Source: Sideroxyarcus emersonii
GTDB taxonomy: Bacteria; Pseudomonadota; Gammaproteobacteria; Burkholderiales; Gallionellaceae
NCBI RefSeq assembly: GCF_021654335.1
Contig: NZ_AP023423.1
Location: 1,797,001 to 1,861,000 of the forward strand
Length of the DNA: 64,000 bases
Direction of reading: 5' to 3'
Within the stretch, counting starts at the first letter, position 1, and each line of letters begins with the position of its first letter. The notes beneath the pieces are model-generated. The model was not told the DNA's origin. It made no database searches and worked only from the letters and a program-made list of their open reading frames with translations. Positions 1 to 64,000 of this stretch are shown here, in pieces. A program made the translations under genes and the position numbers.

Positions 1-61
1 ACCCGGAAGAGGCGCGCATTTTATGCGAGCAGCCGGAATTGTCAAGGTTAATTACCCGTCA

Positions 62-1129
62 CTAACCGCTGGAATGGCGCTGCAAAGCCCATTCGACATG
101 CTCGCGCACCAGGCCGGACGGGTGGTGCGACCGGGCTTGCAATGCGGCCACGACCTCCGGCGTTGTCGGGGCGTTACCCAGCGCCACCGCGACATTGCGC
201 AGCCATTGTTCATGGCCAATGCGATGAATGGCGCTGCCAGCCAGCCTGGCATGGAAGGTTGCCTCATCCCAGGCAAACAGCTCGACCAGCGCGATGTCGT
301 CGAGGCCGTTCCTCACGGCGAAATCGGGCTCCAGCGTCTTTTGAGCAAAACGGTTCCACGGGCAGGCCAGCTGGCAATCGTCGCAACCATAGATGCGGTT
401 GCCGATGGGCGCCCGCAGTTCGGCCGGGATGCTGCCCTTGAGCTCGATGGTGAGATAGGAGATGCAGCGCCGTGCATCGAGCAGATAGGGCGCGGTAATG
501 GCCTGCGTTGGGCAGATATCGATGCAGGCGCTGCAGGTGCCGCAATGATTCTCTTGCGGTGCATCAACCGGCAACGGCAGGTCGATAAATATCTCGCCAA
601 GGAAGAACCATGACCCCTGCTCGCGCGACAGCAGCAAGGTGTGTTTGCCGCGCCAGCCCAGATGCGCTTTCTGTGCCAGCTCGACTTCCAGCACAGGCGC
701 GCTGTCGGTGAATACGCGGCATTGGCATGCCACCTCGCCGCGTATCTGCTGCGCCAGCTTCTCCAGCCGATTGCGCAGGACCTTGTGGTAATCGCGCCCC
801 AGTGCATAACGCGAGATGAAGGCGCGACTGCCGTCTGCCAGCACCTCCGGCGTGCTCCTGGCCTGCTGCGGGTAATAATTCATGCGTACCGAGATGACGC
901 GCAGGGTGCCGGGCACCAGCTCCTGCGGACGCGCACGTTTGGCGCCATGTTTTGCCATATAATCCATCGCGCCGTGATGACCGTCCGCCAGCCATTGCAG
1001 CAGGTGCGCTTCGGCTGCATCGAGGTGCGTATCGCTGATGCCCACCGCCTGAAATCCGAGCGCATCGCCCCAAGCCTTGATGCGGGCGGCGAGCGCGTCG
1101 TAATCCGTGTGAGGTAAACCGTTTTGCAT
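62..1129 (-). CDS. queG: epoxyqueuosine reductase QueG
   Basis: Cobalamin-dependent Fe-S enzyme that reduces epoxyqueuosine to queuosine in tRNA, the last step of queuosine synthesis in the cytoplasm. The protein (355 aa from this start) is collinear with E. coli QueG as I remember it: an N-terminal region with WGDALGFQAVGISDT, the YALGRDYHK and GWRGKHTLLL motifs, and two 4Fe-4S clusters seen as CGTCSACIDICPT and CDDCQLACPW, ending in the HEAT-like tail with RNVAVALGN. I chose the ATG at 1129 because it leaves about 12 residues before the first conserved helix, as in the family; an upstream ATG at 1165 would lengthen it and reach further into tsaE. It is divergent from tsaE and their 5' ends overlap by a few bases. 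Confidence 0.95.
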   Translation of the reverse strand: MQNGLPHTDYDALAARIKAWGDALGFQAVGISDTHLDAAEAHLLQWLADGHHGAMDYMAKHGAKRARPQELVPGTLRVISVRMNYYPQQARSTPEVLADGSRAFISRYALGRDYHKVLRNRLEKLAQQIRGEVACQCRVFTDSAPVLEVELAQKAHLGWRGKHTLLLSREQGSWFFLGEIFIDLPLPVDAPQENHCGTCSACIDICPTQAITAPYLLDARRCISYLTIELKGSIPAELRAPIGNRIYGCDDCQLACPWNRFAQKTLEPDFAVRNGLDDIALVELFAWDEATFHARLAGSAIHRIGHEQWLRNVAVALGNAPTTPEVVAALQARSHHPSGLVREHVEWALQRHSSG

Positions 1130-1630
1130 GAACCGAATCATAGCCGAAGTGGTGTAAGCAGACATTCCGCCGCAGCGCAGAAGCTCGCAATAAACCTGCC
1201 CGACGAGGCCGCCACGACGGCCTTTGCAGCCAGACTCGCAAGTGTCCTGCAACCGGGCCTGATGATCTATCTGCGCGGCAATTTGGGAGCAGGCAAGACG
1301 ACGATGGTGCGGGCACTGCTGCAGAGCCTGGGTTACGTCGGCAATGTCAAAAGTCCGACCTACACCCTGATTGAGCGTTACGAAGCAGCTGGGTTACACT
1401 TACGCCACTTCGACCTGTATCGCTTTCGCGGTGCCGAAGAGTGGGAGGATTCCGGATTTCGTGATGAGTTCGACGGACGCAACATATGCCTTGTGGAATG
1501 GCCGGAACAGGCCACGGGCCTGCTGCCCCCCGCAGATATCAGCCTCACCTTCGAGATACTCCAGGACGGACGCGAACTTACACTCCATGCTTACAGCCCG
1601 GCAGGCCAGACATGCTTGAACGCGCTTTAA
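1124..1630 (+). CDS. tsaE: tRNA threonylcarbamoyladenosine synthesis ATPase TsaE
   Basis: P-loop ATPase partner of TsaB/TsaD needed to make the t6A modification at position 37 of ANN-decoding tRNAs. The Walker A motif GNLGAGKTT is near residue 51, followed by the family blocks VKSPTYTLIERY, HFDLYR and ICLVEWPEQ. At 168 aa it is slightly longer than E. coli TsaE. The only usual start codon upstream of the conserved LPDE block is TTG at 1124, so a TTG start is likely. The stop lies inside the amiC start region (19 bp overlap), so translation is probably coupled. A tsaE-amiC pair divergent from queG is a common gammaproteobacterial and betaproteobacterial arrangement. Confidence 0.93.
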   Translation: MHEPNHSRSGVSRHSAAAQKLAINLPDEAATTAFAARLASVLQPGLMIYLRGNLGAGKTTMVRALLQSLGYVGNVKSPTYTLIERYEAAGLHLRHFDLYRFRGAEEWEDSGFRDEFDGRNICLVEWPEQATGLLPPADISLTFEILQDGRELTLHAYSPAGQTCLNAL

Positions 1631-2904
1631 GACTCGCCCTCCTGTCTTGCCTGTTGTGGATACCGACCGCATTTGCCCAGATCGCCATCAGTGCCGCGCG
1701 TATCTGGCCTGCGCAGGATTACACGCGCATCACGCTGGAGTCGCAGCAACCCATCCGCTATAACCTCTTCAGCCTCAAGAACCCGGAACGCCTAGTGATC
1801 GACCTTGAGGATGTCGAGCTCAACGCCGCCCTGAATGAACTGGCCGGCAAGATCGGCAGCGATGATCCCTATATCAGGAGCGTGCGCATCGGCCGTTTCA
1901 AGGCTGGCGTCGTGCGCCTCGTGCTCGACCTCAAGGCACAGGTCAAACCCCAGTTGTTCAGTCTGCAGCCGGTGGGGGATTACGGACATCGTCTGGTGCT
2001 GGACGTGTATCCGCTGGTCGCGGTCGATCCGCTGATGGCGCTCGCCCAGCAAGGCGAGACCAAACTCGCGGCGAGCGAGCCCTCCGCCGCCAGCGAGGTT
2101 GCGGAAGCAACGCCCAAACCGGCGATCGAATCGCCAGCCGAGCCGGCCGCCAAGCCTGCGCCTCTGGCACGCACCGAACTCAGCAACCGCGTGCTCATCG
2201 TCGCCGTGGATGCGGGGCATGGCGGCGAAGACCCCGGTGCACGCGGTCGGCGCGGTACGCATGAAAAGGATGTGACGCTTGCCATCGCACGCCGGCTGAA
2301 GGCACAGATCGACAAGGAGCCCGGCATGCGCGCCATCCTGATCCGCGATGGCGATTACTTCATTCCGCTGGGCGGGCGCGTGGAGAAAGCTCGCAAGGCC
2401 CACGCCGACCTGTTCGTCTCCATCCATGCCGATGCCTTCGTCAAATCGACGGCGCGCGGCTCGTCCGTATTCGCGCTATCCGAGCACGGCGCAACCAGTG
2501 CCAGCGCACGCTGGCTGGCGAAGAAGGAGAACGAGGCCGACCTCATCGGCGGCGTGAACCTCGCCGCCAAGGACCCCTACCTTGCGCGCACCCTGCTCGA
2601 CCTGTCGCAGACTGCCACCATCAGCGACAGCCTGAAACTCGCCCGACATGTGCTGAAAGAGCTCAGCGGCGTCAACACCCTGCATCGCGGTCACGTGGAA
2701 CAGGCTGGTTTCGCCGTGCTGAAATCACCGGATACCCCGTCGATACTGGTGGAGACCGCCTTCATCAGCAATCCTGTCGAAGAGCAGCGCTTGAAAGACG
2801 ACGCCTATCAGGAGAAGATCGCATACGCCATCCTGAGCGGGGTCAAACGCTATTTTGCGCAGAACCCTGCCCTGTCCAAACCACAGCTGGTACAGACCGA
2901 ATAA
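1612..2904 (+). CDS. amiC: N-acetylmuramoyl-L-alanine amidase (AmiC type)
   Basis: Periplasmic zinc amidase that cleaves the bond between MurNAc and the stem peptide and splits septal peptidoglycan during cell separation. The ATG at 1612 starts a clear signal peptide (LALLSCLLWIPTAFA). Residues about 25-130 form an AMIN domain (septal targeting), followed by an Ala/Pro/Glu-rich linker, then an Amidase_3 domain with the zinc and catalytic motifs DAGHGGEDPGARG, LFVSIHADAF and ILVETAFISNP. Length (430 aa) fits AmiC. It overlaps tsaE by 19 bp. The mutL gene that often follows amiC in related genomes is not here; an outer-membrane barrel gene follows instead. Confidence 0.94.
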   Translation: MLERALRLALLSCLLWIPTAFAQIAISAARIWPAQDYTRITLESQQPIRYNLFSLKNPERLVIDLEDVELNAALNELAGKIGSDDPYIRSVRIGRFKAGVVRLVLDLKAQVKPQLFSLQPVGDYGHRLVLDVYPLVAVDPLMALAQQGETKLAASEPSAASEVAEATPKPAIESPAEPAAKPAPLARTELSNRVLIVAVDAGHGGEDPGARGRRGTHEKDVTLAIARRLKAQIDKEPGMRAILIRDGDYFIPLGGRVEKARKAHADLFVSIHADAFVKSTARGSSVFALSEHGATSASARWLAKKENEADLIGGVNLAAKDPYLARTLLDLSQTATISDSLKLARHVLKELSGVNTLHRGHVEQAGFAVLKSPDTPSILVETAFISNPVEEQRLKDDAYQEKIAYAILSGVKRYFAQNPALSKPQLVQTE

Positions 2905-2964
2905 GCCCTCGCCATGTTTCCAGCCTGCGGCAATATGTCGCAGCTGCGCCGAAAAACGAACTCC

Positions 2965-2970
2965 TATAAT
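2965..2970 (+). promoter_or_regulatory. possible -10 element upstream of the 3031 barrel gene
   Basis: A perfect TATAAT lies 60 bases upstream of the ATG at 3031, in the 126-base gap after amiC. No good TTGACA-like -35 is visible 16-18 bases upstream, so this is a candidate only. Confidence 0.35.
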
Positions 2971-3030
2971 CGCCAACCTGAGCGGCTGGTCTTGCTCGAA
3001 CAATAAATCAAAACCAGGGAGTTTCGAAAA

Positions 3031-4053
3031 ATGCAATCTTTACACAAGGGGCTGCGCACTGCGCTGATGATCACATTCGGATTGGGGACGCAGTTGTCCG
3101 GCACACAGGCGCTTGCCTGTGCCGCTTGCGGATGCACGCTGTCGCGTGACTGGGAATCGCAAGGGATCTCGAGCAAGCCTGGCTTCACGGCGGACCTGTC
3201 GTACGACTACCTGAACCAGAACCACCAGCGCTACGGCAGTGCGGCGGCCTCCCCCGGCCTGATCAACAGCCAGCTCGCTGCCGGCCAGGAAGTCGAGGCC
3301 TATACCAGAACTCAGACCGTCACCGCCTCGCTGATCTATAACGACGACGACTGGGGGATCAGCGTGCAGGTCCCCTATGTCATGCGCAGCCACGGCACCT
3401 ACGGCACCACCGCCCCGCTGGGCTCCAGCTACTCCGCCTCGGCGGACGCCAGTGTGGGCGACATCCGCCTCGTCGGTCGCTATACCGGCCTGTCCGAGGA
3501 GGGGGCCAGCGGCCTCATCGCCGGCATCAAGCTGCCCACCGGCAATTTCGGCAAGAACTTCGACAGCGGCACCGCCGCCGGCACCCCGCTGGACGCCGGC
3601 CTGCAGATCGGCACCGGCTCCACCGACCTCATCCTCGGCGCCTACACCACCGGCACCGTCGACACCTACGGCTGGTTCCTGCAGGGCACCGTCCAGCATG
3701 CCGTGGCCACCCAGCAGGCGCTGGGCAACCTGTACTACCGTCCCGGCGACGCCTATCAGCTGAACACCGGCATCCGCTATGCGGGCTTCGGCGCCAAGGT
3801 CTCGCCCATGCTGCAGCTGAACGTGATCAAGCGCGAGGTCGACAGCGGCGCCTTCACCGTCCCGGTCGATCCGGTCACCGGCGTGTCGGTCAGCGGCGGC
3901 ACCCTGGCGTATCTGGCCCCCGGCGTATCGGTGCGTGTCGGCGGCGGCGCGTCCGTCTACGGCTTCGTGCAGATCCCGATCTACCAGAACGTCAATTCTC
4001 TCCAGCTGACGCCGGGCTATACCCTGACGCTGGGGCTGAGGCAGTCTTTCTGA
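3031..4053 (+). CDS. outer-membrane beta-barrel protein with N-terminal CxxCxC motif
   Basis: Unknown function. A signal peptide ends near residue 29 and the mature N-terminus begins at once with three cysteines (C30, C33, C35: CAACGC). The rest of the 340 aa alternates polar and aromatic/hydrophobic residues in barrel-like strands, rich in Gly/Thr/Ser/Tyr, and ends in Phe (LRQSF), as outer-membrane barrels do. The family is usually labelled transporter or porin-like. The motif is not a good lipobox (Ala at -3), so export by signal peptidase I is more likely than lipidation. The next gene, 10 bases downstream, is a TlpA-type thioredoxin, which suggests the exported cysteines are redox- or metal-active; that link is inference. 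Confidence 0.75.
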   Translation: MQSLHKGLRTALMITFGLGTQLSGTQALACAACGCTLSRDWESQGISSKPGFTADLSYDYLNQNHQRYGSAAASPGLINSQLAAGQEVEAYTRTQTVTASLIYNDDDWGISVQVPYVMRSHGTYGTTAPLGSSYSASADASVGDIRLVGRYTGLSEEGASGLIAGIKLPTGNFGKNFDSGTAAGTPLDAGLQIGTGSTDLILGAYTTGTVDTYGWFLQGTVQHAVATQQALGNLYYRPGDAYQLNTGIRYAGFGAKVSPMLQLNVIKREVDSGAFTVPVDPVTGVSVSGGTLAYLAPGVSVRVGGGASVYGFVQIPIYQNVNSLQLTPGYTLTLGLRQSF

Positions 4054-4063
4054 GGCGAACCGG

Positions 4064-4585
4064 ATGATGGAACCCCGCATGGAACGATCCTTTCTGCCGC
4101 CTGCGCCGATCTCCTGGGCAGGCGTGCTGCTGGCGCTGCTGCTGTGTTCGGCTCCCGCGGTGCGGGCGGGCGCATGGGATCTGAAGGATACGGCCGGGGT
4201 GCATCACACGCTGGCTGCGGAGAAGGGCAAGTGGGTGCTGGTGAATTTCTGGGCGCCGTGGTGCCCGCCCTGCCTGCAGGAGATGCCCGAGCTGGAGGCG
4301 CTGCAGCAACAGCGCAAGGATGTGCAGGTGATCGGTGTGGCCGTGCTGTACCGCAAGCGGCAGGAGGTGCTGGATGCGCTGCGCTCGACGGCGGTGTCGT
4401 ATCCCATCGTGCTGGGTGACGAGGATGTCGCCAGCGATTTCGGCGAGATGCGCGGCATGCCCACCAGTTTCCTCTACGATCCTTCAGGCAAGCTCGTCGG
4501 AAAACACGATGGACCGGTTACCAGGGAGGAGGTGGAGCAGGCACTGACGCAAGGACCGAACCTGGCAAAGCTATTCCCCCGCTGA
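4064..4585 (+). CDS. TlpA-family periplasmic thioredoxin
   Basis: Exported or membrane-anchored disulfide reductase-like protein of 173 aa. A hydrophobic N-terminal segment (GVLLALLLCSAPAVRAG) is followed by a thioredoxin fold with the active site WAPWCPPC near residue 68, and the cis-Pro loop GMPTSFLYD. TlpA/ResA proteins reduce specific exported cysteine pairs, for example in cytochrome c or copper-centre assembly. The gene follows the CxxCxC barrel gene by 10 bases and is probably co-transcribed, so the barrel or its N-terminal cysteines may be the client (inference). An alternative start is the ATG at 4079. Confidence 0.88.
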   Translation: MMEPRMERSFLPPAPISWAGVLLALLLCSAPAVRAGAWDLKDTAGVHHTLAAEKGKWVLVNFWAPWCPPCLQEMPELEALQQQRKDVQVIGVAVLYRKRQEVLDALRSTAVSYPIVLGDEDVASDFGEMRGMPTSFLYDPSGKLVGKHDGPVTREEVEQALTQGPNLAKLFPR

Positions 4586-4614
4586 TCCGCAACGCCGCTG
4601 TTCCAAACTCAATA

Positions 4615-5664
4615 TCACTTCAGTTCGTCGAACAGCATCTCCAGCCGGAAGCTGAACTGCGGGCTGGGCCGGAACTGGCGCTCGCGCGGGAAATGCAGTT
4701 GCGGGCTGAAATCGAAGAACATCCATTTCCGGTGCAGCCGATAGCGATACTGCATCAGCACGACATAATCGATCACCTGCGTCGTCGGCTGGCTCACGCC
4801 GATGGCGCTTGCCTGATACATCATGGCCCTGCGCTCATCCAGGGTGTGAAACACCGTCAGATCCTGGCGCAGGTCGAAGTTCTGCGTGTTATTGAGCCAG
4901 TTGGCGGAACTGGTGGCACGAAACAGTACCGGTTCGCTGATGGTATGGTCGATATCCATCTGGGTGGTTTCGCCCGCACCGATGGTGTTGAACCAGAATG
5001 CCGTCTCCGTCAGCTTCACGCGCCATTCTTCCAGCGGTGACATTTCCACGCTGGCGCGCGTGCGTGCAAAAGGTGTCGTACTCAATCCCTGGAACTTGAG
5101 TCCGCCGTCCGCGCTCAGGTGCCAGCGCTCAGCTTCCTGCTGCATAAAGCGTAATGCAGCACCGAAACTCTGCTGTGCTGCAGGCTCATTCGGCTGCTGC
5201 GGCAGTTGCTGTATCTGGGTCGGGTCGACGACAGCATTCTTGTCCGGGTTCGTTTCCAGCAACAGGTGCAGCTTCTGTTCCGCGATAGGCAAATGCACAT
5301 TCGCCCTGCCGGAAAAAGTGAAGCCCGGCTGTCCGGCGTAGCCGGCCACCCGATTGACATCCATCTCGAATACGCTGTCGTTGCTCTCCTGATAATGCCG
5401 GTCGTCGCCGAAGAACCGGTCGATGCTGCTCACCAGGCCGACGAGTTTCCCGGACAAGTAATCGCGCGGGGTATCCAGCATGTTCGCTGCGTCTTGCGGT
5501 GCGGCAGGTGGCAGCGGGGGCCCCGCCATCTCCGGCGGAGGCCCGACCATCTCAGGCGGGGAAACGGGGACTTCGTCGCCCAGCACCAGCAGCGGAACCC
5601 ACAGTGCGGCGGCCAAGGACAAGCACACCAATGTTTTGCAGGTTCGTGCGGACGGGAACCTCAT
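4615..5664 (-). CDS. exported protein of unknown function, probably beta-rich
   Basis: I do not recognise a family. The ATG at 5664 gives a good signal peptide (LVCLSLAAALWVPLLVLG) ending around residue 30, then a Pro-rich stretch (residues about 31-55: repeats of PPEMxGPP), then about 290 residues with alternating polar and aromatic residues and an aromatic-rich end (QFSFRLEMLF), which suggests an outer-membrane or periplasmic beta structure. The ATG sits 5 bases after the cysM stop, preceded by a GAGGAG sequence that is very close to the start. It is the last gene of a likely cysK-cysM-orf run, and converges on tlpA. Longer N-terminal extensions of the frame have no signal sequence and were not used. 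Confidence 0.72.
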   Translation of the reverse strand: MRFPSARTCKTLVCLSLAAALWVPLLVLGDEVPVSPPEMVGPPPEMAGPPLPPAAPQDAANMLDTPRDYLSGKLVGLVSSIDRFFGDDRHYQESNDSVFEMDVNRVAGYAGQPGFTFSGRANVHLPIAEQKLHLLLETNPDKNAVVDPTQIQQLPQQPNEPAAQQSFGAALRFMQQEAERWHLSADGGLKFQGLSTTPFARTRASVEMSPLEEWRVKLTETAFWFNTIGAGETTQMDIDHTISEPVLFRATSSANWLNNTQNFDLRQDLTVFHTLDERRAMMYQASAIGVSQPTTQVIDYVVLMQYRYRLHRKWMFFDFSPQLHFPRERQFRPSPQFSFRLEMLFDELK

Positions 5665-5669
5665 GCTCC

Positions 5670-6557
5670 TCAGGCGGGAAACACCCCGGTGGAAAGATAG
5701 CGGTCGCCACGGTCGCAGACGATGAACACGATGGTGGCATCCCGCACCTGCTGCGAGATGCGCAACGCCACGCTCAGCGCCCCCCCGGACGAGATGCCGC
5801 AAAAGATGCCTTCTTCGCGCGCCAGACGGCGCGTCAACTCTTCCGCCTCCTGTTGCCCGACATACTCCAGCCTGTCCACGTTCTGCGGGCTATAAATCCT
5901 GGGCAGGTAAGCTTGCGGCCATTTGCGGATGCCGGGAATCTGCGCGCCCTCCTCCGGCTGCGCGCCGATGACCTGGATGGCGGGATTCTTTTCCTTGAAG
6001 AAGCGCGAGCAACCCATGATGGTGCCGGTGGTGCCCATACTGCTCACAAAATGCGTGATCCGGCCTTGCGTGTCGCGCCATATCTCCGGCGCCGTGCCTT
6101 CGTAATGAGCCCGCGGATTGTCCGGATTGGCGAACTGGTCGAGGATGAGGCCGCGTCCTTCATCGCGGAGTTTTTCCGCCGTGTCGCGCGCCAGTTCCAT
6201 GCTGCCTTCTTTCGGCGTGAGCACCAGTTCGGCACCGAATGCACGCATGGTCTGGCGACGCTCCACGCTCTGGTTCTCCGGCATCACCAGGATCATCCTG
6301 TATCCGCGCATCGCCGCCGCCATCGCCAGTGCGATGCCGGTATTGCCGCTGGTCGCCTCGATCAGCGTATCGCCCGGTTTGATCTCCCCGCGCTCTTCGG
6401 CATGGCGGATCATGGAAAGCGCCGGCCTGTCCTTCACCGAACCGGCCGGATTGTTCCCTTCCAGCTTGGCCAGAATCACATTGGAAGTATCGCCGGGAAT
6501 GCGTTTGAGTCTGACCAGCGGCGTGTTGCCGACATGGTCGTCCAGTGTCTTGTACAT
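5670..6557 (-). CDS. cysM: cysteine synthase B (O-acetylserine sulfhydrylase)
   Basis: PLP enzyme that makes cysteine from O-acetylserine and sulfide or thiosulfate. The 295-aa protein follows E. coli CysM along its length: VGNTPLVRLKR, the PLP-lysine motif GNNPAGSVKDR, the substrate loop [12 protein letters not shown], the phosphate-cradle GTTGT and the C-terminal CDRGDRYLSTGVF, which is a CysM rather than CysK signature. ATG 6557 is chosen over a TTG at 6563 because an AGGA lies about 7 bases upstream. It is followed immediately by the exported unknown gene and preceded by cysK (118-base gap). Confidence 0.95.
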   Translation of the reverse strand: MYKTLDDHVGNTPLVRLKRIPGDTSNVILAKLEGNNPAGSVKDRPALSMIRHAEERGEIKPGDTLIEATSGNTGIALAMAAAMRGYRMILVMPENQSVERRQTMRAFGAELVLTPKEGSMELARDTAEKLRDEGRGLILDQFANPDNPRAHYEGTAPEIWRDTQGRITHFVSSMGTTGTIMGCSRFFKEKNPAIQVIGAQPEEGAQIPGIRKWPQAYLPRIYSPQNVDRLEYVGQQEAEELTRRLAREEGIFCGISSGGALSVALRISQQVRDATIVFIVCDRGDRYLSTGVFPA

Positions 6558-6675
6558 GCTCAATCCTGCAAAAAGGAAACGCCTGCATGATAAATGCTGG
6601 CGATTCCTTTTGCACTTCTAAATCTCTCTTGTCGATCCGGCACGCTGAAGCATCAACTCCGTTCGGGCCGGATCA

Positions 6676-7650
6676 TCAGAGGGCAATGCCAGATGGGTCG
6701 AACAGCCCATCGAACAGAATGGAACTCAAGTAACGTTCCCCCGAATCCGGCAGGATCACCACAATGGTCTTGCCCGCGTTCTCCGGCTTCTGAGCCAGAC
6801 GCACAGCGACCGCCACCGCGGCACCGCTGGAGATGCCGGAGATGATGCCCTCCTCGCGCGCCAGACGCAGCGCATACTGCACTGCGTCTTCGTTGCTGAC
6901 CAGTTCGATATCGTCCACCAGCGACAAATCCAGCACGCCTGGCACAAAGCCCGCGCCGATCCCCTGTATCTTGTGCGGTCCGGGCTTGAGATCGAAACCC
7001 GCTCGTTTCTGTGTCAATACCGGGCTGGCGGACGGTTCCACCGCCACCGACCTGATCCGCGTGCCGCGCGTCTTCTTGAAGTAGCGCGTCACGCCGGTGA
7101 TGGTGCCGCCCGTTCCCACGCCGGAGACGAAAATATCGACCTTGCCATCGGTATCGTCCCAGATCTCCGGTCCGGTGGTCGCCTCGTGGATGGCTGCATT
7201 GGCGGGGTTCTCGAATTGCTGCAACAGCACATATTTCGGATCGGAGTCCGCGATCTCCTTTGCCCTGGCCACTGCACCGCTCATGCCCTTCGCGCCTTCG
7301 GTCAGCACCAGGCGGGCACCGTAGGCTACCAGCAGCTTGCGCCGTTCGATGCTCATCGTCTCCGGCATGGTCAGCGTGAGCGGAATGCCGCGCGCTGCCG
7401 CCACGAACGCCAGCGCAATCCCGGTGTTGCCGCTGGTCGGCTCGACGATCTCCTTGCCCGGCCCCAGCAGGCCGCGCTTCTCCGCATCGTCGATCATGGC
7501 CACACCGATGCGGTCCTTCACCGAATAAGCAGGATTGCGGCCTTCGATCTTGGCGAGGATGGTGGCAACCGCACCATCGCCGATGCGGTTGAGCCTGACC
7601 AGCGGTGTATGGCCGATGGACCTGGCGTTATCTGTATACAAGTTCGACAT
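6676..7650 (-). CDS. cysK: cysteine synthase A (O-acetylserine sulfhydrylase)
   Basis: PLP-dependent O-acetylserine sulfhydrylase, 324 aa. Visible motifs are [11 protein letters not shown], the lysine-containing [32 protein letters not shown], the glycine loop [10 protein letters not shown] and GISSGAA. The ATG at 7650 is preceded by AGGAGA with 6-base spacing, so this start is firm. Having cysK and cysM side by side gives two paralogous routes to cysteine, with CysM-type enzymes classically able to use thiosulfate. The 242-base gap upstream to the divergent alcohol dehydrogenase gene should hold both promoters; it contains a short dyad GTACATGGTAC near 7765. Confidence 0.95.
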
Positions 7651-7892
7651 GCATCTTCTCCTGGAACCGGGTTCACGACGATGCAAGTCTAACCATGTCC
7701 AGGTACTTAATGAACTGGTCAATTGTTATATGGTTAGAAGCGCCATCGATAACGAATCCCCTGTACATGGTACGGGTTAGATGTGCCGCAGGCACCTGCG
7801 TCACACTAGAATGAGCGGGTGTAGTATCCGGGACATCGGCGCAAGCCATGCCGTGATCCGCAACCGAACTGTACCCGTCGAGGAGAAACCAG

Positions 7893-8894
7893 ATGATAAA
7901 AGCCTATGCTGCATTCGAACCCAGGGGACTCTTGCAACCTTTCGAATACGATCCCGGCGAATTGAAACCGCATGAAGTGGAGATCGATGTCCACTACTGC
8001 GGCATCTGCCACAGCGACCTGAACGTGATCGACAGCGACTGGGGGCGCACCTCGTATCCCGTGGTCGCCGGCCACGAGGTGGTGGGAAAGATCGGCCGGA
8101 TCGGCACCAAGGTCAGGCATCTGTCCATCGGCCAGGTCGTCGGACTGGGATGGCATGCGGGCTACTGCAACGAATGCTCGTTCTGCCTCGCCGGAGACCA
8201 CAACCTGTGCTCCAGTTCGCAAGCCACCATCATCGGGCATCACGGCGGCTTTGCCGACAAGGTGCGCGCGGCCTCGAACAGCGTGGTGCCCATCCCCGAC
8301 GGCATCGAGCTGGAATCCGCCGGCCCCCTGTTCTGCGGCGGAATCACCGTGTTCAATCCGCTGGTGCAATTCGGCATCAAGCCCACCGACAAGGTGGCGG
8401 TCATCGGCATCGGTGGCCTGGGGCACATGGCGGTGAACTTCCTCGATGCCTGGGGCTGCGAAGTTACCGCCTTCACATCGAGCGAAAGCAAAAAGAACGA
8501 AGCGCTCAGCCTGGGCGCGCGGCATGTGCTGGACTCGCGCAACCCGGACGAACTCAAGGCTGCGGCAGGCCGCTTCGACTTCATCATCTCGACGGTGAAC
8601 GTCAAACTGGACTGGAATCTTTATCTCGGCACACTGAGTCCGCGCGGTCGATTGCATTTCGTCGGCGCAACGCTGGAGCCACTCGATATCAGCGTGTTCT
8701 CGCTCATCGGCGGGCAACGTTCGGTGTCGGGTTCGCCGGTGGGCAGCCCGGCCACGATCTCCCGGATGCTGGATTTCGCCAACCGCCATCGCATCAGGCC
8801 GCAAATCGAGAAATTCAGCTTCGCGGATATCAATCAGGCCATCGCAAGGGTCAGGAGCGGGCAAGCCCGTTACCGGGTAGTGCTCTGTCGATAA
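7893..8894 (+). CDS. zinc-dependent alcohol dehydrogenase (YahK/CAD-like)
   Basis: Medium-chain NAD(P)H-dependent alcohol/aldehyde oxidoreductase, 333 aa. The catalytic zinc site is seen in CGICHSDL and GHEVVG, the structural zinc site as CNECSFCLAGDHNLC, and the Rossmann fold as GIGGLGHMAVNF. It resembles the cinnamyl-alcohol/aldehyde reductase branch (YahK, AdhA) more than ethanol dehydrogenase, so reduction of aldehydes with NADPH is likely; the true substrate cannot be read from sequence. A GAGGAGA ribosome-binding site precedes the ATG. It stands alone, divergent from cysK. Confidence 0.88.
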   Translation: MIKAYAAFEPRGLLQPFEYDPGELKPHEVEIDVHYCGICHSDLNVIDSDWGRTSYPVVAGHEVVGKIGRIGTKVRHLSIGQVVGLGWHAGYCNECSFCLAGDHNLCSSSQATIIGHHGGFADKVRAASNSVVPIPDGIELESAGPLFCGGITVFNPLVQFGIKPTDKVAVIGIGGLGHMAVNFLDAWGCEVTAFTSSESKKNEALSLGARHVLDSRNPDELKAAAGRFDFIISTVNVKLDWNLYLGTLSPRGRLHFVGATLEPLDISVFSLIGGQRSVSGSPVGSPATISRMLDFANRHRIRPQIEKFSFADINQAIARVRSGQARYRVVLCR

Positions 8895-9173
8895 GGCCGT
8901 CTTCCTTTCGACCGATCGGAAGGAGGACTGCAACTCCTTGCCCAACCGGAATAGCGGGAATCGCGAACACAGCAAGAATCGGGTAGCGGCGATGGCATGG
9001 CCTTTGGATAATGAAGTCCATATCCACTACCGGAGAATTCATGGACACGACATCCCCGTCCCGTTCCACCCTAATTACAGCCTGTCGGCATGACAGCCCA
9101 ATCGGGTCACATCACGTCCGGCTGCCGACATGCATCGCTGCCGGATCGCCATCGATGACGAAGGACCTGTTCG

Positions 9174-10037
9174 ATGCCTGATATCTCTTTCAAGGAGCAG
9201 CGCAACCAATATGAAGTCGTGGCTCGCGCCATCGCTTACCTGCGCGCTAACGCGCTCGGACAACCGCCGCTCAAGGAACTTGCCGACCATGTCGGCCTCA
9301 GTGAATTCCACCTGCAGCGCATCTTCACGGAATGGGCCGGCATCTCTCCCAAGCGTTTCCTGCAATACGTGACGAAAGAACATGCCCGGCAGGCACTCAG
9401 GGACTCGTCCGACGTATTGACGGCCGCACTCGATTCCGGCCTTTCCGGCTGCGGGCGTTTGCATGACCTGATGGTGAGCTGCGAGGCGATGACGCCGGGC
9501 GAGATCAGGAAGCTGGGGGCGGGATTGGAGATCCGGTTCGGGTTCGCCCCCACCCCATTCGGCAATGCCTTCATCGGCTGGACGTCCCGCGGCATCTGTC
9601 ACTTCGAATTCAGCGATGACGAGTTCGAGACCGCGGTATCTGCATTGCAAACCCATTGGCCCAGGGCGGCATTGCTTGCCGACCCTGTCGGCGCAATCGC
9701 CCTTGCCGCAAAGATCTTCCCCGCCGTACCCGGACCGGGAGAGTTGCATCTGGTGTTGCGGGGCACCAATTTCCAGATCAAGGTATGGGAGGCCCTGCTG
9801 CAAGTCGCACCCGGACAAGTCGTGTCATATGGCCATCTGGCAGGAATGGTCGGATGCCCGAAAGCCGCACGCGCGGTCGGTTCCGCCCTCGCTGCAAATA
9901 CGATAGGCTATCTGATCCCCTGCCACCGCGTGATCCGGGAGAGCGGGAAGATCGGCGACTACCGCTGGGGAAGCGTGCGCAAGATCGCACTGCTTGCATG
10001 GGAAGCGAGCCGCACGGATAACGGCAAGCAGCGATAA
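9174..10037 (+). CDS. AraC-type HTH fused to O6-methylguanine-DNA methyltransferase (short Ada)
   Basis: Suicidal DNA-repair methyltransferase with a regulatory DNA-binding domain, 287 aa. Residues about 12-105 are an AraC/Ada helix-turn-helix region (LKELADHVGLSEFHLQRIF). Residues about 200-280 are the MGMT domain with KVWEALLQVAPGQVVSYG and the acceptor-cysteine motif PCHRV. The N-terminal zinc-cysteine phosphotriester-sensing domain of full Ada is missing, so it could repair O6-methylguanine but would lack the usual methylation switch; this short architecture is common. A 46-codon ORF with a good Shine-Dalgarno (9041-9181) overlaps its start. Confidence 0.9.
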   Translation: MPDISFKEQRNQYEVVARAIAYLRANALGQPPLKELADHVGLSEFHLQRIFTEWAGISPKRFLQYVTKEHARQALRDSSDVLTAALDSGLSGCGRLHDLMVSCEAMTPGEIRKLGAGLEIRFGFAPTPFGNAFIGWTSRGICHFEFSDDEFETAVSALQTHWPRAALLADPVGAIALAAKIFPAVPGPGELHLVLRGTNFQIKVWEALLQVAPGQVVSYGHLAGMVGCPKAARAVGSALAANTIGYLIPCHRVIRESGKIGDYRWGSVRKIALLAWEASRTDNGKQR

Positions 10038-10189
10038 GTCAGTCACCTTGCAGGCAACCTCCCGCCAGGTAGCGCTACCGTCGCAGACACACCGCAACCG
10101 CGTGCAGCCACGCATACCCCGCCCAGCGCAGCCGTGCTATCCTGCTTTCGACCGCATCAAGCGTCACTCGAACAAAAGGGTTGGCCGCC

Positions 10190-12703
10190 GTGCATATCAC
10201 CCACTATCTTCCCCGTACCCTCCCCGAGCCGCTGGCAGGGCTGACCACCCTTGCACTCGACCTGCGCTGGAGCTGGCACCACAGCACCGACACCTTGTGG
10301 CAAGCCGTCTCCCCCGAACTCTGGGAAGAGACCCGGAATCCGTGGCTGATACTCGAAAACATTTCCGACCGGCGGCTGGAAGAGCTGGCAGCAGATGCCG
10401 GCTTCGTCGAGACGCTGCAGCGCCAGCTGGAGGCACGGGAAGGACACTTCAAGAGCGACACCTGGTTTGCTTCGCAGTTCGGACAGGCATTCAGGGGATA
10501 TGTGGCCTACTTCAGCATGGAGTTCGGGCTCAGCGAATCGCTGCCGATCTACTCGGGCGGATTGGGCATACTGGCAGGCGACCACCTGAAGACCGCCTGC
10601 GATCTGGGCGTGCCCCTGATCGGCATCGGTTTGCTGTATCAACAGGGGTACTTCCGTCAGGCGCTGGATGCGCAAGGCGAACAGATCGAGTTCTATCCCT
10701 ATAACGCGCCCACCATGTTGCCGGTGACCCCGCTCATGGATGACCGCGGCGAATGGGTACGGGTAAACGTGGAGTTTCCGGGACGGCAGTTGATCCTGCG
10801 TGTGTGGCACGTCGAGGTTGGCCGGCGTTCGCTGTTCCTGCTCGACAGCAACGAACCGCTGAACTTCCCGGGCGACCGCGGGATCACCAGCGAGCTGTAT
10901 GGCGGCGGCCAGGAAATGCGTTTACAACAGGAAATCGTGCTCGGCATCGGCGGCTGGCGCCTGCTGGAAAAAATGGGCATCGATTGCCCGGTGTGCCACC
11001 TCAACGAAGGGCATGCGGCTTTCGCGATCCTGGAACGCGCCCGCAACTTCATGCATCGCTGCGCGCAGCCATTCGAGGTGGCGCTGCGTGCCACGCGCGC
11101 TGGCAACCTGTTCACCTCGCACACGCCGGTGGAAGCCGGGGCCGACCGCTTCCCTCCCGACCTCTTCATGCATTACTTCCGGGATTACGCGAAACTGCTC
11201 GGAATCGACGAGCAACGGTTGCTGGCGCTTGGCCGCGACGGTGTCCGGAGCGATCGCGGCGAGCCGTTCAACATGGCCTATCTGGCCTTCCGCGGCGCAG
11301 GGGCGGTGAACGGCGTAAGCCGCCTGCACGGCAAAGTGAGCAGGGACATCTTTCAGCCGCTGTTCCCGCGCTGGCCTGCAGCGGAAGTGCCGGTCGGCCA
11401 TGTCACCAATGGCGTGCATGTGGCAACCTGGGACTCCCAGGCCGCGGATGCATTGTGGACCGATGCTTGCGGCAAGACACGCTGGCTGGGCACGCTGGAA
11501 ACCGTCGCAACCGACCTGCGTTGCCTGGATGATCGCACGTTGTGGGATTTCCGCTGCCGCGGCCGCCGGGGACTGGTCGACTTCCTGCGCACCCGCCTGG
11601 CGCGGCAGAACAGGTGGCTGAATACCACACAGGCGCAGGATCAATCCCTGGATCCCGGTTTCCTGACCCTGGGATTCGCACGCCGGTTCACCGAATACAA
11701 GCGCAACAACCTGCTGCTGCACGATCCCGACCGCCTGACCCGCTTGCTGACCAACCGCGACAGGCCGGTGCAACTGGTCATTGCAGGCAAGGCACACCCG
11801 TATGACGATTTCGGCAAACGCATGATACGCCAATGGAACGATTATCTGCGCCGGCCAGAACTGCAAGGAAGGGTCATCTTCGTGGAAGACTATGACCTGG
11901 TCATCGCTGCCGAGCTGGTGCGCGGTGTGGACGTCTGGATCAACACACCGCGCCGCCCCTGGGAAGCCAGCGGTACCAGCGGCATGAAAGTGCTGGCCAA
12001 CGGCGGGCTCAACTTGTCCGAACTGGACGGCTGGTGGGCCGAGGCCTACCGGCCCGAAGTGGGCTGGGCGATAGGCGACAGACAGGAACACCGCAACATT
12101 GCCGAGTGGGATGCAGCCGAGGCGGAACAGCTCTATCGCCTGCTGGAAGAAAAGGTCGTTCCCTGCTTCTACCGGCGCGACGAGAACGGATTGCCGCGCG
12201 AGTGGGTGCAGCACATGCAAGAAAGCATGGCACAACTGACCACGCATTTCTCCAGCAACCGCATGGTGCGGGAATACACGGAACGTTTCTATGTCCCGCT
12301 GGAAAACGCCTGCCGGCAGCGCATGGACGACGGATGCAAACTTGCCGCCGAACTCGAAGCCTGGCATGCACACCTGCGGCGGTACTGGGATAAGCTGTAT
12401 TTCGGCAACGTCAGCGCAGAAAAATGCAACGAAGGCTATCGCTTCCAGGTCCAGGCCTACCTGGACGGCATCCCGGCCGAAGCGGTATGCATCGAACTCT
12501 ATGCCGAGGCCGCGAACGGCGGCGAAGCGGTGCGTCAGGTGTTGACCCGGACGACGCCGCTGCTGGGGGCGGACAACGGCTATCTGTATACCGGCACGGT
12601 CAAGGACGACCGCCATGCCGCGGCATACACCCCGCGCATCGTGCCGGCGCATGCCGCAGCCACGGTGCCGCTGGAGGCATCCATGATCAGCTGGTACAGG
12701 TGA
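10190..12703 (+). CDS. glgP: alpha-glucan phosphorylase (GT35, DUF3417 type)
   Basis: PLP enzyme that phosphorolyses glycogen or maltodextrin to glucose-1-phosphate; about 837 aa. The N-terminal DUF3417 block (LDLRWSWHHSTDTLW) marks the Thermotoga-like branch rather than the E. coli MalP/GlgP branch. Further evidence is VAYFSMEFGLSESLPIYSGGLG, CHLNEGHAAF, HVTNGVH and the PLP-lysine motif EASGTSGMKVLANGG. GTG at 10190 is chosen because AAAAGGG sits about 9 bases upstream; a TTG at 10181 abuts that site. The next gene begins 29 bases later on the same strand and is probably co-transcribed, which is an odd pairing (see findings). Confidence 0.93.
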   Translation: MHITHYLPRTLPEPLAGLTTLALDLRWSWHHSTDTLWQAVSPELWEETRNPWLILENISDRRLEELAADAGFVETLQRQLEAREGHFKSDTWFASQFGQAFRGYVAYFSMEFGLSESLPIYSGGLGILAGDHLKTACDLGVPLIGIGLLYQQGYFRQALDAQGEQIEFYPYNAPTMLPVTPLMDDRGEWVRVNVEFPGRQLILRVWHVEVGRRSLFLLDSNEPLNFPGDRGITSELYGGGQEMRLQQEIVLGIGGWRLLEKMGIDCPVCHLNEGHAAFAILERARNFMHRCAQPFEVALRATRAGNLFTSHTPVEAGADRFPPDLFMHYFRDYAKLLGIDEQRLLALGRDGVRSDRGEPFNMAYLAFRGAGAVNGVSRLHGKVSRDIFQPLFPRWPAAEVPVGHVTNGVHVATWDSQAADALWTDACGKTRWLGTLETVATDLRCLDDRTLWDFRCRGRRGLVDFLRTRLARQNRWLNTTQAQDQSLDPGFLTLGFARRFTEYKRNNLLLHDPDRLTRLLTNRDRPVQLVIAGKAHPYDDFGKRMIRQWNDYLRRPELQGRVIFVEDYDLVIAAELVRGVDVWINTPRRPWEASGTSGMKVLANGGLNLSELDGWWAEAYRPEVGWAIGDRQEHRNIAEWDAAEAEQLYRLLEEKVVPCFYRRDENGLPREWVQHMQESMAQLTTHFSSNRMVREYTERFYVPLENACRQRMDDGCKLAAELEAWHAHLRRYWDKLYFGNVSAEKCNEGYRFQVQAYLDGIPAEAVCIELYAEAANGGEAVRQVLTRTTPLLGADNGYLYTGTVKDDRHAAAYTPRIVPAHAAATVPLEASMISWYR

Positions 12704-12732
12704 CAACAGCCGTGCCGCCCGAAGGACCCCGC

Positions 12733-14241
12733 ATGCCGCACCTACCCAATATGCTCAGCCTGTCCAGGGCTGCGCGCCTGGTGGGGGTGGACCGGATCGA
12801 CCTGCAGAGGAAGATCCAGCAAGGTGCGCTCCATGCCTTCGACGGCATGGTTGACATCGAAGAACTGGTGCGCGCCTATCCCGATGTCCAGCTGGAAGAT
12901 AATACCGAATACAACCGCCTGCTGCAGATCAAGGAGAAGGCGTTCGGCAAGCGCGTGCTGGAACGGATCCTGCCCAGCGCCGAGATACTGGCGGCTCGGA
13001 TCGCCGAACTCGGCAAGGAGCTGGCGCATCATCAGGCACAGGCGACGCAATTCGGACGCATACTGGAACAGTTGAACGATCGATTGAATGTTGTTTGCAG
13101 GGAAGCGGAAGGCGGCATGAAGGCCGCCCTGATTGACCTGCAATCCTGGCTTGAAACGGAGGTAACAACCACCATGGCATCCGAACCCATCAATCCCTTG
13201 ACGGTGCGCGACCATCTGCTGCGCGTGATGGCAGCTCATGTCACCGTGATGCCCAGCGGGCACGACTTCTTCATCGAGGGAGCAGATACGCTGCTGGAAA
13301 GCGCATTGCGCGCCGGCGTGCCGCTCGATTACGGCTGCAGCGGCGGCAATTGCGGCTTATGCAAGGCCAGGATCCTCTCCGGCCAGGTCAAGAAAACCCG
13401 CCACCACGATTATGTGCTGACCGAAGCCGAGAAGAACCAGGGCTACGTCCTGATGTGCTCGAACACCGCGGTGACCGACCTGGAGATCGCAGCGCACGTT
13501 GCAGGCAGCGTGCAGGACATCCCGTTCCAGCAGATCGCCGCCAAGGTCAAGTCGATCGCATCGATCAGCCCCGACATGGCATTGCTGCATTTGCAAACGC
13601 CCCGCACCAGCCGGCTGCGCTTCCTCGCCGGCCAGTATGTGACGCTCCGGCTGGGACAATCGCTGACTGCGCAACTGCCGATAGCAAGCTGCCCCTGCGA
13701 CGAACGCAATATCCTGTTCCATGTCCGCCGCATGCACGGCAACCTCTTTTCCGATTATGTCTTCGACCGCCTGAGCAACAACGAAACGGTCGACATCGAA
13801 GGCCCGGATGGCGAATTCGTACTGCAGGAACAGACCCGTCGCCCGCTTTATTTCGTGGCCTTCAACCACGGCTTCGCTCCCATCAAGAGCCTGATCGAGC
13901 ACGCCATGTCGCTCAACAAGGCCGAATCCATCGATTTGTTCTGGATCGGCTCCCACGACAGCGACATCTACCTGCCCAACATCCCGCGCGCCTGGTCGGA
14001 TGCGCTGGATAATTTCCACTATGCAACACTGACAGCCGGCTACGACCTGTCGCACCTCACCGCACTGCGGGAAGCATCGTTGCTCACCCTGCTGGAAGGG
14101 ATACTGCAGCGGCATCCCGAACTGACGGAAGGGGATGTCTACATTGCCGGACCGGAATCCGCCGGCAGACTCGCCGAACAGCTCTTCCTCGATGCCGGCC
14201 TGCCGAGGACGCGCGTGTTCATGACACATCGCAACCTTTGA
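12733..14241 (+). CDS. HTH/coiled-coil-ferredoxin-FAD/NAD reductase fusion protein
   Basis: A 502-aa multidomain protein. Residues 8-50 look like a MerR/excisionase-type helix-turn-helix (LSLSRAARLVGVDR then a short beta wing and DIEELVRAYPD). Residues 60-125 are a charged, probably coiled-coil helix. Residues 168-250 are a plant-type 2Fe-2S ferredoxin with C202, C207, C210 and C242 (CSGGNCGLC and MCSN). Residues 260-500 are an FNR-like flavin/NAD reductase (FLAGQYVTLRLG for FAD; GPESAGRLAEQLF at the C-terminus). The C-terminal half matches CDP-6-deoxyglucoseen reductase or oxygenase-reductase types. The electron acceptor is unknown. It follows the glucan phosphorylase by 29 bases. Confidence 0.8.
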   Translation: MPHLPNMLSLSRAARLVGVDRIDLQRKIQQGALHAFDGMVDIEELVRAYPDVQLEDNTEYNRLLQIKEKAFGKRVLERILPSAEILAARIAELGKELAHHQAQATQFGRILEQLNDRLNVVCREAEGGMKAALIDLQSWLETEVTTTMASEPINPLTVRDHLLRVMAAHVTVMPSGHDFFIEGADTLLESALRAGVPLDYGCSGGNCGLCKARILSGQVKKTRHHDYVLTEAEKNQGYVLMCSNTAVTDLEIAAHVAGSVQDIPFQQIAAKVKSIASISPDMALLHLQTPRTSRLRFLAGQYVTLRLGQSLTAQLPIASCPCDERNILFHVRRMHGNLFSDYVFDRLSNNETVDIEGPDGEFVLQEQTRRPLYFVAFNHGFAPIKSLIEHAMSLNKAESIDLFWIGSHDSDIYLPNIPRAWSDALDNFHYATLTAGYDLSHLTALREASLLTLLEGILQRHPELTEGDVYIAGPESAGRLAEQLFLDAGLPRTRVFMTHRNL

Positions 14242-14507
14242 CAAGGCCGGTGTCTGTACCTCCTGAACAGGTTCCCCGCTCCACCACGGTCACCGCATGA
14301 CCGCATCCTCCCGCCGCTGCGGCCCTGCCCCCCGGCGTCAGCCAGACCGATAGTCTGCAAGATGAAATTTTATTAATGCACTGCGGTTTTGCAGTCTGCT
14401 TAAATGACATCGCTCACAGGGTGTCGCGAGCGGAAACACCGTGCATAACCCCATTCGCCGTTCTGCGATGCCGGAACAAATCCCTGCTTCTCGAAAGGAT
14501 GGACATC
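14242..14507. other. intergenic region, no confident gene
   Basis: The stretch between the reductase fusion and the small-ORF cluster (347 bases to the 93-aa ORF). I see no RNA gene and no convincing long ORF. An AT-rich patch at about 14362-14380 could hold a promoter for the small ORFs downstream, but no clear -35/-10 pair can be assigned. Confidence 0.4.
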
Positions 14508-14585
14508 ATGAATATCTTCTGTCGCCCCGGAACCGATTCATTGAGTGCAAGCCGCCTGCCCCGCGCAGCCACCATCCGTAGATGA
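14508..14585 (+). CDS. possible 25-residue peptide ORF
   Basis: A short ATG ORF of 25 codons ending in TGA 3 bases before the next ATG. It has a good Shine-Dalgarno (AAAGGA, about 8-base spacing). The peptide is basic with no recognisable motif. It may be a translated leader for the two genes that follow, or chance. Confidence 0.3.
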   Translation: MNIFCRPGTDSLSASRLPRAATIRR

Positions 14586-14588
14586 ATC

Positions 14589-14870
14589 ATGTCAAGGTTA
14601 AGGATTTCATTGGAAGCAGCGCGGATCATTGCCTTGACGGCCGTCATCGGTTTCGTCGACGGGAATTCGAGGATCGAGGATGCGATAGCCTTCAGAAGCA
14701 GCAGTGCGCTCGTGACAACCAGGGAACACAGGGCATCCAGCGTGGCCGCCAAGGATGGCGAGGCTGCAGCAACGGCCGGGAGCACAGCCTATCTGGTCGA
14801 GGTCAGCCGCGGCAGCGACACCCGCATCGTGCTGGTCGATTCCGCCACCGGCCGGGTACTGCCGTCATGA
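14589..14870 (+). CDS. small protein with PepSY-like C-terminus
   Basis: A 93-aa ORF of unknown function. An N-terminal hydrophobic segment (IIALTAVIGFV) may be a signal or anchor. The last 30 residues (AYLVEVSRGSDTRIVLVDSATGRVL) have the strand-turn-strand pattern of a PepSY domain, which in other proteins regulates peptidases or binds in the periplasm; this is a weak visual match. The stop codon overlaps the start of the next gene (ATGA), so the two are translationally coupled. Confidence 0.5.
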   Translation: MSRLRISLEAARIIALTAVIGFVDGNSRIEDAIAFRSSSALVTTREHRASSVAAKDGEAAATAGSTAYLVEVSRGSDTRIVLVDSATGRVLPS

Positions 14871-15496
14871 TCAAACTGGCTGCCATTCCGCTGCTGAGCG
14901 CACTCATGCTCTGCTCCGCGATGGCAGACGAGTTCGACGGTTATCCATATGCGACCGACAATGCCGGGAAATATTATTTCGCTGTCGATCTCGCATCCGC
15001 TACCTATGGCGGCTCGGTTTACCCCAGTACATCAGGATTGCGCCTTGCCGGAGGCTACAATTTCACCTCGCTGTTCTCGGTCGAGGCTGGCTACGCGATG
15101 CTGTCGAGTTCCAGCGACAACTGTGCCTATGGATGCGGCTATTACGGCGGCTACGGATATTATGGCTACGGCTATCCGGTGCCGCTGGCTTCCTACTCGT
15201 TCAATTCGTCGTCATTGCAGGTCGCCGGCATCGTCAACTTCCCGCTCAGCGATGCATTCTCCCTCTCCGGCAAGCTCGGATACGCCTACAACTCCATGAG
15301 CTATGAATCCACCGACAGCAACGGGAACAGCTTGCCCACGATAAGCGGTTCGCAATCCAATCGCCTGTACGGCATCGGGGCTCAATACAGCATGGGGGGA
15401 GGCATCGTTTTTCGCGCGCAGTACGAAGACCTGGGCAAGCTCCTGCCCGGTATCGGCATGCGGATGATGTCCATCGGCGCCATCTTCAACTTCTGA
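14867..15496 (+). CDS. OmpA-like/8-stranded outer-membrane beta-barrel protein
   Basis: A 209-aa exported barrel. The signal peptide (LLSALMLCSAMA) is followed by alternating barrel strands (KYYFAVDLASATYG, LRLAGGYNFTSLFSVEAGYA) and a C-terminal Phe (SIGAIFNF), typical of small OmpA-type or Opa-like barrels. Around residues 84-105 one loop is very rich in Gly and Tyr and holds two cysteines (CAYGCGYYGGYGYYGYGYP), unlike ordinary loops. It overlaps the 93-aa gene by 4 bases and converges on the EamA transporter gene. The function is not known; a surface or adhesion role is only a guess. Confidence 0.8.
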   Translation: MIKLAAIPLLSALMLCSAMADEFDGYPYATDNAGKYYFAVDLASATYGGSVYPSTSGLRLAGGYNFTSLFSVEAGYAMLSSSSDNCAYGCGYYGGYGYYGYGYPVPLASYSFNSSSLQVAGIVNFPLSDAFSLSGKLGYAYNSMSYESTDSNGNSLPTISGSQSNRLYGIGAQYSMGGGIVFRAQYEDLGKLLPGIGMRMMSIGAIFNF

Positions 15497-15556
15497 AGCC
15501 GCCCGCTCTCGTCCGGCACTCGCTGCCCCTTTGCTGGATCAGGCTGCGCCTGCCCC

Positions 15557-16447
15557 CTATGTGGTGGCCAGGCGCCGCGACGGGAACATCGATATGCTCA
15601 CGCCGCCCAGCACCAGCAGGCCGCCGAGCAATTGCGCCGACGTCGGCAGCGTGCCCAGGAAACTGCCGACCAGCATGGCGAACACCGGGACGAGATTCAG
15701 GAAGATGGCCGCGCGCGCCGCACCGAGGCGGGCAATGCCGGCGCCCCAGAACAGGTAGGCCAGTACGGTGCCTCCGATGACCATGATGGCCATCGCGACA
15801 GCCGCCTTGCCATCGAGCGGACTCATGTGGGTCCCGCTATCGAGCGCGGCAATGACCAGCAGGAGGGCGCCCGCTGCCATCACCCAGCTGGTGTGTGCAA
15901 TGGGCGAACCCTGCGGCATATAGCGACGCACCAGCACGTTGTACATCGCCCAGGACAGGTCGGCCCCCAGCATCAACAGGTCGCCCTGCGCAAAACTGAA
16001 CGATTGCAGCTTGTGCATATCGCCCTGCGAGATGACGACCGCCACACCGATCAGCGCGAGGGGCAATGCAACCAGATGCCGGGCCGACAGTCGTTCGCCC
16101 AGGAACGCGACCGCGAGCAAGGCAGTGAGCAGGGGATTGGTCGCCATGATGAGCGAAGCGCTGTTGGCCGAAGTGGTGCGCAGCGCATAAAAGAAGAACA
16201 GGTTGAACCCGCAGATTCCGACCGCCCCCAGCAGCAAATATATGCCCGCGTACCGTTTCAGTGGGGCCAGCAGTTGTTCGCGGCGTACGCCGGCGATGCC
16301 GAACATCAGGGCTGCCCCCAGCACGAAGCGCATGGCTGCGGCCCACAGCGGGGGAAGATCGGCAAGAATGGGGGCGGCCAGCACGAAATTGGCTCCCCAG
16401 AAAAATGCGGAAGCGATCACCAGCAGATAGACAGTAGAGATTCTCAT
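15557..16447 (-). CDS. EamA/DMT-family inner-membrane exporter
   Basis: Ten-helix drug/metabolite transporter of 296 aa with two EamA repeats: the first starts at AFFWGANFVLAAPIL and ends near LIGVAVVIS, the second starts at GDLLMLGADLSWAMYNVLVRR and ends GGVSISMF. This family exports amino acids, nucleosides or related metabolites; the substrate cannot be read from sequence. ATG 16447 is preferred because a GGAAA lies about 8 bases upstream and the upstream residues are not hydrophobic. It is divergent from a LysR-type gene across 98 bases, so it is the likely target of that regulator. Confidence 0.88.
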   Translation of the reverse strand: MRISTVYLLVIASAFFWGANFVLAAPILADLPPLWAAAMRFVLGAALMFGIAGVRREQLLAPLKRYAGIYLLLGAVGICGFNLFFFYALRTTSANSASLIMATNPLLTALLAVAFLGERLSARHLVALPLALIGVAVVISQGDMHKLQSFSFAQGDLLMLGADLSWAMYNVLVRRYMPQGSPIAHTSWVMAAGALLLVIAALDSGTHMSPLDGKAAVAMAIMVIGGTVLAYLFWGAGIARLGAARAAIFLNLVPVFAMLVGSFLGTLPTSAQLLGGLLVLGGVSISMFPSRRLATT

Positions 16448-16545
16448 GGATGTTTCCAGTAAGATTAATTTGGACGGCACGACTCTAGCTGCTGGAACAG
16501 CGTGTCACAAGCTAGACTTTTTTGAGGTCACATTAAGGAAAACTA

Positions 16546-17448
16546 ATGGCACGTCACCTTCCCCCGCTTAATGCCTTGCGCTTCTTCGAGGCTGCCGCAC
16601 GGCACCGTTCCTTTGTCCGTGCGGCGGAAGAATTGCATGTCACTCCGGCTGCGGTCAGCCAGCAGATCAAACTGCTGGAAGACCATCTCGGCGTCGTCTT
16701 GTTCAAGCGCGGCAAGGCCCTCGTCCTGAACGAATCCGCTCAGGATGCGCTGCACCTGGTTTCCGACGCCTTCGACCAGCTGGAACGTGCCATGCTCCGG
16801 GTACGCTCCGGCAGCATCGCCGGCCCCCTGATCGTATCCACGCCCCCGGCATTCGCCGCGCGCTGGCTGATTCCGCGTCTGAACGATTTCTATGCCCGCT
16901 ACCCGGATGTGAAGCTCCACTTGCTGGCCACCCGGCGCATCGTGGACTTTGCGATGGAAGAAGTCGACCTGGCAATCCGCTTCAGCAACAATGCGACCCA
17001 ACCGGGACTGAGCGTGGAGAGCCTGATGCCGGAACGGATCGTGATGGTCGCCGCACCCAGGCTGGCGAAATCCATCAAGGTCGCGGCCGACCTGTTGCGT
17101 GCCGATCTGATCGAGGATGACTGGCACATCATGCGCGGCACTTTTCCGGAGTGGAAGACCTGGCTGGCCACCCTGGGCGTAACCGATGCTCCCTCGAACG
17201 TGCGCCGCTTCGGCGATGCGGACCTGGCGATCGAGGCGGCGGTCAATGGACTGGGAATCACATTGTCCTGGTACAGCCTGGTAGCGGCAGATATAGAATC
17301 CGGCAAGCTGCGGCAGGTACTGGACCGGAGCATCCCGACTGACCTCAGCTATCAATTGGTGATGCCCCGGAACAAGACCGTGCTGCGCAAGGTCGCGGCT
17401 TTCAGGGCATGGCTGTTCGAGCAAGCGGCTAACCAGGCAGGCGGCTGA
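16546..17448 (+). CDS. LysR-family regulator (GcvA-like)
   Basis: A 300-aa LysR-type transcription factor. Residues 4-62 form the winged HTH (LRFFEAAARHRSFVRAAEELHVTPAAVSQQIKxLE), with the GcvA-branch look of the N-terminus (LPPLNALRFFEAAARH). The rest is a periplasmic-binding-like effector domain (LIPRLNDFYARYPDVKL, VDLAIRFS). The 98-base divergent gap to the EamA gene contains the dyad GCTGGAACAGC at 16491-16501, a possible operator. Regulation of the exporter is inferred from position. Confidence 0.9.
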   Translation: MARHLPPLNALRFFEAAARHRSFVRAAEELHVTPAAVSQQIKLLEDHLGVVLFKRGKALVLNESAQDALHLVSDAFDQLERAMLRVRSGSIAGPLIVSTPPAFAARWLIPRLNDFYARYPDVKLHLLATRRIVDFAMEEVDLAIRFSNNATQPGLSVESLMPERIVMVAAPRLAKSIKVAADLLRADLIEDDWHIMRGTFPEWKTWLATLGVTDAPSNVRRFGDADLAIEAAVNGLGITLSWYSLVAADIESGKLRQVLDRSIPTDLSYQLVMPRNKTVLRKVAAFRAWLFEQAANQAGG

Positions 17449-17537
17449 CATGCATGCGTCATCGAGAAAGGCGGCACGAGCGGAAAGATGGACATCGCCA
17501 GGTTCATGCACAATTCCGGGCACTGCCCCGGACAGCC

Positions 17538-18548
17538 ATGGCCAGCCTGCCTGAATTAAGGGAGCTGGAAAGCATCCTCGAGCTCGGGCGAGGCCGGCTG
17601 GAGTCGCGCATCGCCTGCGAGGTGAGCGCGGGAGACCGGCGCTTCCCGGTATACCAGATCACCCTGGGCAACCCGGATCCCAGGCAGCCCTCCATCGGAT
17701 ATTTTGGCGGCGTCCATGGTCTGGAACGCATCGGCACGCAAGTGCTGCTGTACTTCCTGCGCAGCCTGCTCGCACGCCTGGAATGGGACAAGAGCCTGCA
17801 TCACCTGTTGCAGGATGTGCGGCTGGTGTTCATGCCATTGGTCAATCCCGGCGGCATGTGGCAATCGACTCGCAGCAATCCGCGCGGAGTCGACCTGATG
17901 CGCAACGCGCCAATAGAAGCGGCCGGCGGCGTCCCCTTCCTGCTGGGAGGACAACGGATCAGCCGCCATCTGCCCTGGTACCGCGGCAGTGCCGGCGCCG
18001 AAATGGAAGCGGAAAATCTTGCGCTGTGCCGGACGGTCACCGAGGAGTTGCTCACGCACCCGTTCAGCATCGCGGTGGATTGCCACTCCGGATTCGGCGC
18101 GCGCGACCGCGTCTGGTTCCCGCATGCGCATAGCGTGCACCCGATCGACCATCTGGCCGATATCCTCAGGCTGGAAGAGCTGTTCCAGCAAACCCATCCC
18201 AACAACAGGTATCTGTTTGAACCGCAAAGCCTGCAATACCGCACGCATGGCGACGTGTGGGATTACCTGTATCTGCAATCGCAACGCGACAAGGACAAGA
18301 CCTTCCTGCCCCTGACGCTGGAGATGGGCTCCTGGCTATGGGTGAAGAAGAATCCGCTGCAGCTGTTTTCCCGTCACGGCATCTTCAATCCGTCGGTCGA
18401 GCACCGCTTGCACCGGGTCTTGCGCAGGCATGCCGTCTGGCTGGACTTCCTGATGCGTGCCGCCGGCGGCCACGACAACTGGCTCGTTCAGGGCCCCACC
18501 CGGCTGCGCATGCAGGAGCGCGCAGTGGCGCGCTGGTACCGGCGATGA
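17538..18548 (+). CDS. M14-family zinc carboxypeptidase-like protein
   Basis: Predicted zinc peptidase or amidase of the M14/succinylglutamate-desuccinylase fold, 336 aa. Zinc ligands are visible as H60 and E63 (GGVHGLE) and a later His in VDCHSGFG; the catalytic Glu fits LTLEMGSW. There is no signal peptide from this start, so it probably acts in the cytoplasm. The start is uncertain: ATG 17538 begins the conserved-looking part, whereas ATG 17454 would add 28 basic residues. The stop overlaps the next ATG by 4 bases, so it is coupled to an alpha/beta hydrolase. The substrate is unknown. Confidence 0.8.
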   Translation: MASLPELRELESILELGRGRLESRIACEVSAGDRRFPVYQITLGNPDPRQPSIGYFGGVHGLERIGTQVLLYFLRSLLARLEWDKSLHHLLQDVRLVFMPLVNPGGMWQSTRSNPRGVDLMRNAPIEAAGGVPFLLGGQRISRHLPWYRGSAGAEMEAENLALCRTVTEELLTHPFSIAVDCHSGFGARDRVWFPHAHSVHPIDHLADILRLEELFQQTHPNNRYLFEPQSLQYRTHGDVWDYLYLQSQRDKDKTFLPLTLEMGSWLWVKKNPLQLFSRHGIFNPSVEHRLHRVLRRHAVWLDFLMRAAGGHDNWLVQGPTRLRMQERAVARWYRR

Positions 18549-19354
18549 GCACTTGGGTCCTGCTGCGCGGCCTGATGCGCGAATCGCGCCACTGGGGCGA
18601 GTTCCCCCGGCAGCTGCATAGTGCCATGGGCATGCAGGCTGTGGTGACTCTGGACTTTCCGGGCAACGGCAGCCTGCATATGCAGACGAGTGCCCGCAGT
18701 GTGGCCGGGATGGCCGAGCATTGCCGCACACAGCTCAGGCAGCTCGGCTATCACCCTCCCTACCGCGTGCTCGCCTTGTCACTGGGTGCGATGGCTGCAG
18801 TGGAATGGAGCCGATGCCATCCCGCCGAGATCGACAGGCTGGTGCTGATCAACACCAGCCTGGCTCCATACAGCCCGTTCTATCATCGATTGCGGCCCGC
18901 CAATTATCCTGCGTTGCTCCATTTCCTGATCCATGGTTCGCCCGTCTGGCGCGAAAGACTGATACTGCAGCTCACCAGTAGACTGGAACGTTCTGCGCAT
19001 CAACAGGATGAGCTGTTGCGGCAATGGGTAAGCTACGCGCAAGAATTTCCGGTCTCACGCGGCAATGTATTGCGCCAGCTGCGTGCGGCCATTTCCTACC
19101 AGGCCTCGCTCACCCCGCCCCAGGTTCCGCTATTGCTGCTGGCCTCTCAGCGTGACCGCCTGGTCGATGTGCGATGTTCGTCTGCATTGGCGCAGCATTG
19201 GGGCTGTCCGCTCCGATTGCACACAGAGGCAGGACACGACCTGCCTCTGGACGATGGCACATGGGTCGTGCGACAAATCACCGAGTGGATCGCTCGCGAT
19301 GCAGGAGACGCAAACGAGGGAAAATCACTGGGTGATGCATCCGCACCTCGGTGA
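18545..19354 (+). CDS. alpha/beta-hydrolase
   Basis: A 269-aa alpha/beta hydrolase fold protein. The oxyanion region is LRGLMRESRHW, the nucleophile elbow is LSLGAMAA (Ser), the acid is in SQRDRLVD, and the catalytic His in EAGHDLPLDD. It could be an esterase, lipase or acyl hydrolase; nothing in the sequence fixes the substrate. It starts inside the stop codon of the M14 gene (ATGA), so the two products are made together and may act on the same conjugate in sequence, which is inference. Confidence 0.82.
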   Translation: MSTWVLLRGLMRESRHWGEFPRQLHSAMGMQAVVTLDFPGNGSLHMQTSARSVAGMAEHCRTQLRQLGYHPPYRVLALSLGAMAAVEWSRCHPAEIDRLVLINTSLAPYSPFYHRLRPANYPALLHFLIHGSPVWRERLILQLTSRLERSAHQQDELLRQWVSYAQEFPVSRGNVLRQLRAAISYQASLTPPQVPLLLLASQRDRLVDVRCSSALAQHWGCPLRLHTEAGHDLPLDDGTWVVRQITEWIARDAGDANEGKSLGDASAPR

Positions 19355-19604
19355 TGCGCAATCCACTTGTTGCGGATATCCGCCGCGCAGGACTGCCCGG
19401 TCGACCAGCCCTGCTCATCGCCGGACCACAGCCCGGTTTAACCTGCGGGCCATTGTCAAAATTCCGTTAGCCGCATCGATTGCGTATTTGTAAAAAATAC
19501 TTCACATACATTTATGTCAACTTAATTTGCTTCCATGCGTTGATGGTGCTGAGAGCATTCAATCTCAATTTCAACTTCACAAAATATTCACCAAGGAAAT
19601 AGCC

Positions 19605-20114
19605 ATGAAAAAAATTGCCGTCGTTCTGGCTGCATTGTTGATCGCAGCCTGCTCTTCCACCCAGAAAGCCGACACCACGCAGGCCGCTCAAACCAGCAAC
19701 AAGGCAGATAACACCAAGACAGTATCCCTGTCCGCTGCTGAAGTGGCTGCAAACAAGCTGGCCGCCGAGCAACAGGCACTGCAACAGGACAGCGTCTATT
19801 TCGACTTCGACAAATATGCCGTAAAGCCCGATTATCAGAACGCGATTCAGAAACAGGCCGACTTCATCAAGGAACATAAGAACGATGTCGTCACGCTGGA
19901 AGGAAATGCCGATGAACGCGGCAGCGAGAAATACAACCTGGCCCTGGGCAGCAAGCGTGCCAATGCGGTCAAACACCGCCTGCTGTCGTTGGGTGTTCCT
20001 GCAGGCCAGATCAGAATGGTGAGCTACGGCAAAACCAAACCGCGCCTGCAGTGCCACGAAGAAAAGTGCTGGAAAGAAAACCGCAGGGTCGATTTTGCAC
20101 ACAAGCTGAACTGA
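19605..20114 (+). CDS. OmpA-family lipoprotein, Pal-like
   Basis: Outer-membrane lipoprotein that binds peptidoglycan, 169 aa. The signal peptide ends in a lipobox (LLIAAC) at residue 16. The C-terminal OmpA domain (residues 60-169) has VYFDFDKYAVKPD and the peptidoglycan-binding block GNADERGSEKYNLALGSKRA, with the Pal-type end C-x-E-x-C-W-x-x-NRRVDF. It resembles Pal in length and sequence, but no tolQRAB genes are next to it, so it may be a second Pal or an independent OmpA-like anchor. The 250-base AT-rich upstream region likely contains its promoter. Confidence 0.85.
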   Translation: MKKIAVVLAALLIAACSSTQKADTTQAAQTSNKADNTKTVSLSAAEVAANKLAAEQQALQQDSVYFDFDKYAVKPDYQNAIQKQADFIKEHKNDVVTLEGNADERGSEKYNLALGSKRANAVKHRLLSLGVPAGQIRMVSYGKTKPRLQCHEEKCWKENRRVDFAHKLN

Positions 20115-20126
20115 TTCAAATTGTGC

Positions 20127-20160
20127 ATTCTGCCGACATCGTCGATAAGGTCGGCAGAAT
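20127..20160. terminator. 11-bp perfect inverted repeat after the Pal-like gene
   Basis: Arms ATTCTGCCGAC (20127-20137) and GTCGGCAGAAT (20150-20160) with a 12-base loop, starting 12 bases after the stop. There is no U-run, so it is a terminator-like or mRNA-stabilising hairpin rather than a classical intrinsic terminator. Its right arm covers an ATG at 20159. Confidence 0.55.
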
Positions 20161-20257
20161 GACGCAGTTACCGACAATGACCAAGACACGCCGCTCGCCA
20201 TCAGCGCCGAGCGCCGCTTCGACGAACTGCCGCCTGCCCCCATCCTTGAAAAGATCG

Positions 20258-21397
20258 ATGACGACTGGGATCGATAATCCGCACACTCCTGGCGGAATCA
20301 GGATTTGCACGAAGGGTGCTGGGGATACCGCCACGGTGCGCAGATGCTTCATCGACCGCGCGCAGAAGCTCGGCCTCGATGCCTGCCTGGAAACGATTGA
20401 AGCACCGGATGGGTCATGCATCACTTTCCGGCTGGCACCGAAACTGCTGCATGCCTGGATGCCTGGGTACGATACATTGGAGCTATGCACCCAACTCCGC
20501 CTCGACTCCCATAGCAGCAATACCGGTCTGGAAAAGGAAATACTGCTGGCCATGCTTGCCGGGCCGGTCGTGTTCGAATACCCGAATTATCCTGAACTTG
20601 CGGCTTCCGTGCGCATCCGCCAGAACATCGTCAATGCCTCGCGCCGTACCGCACTGTCGTTCCACACCAGCAAGATCGAAAGACCGGTGGATTACTGGAC
20701 TTACAGCGAGGAGACCGGCTTCACTGTATTGCCGGGCAAGCCGCTGATCGAGGCTTTGCGCAAGGCAACTCAACCGGAGGTGTCTGGCGAGCTGTACGCC
20801 TTTTCATGTTACCGCGCGACCGAATATGTGATCCTGCTGGGCCTTGCGCAGGAACTGGCCCACAGCAACCCGCTGCTGCTTGATCGGCTGCAACGCCAAT
20901 GGGAATCGCGCGCCATCATGTCGCGCCAGTTCCACGATGTCTTCACGCGCGAGGTCGGCTCCATGAGCGAGCCGCTGCCGGAGAAATATTACGTGCCGGG
21001 AGACCGCCTGTGGTTCCGCAATCCGGACCAACGCTCCGCCGATGTCATCGGATACGAAGGTTCCTGGGTGATCTATCTCGGCGCCGGCCTGTTCACCAAT
21101 TTCTGGAACCCGGCCAGTCCCTATTCCATCGATTCGAAATGCATCGAGATCTACCATTGGCGCGACGGGGTGTATCTCGATGGCGATGGCAATATGCAGA
21201 TGGATGAATCCATGGTCGCGGAGCACGTTCGCGCGACGATGCAGGATCCGGACAAAATGGAGGATATCGTTGGCCGGATGATGAAGCTGCGAGACCCGCC
21301 GGATGTCTACGCGGATGGGGGCTGCATCGATGCATCACGCGAATACCCGCGTTGGGTGTGCCCGGATAGCGCGGACCTTGTATTACCTCCAGAATAG
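20258..21397 (+). CDS. protein-glutamine gamma-glutamyltransferase (Tgl)-like protein
   Basis: About 379 aa. The middle aligns by eye with Bacillus subtilis Tgl, the spore-coat transglutaminase: FEYPNYPELAASVRIRQNIV against FDYHSIAELMFELKLRMNIV, LYAFSCYRA against FYAFECATA (catalytic Cys116 equals C184 here), and GDRLWFRNPD followed by VIYLG against GDCLYFKNPE and VILLG. The Tgl residues Glu115 and Glu187 align with Ser183 and Ser269, so the acidic partners are missing at those positions; a Glu lies two residues before Ser269. It may be an inactive or changed enzyme. The start is unsure: ATG 20258, GTG 20336 and ATG 20159/20177 are possible, and coding character is poor before 20336. Confidence 0.7.
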   Translation: MTTGIDNPHTPGGIRICTKGAGDTATVRRCFIDRAQKLGLDACLETIEAPDGSCITFRLAPKLLHAWMPGYDTLELCTQLRLDSHSSNTGLEKEILLAMLAGPVVFEYPNYPELAASVRIRQNIVNASRRTALSFHTSKIERPVDYWTYSEETGFTVLPGKPLIEALRKATQPEVSGELYAFSCYRATEYVILLGLAQELAHSNPLLLDRLQRQWESRAIMSRQFHDVFTREVGSMSEPLPEKYYVPGDRLWFRNPDQRSADVIGYEGSWVIYLGAGLFTNFWNPASPYSIDSKCIEIYHWRDGVYLDGDGNMQMDESMVAEHVRATMQDPDKMEDIVGRMMKLRDPPDVYADGGCIDASREYPRWVCPDSADLVLPPE

Positions 21398-21496
21398 TTC
21401 AGAATCCGCATTACTACAAAGCAAGGCATTGCCTCAGTTGCCTGCGCAAGTATGGACCGCAACCTGGGTTGGAAAATTTCAAAGTGGAGATAGAAC

Positions 21497-22312
21497 ATGG
21501 ATAAGAAAATGTTGTTCGTGATCGCTACGCTGGTGCTGCTGGGTGGGGCTTACGCATCGTATCTGTTCTGGCAATACAACCATCCGAAGCCGGAAATCGG
21601 CCAGGCAACCAAGGCTCCACCGCCCCCTCCTGCCGCCCCCCCGCCTGTAGTGGCGAGCCAGGCGAACGAGACCCTACCGCCGCCGGCCCCTCCTCCCCTG
21701 CCGTTGCTGGCCAAAAGCGACAGCTTTGTGCTCGATGCCCTGGCCTATCTGGTGGACAACAAGAACCTGATGAAGCTGTTCCATACCGAGCAGGTCATAC
21801 ACAACATGGTGGCGACCATAGACAGCCTGCCGCAGCAGCGTGTTCCCGCGAACATCATGCCATTCGACCAGGTGGCCGGACATTTCGCCACCGCCGGCGC
21901 CGAAGACAGCCTGACCATCAGCCCCAGGAATGCGGCACGCTACATTCCCTACGTAAAAATAGCCGAAGCCGTCGATAGCAGGAAACTGGTCGAACTCTAC
22001 GTCCGCCTCTATCCACTGTTCCAGCAGGCATACGAAGATCTCGGCTACCCGGGCCAGAACTTCAACGACCAATTGACCGAGACGCTGGACGATCTGCTGG
22101 ATACCCCGAATGTGAAGGAGCCGGTCAAACTGGTTCAACCCAAATATTTTTACCAGTATGCCGATCCCGATATCGAAGCCCTCTCCATCGGGCAGAAGAT
22201 CATGATCCGCCTGGGCAGCAAGAATGCGAAACTGGTCAAAAACAAACTGCTCGAAATAAAACAGGAGATCGCACTGCACGAGCAAGACCTGAAAGCCGGA
22301 AAGGCCCCCTGA
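21497..22312 (+). CDS. DUF3014-family membrane-anchored protein
   Basis: A 271-aa protein with an N-terminal transmembrane anchor (MLFVIATLVLLGGAYASYLFW), then a Pro-rich linker (runs of PPPPP at residues 40-72), then a globular domain of about 200 residues (SFVLDALAYLVDNKNLMKLFHTEQVIHNMVATIDSLPQ...) typical of DUF3014, a family of unknown function in proteobacteria. The architecture suggests the Pro-rich linker holds a periplasmic domain away from the inner membrane. It lies 99 bases after the Tgl-like gene and converges on comEA. Confidence 0.85.
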   Translation: MDKKMLFVIATLVLLGGAYASYLFWQYNHPKPEIGQATKAPPPPPAAPPPVVASQANETLPPPAPPPLPLLAKSDSFVLDALAYLVDNKNLMKLFHTEQVIHNMVATIDSLPQQRVPANIMPFDQVAGHFATAGAEDSLTISPRNAARYIPYVKIAEAVDSRKLVELYVRLYPLFQQAYEDLGYPGQNFNDQLTETLDDLLDTPNVKEPVKLVQPKYFYQYADPDIEALSIGQKIMIRLGSKNAKLVKNKLLEIKQEIALHEQDLKAGKAP

Positions 22313-22430
22313 GCGAGACGCCGGCAATCGCTCAATGCTGCAGCAACCGCACCCCATGGAATTCAAGAGGCCGGTCGGTCTTCGCCCAAGCCGTACCGCG
22401 CGAATGCGCGTTCCATATCCTCAAGAAGCA

Positions 22431-22465
22431 ACAAGCCCGTCCGGCTCCACGCTGGACGGGCTTGT
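22431..22465 (-). terminator. intrinsic-like terminator for comEA
   Basis: A perfect 12-bp stem (22431-22442 with 22454-22465, core AAGCCCGTCC/GGACGGGCTT) with an 11-base loop. Read on the minus strand it is followed by a T-rich stretch, so it most likely ends the comEA transcript and the superoperon; it may also stop readthrough from the convergent DUF3014 gene. Confidence 0.65.
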
Positions 22466-22492
22466 CTGGACTGCAGCAGCAGGCAGCTCTGC

Positions 22493-22933
22493 CTATTTCT
22501 TGTCGCCTGACTTGCCTTCCTGATCGGCCTTCTGCCTGGCTTTCTTTTCAGCCTTCTTCGCTTCCCTGGCTGCCTTCTTTTCCGCTTTCTTGCTGGCCTT
22601 TGTTTCGTCTTTCGCGGCGGCAGGCTTGGTTTCCTTCTCGGCTTTCTTGTCGGCTTTTTCTTCCTTGTTCGCGCTGCTTGCACCGCTTACGGAAAGCTCG
22701 GAACGCATCTTCGCGACCGTCTTGTCGCCGAAACCCTTGACGTTCTTCAGGTCGTCCACGCTCTTGAACGGGCCGTTCTTGGTGCGATAGTCGATGATCG
22801 CTTGCGCCTTGGCCGGGCCGATGCCTTTGACCGCATCCAGTTCCTCCTTGCTTGCGGTGTTCAGGTTGACTGCAGCGAACGCCATGCTGGTGAATGCAAA
22901 AAACAAGGCCAGTACCGACAATATCTTCTTCAT
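22493..22933 (-). CDS. comEA: ComEA-family helix-hairpin-helix DNA-binding protein
   Basis: Periplasmic DNA-binding protein of 146 aa. A signal peptide ([13 protein letters not shown]) is followed by the ComEA-type double HhH domain ([27 protein letters not shown] ... [16 protein letters not shown]) at residues 23-80. ComEA proteins bind incoming DNA during natural transformation in partnership with a type IV pilus. This one carries an extra C-terminal tail of about 60 residues made almost wholly of Lys, Ala and Glu, which may add non-specific DNA affinity. It is the last gene of the minus-strand run, 60 bases after hldD. Confidence 0.88.
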
Positions 22934-22993
22934 GCTTTTCTCCTTTTCACGATAAATGAAACATGCTGCCCATCAGGAACACAGCAACCCGCA

Positions 22994-23992
22994 TCATGCA
23001 GAGCGCTGCAACAATTGATGCACATAGCGCCCCGTTCCCTGCTCCACGTTCAGGAACGGCTGCTCATAGCCGATCTCGCGCAATGCGGAGATATCGGCCT
23101 GGGTGTAGCTCTGATACTTTCCTTTCAGCTGCTCAGGGAACGGGATGTAACGAATGAGCTGCTGCTGGTGCATCTGCTCCAGCGTCAGCACAGCATCACC
23201 ATTCGCCGCACGCAAAGTGTTGATCGTCGCCACGGCAACATCGTTGAAGCTCTGCGCCTTGCCGGTACCCAGGTTGAAGATGCCGGATTTGCCCGGGTGA
23301 TCCAGGAAATGCATATTGACCTTGACCACATCCTCCACCGAGACGAAATCGCGTAACTGGCCGCCGTTGGCATAGCCATCGCAACCCTCGAACAGTTTCA
23401 CGAAACCGTCTGCGCGATACTGGTTGAAGAAATGATAAGCCACCGAGGCCATGCGCCCCTTGTGCTGTTCGCGCTGGCCATAGACGTTGAAGTAGCGAAA
23501 ACCGGCGATCTGCGAGGTCCGGTTGGCCCAACGGCGGCGCACCACCTGGTCGAACAGGAATTTAGAGTAGGCATAGACGTTGAGCGGAGACTCGAACTCC
23601 CGGCTCTCCTTGAACACACCGCCGCCGCCGTACACCGATGCGGAAGAAGCGTACAGGAAAGGCACCTCCTCGCTCTGGCAATGGTTCAGTATCTCCAGCG
23701 AATAGCGATAGTTGTTCTCCATCATGTAGCGGCCGTCGGTCTCCATGGTGTCGGAACACGCACCTTCGTGCAGCACCGCAGCAAGGATGCCATCGAAGGT
23801 CCCTTCCTGCAGCATCCCGACGAAATCTTCCTTGTCGATATAATCAGCGATCTCGCAATCGGTCAGGTTCCTGAACTTGTCGGCGTTTCGCAAATTGTCG
23901 ACTGCAATGATATTGGTATCGCCGCGCTCATTAAGCGCCTTGACGATATTCGACCCGATAAATCCGGCGGCGCCGGTGACTACGTAGTACAT
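22994..23992 (-). CDS. hldD: ADP-L-glycero-D-manno-heptose-6-epimerase
   Basis: Converts ADP-D-glycero-manno-heptose to the L-glycero form, the last step in making the inner-core LPS heptose donor. This 332-aa short-chain dehydrogenase-type epimerase has the NAD(P)-binding [11 protein letters not shown] at the N-terminus, ASSASVYG for the catalytic Ser, and YAYSKFLFD for the catalytic Tyr-Lys pair, plus [15 protein letters not shown]. It follows hldE kinase by 72 bases, so the two heptose steps are made together. Confidence 0.95.
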
Positions 23993-24064
23993 ATTCGACT
24001 CCTTGATTGGATGGATCCGGGGAAGGGGAAAACCAGCGCCCTGCCCCGTTCTCTTCTTGCTTGC

Positions 24065-25003
24065 CTATTCCCCAATGTCCTTAACGATCTCATCGCGCGA
24101 AACGACCGCCGTGCCCAGCTTGCCCACGACGATGCCCGCCGCCCGGTTGGCGATACGTACAGCCTCGACCATATCCGCACCGCTCGCCAGCATGACCGCC
24201 AGCGTCGCGATGACGGTGTCGCCGGCACCACTCACGTCGAACACCTCGCGGGCACGGGTCGGTTCGTGCAGCACATCCTGCTTGCGGAACAGCGACATCC
24301 CCTCCTCGCTGCGCGTGACCAGCAATGCGTCGAGGTTCAGCTCCATCCGCAACTTCTGTGCCTTGGCACTCAGCTCCGCCTCGTCCTTCCAGCCGCCCGC
24401 CACATCGCGGAATTCGCTCCGGTTAGGCGTGAGCAGGGTCGCGCCCTGATAGCGCGCATAGTCGTCCCCCTTGGGATCGACCAGTACCGGCTTGCCTGCC
24501 GCGCGTGCCGATTTGATCATCTCGGCGATATGCGCCAGCCCGCCCTTGCCGTAGTCCGATAGCACCACCACATCGGCCTGCGGCAGCTTGGCATGAAAGT
24601 CGGCCAGCTTGGCATTCAACACCTCGTGGCTGGGCGGCGTCTCGAAATCGATGCGCAGCAATTGCTGGTGACGGGCGATGGCGCGCAGCTTGACGATGGT
24701 TGAAATGGTTGCATCGCGGTGCAGCAGCGCTTCCACCCCGCCTTGCTCCGTCAGCAATCGTTGCAGGCAATCTCCCGCCTCATCCGCGCCGACCACCGAC
24801 AACAAGGTGCAGTGCGCTCCGAGCGAGGCGATGTTGCGCGCCACGTTGGCGGCGCCGCCGGGGCGCTCGTCCACTTTGCTGACTTTCAGCACCGGCACCG
24901 GCGCTTCCGGCGAGATGCGTGTCACGTCACCGAACCAGTAGCGATCGAGCATCACGTCGCCAACCACCAGAACTCTCGCCTTATCGAACGATGGCAGCTT
25001 CAT
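24065..25003 (-). CDS. rfaE1: D-glycero-beta-D-manno-heptose-7-phosphate kinase
   Basis: PfkB/ribokinase-family kinase that makes heptose-1,7-bisphosphate for LPS core synthesis, 312 aa. Motifs are [30 protein letters not shown], the sugar/ATP site [10 protein letters not shown] and the anion-hole [11 protein letters not shown] with the catalytic Asp. The adenylyltransferase half found in the bifunctional E. coli HldE is absent, so a separate HldC/RfaE2 is expected elsewhere. Its start overlaps the pyrF stop by 4 bases. Confidence 0.94.
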
Positions 25004-25701
25004 GCCATGTCTCCTATCTCACTCAAAATATCCTGCAATGCCCGTAACGGATCGGGAGCCTGGGTGATCGGACGTCCGATCACCAGGTAACTGGAGCCAG
25101 CCTCCAGCGCAGCACGCGGGGTCATGATGCGCGACTGGTCGTTTGCCGCGGCATTCGCCGGGCGTATGCCGGGCGTGACCAGGCAGAAAGCCTTGCCGCA
25201 TTGCTTGCGCAATACAGGCGCTTCCTGCGCCGAACACACTACGCCATCCAGGCCGCTGTCATGCGCCAACCCTGCCAGCAGCGGCACCATCTGGGCCGGG
25301 CTGGCATTGATGCCGATGCCATGCAGATCCTCCTGCGCCATGCTGGTAAGCACGGTCACGGCAATTAACCTGGGCCGATGCACGGCATTCGCCAATGCTT
25401 CGCGCGCCGCATCCATCATGCGCTTTCCGCCCAATGCGTGCACATTCACCATCCACACCCCCATGGCCGCGGCGGCCTTGCATGCCTGGGCCGTGGTGTT
25501 GGGGATGTCATGGAATTTGAGATCAAGGAACACTTCGAACCCGCGTTGCTGCAACTGCTCGACCAATTGCGGACCGGCCGCAGTGAACAGTTCCTTGCCC
25601 ACTTTCACACGGCATAGCGACGGCTCCAGACGCTGCGCCAATGCCAGCGCGGTCTGGGCTTGGGGGAAATCCAGGGCAACGATAACTTTGGGATCGCTCA
25701 T
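25000..25701 (-). CDS. pyrF: orotidine-5'-phosphate decarboxylase
   Basis: Decarboxylates OMP to UMP, the last step of pyrimidine synthesis; 233 aa. The catalytic Lys-Asp array is visible in VALDFP at the N-terminus and [12 protein letters not shown], with the phosphate-binding TPGIRP and [12 protein letters not shown] at the end. ATG 25701 is chosen because the gene then overlaps the lapB stop by 4 bases and begins at the conserved VIVALDF. The placement between lapB and the heptose kinase fits the betaproteobacterial superoperon. Confidence 0.95.
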
Positions 25702-26873
25702 ATCGCAACTCCGTTCTCTTCGCTGCGTCTGGGGGAATAACTTTCCCAGCTGTGGCATGCCGGGCAATGCCAATAGAACTGGCGCGCCTTGAATCCGCAA
25801 TGTTTGCAGCGGTACATCGCCAGTCCGCGCGTACGCTGATAGATCAGGTCTTTCACCAGTTCGAGGTCGGCACGGCGCTCCCCGGCAATATCCAGCAGCC
25901 GCGCTTCCAGCAGCTTGTCCAAGCCCAGCAGGGTCGGATTCCGTTTCAGTTCGTTGCGCACCATCAGGTAAGCCGCTTCCGCCCCGTCGCGCTGGACGAG
26001 GACGGCAAACAGCACATTCATCAGGTCCAGCGAAGGATATTTCTGCAGATACCCCTGCAACAGTGCCACGCCGGCAGCTTCATCGCCGTTCTGGCGGTAC
26101 GCCTGGAGCAGGCGTTCGGCCACCAGCGGCAGGTATTGCGCATCCTGCTGCTCCACCCGTTTCCATATATCGATGGCCTGGGAGGTTCTGCCCGCGGCCA
26201 ATTCGATATCCCCCAGCATGATGCTGGCGCGAACGCTCTGCGGATTGACGCCAAGCGCCTGTTCCAGATGCACCACGGCGGCATCTGTCTGCTTGGCAGC
26301 AAGCTCGCTTGCCGCCAGTTCGCAATAATAGAAAGCCGCTTCCTTGCTGTGCTGCTCTCCGGTCAGTGCAGTCAGTCGCTGACTGATGTCGATGGATTTG
26401 AGCCAGTCTTTTTCTTTCTGGTAGATCTCCAGCAGGAAATCGAGCGCTTCCTTTTCATAAGGTGTGCCGTGCAACCCCTGGAACGCAGCTTCGGCCCGAT
26501 CCAGGATGCCCGCCTTCAGGTAATCCTGCGCCAGTTCGAACAACGCCTGCTGCTTCCGGTCCTCCTCCAGGTCGGCGCGCTCGACCAGGTTGAGGTGCAT
26601 GCGAATGGCGCGATCCACTTCGCCGCGGCGACGGAACAGGCTGCCCAGTGCGAAGTGCAATTCGACCGTCTGCGGATCGACCTTGACCACTTCGATGAAA
26701 GCCTCGATGGCCTGGTCCTGCTGTTCGTTCAGCAGGAAATTGAGTCCCTGGAAATACGAACGCGGCAAGGCGCTGGACTCGGTGATCAATTCCTTGATGT
26801 CGATGCGTGCCGCCAGCCAGCCCATGCCGAAAAAGAGCGGGAATACCAGCAACATCCACGGTTCAAAATCCAT
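25698..26873 (-). CDS. lapB: lipopolysaccharide assembly protein B
   Basis: Inner-membrane TPR protein that controls LpxC turnover through FtsH, balancing LPS and phospholipid synthesis; 391 aa. An N-terminal transmembrane helix ([18 protein letters not shown]) is followed by a series of TPR repeats through residue 340 and a C-terminal rubredoxin-like metal knot (CKHCG...CPAC). Length and architecture match E. coli LapB (YciM). It follows lapA by 12 bases. Confidence 0.94.
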
Positions 26874-26885
26874 TAGTGCAATATC

Positions 26886-27179
26886 TCAGAGAGGTTGAAT
26901 AGGCGAGCGTTGCGCGTCGATTTCCGACAGTTTGTTCTTCAGTTTCAACTCGCGCCTGACGGCCGAGAGTTCGCCGCGCTGACGGAACAGTGTTGCCAGC
27001 ATGGCCAACAGGCCGACTGCCACGCCGAGCGCAAAGAAACACAGCAGCACTACCACCAGCGAAGTCTGCCATTCATAACCGAAGAAATAACGCAGCACGA
27101 CGGGTTGGTCGTTCTTGACCGCAAATCCCAGCAACAACAGGAACAGCATGACACGCAGCAACCAGACCAGGTATCGCAT
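26886..27179 (-). CDS. lapA: lipopolysaccharide assembly protein A
   Basis: A 97-aa inner-membrane protein with two transmembrane helices (LVWLLRVMLFLLLLGFAV and SLVVVLLCFFALGVAVGLLAML) and a short C-terminal coiled-coil segment (RRELKLKNKLSEI). This is the LapA/YciS pattern; it works with LapB in LPS control. It lies 106 bases after ihfB and just before lapB. Confidence 0.9.
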   Translation of the reverse strand: MRYLVWLLRVMLFLLLLGFAVKNDQPVVLRYFFGYEWQTSLVVVLLCFFALGVAVGLLAMLATLFRQRGELSAVRRELKLKNKLSEIDAQRSPIQPL

Positions 27180-27285
27180 GATGATTTTTTCACCCGAAAA
27201 ACGGTGCGCAACGATAGCACGAACAGATAAAAAATTGGCGGCACATCTTGCGATAGGCCGCCAATCGGATCACATCAGAACTGCA

Positions 27286-27573
27286 TCAGGCAGAAGGATA
27301 ATCCACCCGCTCGCGCAGTTCCTTGCCAGCCTTGAAATGCGGGACGTACTTCGCAGGTACCTGAACCTTGTCGCCGGACTTGGGATTGCGTCCTAGGCGC
27401 GGCGGCCGGTAGTTCAAGGCAAAACTGCCGAAGCCGCGGATCTCGATACGTCCACCGCGCGCCAGGGTCGCCGACATGCTGTCCAGAATCACCTTCACCG
27501 CCAGCTCGGCATCCTTGCCGAGCAGCTGCGTGTAACGATCCGCAAGCCTGGCGATAAGGTCAGAACGTGTCAT
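27286..27573 (-). CDS. ihfB: integration host factor beta subunit
   Basis: Sequence-specific DNA-bending protein, beta chain of the IHF heterodimer, 95 aa. The bacterial histone-like signature is clear: [38 protein letters not shown] with the intercalating Pro on the arm, and [14 protein letters not shown]. The gene lies 9 bases after rpsA, the usual rpsA-ihfB arrangement in proteobacteria. Confidence 0.96.
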
Positions 27574-27582
27574 CTCCGCTCC

Positions 27583-29289
27583 TTATTGCGCTTCAGCCTT
27601 GCTGGAATCCAGTTTTGCCTTGAGCAAGGCGCCCAGATTGGTCGTACCCGCACTGCTGGTGTTTTCCGCAGCGAACTTCTGCATCGCCGCTGCCGTGTCG
27701 GCCTTGTCCAGCGCCTTGATCGACAGGTTGATGCCGCGGTTCTTGCGGTCCACGTTGATGATGACGGCCTTGACGGTATCGCCTTCCTTCAGGTGGTTGC
27801 GGATGTCTTCCACGCGGTCGGCGGAAACTTCGGAGGCCTTCAGGTAGGCTTCCACGTCGCCTTCCAGCATCACTACGGCACCCTTGGCATCCAGCGACTT
27901 CACGGTACCGGTAACCACAGCGCCTTTGTCGTGGCCGGAAACGTAGCCGCCGAACGGATCACCTTCCAGTTGCTTCACGCCCAGGGAGATGCGCTCGCGC
28001 TCGACGTCGATGGCCAGAACCAGCGCTTCCAGTTCGTCGCCCTTCTTGTAGTTGCGCACGGCTTCTTCGCCGGGGATGGACCAGGACAGGTCGGACAGGT
28101 GCACCAGACCGTCGATGCCGCCTTCCAGGCCGATGAACACGCCGAAGTCGGTGATCGACTTGATCGCGCCCTTAACCTTGTCGCCCTTCTTGTGGTTCAG
28201 AGCGAAATCGTCCCATGGATTGGACTTGCACTGCTTCATGCCCAGAGAGATACGGCGGCGCTGCTCGTCGATCTCGAGGATCATCACTTCGACTTCGTCG
28301 CCCAGGGCAACAACCTTGGAAGGATGTACGTTCTTGTTGGTCCAGTCCATTTCGGACACGTGCACCAGACCTTCGATACCTTGCTCGATTTCCACGAATG
28401 CACCGTAGTCGGTCAAGTTGGTCACCTTGCCGAACAGGCGTGTGCCTTGCGGGTAGCGACGTGCCAGACCGTTCCACGGATCGTCGCCCATCTGCTTGAT
28501 GCCCAGCGAAACGCGGTTCTTTTCCTGGTCGAACTTGAGAATCTTGGCTTCGACTTCGTCACCGACAGACAGCACCTCGGACGGATGCTTGACGCGGCGC
28601 CATGCCAGATCGGTGATGTGCAGCAGGCCATCGATACCGCCCAGGTCGACGAACGCACCGTAGTCGGTGATGTTCTTGACGATACCCTTGACGATCGCGC
28701 CTTCTTTAAGGTTTTCCAGCAGGGACTCGCGGTCGGCACCCTGCGATGCTTCCAGCACGGCGCGGCGGGACACCACCACGTTGTTGCGCTTGCGATCCAG
28801 CTTGATGACCTTGAGTTCCATGGTCTTGTTTTCGTACGGCGTGGTGTCCTTGACCGGGCGGGTATCCACCAGCGAACCGGGCAGGAAGGCACGGATGCCG
28901 TTCACCATGGCAGTCAGGCCGCCCTTGACCTTGCCGCTGACGTAACCTTCAACGATGCGGCCTTCTTCCATCGCCTGTTCCAGATCGATCCAGGCTGCCA
29001 GGCGCTTGGCCTTCTCGCGCGACAGGCGCGTTTCGCCATAACCGTTCTCCAGCGATTCGATCGCTACAGTGGTGAAGTCCCCGGCCTTGACCTCGATGTT
29101 GCCCTGGGCATCCTTGAATTCTTCAACGGGAATAAAACTTTCGGATTTCAATCCGGCGTTCACCACAACCACGTTCTGCTCGACGCGAACGACTTGGGCG
29201 GTGATCAATTCGCCTGCGCGCATTTCCTTGCGGTTCAGGCTCTCTTCAAACAGGGAAGCAAAACTTTCCATATCAGCTACTGCAGTCAT
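27583..29289 (-). CDS. rpsA: 30S ribosomal protein S1
   Basis: Ribosomal protein that recruits mRNA to the 30S subunit, 568 aa. Six S1/OB repeats are visible (for example GEIxTGx[56 protein letters not shown]). The family N-terminus [12 protein letters not shown] and [11 protein letters not shown] confirm identity. ATG 29289 ([10 protein letters not shown]) is preferred because AAGG sits about 8 bases upstream; the internal ATG at 29271 is an alternative. It is followed by ihfB after 9 bases and preceded by aroA-cmk after a 181-base gap. Confidence 0.96.
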
Positions 29290-29410
29290 TTTGGTATACC
29301 TTGAGGACAATCCCGTGATGAGCGGGGGTTAGTTAGTCAACCCAGACAGAAAGGCTCTATCTGGACTCCTGCGGGCAAATGAAATCACCCGCCTTTGAAA
29401 CAACGTGCCA

Positions 29411-29453
29411 GCTCCCTCACCTCAATCCCCTCCCGCATGCGGGCGAGGAGGTA
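29411..29453. repeat. possible palindromic intergenic repeat
   Basis: The gap between aroA-cmk and rpsA contains a compact palindrome CCCGCATGCGGG with flanking CTC/GAGG bases. It looks like a degenerate intergenic repeat, but no second copy is visible in this window. Confidence 0.3.
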
Positions 29454-29470
29454 AACGTGCTTCGCGTGTT

Positions 29471-31435
29471 TCACTTCACCGCACGGTAGCGACTTAGCAC
29501 TTCCTGGACTGCCTGCTCGATGTTCAGCGGGGTTGTATCCAGCAAGCTCGCACCTTGCGCCTGTTGCAAAGGAGCCACGCTACGTTGAGTATCTCGCTCG
29601 TCGCGCGCCCGTATATCTTGCAAAAGGGCGGCGATATTAGCACTCATCCCTTTTTCTTTCAACTGTTTATATCTGCGCTCTGCGCGCGCTTCCGCGCTGG
29701 CGGTCAGGAATATCTTCAGCACCGAGTCGGGGAATACCACCGATGCCATGTCGCGCCCGTCCGCCACCAACCCAGGCGCACGGCGGAATGCCCGTTGTTT
29801 ATCCAGCAAGGCCGCGCGCACCTTGGGCAAGGCCGCAATTCTGGAAGCCGCCGCCCCGGCTTCCTCGGTACGCAATTCGTCGCCTACTTTCACCCCATCC
29901 AGCCAGATACCCTCACCCTCAAAGCGGATATCCACCTGCCCGGCCAGTTCTGCCAATTTGTCTTCCGCTTCCAGGGCAATGCCGCGCTTCTGTGCCGCCA
30001 GTCCCAGCAAACGATACAAGGCACCGCTGTCCAGATAATGCATACCCAAAGCCGTCGCCACGCGTTGCGCCACCGTGCCCTTGCCGGAGGCAGACGGACC
30101 GTCGATGGCGATGACCGGCACGGCCTGCGTCACTTTGGCAAACTCGGCGAAATATTCGGGGAAGGTCTTGGCGACACACTTCGGATCGTTGATGCGCACA
30201 CCGGCACCGCCAAACGCTGCCAGCGAGAAGCACATCGCCATGCGGTGGTCATCATAAGTGTCGATGGCAGCATGTTTGATCCGTGCAGGCGGCGTGATGC
30301 GAATGTAATCCGCACCTTCTTCCACTGTTGCTCCTACCTTGCGCAATTCGGTTGCCATCGCCGCGATGCGGTCGGTTTCCTTCACGCGCCAGCTGGCGAT
30401 GTTGCTCAATCTGGTCGTGCCGTCGGCAAACAGCGCTGCCACGGCCAACGTCATCGCAGCATCGGGGATGTGGTTGCAGTCGAGGTCGATGGCTTTGAGT
30501 TTGCCGCTCGCGGGCGCATGTACCTCCATCCAATTCTCACCCTTCTCAATTCGCGCACCCATCCGACTCAATTCATCAGCAAAACGCACATCGCCTTGTA
30601 CACTGACACGCCCCACGCCTTCGATGCGCACCGGCCCGCCGCCAATAGCGCCAGCTGCTAAGAAATATGAGGCGGACGAAGCGTCGCCCTCCACGTAAAT
30701 CGTGTCGGGACTTTGATAACGCTGCACGCCGGGCACAACACAATGTTGCCAATCCAGCTCACCCTCAACAATTGACCACGGCCATACCTTGACGCCGAAG
30801 TGCGCCATCATCGCCAACGTGATCTTGATGTACGGTTTTGAAATCAACTCGCCCACCACTTCGATATTCACAGCCTTCCCGGTCAGCGGTAACGCCATCA
30901 ACAAGCCAGTGAGAAATTGACTAGACACATCACCGCGCACTTTCACCGTGTCGCCCACCAATTTGGCGGGAGAAATCTGCAACGGCGGAAAACCTTCATT
31001 GCCCAGATAGCGGATGTCCGCGCCGAGTTGGCGCAATGCATCTACCAGGTCGCCAATAGGACGCTCATGCATGCGTGGCACACCGGACAACTCATAGCTG
31101 CCGCCGGACAAGGCCAATGCGGCTGTCAGAGGGCGGAATGCGGTACCTGCATTGCCAAGGAATAACTTTGCCTGTTTAACTGGAAAGTTCCCGCCGCAAC
31201 CGGTTACGCGATAGGCATTGTCACCTAGCGACTCCACCACAACACCCAGCGTGCGCAGCGCATCCAGCATGCGCTCAGTATCGTCCGAGTGCAGCAGGTC
31301 GCGCACTGTCGTCGTGCCTTGCGCCAGCGCCGCCAGCAACAACACACGATTGGAGATACTCTTGGATCCGGGCAGACGCACGGTGCCGCGCGCAGACATC
31401 AAAGGAGGCAGTTCAAGGAATTCAGAATGAGTCAT
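29471..31435 (-). CDS. aroA-cmk: bifunctional EPSP synthase / cytidylate kinase
   Basis: One 654-aa polypeptide carrying two enzymes. Residues 1-435 are 3-phosphoshikimate 1-carboxyvinyltransferase of the shikimate pathway ([52 protein letters not shown]). Residues about 440-654 are cytidylate kinase, making CDP from CMP ([20 protein letters not shown]-loop, [22 protein letters not shown]). There is no stop or frameshift between them. Fused AroA-Cmk occurs in some betaproteobacteria; here it sits exactly where separate aroA and cmk genes would be, between tyrA and rpsA. Confidence 0.95.
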
Positions 31436-31454
31436 GTTGCACTTTCAAGATTCC

Positions 31455-31566
31455 GTCATTCCGGCGCAGGCCGGAATCCAGACATTAAAATCATTCCCCG
31501 CAACGCGGGACAAAACCAAAAGCATATTTAATAAAGCCGCTGGATTCCGGCTTGCGCCGGAATGAC
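31455..31566. repeat. 112-bp paired-palindrome repeat (REPIN-like), copy 1
   Basis: Left unit at 31455-31481 and its inverted partner at 31540-31566 share the core CATTCCGGC...GCCGGAAT and differ by about one base; each is itself a near-palindrome. The 58-base middle has a smaller dyad CCCGC..GCGGG. A second copy of identical length and layout lies at 58136-58247. It sits between tyrA and aroA-cmk inside the superoperon. Confidence 0.8.
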
Positions 31567-31571
31567 GCAAC

Positions 31572-32441
31572 TTATTGTTGCGTCCAGGCACTGCGCACTT
31601 TGCGCGCTTCGCTGAAAACCTCCTCCAGCTTGGCGGCATCGCTCTGCTCCAGCGCCTGGTAGAGCACATGCAATTCATTGGCATATTGCAGCAGCTCCCG
31701 CAGCATCGCATCGCGGTTGGCGAGGCAGATGTCGCGCCACATTTCCGGTGAACTGGCAGCGATACGGGTGAAATCGCGGAAGCCGCTGGCGGCGAACGAG
31801 AGCAACTGGTCGCGGTTGTCGCGTTGCGCCAGATCATGCACCAGCGCAAACGACAGCAGATGCGGCAGATGGCTCACCGCCGCGAACACCGCATCGTGCT
31901 GCTGCGGAGTCAGCTCGCTGACCACCGCACCGCACCACTCCCATGCTTTGCGCACGCGTGCCACAGATTCTCCGGGGTTTTCCGGCAAGGGCGTCAGCAC
32001 CACTTTCTTGCCTTGGTACAAATCGGCTTGCGCCGCAGAGGCCCCGCTCTTCTCCGCGCCGGCGATGGGATGGGCTGGAATGAACTGCGGCAGCTTGTCA
32101 CCCAGATTGGCCCGAGCTGCCGCGACCACATCGCCCTTGGTGCTGCCGCCGTCGGTGACCAGCGTATGCGCACCGAGATGCGGAGCGATGCGAGCGAAGA
32201 TTTCGCCCATCTGCGCCACAGGGGTGGCAAGCAGCACCAGATCGGCATCGCCCACTTCGCCGGCGATATCGCTGCCGATACGGTCCACGATGCCCAGCTG
32301 CATGGCCTGTTCCAGCGTCGCGGTACTGCGCCCGAAGCCGACCACTTCGGACACTGCTCCCGCCTTGCGCAAAGCCAGAGCGAACGAGCCGCCAATTAAC
32401 CCCACGCCGAATATGACGACCTTGCGAAAGGCTGGCTGCAT
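31572..32441 (-). CDS. tyrA: prephenate dehydrogenase
   Basis: Oxidises prephenate (or arogenate) on the tyrosine branch, 289 aa. The NAD(P)-binding motif GVGLIGGSFA is at the N-terminus, followed by LLATPV, TDGGSTKG, HPIAGAEKSG and SHLPHLLSFAL. It lacks a chorismate mutase domain, which is carried by PheA in this same operon. It starts 3 bases after aroF. Confidence 0.94.
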   Translation of the reverse strand: MQPAFRKVVIFGVGLIGGSFALALRKAGAVSEVVGFGRSTATLEQAMQLGIVDRIGSDIAGEVGDADLVLLATPVAQMGEIFARIAPHLGAHTLVTDGGSTKGDVVAAARANLGDKLPQFIPAHPIAGAEKSGASAAQADLYQGKKVVLTPLPENPGESVARVRKAWEWCGAVVSELTPQQHDAVFAAVSHLPHLLSFALVHDLAQRDNRDQLLSFAASGFRDFTRIAASSPEMWRDICLANRDAMLRELLQYANELHVLYQALEQSDAAKLEEVFSEARKVRSAWTQQ

Positions 32442-32444
32442 GGT

Positions 32445-33461
32445 TTACAGGGAGCGGCCGATCGCCTTCGCGATACCGCCCAGCGTACCCATCAGCTTCT
32501 TCAATTCGTCCGGGGTCAGCGCCTGGTCGGCATCGCACCACGCATCGCACGGGCTGGGATGCATCTCGACCAGCAGGCCGTCCGCGCCTGCGGCAATGGC
32601 CGCCTGCGACAGCGCCGGCACCATCCAGGCCTTGCCGCCTGCATGCGACGGGTCGACGATCACCGGCAGGTGGGTCTCTTTCTTCAGCACGGGGATCGCC
32701 GTCACATCCAGCACGTTGCGGTAGGCGGTTTCAAAGGTGCGGATGCCGCGCTCGCAGAAGATGATGTTGTGGTTGCCGCCGGCGGCGATGTATTCCGCCG
32801 CCATCAGCCATTCCGAGATGGTCGCCGACATGCCGCGCTTGAGGATGACCGGCTTGTTGATGTGGCCGACCTCCTTGAGCAGATCGAAGTTCTGCATGTT
32901 GCGGGTACCGATCTGGATCACATCCACGTCGTACTCTATGAAGGCGTCGATCTGACGCGCATCCATCAGCTCGGTGACGATGGGCAGCTTGAATTTGTCA
33001 GCCGCCTTGCGGAACATGTCGAGCCCCTCCACGCCGTGCCCCTGGAAGGCATACGGACTGGTGCGCGGCTTGAACGCGCCGCCGCGCATCAGGCGGCAAC
33101 CGGCTTCTTTCACATACTTGGCCGACAGATCCATCTGATCCTGCGTTTCCACCGAGCAGGGACCGCCGATGATCTGTATCTGGTTGCCGCCAAGAGGGAC
33201 GCCGGCGATGTCGATGACGGTGTTCTGCTTGTGCGACTCGCGCGACACGATCTTGTATTGCTTGGCGATATGCATCGCCGATTCCACCCCCGGCAGCGAG
33301 GTGAACATCTCGGCATCCAGCTTGCGCTCGTCGCCGATCGCGCCGATGACGGTACGCTCGACGCCGCGCGAGATATTGGCCTTGAGGCCGGCCGCTTCAA
33401 TCTTTTTCACCACCGTGTCGATTTGTGCGTCGGTGATTTCACTTCCCATGACGATGATCAT
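32445..33461 (-). CDS. aroF: 3-deoxy-7-phosphoheptulonate synthase
   Basis: First enzyme of the shikimate pathway, joining PEP and erythrose-4-phosphate; 338 aa. The N-terminal ACT/ferredoxin-like regulatory segment (residues 1-70) marks the short DAHP synthase type rather than the E. coli AroFGH type. Catalytic blocks are [36 protein letters not shown] and DPSHAGGK. It overlaps hisC by 4 bases. Confidence 0.94.
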
Positions 33462-34579
33462 TTGCTCTCTCCATGTGCTTGCTGGCTGATTGCTCTTTCC
33501 AGCGCTGCTAAAAATTTTGCATTCTCACTTTCCAGACCGATGCTCACGCGCAGCCAGTCCGGCATATCGTAGTTGGCTATCGGACGCACGATCACGCCCA
33601 GTTCGAGCAAGCGTCGGTACATCGCCGTGGCGTTGCCGATACGGAACGCCACGAAGTTGCCGAACGAAGGGATGTACTCCAGCCCCAGTCTGGTCAGGCC
33701 CTCGGTAACCTGCACCATCCCGCGCTGGTTCAGTTCCAGCGTCTTCTTGACGAAGGACACGTCGCGCAATGCCGCCACCGCCGCGGCCTGCGCCACGCTG
33801 TTCACATTGAACGGCTGCCGCACGCGATTCATCATGTCCGTCACCTGCTCGTGCGCCAGCGCATATCCCACCCGCAGGCCCGCCAGGCCATAAGCCTTGG
33901 AAAAAGTGCGCGTGATGATGAGGTTGGGGAACTGCTGCATCCAGCTCACGCTGTCGTAACGTTTTTCTTCCGGCAAATATTCGTTATAAGCCTCGTCCAG
34001 CACCACCAGAATCTCCGGCGGCAGTCCGCGCATGAACGCCTGCAACTCGTCCGCCATCAGGAATGTGCCGGTCGGGTTGTTCGGGTTGGCAATGAAGACA
34101 ATCTTCACCTTGTTATCCTTGGCCGCCTTCAGCATCGCGGGAAGGTCATGACCGTATCCTTCGGCTGCCGGGACGCTGATACCGGTCGCACCGACTGCTT
34201 GCGTCGCCAAGGCATACACGGCAAAGGCATGCGCCGAATAAACCACCCGGTCGCCGGGAGCAAGAAATGCGCGCGCCGCCAATTCCAGCAGGTCGTTCGA
34301 GCCGTTCCCCAGCGTGATATTGGCATGCGCCACTTCGTAGCGCTTCACCAGCGCGTCTTTCAACTCGAAACCGTTGCCATCCGGATACAACGCAATGGAC
34401 TTGATCGCGTTCTGCATCGCGGCCACGGCAGCCGGGCTTGCGCCCAGCGGGTTCTCGTTCGAAGCCAGCTTGACGATACCGGTGATGCCCAGTTCGCGTT
34501 CCAGCTCGGAGATCGGCTTGCCCGGCTGGTAAGGCGCAATGGAACGTATATAGGATGGCGCTAAATCACAATAATTCAT
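33458..34579 (-). CDS. hisC: histidinol-phosphate aminotransferase
   Basis: PLP class-II aminotransferase of 373 aa. The fold is shown by [43 protein letters not shown] and the PLP-lysine site [14 protein letters not shown] with the phosphate Arg. Its place between pheA and aroF, away from other his genes, suggests it also transaminates prephenate or phenylpyruvate in aromatic synthesis, as HisC paralogues in such operons do (inference from context). Confidence 0.93.
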
Positions 34580-34603
34580 TTGATACCTTGCTTGCTGAAA
34601 CTG

Positions 34604-35668
34604 TTAAACGGCGACCGGGTAGGAACCCAGCACCTTGACGAAAGCGGCGATCTGCTTGAGCTGAGCTAGCGCAGTGGCGACCTTGGCATCCGATTGATGC
34701 CCTTCGATATCGACGTAGAACACATATTCCCACAGCCCGGTACGCGACGGCCGCGACTCCAGCTTGGTCATGGAAACCCCATTGTTCGCGAACGGGGCGA
34801 GCAGGTCGTGCATCGCACCGGGGCGGTTCACCGCCGACATCGCCAGCGAAGTCTTGTCCCTGCCGGAAGGCGCAACCTCCTGCTTGCCGACGACCAGGAA
34901 GCGCGTGGTATTGCGCGCATCGTCCTCGATATTGCGTGCCAGCACCTTCAGCTTGAAATGCTCCGCCGCCTGCTCGCCGGCGACTGCCGCCGCAAACGAC
35001 TCCTCCGCCGCCAGCCGCGCCGCATCGGCATTGCTCGATGCGGTGATGCGCTCGGCATGCGGCAGATGCGCATTCAGCCAGCCCTGGCACTGCCCGAACG
35101 ACTGCGGATGCGAATAGACCTTGCGGATCAGCGAGAGATCGTTCTCGTTCGACATCACGCACTGGTGCACCTGCAACATCACCTCACCACAGATCATGAG
35201 GTTGCTGTTCAGCAGCAGGTCGAGCGTACGTCCGACCGCCCCCTCGGTGGAATTCTCGACCGGCACCAGACCGTAATTTGCCGCACCGTTCTCGACGGCA
35301 GCGAAAACGGCATCGATGGATTCCGTCGGCAGCCCGTCGGTAGCCTGGCCGAAACGCTGGAACACGGCAGCCTCGCTGAAAGTGCCGTGCGGCCCCAGAT
35401 ACGCCACGCGCAGCGGCGCCTCCAGCGCACGGCATTGCGACATCACTTCGGTGAACAACTGGGTCACACCCTGGCCCGACAAGGGACCGAGATTCGATTG
35501 CACCATGCGTTGCAGCACCTGCGCCTCACGCTCGGGACGCAACACCGCACCGTTGCCTTTGACGTGGCCGATCTGCTGCGCCAGCGCAGCGCGCTGATTG
35601 AACAGCCTGAGCAGCTCGTCGTCGATACGGTCGATCTGTTCGCGGAATTTTTTCAGTTCGTCGGCCAT
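34604..35668 (-). CDS. pheA: chorismate mutase / prephenate dehydratase
   Basis: Bifunctional phenylalanine-branch enzyme, 354 aa. Residues 1-85 are an AroQ-type chorismate mutase (LKKFREQIDRIDDELLRLFNQRAALAQQIG). Residues about 90-270 are prephenate dehydratase (YLGPHGTFSEAAV, GLVPVENSTEGAVGRTLDLL, NTTRFLVVG). A C-terminal ACT domain (residues 278-350, with ESRPSRTGLWEYVFYVDIEGH) should bind Phe for feedback inhibition. It lies 5 bases after serC. Confidence 0.95.
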   Translation of the reverse strand: MADELKKFREQIDRIDDELLRLFNQRAALAQQIGHVKGNGAVLRPEREAQVLQRMVQSNLGPLSGQGVTQLFTEVMSQCRALEAPLRVAYLGPHGTFSEAAVFQRFGQATDGLPTESIDAVFAAVENGAANYGLVPVENSTEGAVGRTLDLLLNSNLMICGEVMLQVHQCVMSNENDLSLIRKVYSHPQSFGQCQGWLNAHLPHAERITASSNADAARLAAEESFAAAVAGEQAAEHFKLKVLARNIEDDARNTTRFLVVGKQEVAPSGRDKTSLAMSAVNRPGAMHDLLAPFANNGVSMTKLESRPSRTGLWEYVFYVDIEGHQSDAKVATALAQLKQIAAFVKVLGSYPVAV

Positions 35669-35673
35669 CAGAC

Positions 35674-36756
35674 TCAGCCTTTGCTACGGGCGAATTCGCC
35701 CATGAAATCTGCCAGCGCCTGCACACCGGCCAGCGGCATGGCATTGTAAATGGAGGCGCGCATACCGCCTGCCAGCTTGTGGCCCTTGAGCTGCAACAGG
35801 CCACGCGCATCCGCCTGCTTGAGGAACTCCGCATCCAGCGCCGCATCGCGTGTCCTGAACGGCACGTTCATGCGCGAGCGGTCGGCTTTCGCCACCGGGC
35901 AGGTATAGAAACCGTCGCTGGCGTCGATCACGCCGTAAAGCAGCCTGGCCTTGGCGATATTGGTCTTTTCCATCTGCGCCACTCCGCCATTCTTCTTCAG
36001 CCACTTGAACACCAGGCCCGCCATGTAGATACCGTAGGTCGGCGGTGTGTTGTACATCGAATCGTTATCGGCGTGGGTCTTGTAGTCCAGCATGGTCGGC
36101 AGCCCCGCAGGCGCGTGCCCGATCAGGTCTTCGCGCACGATCACCAGGGTCACGCCGGCGGGCCCGATGTTCTTCTGCGCCCCCGCGTAGATGAGGCCGA
36201 ATTGCGTCACGTCGCAGGGGCGCGACAGGATGTTGGATGACATGTCCGCCACCAGCGGCACCTTGCCGGTATCGGGCACCCAATTGAATTCGACGCCGCC
36301 GATGGTCTCGTTGGGCGTGTAGTGCACGTAGGCCGCTTCCTTGTCCAGTTTCCACTGCGCAAAGCCTGGGGCATAGCTGAATGACTTGTCGGCGCTGCTG
36401 GCGACCTCGTTCACGTAGCAAAGCTTCTTCGCCTCATCGATGGCCTTCTTCGACCAGATACCGGTGTTCACATAATCGGCGGAAAGCTTGCCGCGCAGCA
36501 GGTTGAGCGGAACCATCGAAAACTGCATGGTGGCGCCGCCCTGCAGGAACAGCACCTTGTAATTCTCGGGAATAGCCATCAGCTCGCGCAGGTCGGCATG
36601 GGCCTCGGCAGCGATCCCCATGAATTCCTTGCCCCGGTGCGACATCTCCATCACCGACATGCCGGTGCCGCGCCAATCGAGTAGTTCCTCGCGCGCCTGC
36701 TCCAGCACCTCATGCGGCAATACGGCAGGGCCAGCTGCAAAATTGAATATCGTCAT
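35674..36756 (-). CDS. serC: phosphoserine aminotransferase
   Basis: Makes 3-phosphoserine for serine synthesis and also acts in pyridoxal phosphate synthesis; 360 aa. Motifs include [46 protein letters not shown], the PLP-lysine site [17 protein letters not shown] and [12 protein letters not shown]. It starts directly after the gyrA stop with no gap, so translation is probably coupled to gyrA. Confidence 0.95.
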
Positions 36757-39309
36757 TTATTCGCCGCCCTCTTCCTCTTCCGTTTCGGCGATGCGGCTCA
36801 AGCCGGCCAACTTCTCGCCATCCTCCAGATTCATCAGCGTCACGCCCTGGGTGGCGCGGCTCATCTCGCGGATCTCGTTGATGCGGGTGCGGATCAGCAC
36901 GCCATTGGTGCCGATCAGCATGATCTCGTCTTCCGGCCTGACCAGCGTCGCGGCCACCACCTTGCCGTTGCGCTCGGAGGTCTGGATCGCGATCATGCCC
37001 TGCGTGCCGCGCCCGTGGCGCGTGTATTCGGTGATCGGCGTGCGCTTGCCGTAACCGTTCTCGGTCGCGGTCAGCACCGACTGCTCTTCGTTCTCGGCCA
37101 CCAGCAGGGCGATGACCTTGCCGCCCTTGGCCAGGTTCATGCCGCGCACGCCGCGTGCGTTGCGGCCCATGCCGCGCACGTCATCCTCGTCGAAGCGCAC
37201 CGCCCTGCCCTCGTCCGAGAACAGCATCACGTCGTGCTTGCCGTCGGTGATCGCCACGCCGATGAGGAAGTCGCCCTCGTCCAGGCTGATGGCAATGATG
37301 CCGGCCTTGCGCGGGTTGGCGAAATCGGACAGCGGGGTCTTCTTCACCGTGCCCTCGCTGGTCGCGAAGAATATGAACTTATCCTCGGCGAACTCCTTCA
37401 CCGGCAGGATGGCGTTGATCTTCTCGTTCGGCTCCAGCGGCAACAGGTTCACGATCGGCTTGCCGCGGCTGATGCGCGTGCCCTGCGGCACTTCGTAGAC
37501 CTTGAGCCAGTAAACGCGGCCGCGGTTGGAGAAACACAGGATGTAGTCGTGGGTATTGGCGATGAACAGGTTGTCGATGAAATCGTCTTCCTTGGTCGCC
37601 GTGGCCTGCTTGCCGCGGCCGCCGCGTTTCTGCGCGCGGTACTCATCCAGCTTCTGCGCCTTCATATAACCGCCGTGCGACATGGTGACCACCACGTCTT
37701 CCGGCGCGATGAGATCTTCCATGCTCATGTCTTGCGTATGCGTGATGATCTCGCTGCGGCGCTTGTCGCCGAACTGCGAGCGGATGGTGACCAGCTCGTC
37801 GCCGATGATCTGCGTCACCCGGGCCGGCTTGGCCAGGATATCGAGCAGGTCGGTGATCTTGTCCATCACCTCGCGGTACTCGCCGACGATCTTGTCCTGC
37901 TCCAGCCCGGTCAGGCGCTGCAAACGCAGTTCGAGGATGGCCTGAGCCTGCGCATCGGAGAGGAAATAGCCGGTGCCTTTCACCAGCCCGAACTCCGGTG
38001 CCAGGCCTTCCGGACGCGAGGCATCGCTGACGCGCGACAGCATGTCCTCGACCAGCGACGAGCGCCAGCCGCGCGCCATCAGTTCGCGTTTCGCATCGGG
38101 CGGCGTCGGGGCTGCCTTGATCAGCGCGATGATCTCGTCCACGTTGGACAGCGCGACCGCCAGGCCTTCCAGGATATGGCCGCGTTCGCGCGCTTTGCGC
38201 AGTTCGAATATGGTGCGGCGCGTGACGACTTCGCGGCGGTGGCGCAGGAACGCCTCGATGACCTGCTTGAGATTCAGCAGCTTGGGCTGGCCGTCGACGA
38301 TGGCGACCATGTTGATGCCGAAGCTGTCCTGCATCTGGGTGTCTTTGTACAGCTGGTTCAGGATCACGTCGGCGTTCTCGCCGCGCTTCAGCTCGATCAC
38401 CGCGCGCATGCCGGACTTGTCCGATTCGTCGCGGATCTCGGAGATCCCCTCGATGCGCTTCTCGCGCACCATCTCGCCGATCTTCATCAGCAGATTGGCC
38501 TTGTTCACCTGGTAGGGCAGTTCGTCGATGATGATGGCCTGGCGGTCGCCTTTGCCGATGTCTTCGAAGTGGGTGCGGGCACGCATCACCACGCGGCCGC
38601 GGCCCGTACGATAACCTTCCTTCACCCCGGCCAGGCCATAGATGTAACCGGCGGTCGGGAAATCCGGGGCGGGCACGAGCTCGATCAATTGCTCGATATC
38701 CATCTCCGGATTCTTCAACAGCGCCAGGCAGGCATCCACCACCTCGGTCATGTTGTGCGGCGGGATGTTGGTCGCCATGCCCACGGCGATGCCGGATGAA
38801 CCGTTCACCAGCAGGTTGGGGAAGCGCGCCGGGAACACCAGCGGCTCATGCTCGGAACCGTCGTAGTTGGGGCCGAAATCGACCGTTTCCTTGTCCAGAT
38901 CGGCCAGCAGTTCATGCGCGATCTTCGCCATGCGGATCTCGGTATAACGCATCGCCGCTGCGTTGTCGCCGTCCACCGAGCCGAAGTTGCCCTGACCGTC
39001 CACCAGCGTGTAGCGCAGCGAGAAATCCTGCGCCATGCGCACGATGGTGTCGTACACCGCGGTGTCGCCGTGCGGGTGGTATTTACCGATGACGTCGCCG
39101 ACGATACGCGCCGATTTCTTGTAGGCGCGATTCCAGTCGTTGGACAGCTCATGCATGGCGAACAGCACGCGCCGGTGCACCGGCTTCAGGCCGTCGCGGA
39201 CATCCGGCAACGCACGGCCGACGATCACACTCATCGCGTAGTCCAGATAGGACTTGCGCATCTCTTCTTCAAGGCTGACTGGCAGGGTTTCTTTGGCGAA
39301 TAGTTCCAT
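36757..39309 (-). CDS. gyrA: DNA gyrase subunit A
   Basis: Catalytic subunit of gyrase that supercoils DNA, 850 aa. The N-terminal breakage-reunion domain has [28 protein letters not shown], the quinolone region [17 protein letters not shown], and the active Tyr in [14 protein letters not shown]. The C-terminal beta-pinwheel has the GyrA box QKRGGRGK, which distinguishes it from ParC. The ATG at 39309 begins the conserved [17 protein letters not shown]. It heads the minus-strand superoperon. Upstream 39310-39576 is a 267-base divergent gap with ubiG. Confidence 0.96.
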
Positions 39310-39370
39310 GAGCGACCTATAAATTGACCCCCGATTAAAGAAGACGACGGGGCAACAAAACGAAGTCCGC

Positions 39371-39379
39371 ATTCTAGCA
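39371..39379 (-). promoter_or_regulatory. possible extended -10 promoter for the gyrA superoperon
   Basis: On the minus strand the sequence TGCTAGAAT is an extended -10 element about 60 bases before the gyrA ATG. No good -35 hexamer lies 17 bases upstream, which is tolerated in extended -10 promoters. Confidence 0.45.
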
Positions 39380-39576
39380 CAGAGCCTTGACACGGTACTG
39401 CGGGGCCGACAGTGCGGGAGAGTCTGCACGCGGCCGCTCCCGCAATCCGCTGCTTACGCAGTAACATCTCGCTCCGCCCCCCTTTACCAGCCGGCTATTC
39501 GCCGGCCGCCTTGTTTGTTTGGCCATAGGTCGGGAGATTTGTTAAAGTCACTTACTCGCAAACAGAGGCTCTAACC

Positions 39577-40272
39577 ATGTCCAACGCCGACCCCATCGAA
39601 CTGGAAAAATTCTCCCAACTTGCCCACAAATGGTGGGATCCGAACAGCGAATTCAAGCCCTTGCACGAGATCAACCCCTTGCGCCTGGGCTACATCGACC
39701 GCCTCGCCTCGATCTCCGGCAAGGCCGTGCTCGACGTCGGGTGCGGCGGCGGCATCCTGTCGGAGAGCATGGCCGGGCTGGGTGCCAGGGTGACCGGCAT
39801 CGACCTGGCCGACAAATCGCTGCAAGTTGCCAAACTGCATCTGCTGGAAAGCGGGAAACAGGTGGAATATCGCAAGGTGGCGGTGGAAGAGCTGGCGGCA
39901 GAACGCCCAGGCCAGTTCGACGCGGTGACCTGCATGGAAATGCTGGAGCATGTGCCCGATCCTGCGGGCGTGGTCGCCGCCTGTGCCAAACTGGTCAGAC
40001 CGGGCGGGCAGGTGTTCTTCTCCACCCTCAACCGCAACCCAAAGTCATATCTGTTCGCCATACTGGGGGCGGAATACATCCTCAACCTGCTGCCGCGCGG
40101 CACGCACGATTTCGCCAAGTTCATCAAACCTTCCGAACTGGCACAGTGGTGTCGCAATGCCGGCCTGAACGTTTTCGACGTGACCGGCATGAGCTACAAC
40201 CCGATGAACAAGACCTACTCGCTCGGGCACGACACCAGCGTCAATTACATGATCGCCTGCCGACGTGATTGA
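39577..40272 (+). CDS. ubiG: ubiquinone O-methyltransferase UbiG
   Basis: SAM-dependent methyltransferase for the two O-methylations of ubiquinone synthesis, 231 aa. Evidence is the UbiG N-terminus ([33 protein letters not shown]), the SAM motif [13 protein letters not shown] and the characteristic region [12 protein letters not shown] and [11 protein letters not shown]. The last codons overlap gph by 8 bases; the ubiG-gph pair is typical of proteobacteria. Confidence 0.96.
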
Positions 40273-40918
40273 AGCGGTTCTTTTCGACCTGGACGGCACC
40301 TTCGCCGACACCGCCCCCGATCTGGGCGCGGCGGCCAACCACGTGCGGGCGCAACATGGCCTGGCGCCGCTGCCGGTCGAGACCATCCGCCCGCAGGCTT
40401 CGCACGGTTCGCGCGGCCTGCTCAAGCTGGCGATGGACGTGGAACCAGAGGCGCCGGGCTATGACGCGATGCGCGATGCCTTCCTGCAGCACTACGAGGA
40501 GCACATCTGCGACCACACCGTACTGTTCCCGGGCATGGCAGCACTGGTCGCCGAACTGGAGCGGCACGACCTGCCATGGGGCATCGTCACCAACAAGCCG
40601 CATCGCTACACCGTACCGCTGATGGAGAAGCTCGGTTATGCCAAGCGCGCCGCCTGCCTGGTCAGCGGCGACACCTGCGCGCGCGCCAAGCCGCACCCGA
40701 TGCCGCTGCTGCATGCCGCCGGGCTGATCGGTGTCGCACCCGAGCACTGCCTCTACCTGGGCGACGACCTGCGCGATATGGAAGCGGCGCAGGCTGCCGA
40801 TATGACCGGCATCATCGCCGCATACGGATATATCGACCCGGCGGCTGATCTTTCCGCCTGGCCGGCCGCGGGCAGCGTGCCGGCCCCCTTTGCCTTGCTG
40901 CGTTACATCCAGACATGA
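40265..40918 (+). CDS. gph: phosphoglycolate phosphatase
   Basis: HAD-superfamily phosphatase that removes 2-phosphoglycolate, 217 aa. Motif I is [15 protein letters not shown] (Phe where most have Leu), motif II VTNKP, the Lys of motif III in ARAKPHP, and motif [13 protein letters not shown]. It starts with GTG at 40265, overlapping ubiG by 8 bases, so translation is coupled. The nucleophile and acid aspartates are intact, so it should be active. Confidence 0.93.
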
Positions 40919-40964
40919 ACAGCGGTATGATGCCCGCCATAACGAGAATGTTGGACGGGAGAGC

Positions 40965-42341
40965 ATGAACGAAGGGCGCAGCGGGGAAGACATCCCAATC
41001 AATCCGACACAGGACAGCATCCAGGAGATCCTGCACAAGGTCATCATCGCCCACCAACAAGCGCTGGCTCTTCTGCAACAGACCGAGACGGCCTACGGAC
41101 GTCTGGTTCCGCACCAATTGCTCAACCTGCTGGAAGCCAAGAGCATCGTCGACGTCAAGCTCGGCGATCAGGTCGAACGCAAGATGACCATCATGTTCTC
41201 CGACATCCGCGATTTCACCCCGCTGTCCGAATCCATGACGCCGGCCGAGAACTTCGAGTTCATCAACTCCTATCTCAGCCAGATGGAACCCGTCATCAGC
41301 CGGCATCGCGGCATCATCGACAAATACATCGGCGACGCCATCATGGCGCTGTTCGAGCACGGCGCTGACGATGCCGTTGGCGGCGCCATCGCCATGCTCG
41401 AACGCCTGGGCTACTACAATGCCGGACGCGAACGCGCAGGCTACACCCCGATTCACATCGGCATCGGCCTGAACACCGGCGTGGTGATGATCGGCACGGT
41501 AGGCGGCATCAACCGCATGGACAGCACGGTGATCGGCGATGCGGTCAACCTCACCGCTCGCCTGGAAGAGGCCACCAAGACCTATCACTCCCCCCTCATC
41601 ATCAGCCAGAACACCCTGTACGACCTGGCCGACCCGAAAAAATACGACATCCGCTTTCTGGATCGCATCCGCGTGAAAGGGAAATCCCAGCCGCTCTCGA
41701 TCTACGAGGTTTTCAACAGCGACCCGGAAGAATTGCGGCAAAGCAAACGCGACGCCCTGCCGGTGTTTGAAAAGGCCGTCGCCTATTACCACCTGCAAGA
41801 CATCGCCAAGGCTATTCCGCTGTTCAAGCAATGCATCGACATTTCTCCCGACGACTTCCCCGCCCTCATCTACCTGGAACGCTGCTATGAATACCAGGCC
41901 ACCGGGCAGCACTTTGGCACGGGCGAACTGCAAAGCGGGCTGGTCTGGAAAGAAGAGCAGCGCACCGGCGTGCCGGAAGTCGACGAGGCACACCGCCTGC
42001 TGATGGAACGAATCAACACGCTTACGGTACGGATCGATCAGGATAATTGCGACGGTTTCGGCGAGATATTCACCTTCCTTGCCCAGCATGCCCAACATCT
42101 CTTTCCGCTCGAAGAAAAGCTGATGCACGAGCACAACTACCCGTTCGCAGATGGCCACATCCAGGAGCATAAGCGGTTCATCGAAAACTTCACCGAGCTG
42201 GAACAGAAAGCCCGCAAGAACACGGAAGACTGCCGCTATCTGGCCTTCCGCACCGAACTGTTGCTGCTCGACTGGTTCGCCTCCCACGCCACCAAGGCCG
42301 ACCGCCACTTCGCCCGCCACCTGCTCAACAAGCCGAAGTAA
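40965..42341 (+). CDS. class III adenylate cyclase fused to a hemerythrin domain
   Basis: A 458-aa soluble protein. Residues 70-250 are a class III nucleotidyl cyclase with both metal aspartates (D80 in FSDIRDFT and D124 in YIGDAIMALF), adenine-type Lys120 and Asp186, and the transition-state pair N195/R199 (GDAVNLTARLE). Residues 260-312 look like a TPR hairpin. Residues 335-450 are a hemerythrin-like four-helix bundle with H343, E383, H398, H402, H441 and D446 at canonical spacing; the second His ligand is one residue off (H378, with Leu at 379). This suggests cAMP output controlled by O2, NO or di-iron redox state. The gene is followed by tmRNA. Confidence 0.88.
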   Translation: MNEGRSGEDIPINPTQDSIQEILHKVIIAHQQALALLQQTETAYGRLVPHQLLNLLEAKSIVDVKLGDQVERKMTIMFSDIRDFTPLSESMTPAENFEFINSYLSQMEPVISRHRGIIDKYIGDAIMALFEHGADDAVGGAIAMLERLGYYNAGRERAGYTPIHIGIGLNTGVVMIGTVGGINRMDSTVIGDAVNLTARLEEATKTYHSPLIISQNTLYDLADPKKYDIRFLDRIRVKGKSQPLSIYEVFNSDPEELRQSKRDALPVFEKAVAYYHLQDIAKAIPLFKQCIDISPDDFPALIYLERCYEYQATGQHFGTGELQSGLVWKEEQRTGVPEVDEAHRLLMERINTLTVRIDQDNCDGFGEIFTFLAQHAQHLFPLEEKLMHEHNYPFADGHIQEHKRFIENFTELEQKARKNTEDCRYLAFRTELLLLDWFASHATKADRHFARHLLNKPK

Positions 42342-42347
42342 AACTGC

Positions 42348-42353
42348 TACAAT
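42348..42353 (+). promoter_or_regulatory. possible -10 of the tmRNA promoter
   Basis: TACAAT lies 33 bases upstream of the mature tmRNA 5' end, just after the cyclase stop codon. The -35 is weak, so this is tentative. Confidence 0.35.
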
Positions 42354-42380
42354 GCAGCCCTGTTAGCAGCAAACCGAACC

Positions 42381-42750
42381 GGGGGCGACCTGGCTTCGAC
42401 GTGGGTTGCAAAGCAGCGCAGGGCATACCGAGGACCCGCCACCTCGTAAATCAGCTGGAAAACCAATAGTCGCAAACGACGAAAAGTACGCTCTAGCCGC
42501 TTAACCGGTTAGACCTCACACCCCGCTGTCCGTGGAGGGGCTCAAGGCCGCAAGGCTGCGATGAGTGAGGTCATTTACACGGAATCGTGTCGTGCAGGGT
42601 TACTTTGTACGAAGCTAAAATTAAGGTGACTCGTCCTGTAGCAGCCTGTCGGTTGGCGTCTGCAGGATAAAATCAAATAACCAGACTAAGTATGTAGAAC
42701 TGCCTGTAGAGGGCTCGCGGACGGGGGTTCAATTCCCCCCGCCTCCACCA
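42381..42750 (+). ncRNA. ssrA: transfer-messenger RNA (tmRNA)
   Basis: Rescues stalled ribosomes by adding a degradation tag. The 5' end GGGGGCGACCTGGCTTCGAC and the 3' end with GGTTCAATTCCCCCCGCCTCC and encoded ACCA form the tRNA-like acceptor and T arm. The resume codon follows the conserved AATAGTC; the tag reads ANDEKYALAA and then TAA. Pseudoknot-forming GC stems follow the tag. The total length (370 nt) is normal for proteobacteria. Confidence 0.97.
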
Positions 42751-42757
42751 ACAGCAT

Positions 42758-42788
42758 AAAAAGCCCGGCTTTACCCGCCGGGCTTTTT
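42758..42788 (+). terminator. intrinsic terminator after tmRNA
   Basis: A perfect stem AAAAAGCCCGGC / GCCGGGCTTTTT with a 7-base loop, ending in a U-run, starting 8 bases after the tmRNA CCA. Confidence 0.85.
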
Positions 42789-43008
42789 ACCATCCAACAG
42801 ATGCTGTTTGTTTATTCAACTTATCAACCACGACCTTCCGCACGAGAAACTTGAATCGGTCGGCGACGATCCTTGCGCCAGCCAGGTCAGCCAAATCCCC
42901 CTGATACAATTCCGATACAATTTTCGCCCACGACCTGGCGCCCAAGTGCCGATAATAACGGGCAATCGTTAGCGGCTGCCGTATCGGTCGCATATAATCG
43001 ATCGACAT
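42787..43008 (-). CDS. 73-residue hypothetical ORF next to tmRNA
   Basis: Minus-strand ORF ending in the tmRNA terminator. It has an ATG with AGGGG about 8 bases upstream, and the predicted product is basic with no Cys, TM segment or known motif. Its codons are less GC-biased at the third base than neighbouring genes, so it may be recent DNA left by an integration at the tmRNA 3' end, or not a gene at all. Confidence 0.4.
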   Translation of the reverse strand: MSIDYMRPIRQPLTIARYYRHLGARSWAKIVSELYQGDLADLAGARIVADRFKFLVRKVVVDKLNKQTASVGW

Positions 43009-43048
43009 CGTGTTCGGCCACCCCTGCGTTCATACATCGAATATATTT

Positions 43049-44356
43049 ATGCCATCCACATCCCGATCTCCCGAATTCCGCAAAAAACTGCACAGCCTGA
43101 CCAGGACTGCTCGGGGTTACGGGATCCTTGGGGTAGTCAGCATCTCGCTGGCGCTGAGCACTTCGATCTACACCTTCGCCAAGGATGGCGAGAGCCCCCC
43201 GGGCGCAACCCCGCCCCCCATTCCGGTCACGGCGACGACAGCGCAGCAGCAAGCCATGCCGGTATGGATAGACGTGCAGGGCACGGTGATACCGCTCAAC
43301 TATGTCAACGTCATGCCGCGCGTGGCGGGATTGCTGCAAAGCGTGAATTTCCGCGAAGGGCAGGCGGTCAAGGCAGGACAGGTTCTGGCCACCATCGATC
43401 CGCAGCCGTTCCGCATCCAGGTTGAACAGGCTCAGGCCCAGCTGATGCGCGACCAGGCCCAGCTTGCGGGCGCGCAGGCCGACCTAGAACGCTACGAGAC
43501 CTTGCTGGCGCAAGATTCCATCGCAGTGCAACAAGTCGTGGATCAGCGCGCCACTGTGGCGCAGCTGAAAGGCACTGTCGCCGCCGACAAGGCGGCCGTC
43601 GACAATGCGCAGTTGCAGCTCGACTGGACGCGCATCACGTCGCCCGGCTCGGGCATCGCCGGCCTGCGCCAGGTCGATGTGGGCAACATGGTCGGGACCA
43701 GCGGAGCCATCGGCGGCGGTGCCAGCGTGCTGACCGGCACTGCATCCGCCTCGACCCCCATCGTCACCATCGCCCAGGTGCAGCCGATCACCGCGACCTT
43801 TGCCATCGCGCAGAACCAGTTGCCCGCAGTGCTCAGCCGCATGCGCAGCACCACCCTGCCGGTACAGGCCTGGGACCAGCGTCGCACCACCCTGCTCGAC
43901 ACCGGCAAGGTCATTGCAGTGGACAACCTGATCAATGCCGCCACCGGCACCGTGATGATCAAGGCCCAATTCGCCAATGCGCACATGTCGCTTTTCCCCA
44001 ACCAGTTCGTGAATGTGCGCCTGCTGGTCGACACGCTGGAGCAGGCCATCGTGGTGCCGTCGGCAGCCATTGCCTCGGGTGCTTCCGGCAGTTATGTGTA
44101 TGTAATCGACAGCAGCGACAAGGTGTCGGTGCGCCCGGTCACCACAGGCGCCAGCAACCAGGATTACACCGCCATCTCCGCCGGGCTCCAGCCGGGTGAA
44201 CGTGTCGTCACCGACGGGCTGGACCGCCTGAGAAGCGGCAGCAAGGTCCAGGTCGTGGCCCAGTATTCCAGCACGGCAGCCGCAGCAGGCGGTTCGGGCA
44301 AACCGATGAAAAACGAAAAAGCAGGAGCCGAACAGCATCGGGGATCGGGTTCATGA
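43049..44356 (+). CDS. mdtA: RND efflux periplasmic adaptor (MdtA type)
   Basis: Membrane-fusion protein linking RND pumps to the outer-membrane channel, 435 aa. An N-terminal anchor ([17 protein letters not shown]) is followed by the two halves of a lipoyl domain ([34 protein letters not shown] and a later partner), a coiled-coil hairpin ([22 protein letters not shown]) and a beta-barrel domain. ATG 43049 is chosen over 43010. The stop overlaps the next start, making a tight mdtABC-like operon. Confidence 0.93.
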
Positions 44357-47300
44357 GTGGCGAAAACACGCCGAATGAACCGGGCGGCTCGGGAGCCCCC
44401 CGCTCCGCCGACAGCCGGCCGGAATCGCGCGGCAACGCATTGACGGAATCCGCAACTGATTTTGCCGAAGACGCGGCGCCCGTCGACGCCAGTCCGTCGC
44501 GCATCTTCATCCTGCGCCCCATCGCCACCACCCTGCTGATGGTGGCCGTATTGCTGGCCGGCTTCGTCGGCTACCGCCTGCTGCCGCAATCGGCATTGCC
44601 CGAAGTGGACTATCCGACCATCCAGGTCACCACGCTCTATCCCGGCGCCAGCCCGGACGTCATCACCTCCTCCATCACCTCGCCGCTGGAGCGGCAATTC
44701 GGACAGATGCCGGGACTGTCGCAGATGTGGTCCAGCAGTTCGGGCGGCGCATCGGTCATCACGCTGCGCTTCGACCTCAGCCTGGCGCTCGATGTAGCCG
44801 AACAGGAAGTGCAGGCGGCGATCAATGCGGCGACCACCTTCCTGCCGACCGACCTGCCCACGCCGCCCATCTATGCCAAGGTCAATCCGGCCGATGCGCC
44901 GGTGATCACGCTGGGCCTGACTTCGGACACGCTGCCGCTGATCCAGCTGCAGGACATCGCCGATACCCGGCTGGTGCAGAAACTCTCGCAGGTGCCGGGT
45001 GTGGGACTGGTGACGCTGAGCGGCGGCCAGCGTCCGGCCGTGCAGGTGCAGGTCAACGGCCGCATGCTGGCCGCGCAAAGCCTGAGCCTGGCCAGCGTGC
45101 AGGCGGCCATCGTCGCCGCCAACGTCAACACGCCCAAAGGCAGCTTCGACGGGCCGGACCGCGCGCTGACCATCAATGCCAACGACCAGCTGCAATCAGC
45201 GCAGGACTACCGCAACCTCATCATCTCCTACAACAAGGGAGCGCCGGTGCGCCTGGGCGATGTGGCGACCGTGGTGCAGGGACCGGAAAACGCGCTGCTG
45301 GCCGCCTGGGTCAACCGGAAGCCGGGCATCGTCATCAACGTGCAGCGCCAGCCGGGCGCCAACGTGATCGCGGTGGTCGACCACATCCAGCAGATCCTGC
45401 CGCAACTGCGGCAGAGCCTGCCCGGTGCCACCGACCTGACGGTGCTCTCCGACCGCACCGTGACCATACGCGCGGCGATCACCGACGTGAAGTTCGAGCT
45501 GATGCTGTCGGTCGCGCTGGTGGTGATGGTGATCTTCCTGTTCCTGCGCAACGCACGTGCCACCTTCATCCCGGCCATGGCAGTGCCGCTCTCGCTGATC
45601 GGCACCTTCGGCGTGATGTACCTGTTCGGCTTCTCCATCAACAACCTCACGTTGATGGCACTGACCATCGCCACCGGCTTCGTGGTCGACGATGCGATCG
45701 TGATGATCGAGAACATCGCCCGCTACATCGAGCAAGGCGAACCGCCGATGCAGGCCGCCCTCAAGGGGGCAAAGCAGATCGGCTTCACCATCATCTCGCT
45801 GACTTTCTCGCTGATCGCTGTGCTGATCCCCCTGCTGTTCATGGGCGACGTGGTTGGGCGCCTGTTCCGCGAATTCGCCATCACGCTGGCGGTGGCGATC
45901 CTGATCTCCGCTGCGGTGTCGCTGACCTTCACCCCCATGCTCAGCGCGCGCTTGCTGAGCCACGTGCCGGAAGAACGGCAGGGCGGGCTGCTGCGCTGGA
46001 GCCAGCATCTGTTCGACCAGCTGATTGCCGCCTACGGCAATGCACTGCGCCGGGTATTGGGGCATCAGCGGCTGACGCTCTGGATCGCGTTCGGCACGCT
46101 GGTATTGACCGTACTGATGTATATCGCGATCCCCAAGGGTTTCTTTCCGGTGGAAGACACCGGCCTGATACGCGGCATCACCGTCGCGTCGCAAAGCATC
46201 TCGTTCCAGGAAATGAACCGCCGCCAGCAGGCGCTGGTCGACGCGCTGCTGGCCGATCCCGCCGTGCAGAGCGTCTCGTCGTTCATCGGCGTGGACGGCA
46301 GCAACGCCACCCTGAACAGCGGCCGCATGCTGATCAACCTGAAGCCGCTGGAACAGCGCGAGAATCGCGTCGCGGGCATCATCGCCGGCCTGCAGCAAAG
46401 GGCCGCCCAGGTTGCCGGCATCGAGACCTTCCTGCAGCCGGTGCAGGACCTGACCATAGACGATCTCGTCAGCCGCAGCCCCTATCAGTTCAGCATCACC
46501 GCAACCAGCATGGAAGACCTGTCGACCTGGACGCATGCGATGCTCGACAAGCTGCGCGGCATGCCGCAATTCACCGGCGTGACCAGCAGCTTGCAGAACG
46601 AAGGGCTGCAGGCCTTCCTGGACATCGACCGCGACACCGCCTCGCGCCTGGGCATCAGCGTGGCCGCCATCGACGGCGCGCTGTATAGCGCCTTCGGCCA
46701 GCGCCTGATCTCCATCATCTTCACCCAGTCGACGCAATACCGCGTGGTCCTGCAACTCGATACGCAGGACAGGCAGGGGCTGGACGGTTTCAACAGCATC
46801 TATCTGCTGTCGAGCAGCGGGCAGCCGGTGCCGCTTTCGCAGGTGGCGCGCATCGAACAGAGAAACGGGCCGCTGGAGATCGGCCACCTCGGCCAGTTCC
46901 CGGCCGCCATGATCTCTTTCGGCCTGGCGCACGGCGTCTCGATCGGGGCCGCCGTGCAGGCGGTACGCGAAGCGCAGCAGGAATTGAACCTGCCCGCCTC
47001 GGTGCCGCTGAAGATGCAAGGTGCGGCGGCAGCCTTCGAGGCGGCACTCTCCAACCAGCTATGGCTGCTGCTGGCGGCGGTAGCCACCATGTATATCGTG
47101 CTTGGCGTGCTGTACGAGAGTTTCGTGCATCCGGTCACCATCCTGTCCACCCTGCCGTCGGCCGGCATCGGCGCCCTGCTGGCGCTGATGCTGTCGGGCA
47201 ACAGCCTGACGGTGATCGCGATCATCGGCATCATCCTGCTGATCGGCATCGTGCAGAAGAACGCCATCATGATGGTCGACTTCGCGCTGGATGCGCAGCG

Positions 47301-47595
47301 CCAGCAGGGCCTGCCGCCCGCCGAGGCCATCCTGCAGGCGGCGCAGCTGCGGTTGCGGCCGATCCTGATGACCACGTTCGCCGCGCTGTTCGGCGCGATA
47401 CCGCTGATCGTCGGCGGCGGCATGGGTGCCGAACTGCGCCAGCCTCTCGGCATCACGCTGGTCGGCGGACTGCTGCTGTCGCAGTTGCTCACGCTGTTCA
47501 CCGTCCCGGTCATCTACCTCGCGTTCGACCGCCTCGCCGCCCGCTGGAAAGCCCGCTTCGGCAGCGCGGCACCTGCGCAAGGAAGCGGAGGATGA
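44353..47595 (+). CDS. mdtB: RND multidrug efflux pump subunit (MdtB type)
   Basis: Inner-membrane proton-driven exporter subunit, 1080 aa. The RND fold is clear: the first TM after [21 protein letters not shown], periplasmic porter domains, and TM4 [15 protein letters not shown] with the paired acidic residues used for proton relay. As in MdtBC, this and the next gene are paralogous and probably form a heterotrimer. It carries an extra 47-residue hydrophilic N-terminus before TM1. It overlaps mdtA and mdtC by 4 bases. Confidence 0.94.
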
Positions 47596-50500
47596 GTTTC
47601 TCCGCCCTGTTCATCCGCCGCCCGGTGGGGACGACGCTGCTGGCGGTGGCCGTGGTGTTGCTCGGTGCCATTGCCTTCAAGCTGCTGCCGGTGTCACCGC
47701 TGCCGCAGGTGGATTTTCCCACCATCAACGTGAATGCCAACCTGCCCGGCGCCAGCCCCGACGTGATGGCGGCGACCGTGGCGACACCGCTGGAGCGCGC
47801 GCTGGGACGCATCGCCGGTATCACTGAAATGACCTCGTCCAGTTCGCTGGGCTCGACCAACATCACCATCCAGTTCGACCTGTCGAAGAACATCAACGAT
47901 GCGGCACGCGAAGTGCAGGCCGCCATCAATACGGCGCAGCCCATGCTGCCCACCGGCATGACCGGCAATCCGACCTACCGCAAGGTCAATCCGGCCGATG
48001 CGCCCATCATGATCCTGTCGCTGACCTCGAAGAGCCTGTCGCGCAGCCAGCTGTACGATGCCGCCTCGACCATCCTGGCGCAGAAGATCTCGCAGCTGCC
48101 GGGCATCGGACAGGTGACCGTGGGCGGCGGCGCGCTGCCGTCGGTGCGGGTCGATCTGGATGTGGACCAGCTCAACAACATGGGACTGAGCCTGGAGCAG
48201 GTGCGGCAGGCCATCGCCACCGCCAACATCAATGCCCCCAAGGGGGCGGTCGAGGACGCGCTGAATCGCTGGCAGATCCAGGCCAACGACCAGCTCACGC
48301 TTCCCGAACAATACGATCGGGTGATCGTGGCCTATCGCAGCGGCATCCCGGTGCGGCTCGACCAGGTCGCGCATGTCGGCATCGATAGCCAGAATGTGCG
48401 CAACATGGGGATGGCCAACGGCGAACCTTCGATCCAGCTGATCATCTCGCGCCAGCCGGGCGCCAACATCATCGATGCGGTCGAGTCGATCAAGGCGGCG
48501 CTGCCGGAATTCGAGGCCTCGATGCCGCCGGCGGTGGACGTGCACCTGATGTCGGACCGCACCGTCACCATCCGCGCCTCGCTGAAGGATTCCGAACACA
48601 CGCTGATCCTGTCGGTGCTGCTGGTCGCGCTGGTGGTCTTTGTGTTCCTGCGCGACTGGCGCGCCACGCTCATCCCGGCCATCGCCGTACCCATTTCGCT
48701 GGTCGGCACCTTCGCCGCCATGTACCTGCTGGATTACAGCCTGGACAACCTGTCGCTGATGGCGCTGATCGTCGCCACCGGTTTCGTGGTCGACGATGCC
48801 GTGGTGGTGCTGGAGAACATCATGCGCCACGTCGAGGAAGGCGTTCCGCCGATGCAGGCAGCGCTGCGCGGGGCGCGCGAAGTCGGCTTCACGGTGGTAT
48901 CGATGACGCTGTCGCTGGCCGCAGTGTTCCTGCCCGTGCTGCTGATGGGCGGCATCATCGGCCGCCTGTTCCGCGAATTCGCCGCCACGCTGTCCATCGC
49001 CATCTTCATCTCGCTGGCGGTCTCGCTCACGCTGACCCCGATGCTGGCCTCGCGCCTGCTCAAGCCGCGCAAGGACCGCCAGCCTGGCCGCATCGCGGCA
49101 TGGGGAGAGCGCGGCTATGCGAAATTGCTGCACGGCTACGACCGCAGCCTGACCTGGGCGCTCAGGCATCACCGGCTGATGCTGGTGGTGTTCTTCAGCA
49201 CCATCGCGCTGAATGTCTATCTGTACAAGATCGTGCCCAAGGGCTTCTTCCCCACCCAGGATACGGGCGTCATGATCGGCACCATCCAGGCCGACCAGGC
49301 GATCTCGTTCCAGGCCATGTCGCAGAAGCTGCAGGCCATCGTCGATATCATCAGGAAGGATCCGGCGATCCAGAATGTCGTGGCATTCACCGGCGGCGGC
49401 AGCGCCAACGGCGGCTTCATCTTCATCAGCCTGGTGCCCTACACGGAGCGTCCGGATGCGACCGGGGTCATCGCCAGGCTGCGGCGCAAGTTGAGCGGCA
49501 TCTCCGGCGCCCAGGTGTTCATGTCGCCGGTGCAGGACATCCGTGCGGGCGGCCGTCCTTCGCCTGCGCTGTACCAATACACGCTGCAGAGCGGCAACCT
49601 GAACGAGTTGCGCGAGTGGGAACCGCGCGTGCTGGCCGCCTTCAATCGCATCCCCATCCTGACCGAGGTGAACACCGACCAGCAGAGCAAGGGATTGCAG
49701 ATCGAGCTGGTCGTCAACCGGGAAGCAGCGGCCCGGTACGGGATCTCGGTGAACACCATCGACCAGACGCTGAACGATGCTTTCGGCCAGCGCCTGGTGT
49801 CGACCATCTACGCACCGCTGAATCAGTACCGCGTGGTGATGGAGGCGGACGCCAAATACCAGCAGCGCCCGGACGCGCTTGAGGACATCTACCTGATCTC
49901 CGCCGGCGGCCAGCGCGTGCCGCTGTCGGCACTGGCGCATTACGAGCAGGACACCACGCCCTTGCAGGTCAACCACCAGGGCCTGTTCGCCGCCTCGACG
50001 ATCTCGTTCAACCTCGCCCAGGGAGCGTCGCTCGGACAGGCACAGCAGGCGATCGCGGTGGAGATGGCCAGGATCGGCCTGCCCGGCACCGTGCAGGGCG
50101 GTTTCCAGGGCACGGCCAAACTGTTCCAGGACACGCTCAGCAACCAGCCCCTGTTCATCCTCACCGCCATCCTGGTGATCTACATCGTGCTGGGCATGCT
50201 GTACGAAAGCACCATCCATCCGCTGACCATCCTGTCGACGCTGCCCTCGGCCGGGATCGGCGCAGTCATGGCACTGATGCTGTTCCATACCGACTTTTCC
50301 ATCATCGCGCTGATCGGCGTGTTCCTGCTGATCGGCATCGTCAAGAAGAACGCCATCCTGATGGTGGATTTTGCGCTGCAGATAGAGCGGGAAACCGGGG
50401 CGAGCCCGCGCGACGCCATCCACGAAGCCTGCCTGCTGCGCCTGCGCCCGATCCTGATGACCACGCTTGCGGCACTCTTCACCGCATTGCCGCTGGCCCT

Positions 50501-50681
50501 GATCAGCGGCAATGGCGCCGAGCTGCGGCAGCCGCTGGGCATCTCGATCGCCGGCGGACTGATCGTCAGCCAGCTGATCACGCTGTACACTACCCCGGTG
50601 ATCTACCTGCAGCTCGACAAGTTCCGCCACTGGAGCCGCCGCCGCTGGGCGCGCCGCAACCACGCTGCAGCACAACACTAA
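47592..50681 (+). CDS. mdtC: RND multidrug efflux pump subunit (MdtC type)
   Basis: Second RND subunit, 1029 aa, starting inside the mdtB stop (ATGA). TM1 begins [19 protein letters not shown], and TM4 has [15 protein letters not shown] with the acidic pair. The C-terminal half has the second TM bundle ([31 protein letters not shown]). A heteromeric MdtBC pump with MdtA exports bile-salt-like detergents, novobiocin or flavonoids in E. coli; the substrate here is inferred only from homology. Confidence 0.94.
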
Positions 50682-50699
50682 TCAGCACAGGAATCCAGC

Positions 50700-52205
50700 A
50701 TGAGTCCGCGCAAGATATTCCCCCTCCATTCATCCCAACGGCGACCGCCAGCCAGCCTGTTCGGCTCCCGCCAAGCGCTCGCTCTGGGCGTCAGCCTGCT
50801 GCTGTCGGCCTGTGCGGTCGGCCCAGACTACGAACGGCCAAAAGTGGAATCTCCGGCCCAGTTCAAGGAAAACAAGGGCTGGGTACTGGCCGCCCCGCTG
50901 GCGGCACCGCCACAGGGCGATTGGTGGACGATCTTCGGCGACGAAACGCTCAACGCGCTGGAACCGCGCGTAGTCAGCGCCAACCAGAGCCTGCGCGCAT
51001 CGTATTTCGCCTACCAGCAGGCGCTGGCGCTCACAGACCTGGCGCGGTCGGCTGAATTTCCCACGCTGAGCGCCACGGTCTCCAGCAGCCGCTCCTCCTC
51101 CGGCACCTCGGCCGCGATCGGGGGTACCGGCACGACCACTACAGTCTCCGGCAAGACTGCCGGCTTCTCCGCCAGCTGGGCGCCCGACTTCTGGGGCAAG
51201 GTGCGTCGCCAGGTCGAATCCAATGAAGCCAGCGCCGAGGCCAGTCACGACAACCTGCTCGCGGCACAGCTCAGCCTGCAAGCCACGCTGGCGCAGAGCT
51301 ATTTCCAGATACGCCAGGTGGACAGCCAGATCGCGCTGGCGCAGGACACCGTAGCGGCGTACGAGAAGTTCCTGCAGCTGACGCAGAACCGCTATGCGTC
51401 CGGCGTCGCCACCAAGGCCGATGTGGCGCAGGCCCAGTCGCAGCTGGCCAACGCCCGCGTGCAGCTGGCCGCCTTCAATGTACAGCGCCCGCAACTGGAA
51501 CACGCCATCGCGGTGCTGGTCGGCGAAGCGCCCTCCAGTTTCACCCTGCCGCCGCAGCCCGGCCTGCCCCCGGCCCGCGCCATCCCGGCCGGCGTGCCGT
51601 CGCAGCTGTTGCTGCGACGCCCGGATCTGGGCGCCTCCGAGCGGCAAGTGGCGGCAGCCAACGCGCAAATCGGCGTGGCGAAATCGGCCTACTTCCCGGC
51701 GCTGACCATTTCCGCGCAACGCGGCTGGCACAGCACCGTGTTCACCAACCTGATCTCCGCGCCCAATGCGTTCTGGTCGGTGGGTCCGTCGATTGCCGAG
51801 ACCTTGTTCGATGCAGGCGCACGCAGCGCCCAGGTCGCTCAGAGCCAGAGCGCCTACCAGCAAGCGGTCGCACAATACCGCCAGCTCAGCCTGCAAGCCT
51901 TGCAGCAGGTCGAAGACCAGCTTGCTGCCTTGTCCGCGCTGGCCGAGGAAGTCAAACTGCAGGAGGACGCGGTGGCGGCGGCCGACGAATCGCTACGGCT
52001 GGCCACCAACCAGTACAAGGCGGGCACCGTGTCCTACCTGAACGTGATCACTGCCCAGACCATCGCCTACACCGCGCGCAACGGCAAACTGCAGATCTCG
52101 GGACAGCAGCTCGCCGCCAATGTGGCCCTGATCCAGGCGCTGGGCGGCAGCTGGGAAGCCGATGCGCAACCTTCACGGAACGCCGGCGTGGCGCAACAGC
52201 CATAA
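50700..52205 (+). CDS. RND outer-membrane channel lipoprotein (NodT/OprM family)
   Basis: Outer-membrane TolC-type channel for the MdtABC pump, 501 aa. The signal peptide ends in the lipobox LLLSAC near residue 38, then AVGPDYERP as in NodT/OprM lipoproteins. Two repeats of the OEP domain are visible by the strand-helix pattern (AGFSASWAPDFWGKVRRQVES and the second half with SVGPSIAETLFDAG). It lies 18 bases after mdtC, so the tripartite pump is encoded in one transcript. Confidence 0.93.
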   Translation: MSPRKIFPLHSSQRRPPASLFGSRQALALGVSLLLSACAVGPDYERPKVESPAQFKENKGWVLAAPLAAPPQGDWWTIFGDETLNALEPRVVSANQSLRASYFAYQQALALTDLARSAEFPTLSATVSSSRSSSGTSAAIGGTGTTTTVSGKTAGFSASWAPDFWGKVRRQVESNEASAEASHDNLLAAQLSLQATLAQSYFQIRQVDSQIALAQDTVAAYEKFLQLTQNRYASGVATKADVAQAQSQLANARVQLAAFNVQRPQLEHAIAVLVGEAPSSFTLPPQPGLPPARAIPAGVPSQLLLRRPDLGASERQVAAANAQIGVAKSAYFPALTISAQRGWHSTVFTNLISAPNAFWSVGPSIAETLFDAGARSAQVAQSQSAYQQAVAQYRQLSLQALQQVEDQLAALSALAEEVKLQEDAVAAADESLRLATNQYKAGTVSYLNVITAQTIAYTARNGKLQISGQQLAANVALIQALGGSWEADAQPSRNAGVAQQP

Positions 52206-52385
52206 TACTCGGCGCAAACGCCGGATTTCCCGGCCCAGAACGATCCGCCCTCGTGCCATCGCATGCATGCCGTCTGCTTGCCCGACTTGCGCGGATACCG
52301 ACCGCTGACAGCGCTCCCGAGCAAGTCGATTGAAGCCCCCGCCCGATAACGGTATAGTCCGCCCAACCCAAACCAAGATATCGAC

Positions 52386-54170
52386 ATGGCAGCCAAAGAA
52401 GCTCCAGGACACAAACTGAAACTGGCCGAGGTGCTGGAGATGCTGGTCGCCGACGGCATGGTCGGCAAGGCGGATGCCGATGCGCTCTTTGCCGAACACC
52501 GGCTGCGGCGGCACGATGCCCATCCCCTGATCATCGTGGCAGAGAAGAACTGGAAATCCCTGCTCGCTCCCTACCGCGTCATCACCCTGGATACGCTGAC
52601 CGAATGGATGGCCAGGAAAGTCGGCCTGGAATATCTCCACATTGACCCGATCAAGATCGACTTTACCAACCTGGTCGACCTGATGTCGATCGATTACGCC
52701 AACCGCTTCGCCATCATGCCGATCAGCATCGAGGGCAACGAACTGGTGGTGGCCACCGCCGAACCGTTCCTGCGCGACTGGGAAGAGACCCTCAAACACA
52801 CCTCGCGCAAGAATATCCGCCGCGTCTTTTCCTCGCCTGCCGAGATCAACCGCTACCTGGTCGAGTTCTACAACCTGGCACGCTCGGTGAAGAGCGCCAC
52901 CAAGGCCAGCCCCGATTCGCCCAACCTCGCCTCGTTCGAACAGCTGGTCGAACTGGGCAAGACCAACAAGCAGTTCGATGCCAACGACCAGCATATCGTG
53001 CATATCGTCGACTGGCTGTGGCAATACGCCTTCGATCAGCGCGCGTCGGATATCCATATCGAGCCGCGCCGCGAATCCGGCATCGTGCGCTTCCGTATCG
53101 ACGGCGTGCTGCACCAGGTGCATCAGCTGCCGATGTCGGTGGTCACCGCAATGACGAGCCGCATCAAGCTGCTCGGACGCATGGACCTGATGGAGAAGCG
53201 CCGCCCCCAGGATGGTCGCATCAAGACCAGGACCGAGAATGGGCAGGAGGTCGAATTGCGCCTTTCCACCCTGCCCACCGTGTTCGGAGAAAAGCTGGTG
53301 ATGCGCATCTTCGACCCGGAAGTGCTGGTGCGCGACTTTTCCGAACTCGGTTTCTCCGAAGACGACCGCGCACGCTGGCAGCTGATGACATCCAAGCCCA
53401 ACGGCATCATCCTCGTCACCGGCCCCACCGGTTCCGGCAAGACCACCACGCTGTATTCCACGCTCAAGCACCTGGCGACGCCGGAAGTCAATGTGTGTAC
53501 GCTGGAAGACCCGATCGAGATGGTGGAGCCGGCGTTCAACCAGATGCAGGTGCAGCAGGGACTCGACCTCGGCTTCGCCGAAGGGGTTCGCGCGCTGATG
53601 CGCCAGGACCCGGACATCATCATGGTAGGCGAGATACGCGACCTGGAGACCGCAGACATGGCGATCCAGGCAGCCCTGACCGGCCACCTGGTGCTGTCGA
53701 CCCTGCACACCAACGATGCGCCTTCCGCCATCACCCGCCTGCTCGACCTTGGCGTGCCCTACTACATGATCAACGCCACGCTGCTCGGCATCATGGCGCA
53801 GCGGCTGGTTCGCACGCTGTGCCCGCACTGCAAGCAGGCACGCCCGATCCAGGAAGACGATATCGAACTGTGGAACAACCTGGTCGCTCCCTGGAAAGCG
53901 AACCGGCCGGCGCAGCTGCAACAGCCGCACGGTTGCCTGGAATGCCGCATGACCGGCTATTCCGGCCGTGTCGGCATCTACGAGATACTGCTCATGTCGC
54001 CCGAGCTGCGCAAAATCATCAGCCCGGAGACCGATATCGCGGCCTTGCGCGAACAAGCCAGTCGCGAAGGCATGAAACCGCTGCGCATCTCCGGTGCGCT
54101 CAAGATCGCCGCCGGGCTGACCACGCTCGACGAGGTGCTGAAGACCGCACCACCGCCTGACCAAAGCTGA
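52386..54170 (+). CDS. PilB/GspE-family ATPase
   Basis: Hexameric assembly ATPase for a type IV pilus or type II secretion system, 594 aa. The N1/MshEN-like domain (residues 10-150) is followed by the ATPase core: YAFDQRASDIHIEPR, Walker A GPTGSGKTTTLY, the Asp box LEDPIEM, Walker B-like DPDIIMVGEIRD and the His box LTGHLVLSTLHTND. A zinc-type CPHC...CLEC pair is near the C-terminus. It stands alone, without pilC/pilD or gsp genes, but pilin genes lie about 9 kb downstream. Alternatively it could be a GspE paralogue of unknown system. Confidence 0.9.
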   Translation: MAAKEAPGHKLKLAEVLEMLVADGMVGKADADALFAEHRLRRHDAHPLIIVAEKNWKSLLAPYRVITLDTLTEWMARKVGLEYLHIDPIKIDFTNLVDLMSIDYANRFAIMPISIEGNELVVATAEPFLRDWEETLKHTSRKNIRRVFSSPAEINRYLVEFYNLARSVKSATKASPDSPNLASFEQLVELGKTNKQFDANDQHIVHIVDWLWQYAFDQRASDIHIEPRRESGIVRFRIDGVLHQVHQLPMSVVTAMTSRIKLLGRMDLMEKRRPQDGRIKTRTENGQEVELRLSTLPTVFGEKLVMRIFDPEVLVRDFSELGFSEDDRARWQLMTSKPNGIILVTGPTGSGKTTTLYSTLKHLATPEVNVCTLEDPIEMVEPAFNQMQVQQGLDLGFAEGVRALMRQDPDIIMVGEIRDLETADMAIQAALTGHLVLSTLHTNDAPSAITRLLDLGVPYYMINATLLGIMAQRLVRTLCPHCKQARPIQEDDIELWNNLVAPWKANRPAQLQQPHGCLECRMTGYSGRVGIYEILLMSPELRKIISPETDIAALREQASREGMKPLRISGALKIAAGLTTLDEVLKTAPPPDQS

Positions 54171-54202
54171 ACTTCCCCATCCATCATCCAACAGGAATCG
54201 AC

Positions 54203-55105
54203 ATGACACTGTCTGAACTCAACCAGCGATACGCCATCGGCAACCACGTGCAATTCAAGGAAATCGCCGACGGCGTGATCATCGCCGAAATTGCCAATCA
54301 GCACGCGGTCGCCAATATCGCATTGCAGGGCGCCCACATCGCCACCTTCCAGCCGCGCGGAGAAGAGCCGGTGATCTGGCTGTCGCCTTATGCCAAGTTC
54401 GCGCCGGGCAAATCCATCCGCGGCGGCGTGCCGATTTGCTGGCCATGGTTCGGCCCGCACAAGACCGACAGCAAGCTGCCCGGCCACGGCTATGCCCGGA
54501 CCGTGCCATGGGAAGTGCTGGAGACCCAGGCCCTGCCGGACGGCTCGACCTTCCTGCGCTTCGGCCTGATCGAAAGCGATGCCACCCGCGCGCAATGGCC
54601 GCACCCTTCCACCGTGCAGCTCGATGTCACCGTAGGCAAAGCATTGCGGGTCGAACTTGCCACCAGCAACACCGGCAAGGCTGCGTTCGAGCTCGGCGAG
54701 GCGCTGCATACCTACTTCCACATCAGCGATGTGGCAAAGATGACTATCCGCGGTCTGGAGAACTGCGAATACCTGGACAAGGTGCAGGATTTCGCCCGCT
54801 TCATCCAGAAGGACGGCATCGTGATCGAAAGCGAAGTCGACCGTGTCTACGTCAATACCGCGGCTGACTGCGTGATCGAGGACAAGGGCCTGAAGCGCGC
54901 CATCCGCATCGCCAAGCAGGGCAGCAAATCCACCGTGGTATGGAACCCGTGGACCGAGAAAGCCGACAAGATGGGCGATTTCGGCGAGAACGGCCACCGC
55001 GGCATGGTGTGCGTGGAAAGCGGCAACGCGCTGGAGAATGTCGTCACCGTCGCGCCCGGCGAGACGCATAAACTGGTGGCAATCTATAGCGTCGAGAAGC
55101 TGTAA
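54203..55105 (+). CDS. yeaD: D-hexose-6-phosphate mutarotase
   Basis: Aldose-1-epimerase-fold enzyme acting on hexose-6-phosphates such as glucose-6-phosphate, 300 aa. Typical blocks are QGAHIATFQP, WLSPYAKFAPGKSIRGGVPICWPWFGP, HGYARTVPW, ALHTYFHISDV with the catalytic His, and VVWNPW followed by MVCVESGNA near the end. It follows the PilB-like gene by 32 bases on the same strand; the functional link is unclear. Confidence 0.92.
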   Translation: MTLSELNQRYAIGNHVQFKEIADGVIIAEIANQHAVANIALQGAHIATFQPRGEEPVIWLSPYAKFAPGKSIRGGVPICWPWFGPHKTDSKLPGHGYARTVPWEVLETQALPDGSTFLRFGLIESDATRAQWPHPSTVQLDVTVGKALRVELATSNTGKAAFELGEALHTYFHISDVAKMTIRGLENCEYLDKVQDFARFIQKDGIVIESEVDRVYVNTAADCVIEDKGLKRAIRIAKQGSKSTVVWNPWTEKADKMGDFGENGHRGMVCVESGNALENVVTVAPGETHKLVAIYSVEKL

Positions 55106-55112
55106 CCATCGC

Positions 55113-55135
55113 TCATTCCGGCCTTGCCGGAATGA
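55113..55135. repeat. lone REP palindrome
   Basis: TCATTCCGGC / GCCGGAATGA with a 3-base loop; it is the same core as each half of the 112-bp repeats at 31455 and 58136. It sits just after the mutarotase stop. Confidence 0.75.
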
Positions 55136-55141
55136 CAAAAT

Positions 55142-55173
55142 AAAAAAGAGCCGCTTCGCAGCGGCTCTTTTTT
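55142..55173. terminator. bidirectional intrinsic terminator
   Basis: Thirteen-bp stem with core AGAGCCGC/GCGGCTCT and A/T runs on both sides, placed between the convergent mutarotase and efp genes, so it should serve both strands. Confidence 0.88.
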
Positions 55174-55193
55174 ATTGCAACGAAAAACCTGGC

Positions 55194-55760
55194 TTAGTTC
55201 GCGCGTTTCTTGAACTCGTTGGTGCGCGTGTCGATCTCGATCCTGTCGCCGATCTCGATGAATGCAGCCACCGGCAACTCGAAGCCGGAGCCTTTCAGCT
55301 TGGCAGGTTTCATCACCTTGCCGGAAGTGTCGCCGCGTACTGCGGGTTCCGTGTATTCGACTTCACGCACGATGGTGGTCGGCAACTCGACCGAGATGGC
55401 CTTGCCTTCGTAGAAAGTCACCTCGCACTTGTCTTCCATGCCGTCGGCCAGGTAGTTCACCGCGTCGCCGAGGTTCTCCTTTTCGACTTCGTACTGGTTG
55501 TACTCTTCGTCCATGAACACGAACATCGGGTCGGCATAGTAGGAATAGGTGCATTCCTTCTTGTCCAGGATGATCTGGTCGAACTTGTCGTCCGCGCTGT
55601 AGACTGCCTCGCTGGGCGCCTCGGTCAGCAGGTTCTTGAACTTGAACTTCACCACCGACCCGTTACGACCGGAGCGGCTGTATTCGGCTTTTTGCACCAC
55701 CAGCGGCTGGTTCTTCACCATCACCACATTGCCGGCGCGGAGTTCTTGAGCGATTTTCAT
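55194..55760 (-). CDS. efp: translation elongation factor P
   Basis: Helps ribosomes through polyproline stretches, 188 aa, three OB-like domains. The loop that is modified reads [11 protein letters not shown], with Arg32 at the tip where E. coli has a modified Lys34. Arg32-type EF-P is rhamnosylated by EarP, whose gene lies directly upstream in the same direction (40-base gap). The end [18 protein letters not shown] is typical. Confidence 0.96.
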
Positions 55761-55800
55761 TTATGTTCCTATCTGGAGCTGGATTTTGAAGGCGCGCATT

Positions 55801-56940
55801 CTATGCAACTTGGTGGAAAAAATCCAGCAAATTCAATGCGAGATTGTTTCCCGACAGGCGCTGCGCCCAATCCCGCGCCTGTGCTTGCAGTTCCTCGCGG
55901 CAGGACAGGAATGCAGGCCACGCCGGCCCCGCCGAATTGCCGCAATTCCAGTCCAGCCATAATGCCTGCACCGCTTGCGACGCCTGCTGCGACAGCCTGT
56001 CGCAATACAAGTTCATGAAAGCCCGAAGTTTTTCCAGGTGCACCCCGTCGTGCTGCGGATAAATCTGCCAAATGAAGGGCTTGGCCGCCCATTGCGCGCG
56101 CACGCAGGAATCCTCGCCGCGCACAAAATTGCAGTCGCAAGCCCACAGCAGCTCGTCGTAACGCTCCTGTTCGACGAAAGGCAGTACATGCACACGCAGC
56201 CGTCCACGCTGCCAGACTGCCCCCGCCTTGCCTGCCTGCTGCCCGAAAAACGTCGCCACCTGGGGCAACGAGCGACCTTCCGGCAACAGGCAGGTCACGG
56301 GCCGGTCACCCTGCTCCCAGGCTGTCAGCAGCCCTTCCATCGCCGCATTCTCATAGCCGAACAGGGATACGCGCAGCTCGCCTGCCTGCCGTTCAGGCAA
56401 CCCCAGGCTGCTCCAGTATCGCTGCTGCGCCTCGGCATCGGACTGGAACGCATCGCGCCGCGCCAGCAGGTCGCGCTCCAGCAGCAGGCCGCCGGTCTTC
56501 CCGGTAAAACCGGGGAAGAAGAAGTACCTGGTCAGCGGCAAGTTCGGGTGCGGTGAAGGCAGCTTGTGGCAGCCCTCCACCCATGCTTCGGCAGACAGGT
56601 ATTCCAGGTTGACCCAGACTGGGGCGGTTTTCCGCGCCGCCATCGCCGCCAGGTAAGTCGGCGGCAATTTGCAGGCGAACGCCTCGATCACCAAATCGGC
56701 AGGCTCGACCGCAGGAAAACCGGCCGACCAGTGCCGCACCTCCACACCGCGACAAAGTTGCCGTTCCAGCATCACATCCGCCTCGGGGCACAGGCGCTGG
56801 AAGCTGGCCAGGTCATCCACCCACAGCCGTACCGCCTGCCCGTGCTCGTTTGCCAACTGCCGGGCCAGACGCCAGCAGACGCCGATGTCGCCGTAGTTGT
56901 CGACGACATTGCAGAAAATGTCGCACGACTCATTCCGCAT
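55801..56940 (-). CDS. earP: EF-P arginine rhamnosyltransferase EarP
   Basis: Inverting glycosyltransferase that transfers rhamnose from dTDP-rhamnose to Arg32 of EF-P, 379 aa. Family signatures are CDIFCNVVDNYGDIGVCWRLARQL near the N-terminus with the catalytic Asp region, LPFVEQERYDELLWACDCNFVRGEDSCVRAQWAAKPFIWQIYPQ for nucleotide-sugar binding, and the DUF2331-type end. ATG 56940 is chosen because the conserved block then begins at residue 6. Its start overlaps the preceding permease gene by 11 bases, so exporter and EF-P modification genes are joined in one transcript. Confidence 0.95.
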   Translation of the reverse strand: MRNESCDIFCNVVDNYGDIGVCWRLARQLANEHGQAVRLWVDDLASFQRLCPEADVMLERQLCRGVEVRHWSAGFPAVEPADLVIEAFACKLPPTYLAAMAARKTAPVWVNLEYLSAEAWVEGCHKLPSPHPNLPLTRYFFFPGFTGKTGGLLLERDLLARRDAFQSDAEAQQRYWSSLGLPERQAGELRVSLFGYENAAMEGLLTAWEQGDRPVTCLLPEGRSLPQVATFFGQQAGKAGAVWQRGRLRVHVLPFVEQERYDELLWACDCNFVRGEDSCVRAQWAAKPFIWQIYPQHDGVHLEKLRAFMNLYCDRLSQQASQAVQALWLDWNCGNSAGPAWPAFLSCREELQAQARDWAQRLSGNNLALNLLDFFHQVA

Positions 56941-58129
56941 GCAGTGCCTCCACCGGATCCAGCCGTGCCGCGCGCATGGCCGGCACCACTCCGGCAACCA
57001 GGCCGATGCTGATCGCCGTCAGCTCGGCCAGCACTGCAAACAGCCATGGCGTATGCACAGGCAGCGACGGGAACAGCCAGTGCAGCCCCTGTGCGATACC
57101 GATGCCCAGCGCCAGCCCCATCAGGCCGCCCAGCGCGGAGAGCAGCATGGCTTCGCTCAGGAACAGCATCAGCACCTGCTTTTCGCGCGCACCCAGCGCG
57201 CGCAGCAGGCCGATCTCGGCGGTGCGTTCGGTCACGGCCATGGTCATGATGGTGAGGATGCCGACGGCGCCCACCAGCAGCGAGATGCCGCCCAGCGCGC
57301 CGACGGCAAAAGTGAGGATGTTCAGCACCGAGCTCAGCACTTCCAGCGCCTTCTCCTGCGAGATCAGCGTGAAATCCTCGCGGCCGTGCCGCTCTTTCAT
57401 GCGCTCGCTGAGGATGCGGATGACCGTATTCGCGTCGACATCGGCGCGGTAGCTGACGTTGACCTCCATCAGGCCCGGGCGATTGAACAGTTCCATCGCT
57501 CGCGCCGCCGGAATGAACACGGTGTCGTCCATGTCCATGCCGAGGATCTGCCCTTTCGATTCCATCACCCCGATCACGCGGTAGCGCTGGCCGCCGATGC
57601 GCAGGTACTGCCCAAGGGGGTTCATGCCGCTGAACAGTTCCTGCTCGATCCTGGAGCCGATCACAACCTGCGCGCGCGCCTGTTCGTCGTCCGCATCCGT
57701 CCAGAAACTGCCGCTCTGCACTTTCATGGTGAACGCATCGCCGAAATCGCGCCCCTCGCCCAGCACCATGGTGCGCCGTGTCCTGCCGTTGGCGCGCACT
57801 TCGGCATTGCCCACCAGGCCCGGAATGACATGCTCGACATAGGGCAGGCGGCGCAAGGCATCGGCATCCTCAAGCGTCAGCGGCCGGACCGAACCGAAGA
57901 TGCCGACATTGCCGCCCTGCGTCTGCGTCTTGCCGGGCTGCACGCTGATGATGTTGGTGCCGAACTGCGAAAACTCGGACAGCATGAACTGGTGCAGCCC
58001 TTCGCCGATGGAGGTGAGCAGGATCACCGCGGCGATGCCGATGGCGATGCCCAGCCCGGTGAGGAAGCTGCGCATCCGGTAGGTGAGGAAACTGGATGAG
58101 GTCAGGGTGACCAGGTCGCGCAGGTACAT
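56930..58129 (-). CDS. MacB-type ABC transporter permease (second copy)
   Basis: A 399-aa FtsX/MacB-type permease. One TM near the N-terminus (FLTGLGIAIGIAAVILLTSIG), a large periplasmic MacB_PCD domain (residues 45-270), then three TM helices with ERTAEIGLLRALGAREKQVLMLFLSEA (coupling loop) and VPAMRAARLDPVEALHAE at the end. No ATPase domain is attached, so it uses the separate ATPase at 59479. It is paralogous to the permease just upstream, from which it is separated by a 112-bp repeat. Confidence 0.9.
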   Translation of the reverse strand: MYLRDLVTLTSSSFLTYRMRSFLTGLGIAIGIAAVILLTSIGEGLHQFMLSEFSQFGTNIISVQPGKTQTQGGNVGIFGSVRPLTLEDADALRRLPYVEHVIPGLVGNAEVRANGRTRRTMVLGEGRDFGDAFTMKVQSGSFWTDADDEQARAQVVIGSRIEQELFSGMNPLGQYLRIGGQRYRVIGVMESKGQILGMDMDDTVFIPAARAMELFNRPGLMEVNVSYRADVDANTVIRILSERMKERHGREDFTLISQEKALEVLSSVLNILTFAVGALGGISLLVGAVGILTIMTMAVTERTAEIGLLRALGAREKQVLMLFLSEAMLLSALGGLMGLALGIGIAQGLHWLFPSLPVHTPWLFAVLAELTAISIGLVAGVVPAMRAARLDPVEALHAE

Positions 58130-58135
58130 GCCATC

Positions 58136-58247
58136 GTCATTCCGGCGCAGGCCGGAATCCAGTAAATTGAACTAGCCCCGCGTAGCGGGACAACCCCCAG
58201 CTGCATGTTGAATAACCGTACTGGATTCCGGCCTGCGCCGGAATGAC
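58136..58247. repeat. 112-bp paired-palindrome repeat (REPIN-like), copy 2
   Basis: Same layout and length as 31455-31566: left unit 58136-58162, right inverted unit 58221-58247, and a middle dyad CCCGCGTAGCGGG. The left 27-base unit is identical to that of copy 1. It separates the two permease genes of one operon. Confidence 0.8.
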
Positions 58248-58273
58248 GGACTTCGTAGTGTTCAGTATTTCCA

Positions 58274-59482
58274 TCATCGCCCCGCGAGTGCCGCCACCGG
58301 ATCGAGCCTGGCCGCGCGCCGCGCCGGCCAGACGCTGAACAGGATACCGGTGCCCAGCGCCGTGGCGCAGGCCGCCAGCACCGCCCACCAGGGGGGGCTG
58401 ACCGGCAGCGTCGGATAGATCTTCCCGATGACGATGCTGCCGGCATAGCCGAGCACCAGGCCGGCGACGCTGCCGGCAGTCGAAAGCAGTGCCGCCTCGG
58501 CGAAGAACAGCATGCGTATCTGTTTGCCCGGCGCGCCCAAAGCCTTGAGCAGGCCGATCTCCTTGACGCGTTGTGCCACCGCGATGAGCATCACATTCAT
58601 GATCAGCACACCCGCCACGGCCAGGCTGATCGCGGCGATGCCGCCCACCGCCATGGTCAGCGTGGTGAGGATGCGATCGAAGGTGGCGAGTACCGCATCC
58701 TGCGTGATGACCGTCACATCCCTTTCGCCGCTGTGGCGCTGGATCATGATCTCTTCGGCATCGTGTTTGGCCTGCTCGATGTAGTCGCGGCTCTTGGCTT
58801 CGATGAGGATGCGGAACAGGCTCGATGTGTTGAACAATTGATGCGCAGAGGCCACCGGCACGATGACCAGCTCATCCGTGCGCATGCCCATGGATTCGCC
58901 CTGCGAAGCCAGCACGCCGATGACGCGGAAGCGCCTGTCGCCCAGTCTCACCCATTGCCCCACGGCCTGCTCGTTGCCGAACAGCTCCTGCTTCATCTGG
59001 TTGCCGAGCACGCATACCGAAGCACCTTCATGGATATCGCCCGCCGGCAGGAACCGGCCCATGCCGATGCTCATGTGACGCACTTCCAGCAAGTCGGCAG
59101 TGGAACCGGCCACCACGACCTCGCGATTCAGCGCACCACGCGAAAGCGTGGCCGAACCGACCGTCAGCGGGGCGACGAGTTTGATGGCCCGGCTGCGCAG
59201 CAAGGCCTGCGCGTCGTCCAGCGTGATGTCGCGCGGCGTCTGCCCCGACATCAGGCCGGGCCCGATGCCGGCGGTCTCGGTACGCCCCGGCAGCACGATG
59301 ACCAGGTTGGTGCCAAGCGAGGAAAACTGGTTCACCACATAGCGGCGTGCGCCTTCGCCCAGTGCGGTGAGCACCACTACCGCTGCCACGCCGATGGACA
59401 TCGCCAGCATCATCAGCAGCGTGCGCGTCGGGCTGCCGCGCAAGCTGCCGGAAGCGAACTGCAAGGTGTCGGCGAGTCTCAT
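58274..59482 (-). CDS. MacB-type ABC transporter permease (first copy)
   Basis: A 402-aa FtsX-family permease with the same build as the gene downstream: N-terminal TM (LLMMLAMSIGVAAVVVLTALG), a periplasmic domain, and three C-terminal TMs with AQRVKEIGLLKALGAPGKQIRMLFFAEAALLS and the family end WPARRAARLDPVAALAGR. It overlaps the ATPase gene by 4 bases. Because both permeases lack an ATPase, they may pair with the one NBD as a heterodimer. Confidence 0.9.
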   Translation of the reverse strand: MRLADTLQFASGSLRGSPTRTLLMMLAMSIGVAAVVVLTALGEGARRYVVNQFSSLGTNLVIVLPGRTETAGIGPGLMSGQTPRDITLDDAQALLRSRAIKLVAPLTVGSATLSRGALNREVVVAGSTADLLEVRHMSIGMGRFLPAGDIHEGASVCVLGNQMKQELFGNEQAVGQWVRLGDRRFRVIGVLASQGESMGMRTDELVIVPVASAHQLFNTSSLFRILIEAKSRDYIEQAKHDAEEIMIQRHSGERDVTVITQDAVLATFDRILTTLTMAVGGIAAISLAVAGVLIMNVMLIAVAQRVKEIGLLKALGAPGKQIRMLFFAEAALLSTAGSVAGLVLGYAGSIVIGKIYPTLPVSPPWWAVLAACATALGTGILFSVWPARRAARLDPVAALAGR

Positions 59483-60159
59483 TTTGCGCGCTGCTCGTCG
59501 GAAACGATGCGGCCGTCCAACATATGGATCTGGCGTTGCGCGCGCGCACCGATCTCCGCATCGTGCGTCACCACCACCAGCGTGATGCCCTGCTCCATCA
59601 GCCCTTCCAGCAGTTTCAGCACTTCCCAGCCGGTGGTGCGGTCCAGGTTGCCGGTGGGTTCATCAGCCAGCAATACCGTCGGTTTCATCACCGTGGCGCG
59701 GGCGATGGCCACGCGCTGACGCTGGCCGCCCGAGAGCTGATCGGGTTTATGGTCGGCGCGATCCGACAGGCCGTAGTTCTGCATCAGCACCTGCACCCGC
59801 ACCTTGCGCTCTTCGGCAGGAATGCCGGCCAGTACCAGCGGCAACTCGACGTTTTGCGCTGCGGTAAGGCGCGGCACCAGGTGGAAGGACTGGAACACGA
59901 AGCCGATCTTTTCGCGGCGCACGCGTGCCTGCTGCTCGTCGTCCAGGTCGGTGACGTTGCCCCCGTCCAGCAGATAGATGCCGGAAGTCGGCCGGTCGAG
60001 CAGGCCGAGCATGTTCAGCATGGTGGACTTGCCGGAGCCGGACGGCCCCATGATGGAGATGTACTCACCCGCATCGAGGCGCAGGTTGATATCGCGCAGC
60101 GCGGTGACTTGCTGGTCGCCGACGGTGAAAATACGGCTGACGTTCTGCAGCTCGATCAT
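59479..60159 (-). CDS. ABC transporter ATP-binding protein (MacB/LolD type)
   Basis: Nucleotide-binding subunit of 226 aa with Walker A GPSGSGKST, the ABC signature LSGGQRQRVAIARA, Walker B VLLADEPTGNLD and the His switch VVVTHDAEIGA. The sequence is of the MacB/LolD/FtsE class that couples to mechanotransmission permeases. It overlaps the adaptor and the first permease by 4 bases each, so adaptor-ATPase-permease-permease are tightly coupled. Confidence 0.93.
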   Translation of the reverse strand: MIELQNVSRIFTVGDQQVTALRDINLRLDAGEYISIMGPSGSGKSTMLNMLGLLDRPTSGIYLLDGGNVTDLDDEQQARVRREKIGFVFQSFHLVPRLTAAQNVELPLVLAGIPAEERKVRVQVLMQNYGLSDRADHKPDQLSGGQRQRVAIARATVMKPTVLLADEPTGNLDRTTGWEVLKLLEGLMEQGITLVVVTHDAEIGARAQRQIHMLDGRIVSDEQRAK

Positions 60160-61337
60160 TTCGCTGGCTTGGGTTCTTCAGGCACGACCTTCACGCCCGC
60201 CTTCACCCCCGCCCGGTCCAGCGAAGACACGATGAGATCGCCCTCGTCCAGCCCGGACAGCACCTCGGCGTATTCCCAATTGGACAATCCGGTGATCACC
60301 TTGCGTTCCTCCAGCACACCTTTGCTGCCATAACGCAGTACCCGATTACCTTCCAGCAAGGTCTGGGCGGGAATGCGCAACACATGTTCGCGCGTGTCGT
60401 AAACGATCTCGACATCGGCGCTGTACCCCACCAGCAGGTTGTCCTCGTCGGCAAGCTTGTCGAACTCGACCTCCACTTCGACCGTGCGTGCCTGCTTCTC
60501 CAGATCGAGCACATACGGTGCGATACGCCTGACCTTGCCGCCGAAAGTGCGCCCCTTGATCGCATCCAGCGTGATGCGGCTGAACTGTCCGACCTTGATC
60601 TTGGATGCGTCCACCTCGTCGATGGGCGCGCTCACGTACATGCAGCTATCGTCGATCAGGTCGATGGCCGGCAAGGTCGGAATGCCGGGAGGAGACGGCG
60701 TGGCGTATTCGCCCAGCTCGCCGCTGATATCGGCCACCACGCCGTCGAACGGCGCCCGCAACACCATGCGCTCCAGCCCCGCCCGGGCCAGCGCGATGCG
60801 CGATTTGCTCTGCTCGATATCGGTACGTGCGGCCTCGCAGGAAGCCTTGCGCGATGCGGCATCGCTCACCGCTTTGTCCAGCAGTTGCGAGGAGATGAAC
60901 CCCTTGTCCTTCAGTTCTTGCGAGCGATCAGCCTCGCGCTGCGCCGCTTCGGCCAGGGTACACACCTCCTGCACGCGCGTCACCGAAGTCTTCAGCTGCT
61001 CTTGCGCCAGTCTTTCCTGCGCATGCAGATCGTTATCCCACAACTCCAGCAGCACCTGCCCCTTGTGCACGCGCTGCCCTTTCTTCACCAGCAGCCCGGA
61101 GATCTGCCCGCCAGCGGGCGGCGACATCTTGGCGCGGCGGCAGGCATTCACCGTACCCGCGCGGGTATTGCTGACCGATGCCTCCACCGTGCCGCGCTCC
61201 ACCTTTTGCAGCACCACCGGGATCGGTTTGCTGCGCGAGAGGTAAGCGATACCGCCCACCAGGGCGATGACGATGACGACGATGAGTGCGATCTTTGCGT
61301 AATGTGAAGAGGTCTTGCCGAGTTGCGGGAAAGTCAT
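60156..61337 (-). CDS. HlyD/MacA-type periplasmic adaptor
   Basis: Membrane-fusion protein of 393 aa for the ABC exporter. N-terminal TM (IALIVVIVIALVGGIAYLS), lipoyl domain (SPPAGGQISGLLVKKGQRVHKGQVLLELWDND), coiled-coil (residues 105-200), then a beta-barrel and a membrane-proximal domain (GYSADVEIVYDTREHVLRIPAQTLLEGNRVLRYG). It also has several Cys in the coiled coil (VCTLAEAA, SCEAARTD), unusual in this family. An outer-membrane partner of TolC type is not adjacent. Confidence 0.9.
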   Translation of the reverse strand: MTFPQLGKTSSHYAKIALIVVIVIALVGGIAYLSRSKPIPVVLQKVERGTVEASVSNTRAGTVNACRRAKMSPPAGGQISGLLVKKGQRVHKGQVLLELWDNDLHAQERLAQEQLKTSVTRVQEVCTLAEAAQREADRSQELKDKGFISSQLLDKAVSDAASRKASCEAARTDIEQSKSRIALARAGLERMVLRAPFDGVVADISGELGEYATPSPPGIPTLPAIDLIDDSCMYVSAPIDEVDASKIKVGQFSRITLDAIKGRTFGGKVRRIAPYVLDLEKQARTVEVEVEFDKLADEDNLLVGYSADVEIVYDTREHVLRIPAQTLLEGNRVLRYGSKGVLEERKVITGLSNWEYAEVLSGLDEGDLIVSSLDRAGVKAGVKVVPEEPKPAK

Positions 61338-61378
61338 TGCTGCTCCTGACTGTTCGCTGCCGTGATGAAACTGAAGAA

Positions 61379-61454
61379 TGGTGCCGATGATCTGAATCGA
61401 ACAGACGACCTACGCGTTACGAGTGCGTTGCTCTACCAACTGAGCTACATCGGC
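61379..61454 (-). tRNA. tRNA-Thr (anticodon CGT)
   Basis: A 76-nt cloverleaf on the minus strand: acceptor GCCGATG, D arm GCTCAGTTGGTAGAGC, anticodon loop CTCGTAA giving CGT (decoding ACG), T arm with TTCGATT, and encoded ACCA. The anticodon stem closes with one A-C mismatch next to the loop. Confidence 0.93.
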
Positions 61455-61499
61455 GTTCCGGCGCGGATTATAAGCGGATAGCCTTCCTTGCGGCAACGC

Positions 61500-62579
61500 T
61501 TAATGCCAAAGATATGGCGAGACATCGAACGGTTGCGGTGTTCCGTTGATCACGTTCAGCAGCACCTCCACGCTCGCGGGCGACATGGTCACGCCATAAC
61601 GGAAATGGCCGCTGTTGATGTACAGATTGGATAACTGCGGATGGCGCCCGATGGTCGGGATATTGCCTGGCGAGCCGGGTCGCAGGCCGGCCCAGTGCCG
61701 GATGACCGGCATGCCATGCAACACTGGCAGCAAGGCAGTCGCGCGCTGCAACAACAGCGCGCGCGCTTCCTCCGTCGTGCTCTTGTCAAACCCCGCATCT
61801 TCCAGCGTGCTGCCCACCAGCAGGTGACCGTCGCGGCGCGGGATCAGGTACAAACCTTGTTGCAGTACGATGTGCGGCAAGGGCGGCGTATCGAACTTGA
61901 ACAGCAGCATCTGCCCGCGTATCGGCTTGATGTCTGCCTGCAGTGCATGTTCGCCCAGCAGCACCTTGCTCCATGCACCGGCGGTCACAATATGAGCCGC
62001 AGCGCTGAAATCCCCCTGCGCCGTCGCCAGGTGCGTGACCCGCCCGGCCTCTGCCACGATCTTGTCGACTGCGCACTGCTCGACGATGTGTCCGCCGAGC
62101 TGCTCCACTCGCGCGCGCAAGGCTTGCAGCAAACGCGGATTGCGCGCCTGCGCGATATCCGGCAAGAACAAACCTTCGCCGCGCACCTCCACCTCCAGTC
62201 CATGCGCGGCACACCATTGCCTGGCCTGGTCCTGATCGAACGGCGGCAACACCAGCATGCCACAGCGCTGATATTCCGGATCGATGCCGGTCGCATGGCA
62301 CAGCTCCTCGGCAAAGCCGCCGAACAACTGCATGCCTCGCAAAGCCAGTCGATTCACCGCTTCCGGATAGTCCCACGGGCACAGCGGAGACAATATCCCT
62401 CCGCCCGCCCAAGAGGATTCGCGCCCGATCGCCCCCCGTTCCAGCACGGCCACCGCGGCTCCTTGCCGCAGCAGCCCCGCCGCCGTCGCCAAACCCACGG
62501 CACCAGCACCTATCACTATGAATTCAAACTTCAAAATCACCCTTCCCGTTGCCACTGGTCTGCCAAAATGGCCACTCAT
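61500..62579 (-). CDS. thiO: glycine oxidase ThiO (FAD-dependent)
   Basis: FAD-dependent amino-acid oxidase of the DadA family, 359 aa, making iminoglycine for thiazole (thiamine) synthesis. The dinucleotide fold VIGAGAVGLATAAGLLRQGA is near the N-terminus; SWAGGGILSPLCPWDYP and WAGLRPGSPGNIPTIG ... NSGHFRYGVTMSP are ThiO-type blocks. The true start may be a TTG near 62534, which has a better-spaced GGAAGG. No thiamine riboswitch is visible. It is divergent from pilE. Confidence 0.88.
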   Translation of the reverse strand: MSGHFGRPVATGRVILKFEFIVIGAGAVGLATAAGLLRQGAAVAVLERGAIGRESSWAGGGILSPLCPWDYPEAVNRLALRGMQLFGGFAEELCHATGIDPEYQRCGMLVLPPFDQDQARQWCAAHGLEVEVRGEGLFLPDIAQARNPRLLQALRARVEQLGGHIVEQCAVDKIVAEAGRVTHLATAQGDFSAAAHIVTAGAWSKVLLGEHALQADIKPIRGQMLLFKFDTPPLPHIVLQQGLYLIPRRDGHLLVGSTLEDAGFDKSTTEEARALLLQRATALLPVLHGMPVIRHWAGLRPGSPGNIPTIGRHPQLSNLYINSGHFRYGVTMSPASVEVLLNVINGTPQPFDVSPYLWH

Positions 62580-62646
62580 CGGTTTTATCTAGGCATACCG
62601 ACTTATCCTGCTCTAACTTTCGCTACACAATATTCGGGAGCGCAAT

Positions 62647-63099
62647 ATGAAACTGCAAAAAGGCTTCAGCCTGATCGAACTGATGATCGTCGTTGTCGTC
62701 ATCGGCATATTAGCATCGGTAGCATTGCCGGCCTATCAGGACTACATGACTCGCAGCAAGTTCACCGATGCAAAATCGAACCTGGCGAACAAGCGCATAC
62801 GCATGGAACAATGGTTCCAGGATAACCGCACATATGTCGGCGCAGACGGTGCCGGCGGGCCTTGCGCTGCGGACACGAGCAGCAGCCGGTATTTCACTTT
62901 CACCTGCCCGAGCGCAAATCTGACGGCAACCACCTATCTCATACAGGCTGCGGGCGGCAATGCCGCAACCGGCGATCAATCCATGACAGGTTTCACATTT
63001 ACCATTGATCAGAGCAATGCCAAGGCAACCACGGTCACTCGCTCGGGATGGACTGGCAATGCAGGGTGCTGGATTTCCAACAAAGGGGGCTCGTGTTGA
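62647..63099 (+). CDS. pilE: type IV pilin (PilE-like)
   Basis: Type IV pilin-like subunit of 150 aa. The prepilin peptidase site is [24 protein letters not shown], with Gly at -1 and Glu at +5, giving a hydrophobic assembly helix. The globular part has two pairs of Cys (CAADT ... FTCP and GCW ... GGSC) that could form disulfides, the second as a C-terminal D-region loop. It is followed by fimT and pilV in the same direction, so it may be a minor pilin rather than the main fibre subunit. Confidence 0.88.
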
Positions 63100-63659
63100 G
63101 CACTTATGCAAAATTGAAGCAATTCGGCTTTTCGCTGACCGAGATGCTGGTGGCCATTCTGATCATCGGCATCCTGGCGGCGGTTGCTGTTCCCAATTTC
63201 CGTACCTGGATGATCAACTCGCAGATTCGCAATGCGGCCGAATCGATCTCAAACGGCCTGCAACGCGCACGCGCGGAAGCCGTCGCGCGGAATACCAATG
63301 TCGCCTTCAGTTTGTCCATGGCCGCGCCACAAGATTCTTCGTGGTACGTCTATACGGTTACGCCCGCCTCGGGAATCGACTCGCGGCTCAGTAACGAGGG
63401 TTCCACCGCCGTTTCGCTCACGGTGACGCCTACTGGCTCGACCACCGTCACGTTCAACAATTTTGGCAATGCATTGCTCACCAATCCGGGCGCTACAGTC
63501 CCCGCAACCGGTGCCGCCGTGCCTGCGACGCCCTTCACCACAGTCGGCGTCAACGCCGCGGGGGGAAGCAAAAACCTGCAGGTCGAAATTCTGATCCCGA
63601 GCAACATTATCAAAATGTGCGACCCGGCGGCAGCCTCAACCTCCCCGAGCAGTTGCTGA
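63093..63659 (+). CDS. fimT: FimT/GspH-type minor pseudopilin
   Basis: Minor pilin of about 188 aa. A prepilin site [23 protein letters not shown] follows 12 residues of leader. The GspH/FimT domain shows [27 protein letters not shown]. FimT proteins prime pilus assembly and can bind DNA during transformation. There is no ATG in a suitable place; GTG 63093 or TTG 63096, after AAGGGGG, is the likely start, overlapping the pilE stop by 7 bases. Confidence 0.85.
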
Positions 63660-63676
63660 TCGAACAGGAGAAAAAC

Positions 63677-64000
63677 ATGTTCAGGCAAAATTCCTCCCCG
63701 CTCAAATCGGCACAGCAAGGCGTTGTACTGATAGAGGCCATGATTGCCATCCTGATCTTTTCCATCGGCGTGCTGGGCATCGTCGGCATGCAGGCCAACA
63801 TGGTCAAGAACACCTCCGATGCGAAATTCCGGGCCGACGCCAGCGATATTGCCCAGCAAAGAATCGGACAGATATGGGCCGACCCCGATCCTACCCGCCC
63901 GGGTTACGTCAGCTTCGCCGAGAGTGGCACCAGCATCTCTTCGGCCCTTCCCAACGGCACGCGAACCACCACCCAGTCCGGCGTCCAGTTCACGGTCACT
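63677..64000 (+). CDS. pilV: type IV pilus minor pilin PilV (partial, runs off window)
   Basis: First 108 codons of a pilV-like gene, cut by the window edge with no stop seen. The ATG follows CAGGAGAAAAAC. The prepilin-type segment reads QQGVVLIEAMIAILIFSIGVLGIVGMQANMVKN: the cleavage Gly, +5 Glu and the GVLGIVGMQ motif are PilV hallmarks. It sits 17 bases after fimT, and pilW/pilX/pilY1 would be expected to the right. Confidence 0.82.
   Translation, partial: MFRQNSSPLKSAQQGVVLIEAMIAILIFSIGVLGIVGMQANMVKNTSDAKFRADASDIAQQRIGQIWADPDPTRPGYVSFAESGTSISSALPNGTRTTTQSGVQFTVT

Follow-up and report, generated by a model that had tools for sequence, protein, structure and literature searches.

What would a protein do that has the fold of a DNA-binding domain at one end and that of a reductase at the other? 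The question is raised by a gene at 12733-14241 on the + strand of the window (the whole 64,000-nucleotide stretch of the Sideroxyarcus emersonii genome analysed here), which encodes 502 amino acids arranged as a helix-turn-helix (HTH), a coil, a [2Fe-2S] domain and an FNR-like module, and which lies beside a glycogen-breakdown gene. The original prediction had offered two answers, a redox-sensing transcription factor or a tethered electron donor, and both remain as the two leading explanations after the comparisons described below, which tie the protein to the Dsr pathway of sulfur oxidation.

Architecture of the fusion protein

The open reading frame is preceded by a Shine-Dalgarno sequence, GAAGGA, at 12721-12726, and has full-length homologues in dozens of loci, which rules out a chance or chimeric frame or an assembly artefact. 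AlphaFold, supplied with an alignment of 59 homologues, modelled the whole protein with a mean pLDDT of 84.6 and a pTM of 0.68, and Pfam recognised Fer2 at residues 172-243 (1.2e-12) and FAD_binding_6 at residues 270-362 (2.7e-9), with NAD_binding_1 at residues 380-475 falling below the cut-off (8.7e-4). The joining of an HTH and coiled coil to a ferredoxin-FAD/NAD reductase, as first read from the letters, is a real architecture by Pfam, AlphaFold and the homologues alike, and, to judge from the sequences, the fusion is an old, conserved family. Mean pairwise identity within this family is highest in the Fer2 domain (66%), intermediate in the HTH (59%) and the FAD domain (54%), and lowest in the coil (38%).

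Structurally, the N-terminal unit spans residues 7-51 (12751-12885, + strand), where AlphaFold places a strand at 7-9, helices at 10-17 and 21-30, a strand at 39-41 and a helix at 42-48, i.e., the order strand-helix-turn-helix-wing-helix; folded alone, the N-terminus took nearly the same structure as in the whole protein. In VIA-align, whose rows we took as fold evidence only, residues 5-51 superposed on the Pukovnik Xis with a Z of 7.4 (1.5 A, 47 aligned residues) and on BldC with a Z of 7.2; SoxR rows reached 5.5, and most of the remaining rows were MerR-type or other DNA-binding proteins, with one row being CbpM, a chaperone modulator. Foldseek, run on this small HTH domain, gave weak E-values (best 0.17) and also had CbpM among its structural matches. 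Family scans of the 52 members of the N-terminal alignment, at E <= 0.1, matched rep_pAB02_ORF2 in 40/52, Fis HTH_8 in 29/52, HTH_17 in 25/52 and excisionase TIGR01764 in 24/52, and, among these four, the window's own copy matches rep_pAB02_ORF2 only. Across the 59 homologues, residues 9-31 are basic (net charge +3 to +7) and column counts find R21 and Q25 invariant, features that would be consistent with specific DNA binding; the wing and third helix are acidic, with a mean charge of -3.2. The HTH fold that had been proposed within residues 1-150 is borne out by the models of the whole protein and of the N-terminus alone, by VIA-align and by the family scans, and we accept residues 7-51, by predicted fold, as a MerR/Xis/BldC-type winged HTH in which DNA binding is putative. 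Behind it, modelled helices at 58-79, 83-124 and 128-148 lead to the reductase, and the stretch 58-148 (12904-13176, + strand) is a probable dimerising coiled coil.

Functionally, the reductase module is a mixture of kept and altered parts. The plant-type [2Fe-2S] ferredoxin domain (13246-13461, + strand) has the ligands Cys202, Cys207, Cys210 and Cys242 in 59/59 homologues. Within the FAD_binding_6 fold (13540-13818, + strand), alignment to the benzoate dioxygenase reductase and relatives finds the arginine of the flavin motif RxYS/T absent at the aligned position, 313, in all 59; just after this former motif stands a Cys-Pro-Cys (CPC; residues 320-322, 13690-13698, + strand) that is invariant in 59/59 and is found in HTH-less relatives too. 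The NAD-binding-like domain (residues 380-475) occupies 13870-14157 on the + strand, and column counts show the nucleotide motifs changed as well: in GGxGxxP the first glycine is mostly F or W and the second is present in 5/59, and the cysteine of the CGP motif is alanine in 48/59 and retained in 7/59. For comparison, an ordinary paralogue of the same genome (L002, 34% identical) keeps the flavin motif as RSFS, and an arginine stands at the flavin position (RSKS) in one of the HTH-less relatives, L196. Judged by these alignments, the reductase is degenerate, with the flavin arginine and nucleotide glycines lost and the cluster cysteines all kept, and since both the flavin and the nucleotide motifs are affected, a normal NADH reductase is unlikely.

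Co-occurrence with dsrA

When 300 genomes of the order were searched with the N-terminal part, 52 carried the HTH-coil; 64/300 had a strong match to dsrA (pieces included, E < 1e-40), with 61 of these over the curated cut-off. All 52 fusion carriers had dsrA, and the 236 genomes with no dsrA match of this strength all had no fusion (Fisher p 4e-47, kinship ignored). Among the genomes listed, seven families hold both members with the two genes and members with neither, so that kinship alone does not explain the association; three of the seven also hold one genome each that has dsrA only. Within the order, 12 of the 64 dsrA genomes had no fusion; DsrL was present in all 12, and 4 of them carried a form of the protein without the HTH. 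We also considered aprA as a better predictor than dsrA, and rejected it because it was present in only 45/52 carriers, and because the 13 genomes with aprA and without dsrA all had no fusion.

Beyond the order, the N-terminal search matched 7 of 398 genomes in a phylum sample, one match being an unrelated protein (in genome G337) that we rejected as a family member, as it is a protein in its own right, 193 aa long and encoded next to a VgrG-like gene. An independent gammaproteobacterial order had the fusion in 6/150 genomes and dsrA in 20/150, with an overlap of 4. The remaining two carriers have aprA and two DsrL matches each, so dsrA is probably missing from their assemblies. Conversely, 16 of the 20 dsrA genomes of this order had no fusion, which is therefore not a universal part of Dsr. 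A further copy, in a record named as a Halobacteria archaeon (L106), is nested among gammaproteobacterial ones and probably sits on a mis-binned contig.

Genomic context and the glgP neighbour

Neighbourhood gene calls were made with a home-made GC-position score that can be wrong and left the fusion gene uncalled in 8/96 loci; in the 88 loci where it was called, the immediate upstream gene was cysG in 17. The fusion gene and dsrA shared a contig in 18 genomes and lay within 15.2 kb of each other in 10/18, in several arrangements. In two loci (L120, L121) the gene sits at the dsr operon's end, downstream of cysG and in the slot before a DUF302-like gene; in three (L117, L118, L119) it is divergent from dsrA, and in two more (L124, L125) it occupies the operon's far end, close to a kinase/regulator pair. 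In these last two, as well as in L085 (4010-7008) and L206, a NarL-type histidine kinase/response regulator pair lies next to the fusion gene or one gene further on. The locus L115 has a second copy of dsrL that lies apart from the dsr operon and follows the fusion gene at a distance of about 115 bp (L115 6373-10051). Two DsrL matches were also seen in genomes G689, G729 and G763. The recurrent partners of the fusion gene are dsr genes, cysG and, once, dsrL.

In the window, the upstream neighbour is an alpha-glucan phosphorylase gene (glgP; 10181-12703, + strand; TIGR02094), the stop of which ends 29 bases before the fusion gene on the same strand. The original prediction had taken this pairing to suggest redox control of storage-carbon use. 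A survey of 80 loci, 68 of them with 3.4 kb or more of sequence upstream of the match, gave different answers for the fusion and for its neighbour: the fusion is conserved across dozens of loci, but GlgP adjoins it in 1/80, the 90%-identical sister L034 (L101 has a partial match, 26%, some 2.9 kb off on the opposite strand). The window's genome has its dsrA 325,917 bases from the fusion gene, and at the end of its dsr operon (L116) no gene occupies the slot that separates cysG from the DUF302-like gene. Evolutionarily, the window copy groups with L035 and with two loci named Rhodocyclaceae and Dechloromonas (support 100/96). Because of the empty slot and this grouping, the copy beside glgP has likely been relocated or imported. 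The idea that glgP couples redox state to glycogen/maltodextrin use can draw on the 29-bp spacing, the shared strand and the recurrence of glgP next to the gene in the sister locus; with that adjacency so rare and the partners elsewhere being dsr genes, it is a very improbable account, and we place glgP outside the system.

Forms without the HTH

Among the 28 dsrA genomes without the fusion that were searched, five (G241, G078, G145, G266, G716) carry a module of the CPC type that lacks the HTH-coil, and the first survey had yielded one further such form (L085), a count for which weaker matches in other genomes were only partly checked. In one of them (G241; L194) the first HTH residues are still recognisable and the rest is missing, which looks, from the alignment, like an internal deletion of the HTH. 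The six forms need at least five changes on the tree, three of which are forced by starred branches, and the HTH was repeatedly lost with the redox module retained. In two of the six cases (L085, and L206 of G241) the HTH-less gene adjoins a NarL-type kinase and regulator. That the module survives without the HTH speaks for electron transfer or for a protein with both functions.

Search for an operator

If the HTH bound DNA, a site might be expected before the gene itself or before dsrA. Upstream of the fusion gene, 104 non-redundant sequences (of 126) gave no convincing conserved dyad, and the best words were G+C-rich, occurring in 17/104 against a shuffle maximum of 11. Before dsrA, a palindrome, ACCTACCC-N4-GGGTAGGT, stands about 90-290 bases upstream in most genomes and near 297-320 in the locus of the window's genome (L136). 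Its ACCC-N4-GGGT core is present in 20/46 dsrA upstreams versus 0.5 expected, and it is specific to this location, with 925 kb of the other loci giving 0 matches at score 15. We tried this palindrome as the operator of the fusion protein and rejected it, as it is present where the fusion is absent (at score >= 10 in 8 of the 12 dsrA genomes without the fusion) and is not found upstream of the fusion gene, where 126 sequences held no match at strong score and one weak match.

The palindrome has features of its own. As RNA it would form an 8-bp stem with a four-base loop. Divergently upstream of dsrA (L136, L116-L188) lie a DUF6967 gene, in 49/73 loci, and a Cas6-family gene, in 52/73 loci by tblastn and with PF09559 in 3/3 scanned, and a DsrC paralogue often follows them; one would not expect a Cas6-type RNA endonuclease next to genes of sulfur oxidation. 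Across 65 loci, 42 had both the palindrome at score >= 10 and the Cas6-like gene, 9 the Cas6-like gene only, 3 the motif only and 11 neither (Fisher p 4e-5, kinship ignored). The palindrome may serve as a site for a regulator or as a substrate of the Cas6-like protein, and the NarL-type kinase/regulator pair is a candidate for its owner.

Proposed role

Since the gene follows dsrA and dsrL, stands within or next to dsr operons in several lineages, and keeps both its cluster ligands and a basic HTH, we tentatively read the protein as a redox-sensing accessory to oxidative (reverse) Dsr sulfur oxidation in beta- and gammaproteobacteria, acting on DNA via its HTH, a reading to which we give somewhat less than an even chance. 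Mechanistically, electrons or reduced sulfur from the Dsr chain, arriving via DsrL, NADH or the CPC thiols, would set the state of the [2Fe-2S] module; the coiled coil would relay this state to an HTH dimer, and the dimer would then tune sulfur-oxidation genes by a SoxR-like logic. In the HTH-less forms, the module would still sense or carry electrons. Several observations stand against a regulator: no operator is tied to the protein, the wing side is acidic, the HTH is repeatedly lost, CbpM, which is related in fold but does not bind DNA, is among the structural matches, and the fusion is missing from 12/64 dsrA genomes in the order and from 16/20 in the gammaproteobacterial one.

Because the HTH has repeatedly been lost and the module kept, the conserved core may be electron transfer, and electron transfer beside DsrL is a close rival of the regulator. 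Here the protein would be an electron-transfer part of oxidative Dsr, e.g., a partner of DsrL or rDsrAB, with the HTH and coil serving to dimerise or dock in the manner of CbpM. The dsrL copy just downstream in L115, the retention of CPC in HTH-less forms that arose more than once (one with an HTH remnant, L194), the reductase-like fold and the rank of Fer2 as the best conserved domain all speak for this role; the degenerate flavin and nucleotide motifs, which make a normal NADH reductase unlikely, speak against it, and the invariant R21 and Q25 and strongly basic helices are not readily explained by docking alone, so that we consider it possible while leaning towards doubt. In a third model, akin to PutA, one bifunctional protein would carry electrons for Dsr and would also bind DNA, repressing or activating dsr-related genes by redox state; such a protein would accommodate the conserved HTH, the module kept without it, and the linkage to dsr structural genes and regulators, but no operator was found in the upstreams searched and both of its activities are putative, which leaves it an improbable compromise. 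Returning to the redox-sensing regulator, we posit, as a rather unlikely but specific form of it, that the protein is the missing redox regulator of reverse Dsr: a ferredoxin-reductase scaffold whose flavin site would have been rebuilt as a Cys-Pro-Cys switch, which would sense electron or persulfide pressure and would signal by the HTH or, where the HTH is lost, by the neighbouring two-component system.

Comparison with known systems

To our knowledge, the control of dsr genes in sulfur oxidisers is poorly understood, and a conserved candidate that combines a redox module with a domain of DNA-binding type opens that control to direct test, with the repeated natural loss of the HTH supplying built-in controls. 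While each part of the protein is known, neither the fusion as a whole nor its link to Dsr turned up in the literature searched, which comprised a search by title and abstract start plus passages of PMC11406059, PMC7596348 and PMC10734462, none of which described the fusion. The 2024 Dsr-evolution study (PMC11406059) names further dsr genes (dsrR, dsrS and dsrT), and its consulted passages do not name the fusion gene, which is never without dsrA in the order tested, though absent from the dsr genes named in those passages. DsrL, which the consulted passages of PMC7596348 describe as the NAD(P)H:acceptor oxidoreductase partner of rDsrAB, is like the fusion an iron-sulfur oxidoreductase of the Dsr pathway, but has a different fold and [4Fe-4S] clusters.

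By sequence and fold, the best solved relatives are reductases of the BenC, GcoB and T4moF type, which share the order of Fer2, FAD-binding and NAD-binding domains; unlike them, the fusion has an N-terminal HTH and coil and the CPC, has no flavin arginine (59/59), and has altered GGxG and CGP motifs. The HTH itself is closest to excisionase/BldC-type and plasmid replication proteins, in fold (Xis, BldC) and in sequence family (rep_pAB02_ORF2); these bind DNA and carry no redox module. In SoxR and other regulators of the MerR family, too, long helices come after a winged HTH, and SoxR likewise uses a [2Fe-2S] cluster, which sits in a short C-terminal motif, whereas the cluster ligands of the fusion lie in a plant-type Pfam Fer2 domain inside a reductase scaffold, and the upstreams searched yielded no operator. 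PutA, a flavoenzyme with its own DNA-binding domain, offers a parallel to the bifunctional design in that it too joins a redox enzyme scaffold to a DNA-binding domain, and its domains, a ribbon-helix-helix and a proline dehydrogenase, are unrelated to those of the fusion.

Follow-up and report, generated by a model that had tools for sequence, protein, structure and literature searches.

The window, a stretch of 64,000 nucleotides from Sideroxyarcus emersonii, contains a gene for a protein in which a putative class IIIb-type adenylate cyclase is fused to a C-terminal hemerythrin domain, and in which leucine occupies the position of H54 (classical hemerythrin numbering), one of the two histidine ligands of Fe2. 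Across the cyclase-hemerythrin fusions, the Fe2 histidines (H25 and H54) appear from alignment and tree to have been lost repeatedly and the Fe1 histidines (H73, H77 and H101) never. The combination, in iron-oxidising bacteria, of a cAMP enzyme with a hemerythrin that lacks H54 and retains the remaining metal ligands points to an unusual switch that may respond to oxygen, redox state or iron.

Domain organization of the fusion protein

The positions of the gene, its domains and its neighbours are given in Table 1. The reading frame has no internal stop codons. The Pfam scan matches Guanylate_cyc (PF00211) to residues 72-242 with an E value of 1.4e-17, and the PDB matches of this part are CyaB, OaPAC and CyaC. 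The helix at residues 16-45 is predicted to act as a signalling helix preceding the cyclase. The earlier note had placed a TPR-like segment between the two domains, and this agrees with a sub-threshold TPR match at residues 268-297 and with three helices of the AlphaFold2 model. The hemerythrin profile TIGR02481 matches residues 328-452 with 76.4 bits, above its cut-off of 51.75. The Pfam Hemerythrin model (20.2, cut-off 25.3) and the bacteriohemerythrin subfamily profile NF033749 (76.5 bits, cut-off 84) remain below their cut-offs, so that the domain is a divergent member by curated profiles. The cyclase-hemerythrin fusion read in the earlier note is therefore borne out by matches to both domains, and it is kept in close and distant homologues. 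Fusion to an N- or C-terminal functional domain, one of the traits of hemerythrin-domain sensors, is found in this protein.

The AlphaFold2 model of the whole protein has a pLDDT of 86. The fold search with this model gave cyclases only, and therefore the hemerythrin part was modelled and searched separately (pLDDT 89). Four helices are present in both models. The best match of the isolated part is the hemerythrin domain of DcrH (3waq; Z 17.8, rmsd 2.2 over 132 residues, 27% identity; Foldseek E 3e-5), followed by McHr (4xpx, Z 16.4) and worm hemerythrins; unrelated bundles have Z values of about 12 and below, and FBXL5 is a weaker fold match (Z 9.6). The earlier note had staked its proposal on a four-helix bundle in the predicted structure and on a hemerythrin domain in close homologues. 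A DcrH-like bundle is predicted, and the domain is present and conserved in these homologues.

Table 1. Features of the fusion gene and its surroundings (positions in the window).
Feature	Position	Strand	Evidence or conservation
ubiG-like methyltransferase, upstream of fusion gene	39577..40272	+	conserved neighbour
gph-like HAD phosphatase, 46 bases upstream of fusion gene	40265..40918	+	conserved neighbour
Adenylate cyclase-hemerythrin fusion gene, 458 aa	40965..42341	+	ORF reading, profile matches, full-length homologues
N-terminal helix, residues 16-45	41010..41099	+	AF2 secondary structure
Putative class IIIb adenylate cyclase catalytic domain, residues 72-242	41178..41690	+	PF00211, PDB matches
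D80, first metal-binding Asp	41202..41204	+	invariant 85/85
K120, substrate-specifying Lys (ATP)	41322..41324	+	invariant 85/85
D124, second metal-binding Asp	41334..41336	+	invariant 85/85
T188, second base-specifying residue (class IIIb Thr)	41526..41528	+	invariant 85/85; aligned with CyaB Thr
N195 and R199, transition-state residues	41547..41561	+	invariant 85/85
TPR-like helical linker, residues 255-313	41727..41903	+	sub-threshold TPR matches; three helices in AF2 model
Hemerythrin domain, residues 326-453, four-helix bundle	41940..42323	+	TIGR02481; DcrH fold match
H343 (H25), Fe2 ligand	41991..41993	+	kept in 77/91 fusions
H375, one helical turn before H54 position	42087..42089	+	His/Tyr in 48/52 homologues without H54
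H378, hypervariable position	42096..42098	+	His in 8/84 homologues; at least 34 changes on tree
L379 (CTC) at H54 position, lost Fe2 ligand	42099..42101	+	alignment and motif spacing
E383 (E58), bridging ligand	42111..42113	+	90/91 fusions
H398 (H73), Fe1 ligand	42156..42158	+	91/91 fusions
H402 (H77), Fe1 ligand	42168..42170	+	91/91 fusions
H441 (H101), Fe1 ligand	42285..42287	+	90/90 fusions
D446 (D106), bridging ligand	42300..42302	+	90/91 fusions
ssrA (tmRNA), directly downstream of fusion gene	42381..42750	+	ARAGORN

Active site of the cyclase

The alignment covers Gallionellaceae and neighbours with 85 unique homologues, 84 of which include the hemerythrin region. The catalytic set of D80, K120, D124, T188, N195 and R199 is complete in the fusion protein and invariant in all 85. 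Class IIIb cyclases are defined by a base-specifying Thr. Because T188 aligns with the Thr of Pseudomonas aeruginosa CyaB, the protein is assigned as a class IIIb-type adenylate cyclase, for which activity and cAMP specificity are predicted from these residues. All but one of the catalytic residues named in the earlier note stand; the exception is D186, proposed there as the base-selecting residue, the column of which contains Asp in 47, Glu in 35, Gln in 2 and Ser in 1, whereas that of T188 is invariant, and T188 takes its place.

Iron ligands of the hemerythrin domain

In hemerythrins, H25 and H54 hold Fe2, and H73, H77 and H101 hold Fe1. O2 binds at Fe2, the iron on the smaller side of this three-to-two split of histidines, according to a 2022 review (PMC9388753). 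Of the canonical O2-binding set, H-HxxxE-HxxxH-HxxxxD, six of the seven ligands are present in the fusion protein, and they are those that the earlier note had assigned (H343, E383, H398, H402, H441 and D446). Its placing of L379 at the H54 position, with H378 directly before, is likewise upheld: L379 aligns to H54 without a gap, and the spacing L372-6X-L379-F380-2X-E383-2X-L386-M387 fits exactly the helix motif L-6X-H-F-2X-E-2X-L-M published in a survey (PMC2556348).

The H54 column contains His in 32 of the 84 homologues, Leu in 20, Ser in 14, Ile in 7, Cys in 4, Thr in 2, and Met, Gln, Asp, Val and Tyr in one each. Conserved iron ligands, another trait of hemerythrin-domain oxygen/redox sensors, are thus not found here, because H54 is lost in 52 of 84. 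The adjacent column 378 contains His in 8 homologues, 2 of which have His at 379 as well, and Glu, Thr, Asn, Ala, Ser, Gln, Phe and further residues in the others. When the changes are counted on a tree built from the cyclase-linker part only, column 378 requires 34 changes, column 379 requires 17, the median hemerythrin column requires 20, and those of H398, H402 and H441 require none. Because the H378 column is hypervariable and the H54 column is mostly non-His, H378 is not a conserved relocated ligand. The second histidine, which the earlier note had regarded as shifted, is lost rather than moved.

In the clade around the window protein (51 rows), no variation is seen in 13 hemerythrin columns (W328, D340, E383, M387, Y392, H398, E401, H402, W437, H441, D446, R447 and H448), although the average hemerythrin column is strongly variable in this clade, with a mean entropy of 1.66 bits. 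Five of the seven ligands (E383, H398, H402, H441 and D446) are among them. The H343 column contains His in 46 and Asn in 5 rows, and column 379 ranks 95th of 130 in conservation. H54 is kept in two branches of this clade (L027 and L029), and the others fall into a hydrophobic group (Leu, Ile or Met) and a Ser/Cys group. This distribution suggests that H54 has probably been lost several times; parsimony gives at least 4-5 changes of H54 within this set. Beyond this clade, H54 is retained by most members.

H375 was considered as a replacement ligand. In the 52 homologues without H54, this column contains His in 38 and either His or Tyr in 48, compared with 3 and 11, respectively, in the 32 with H54. 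This association is strong by count, yet it amounts to about three independent contrasts on the tree, so that significance is out of reach, and H375 is retained below only as part of a rival reading.

Several further features of these sequences are recorded here. Residue 438 (42276-42278), which we take to correspond to the gating leucine of the O2 pocket (L98 in worm hemerythrin, L114 in McHr), is Phe in 61 of 91 fusions. H448 (42306-42308), located two residues past D106 and not a classical ligand, is present in 83 of 84 fusions of the order to which the window belongs and is not conserved to this degree in distant fusions. Five genomes (G698, G743, G704, G722 and G769) contain two or three cyclase-hemerythrin copies each, and several of them mix copies with and without H54. 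In some Gallionella copies of the Ser/Cys group (L035 and L055), the N-terminal region is hydrophobic and resembles a membrane anchor; the window protein lacks such a region.

Distribution of the fusion and loss of Fe2 histidines

The full-length fusion is found in 73 of 150 Gallionellaceae genomes. Further families of the order carry it too, and a phylum-wide search adds members from other classes. A named homologue from a Sideroxyarcus MAG shows 84% identity, and gyrA matches reach 96%, in keeping with a Gallionellaceae member related to Sideroxyarcus/Sideroxydans. In a class-drawn set of 369 genomes searched at E <= 1e-90, the only full-length fusion is that of the window, the other matches being cyclase and TPR parts with other inputs. 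The distant fusions differ in their ligands: two have all seven (L189 and L190), three have lost H25 and keep H54 (L191-L193), one has Cys at H54 (L194), and one has lost both H25 and H54 (L195). A further distant homologue, L196, is degenerate, with nearly all ligands gone, and is excluded from the ligand counts over 91 fusions. These sequences are related, so that row counts overstate the number of independent events and only minimum change counts address kinship. The minimum numbers of changes on the tree of the 91 fusions are 7 for H25, 6 for H54, 1 each for E58 and D106, and 0 for H73, H77 and H101, the exact number of losses being uncertain because the deep branches are long and partly unsupported.

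Non-cyclase hemerythrin domains of the same bacterial family served as a control. In 60 such domains, H54 is present in 58, H25 in 59, H73 in 53, and the other four ligands in all; they were hand-picked from a score-ranked list with the lowest scorers omitted, so that very degenerate domains are under-represented. The cyclase fusions show the reverse, with H54 lost in 52 of 84 and H73 in none. Since the rows share ancestry, the Fisher p values for fusions versus control, 2e-14 for H54 and 0.002 for H73, serve only to describe the difference. H54 is also present in all nine of the other hemerythrins that were read from the genome to which the window belongs. Helix C departs from HxxxH, with Leu at H73, in four Gallionellaceae hemerythrins (L240, L244, L248 and L249) and in one from this genome (L069). 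Ligand loss is not rare in hemerythrins: in a survey (PMC2556348), 18% of the sequences are altered, and helix C accounts for 45 of the 71 alterations, helix B for 11 and helix A for 10, mostly in single-domain proteins.

Locus and genome setting

The gene order ubiG-gph-[AC-Hr]-ssrA is repeated in about 30 Gallionellaceae loci, and gyrA and serC are located beyond ubiG on the opposite strand in the homologous loci for which the contig is long enough. The ssrA gene directly follows the 3' end of the fusion gene in most Gallionellaceae loci (L003-L015, L019-L022, L024-L026 and L035). The genome to which the window belongs gives 11 hemerythrin matches and 15 cyclic-nucleotide-binding matches. 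Because three of the latter lie on Ser/Thr kinases, cAMP effectors are plausible. These kinases, in which the cyclic-nucleotide-binding domain is C-terminal (L175, L176 and L177), are candidate effectors. A rhodanese (L171) likewise has cNMP domains, and an MscS-like channel (L169) has one.

Discussion

We consider it somewhat probable that the fusion protein is a homodimeric class IIIb adenylate cyclase with the C-terminal hemerythrin domain as a regulatory metal module, which senses redox state and/or iron occupancy instead of carrying O2 reversibly. We infer the dimerisation, metal binding and regulation of the fusion protein, as well as the signal and the direction of its response. The Fe1 site (H73, H77 and H101) and both bridging carboxylates (E58 and D106) would be complete, and the Fe2 site, without H54, would be weakened or vacant. 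With one histidine fewer, Fe2 may be held less tightly, may react differently with O2, or may be absent from what would then be a mononuclear centre. Because the Fe1 ligands and the bridges are kept and an Fe2 histidine is missing, redox or iron-occupancy sensing is favoured over reversible O2 binding. The bundle would be altered by Fe(II) occupancy and by O2-driven oxidation of this asymmetric centre, and the TPR-like linker would pass the change on to the cyclase dimer and so affect the cAMP output, with a coupling and a sign that are presumed here. In the hemerythrin-like domains of BTS/FBXL5 (BRUTUS), asymmetric iron coordination is linked to unequal iron lability (PMC12022348). H54 loss is not required for maintenance of the fusion, because about 40% of the fusions keep H54. 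Against the sensor reading, the kept ligands could serve an iron centre without a role in cyclase regulation. More tentatively, the Fe2 site may have been dismantled repeatedly under strict selection on Fe1 and the carboxylates, such that an iron centre, either mononuclear (3-His, 2-carboxylate) or half-labile, reports Fe(II) supply and redox state to cAMP in iron oxidisers, an O2 binder having become an iron/redox sensor.

It is unlikely that the domain is instead a near-canonical diiron O2 sensor, in which Fe2 is held by H25, two carboxylates and water, or by H375, and O2 is bound with changed affinity. The retention of H25 in 77 of 91 fusions and the frequency of H375 where H54 is lost agree with such a sensor. 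However, the three or so contrasts behind the H375 association cannot be significant, L027 has H54 and H375 together, and a residue one full helix turn away would probably not contact Fe2 without a backbone change. That H378 takes the place of H54 and tunes O2 affinity is suggested by its position beside L379 in the window protein, but this is scarcely credible, because the column is rarely His and otherwise Glu, Thr, Asn or Ala, because His occurs also at 379 in some of the sequences concerned, and because a shift by one residue rotates the side chain by roughly 100 degrees about the helix axis.

A decaying or purely structural bundle, namely a metal-free domain that serves as a dimer or partner-binding element, would account for the Fe2 ligand missing in most Gallionellaceae copies, for the absence of H25 from some of them, and for the distant homologue L196. 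It is quite unlikely, given that the clade around the window protein keeps five of the seven ligands without exception against a background of strongly variable columns. The domain may alternatively store or deliver iron or O2 for a partner, the cyclase being controlled through the N-terminal helix or through bicarbonate, like other class IIIb cyclases. The class IIIb residues, the conserved N-terminal helix and the many hemerythrins in the genome are consistent with this arrangement, which is nevertheless very unlikely, because, among chimeric hemerythrins, a fixed C-terminal fusion whose linker is conserved from family to family is more often the mark of a sensor.

The fusion is a candidate for how microaerophilic iron oxidisers sense the Fe(II)/O2 gradient. 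The fusions also provide a natural mutant series, with His, Leu, Ile, Ser, Cys or Asp at the H54 position of otherwise similar proteins. The predicted cAMP output and the recurrent one-sided loss of Fe2 ligands make it possible to ask directly which of the two irons in a hemerythrin sensor transmits the signal.

Comparison with known systems

Fusions of hemerythrin with signalling enzymes are already known; in the papers searched, no adenylate cyclase partner was found described. The partners given in the available parts of the 2008 and 2016 surveys and the 2022 review are MCP, GGDEF, histidine kinase, HD-GYP and P1B-ATPase, and adenylate cyclase is not named in these parts (PMC2556348, PMC4919030, PMC9388753). 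A genome paper on Sideroxydans and Gallionella (2013) tabulates no cyclase partner (PMC3770913). A literature search on cyclase-hemerythrin fusions, such sensors, ligand-deficient hemerythrins and the hemerythrins of Sideroxydans and Gallionella did not find the fusion in openly readable papers, so that an earlier mention is possible. Chemotaxis, c-di-GMP and a metal ATPase are the targets of the sensors covered in the 2022 review, among which only the P1B-5-ATPase lacks the full ligand set (PMC9388753).

Among these systems, Vibrio cholerae Bhr-DGC (hemerythrin-GGDEF) resembles the window protein in that hemerythrin is tied to a nucleotide-cyclising output, and it serves here as the model for redox switching. 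It differs in that its hemerythrin is N-terminal, its product is c-di-GMP and all of its iron ligands are conserved (PMC9388753), whereas the window protein has a C-terminal hemerythrin, a class III cyclase and no H54. Ferrovum sp. Bhr-HD-GYP is likewise a hemerythrin sensor of an iron-oxidising bacterium, the activity of which follows the iron oxidation state, but its output is a phosphodiesterase and all of its ligands are conserved (PMC9388753). The hemerythrin of Desulfovibrio vulgaris DcrH is the closest solved structure and is also C-terminal, but its output is a chemotaxis receptor and its seven ligands are canonical. The iron sensors FBXL5/BRUTUS share the asymmetric diiron coordination (PMC12022348), but have a ubiquitin-ligase output, the motif H-HxxxE-H-HxxxE and a more distant fold. 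The adenylate cyclase of Mycobacterium phlei, according to the accessible part of its description (PMC4626032), similarly has a metal-binding module attached C-terminally to a class III cyclase, but this module is a YHS domain, the cyclase is of class IIIc, and the protein is probably a copper sensor.
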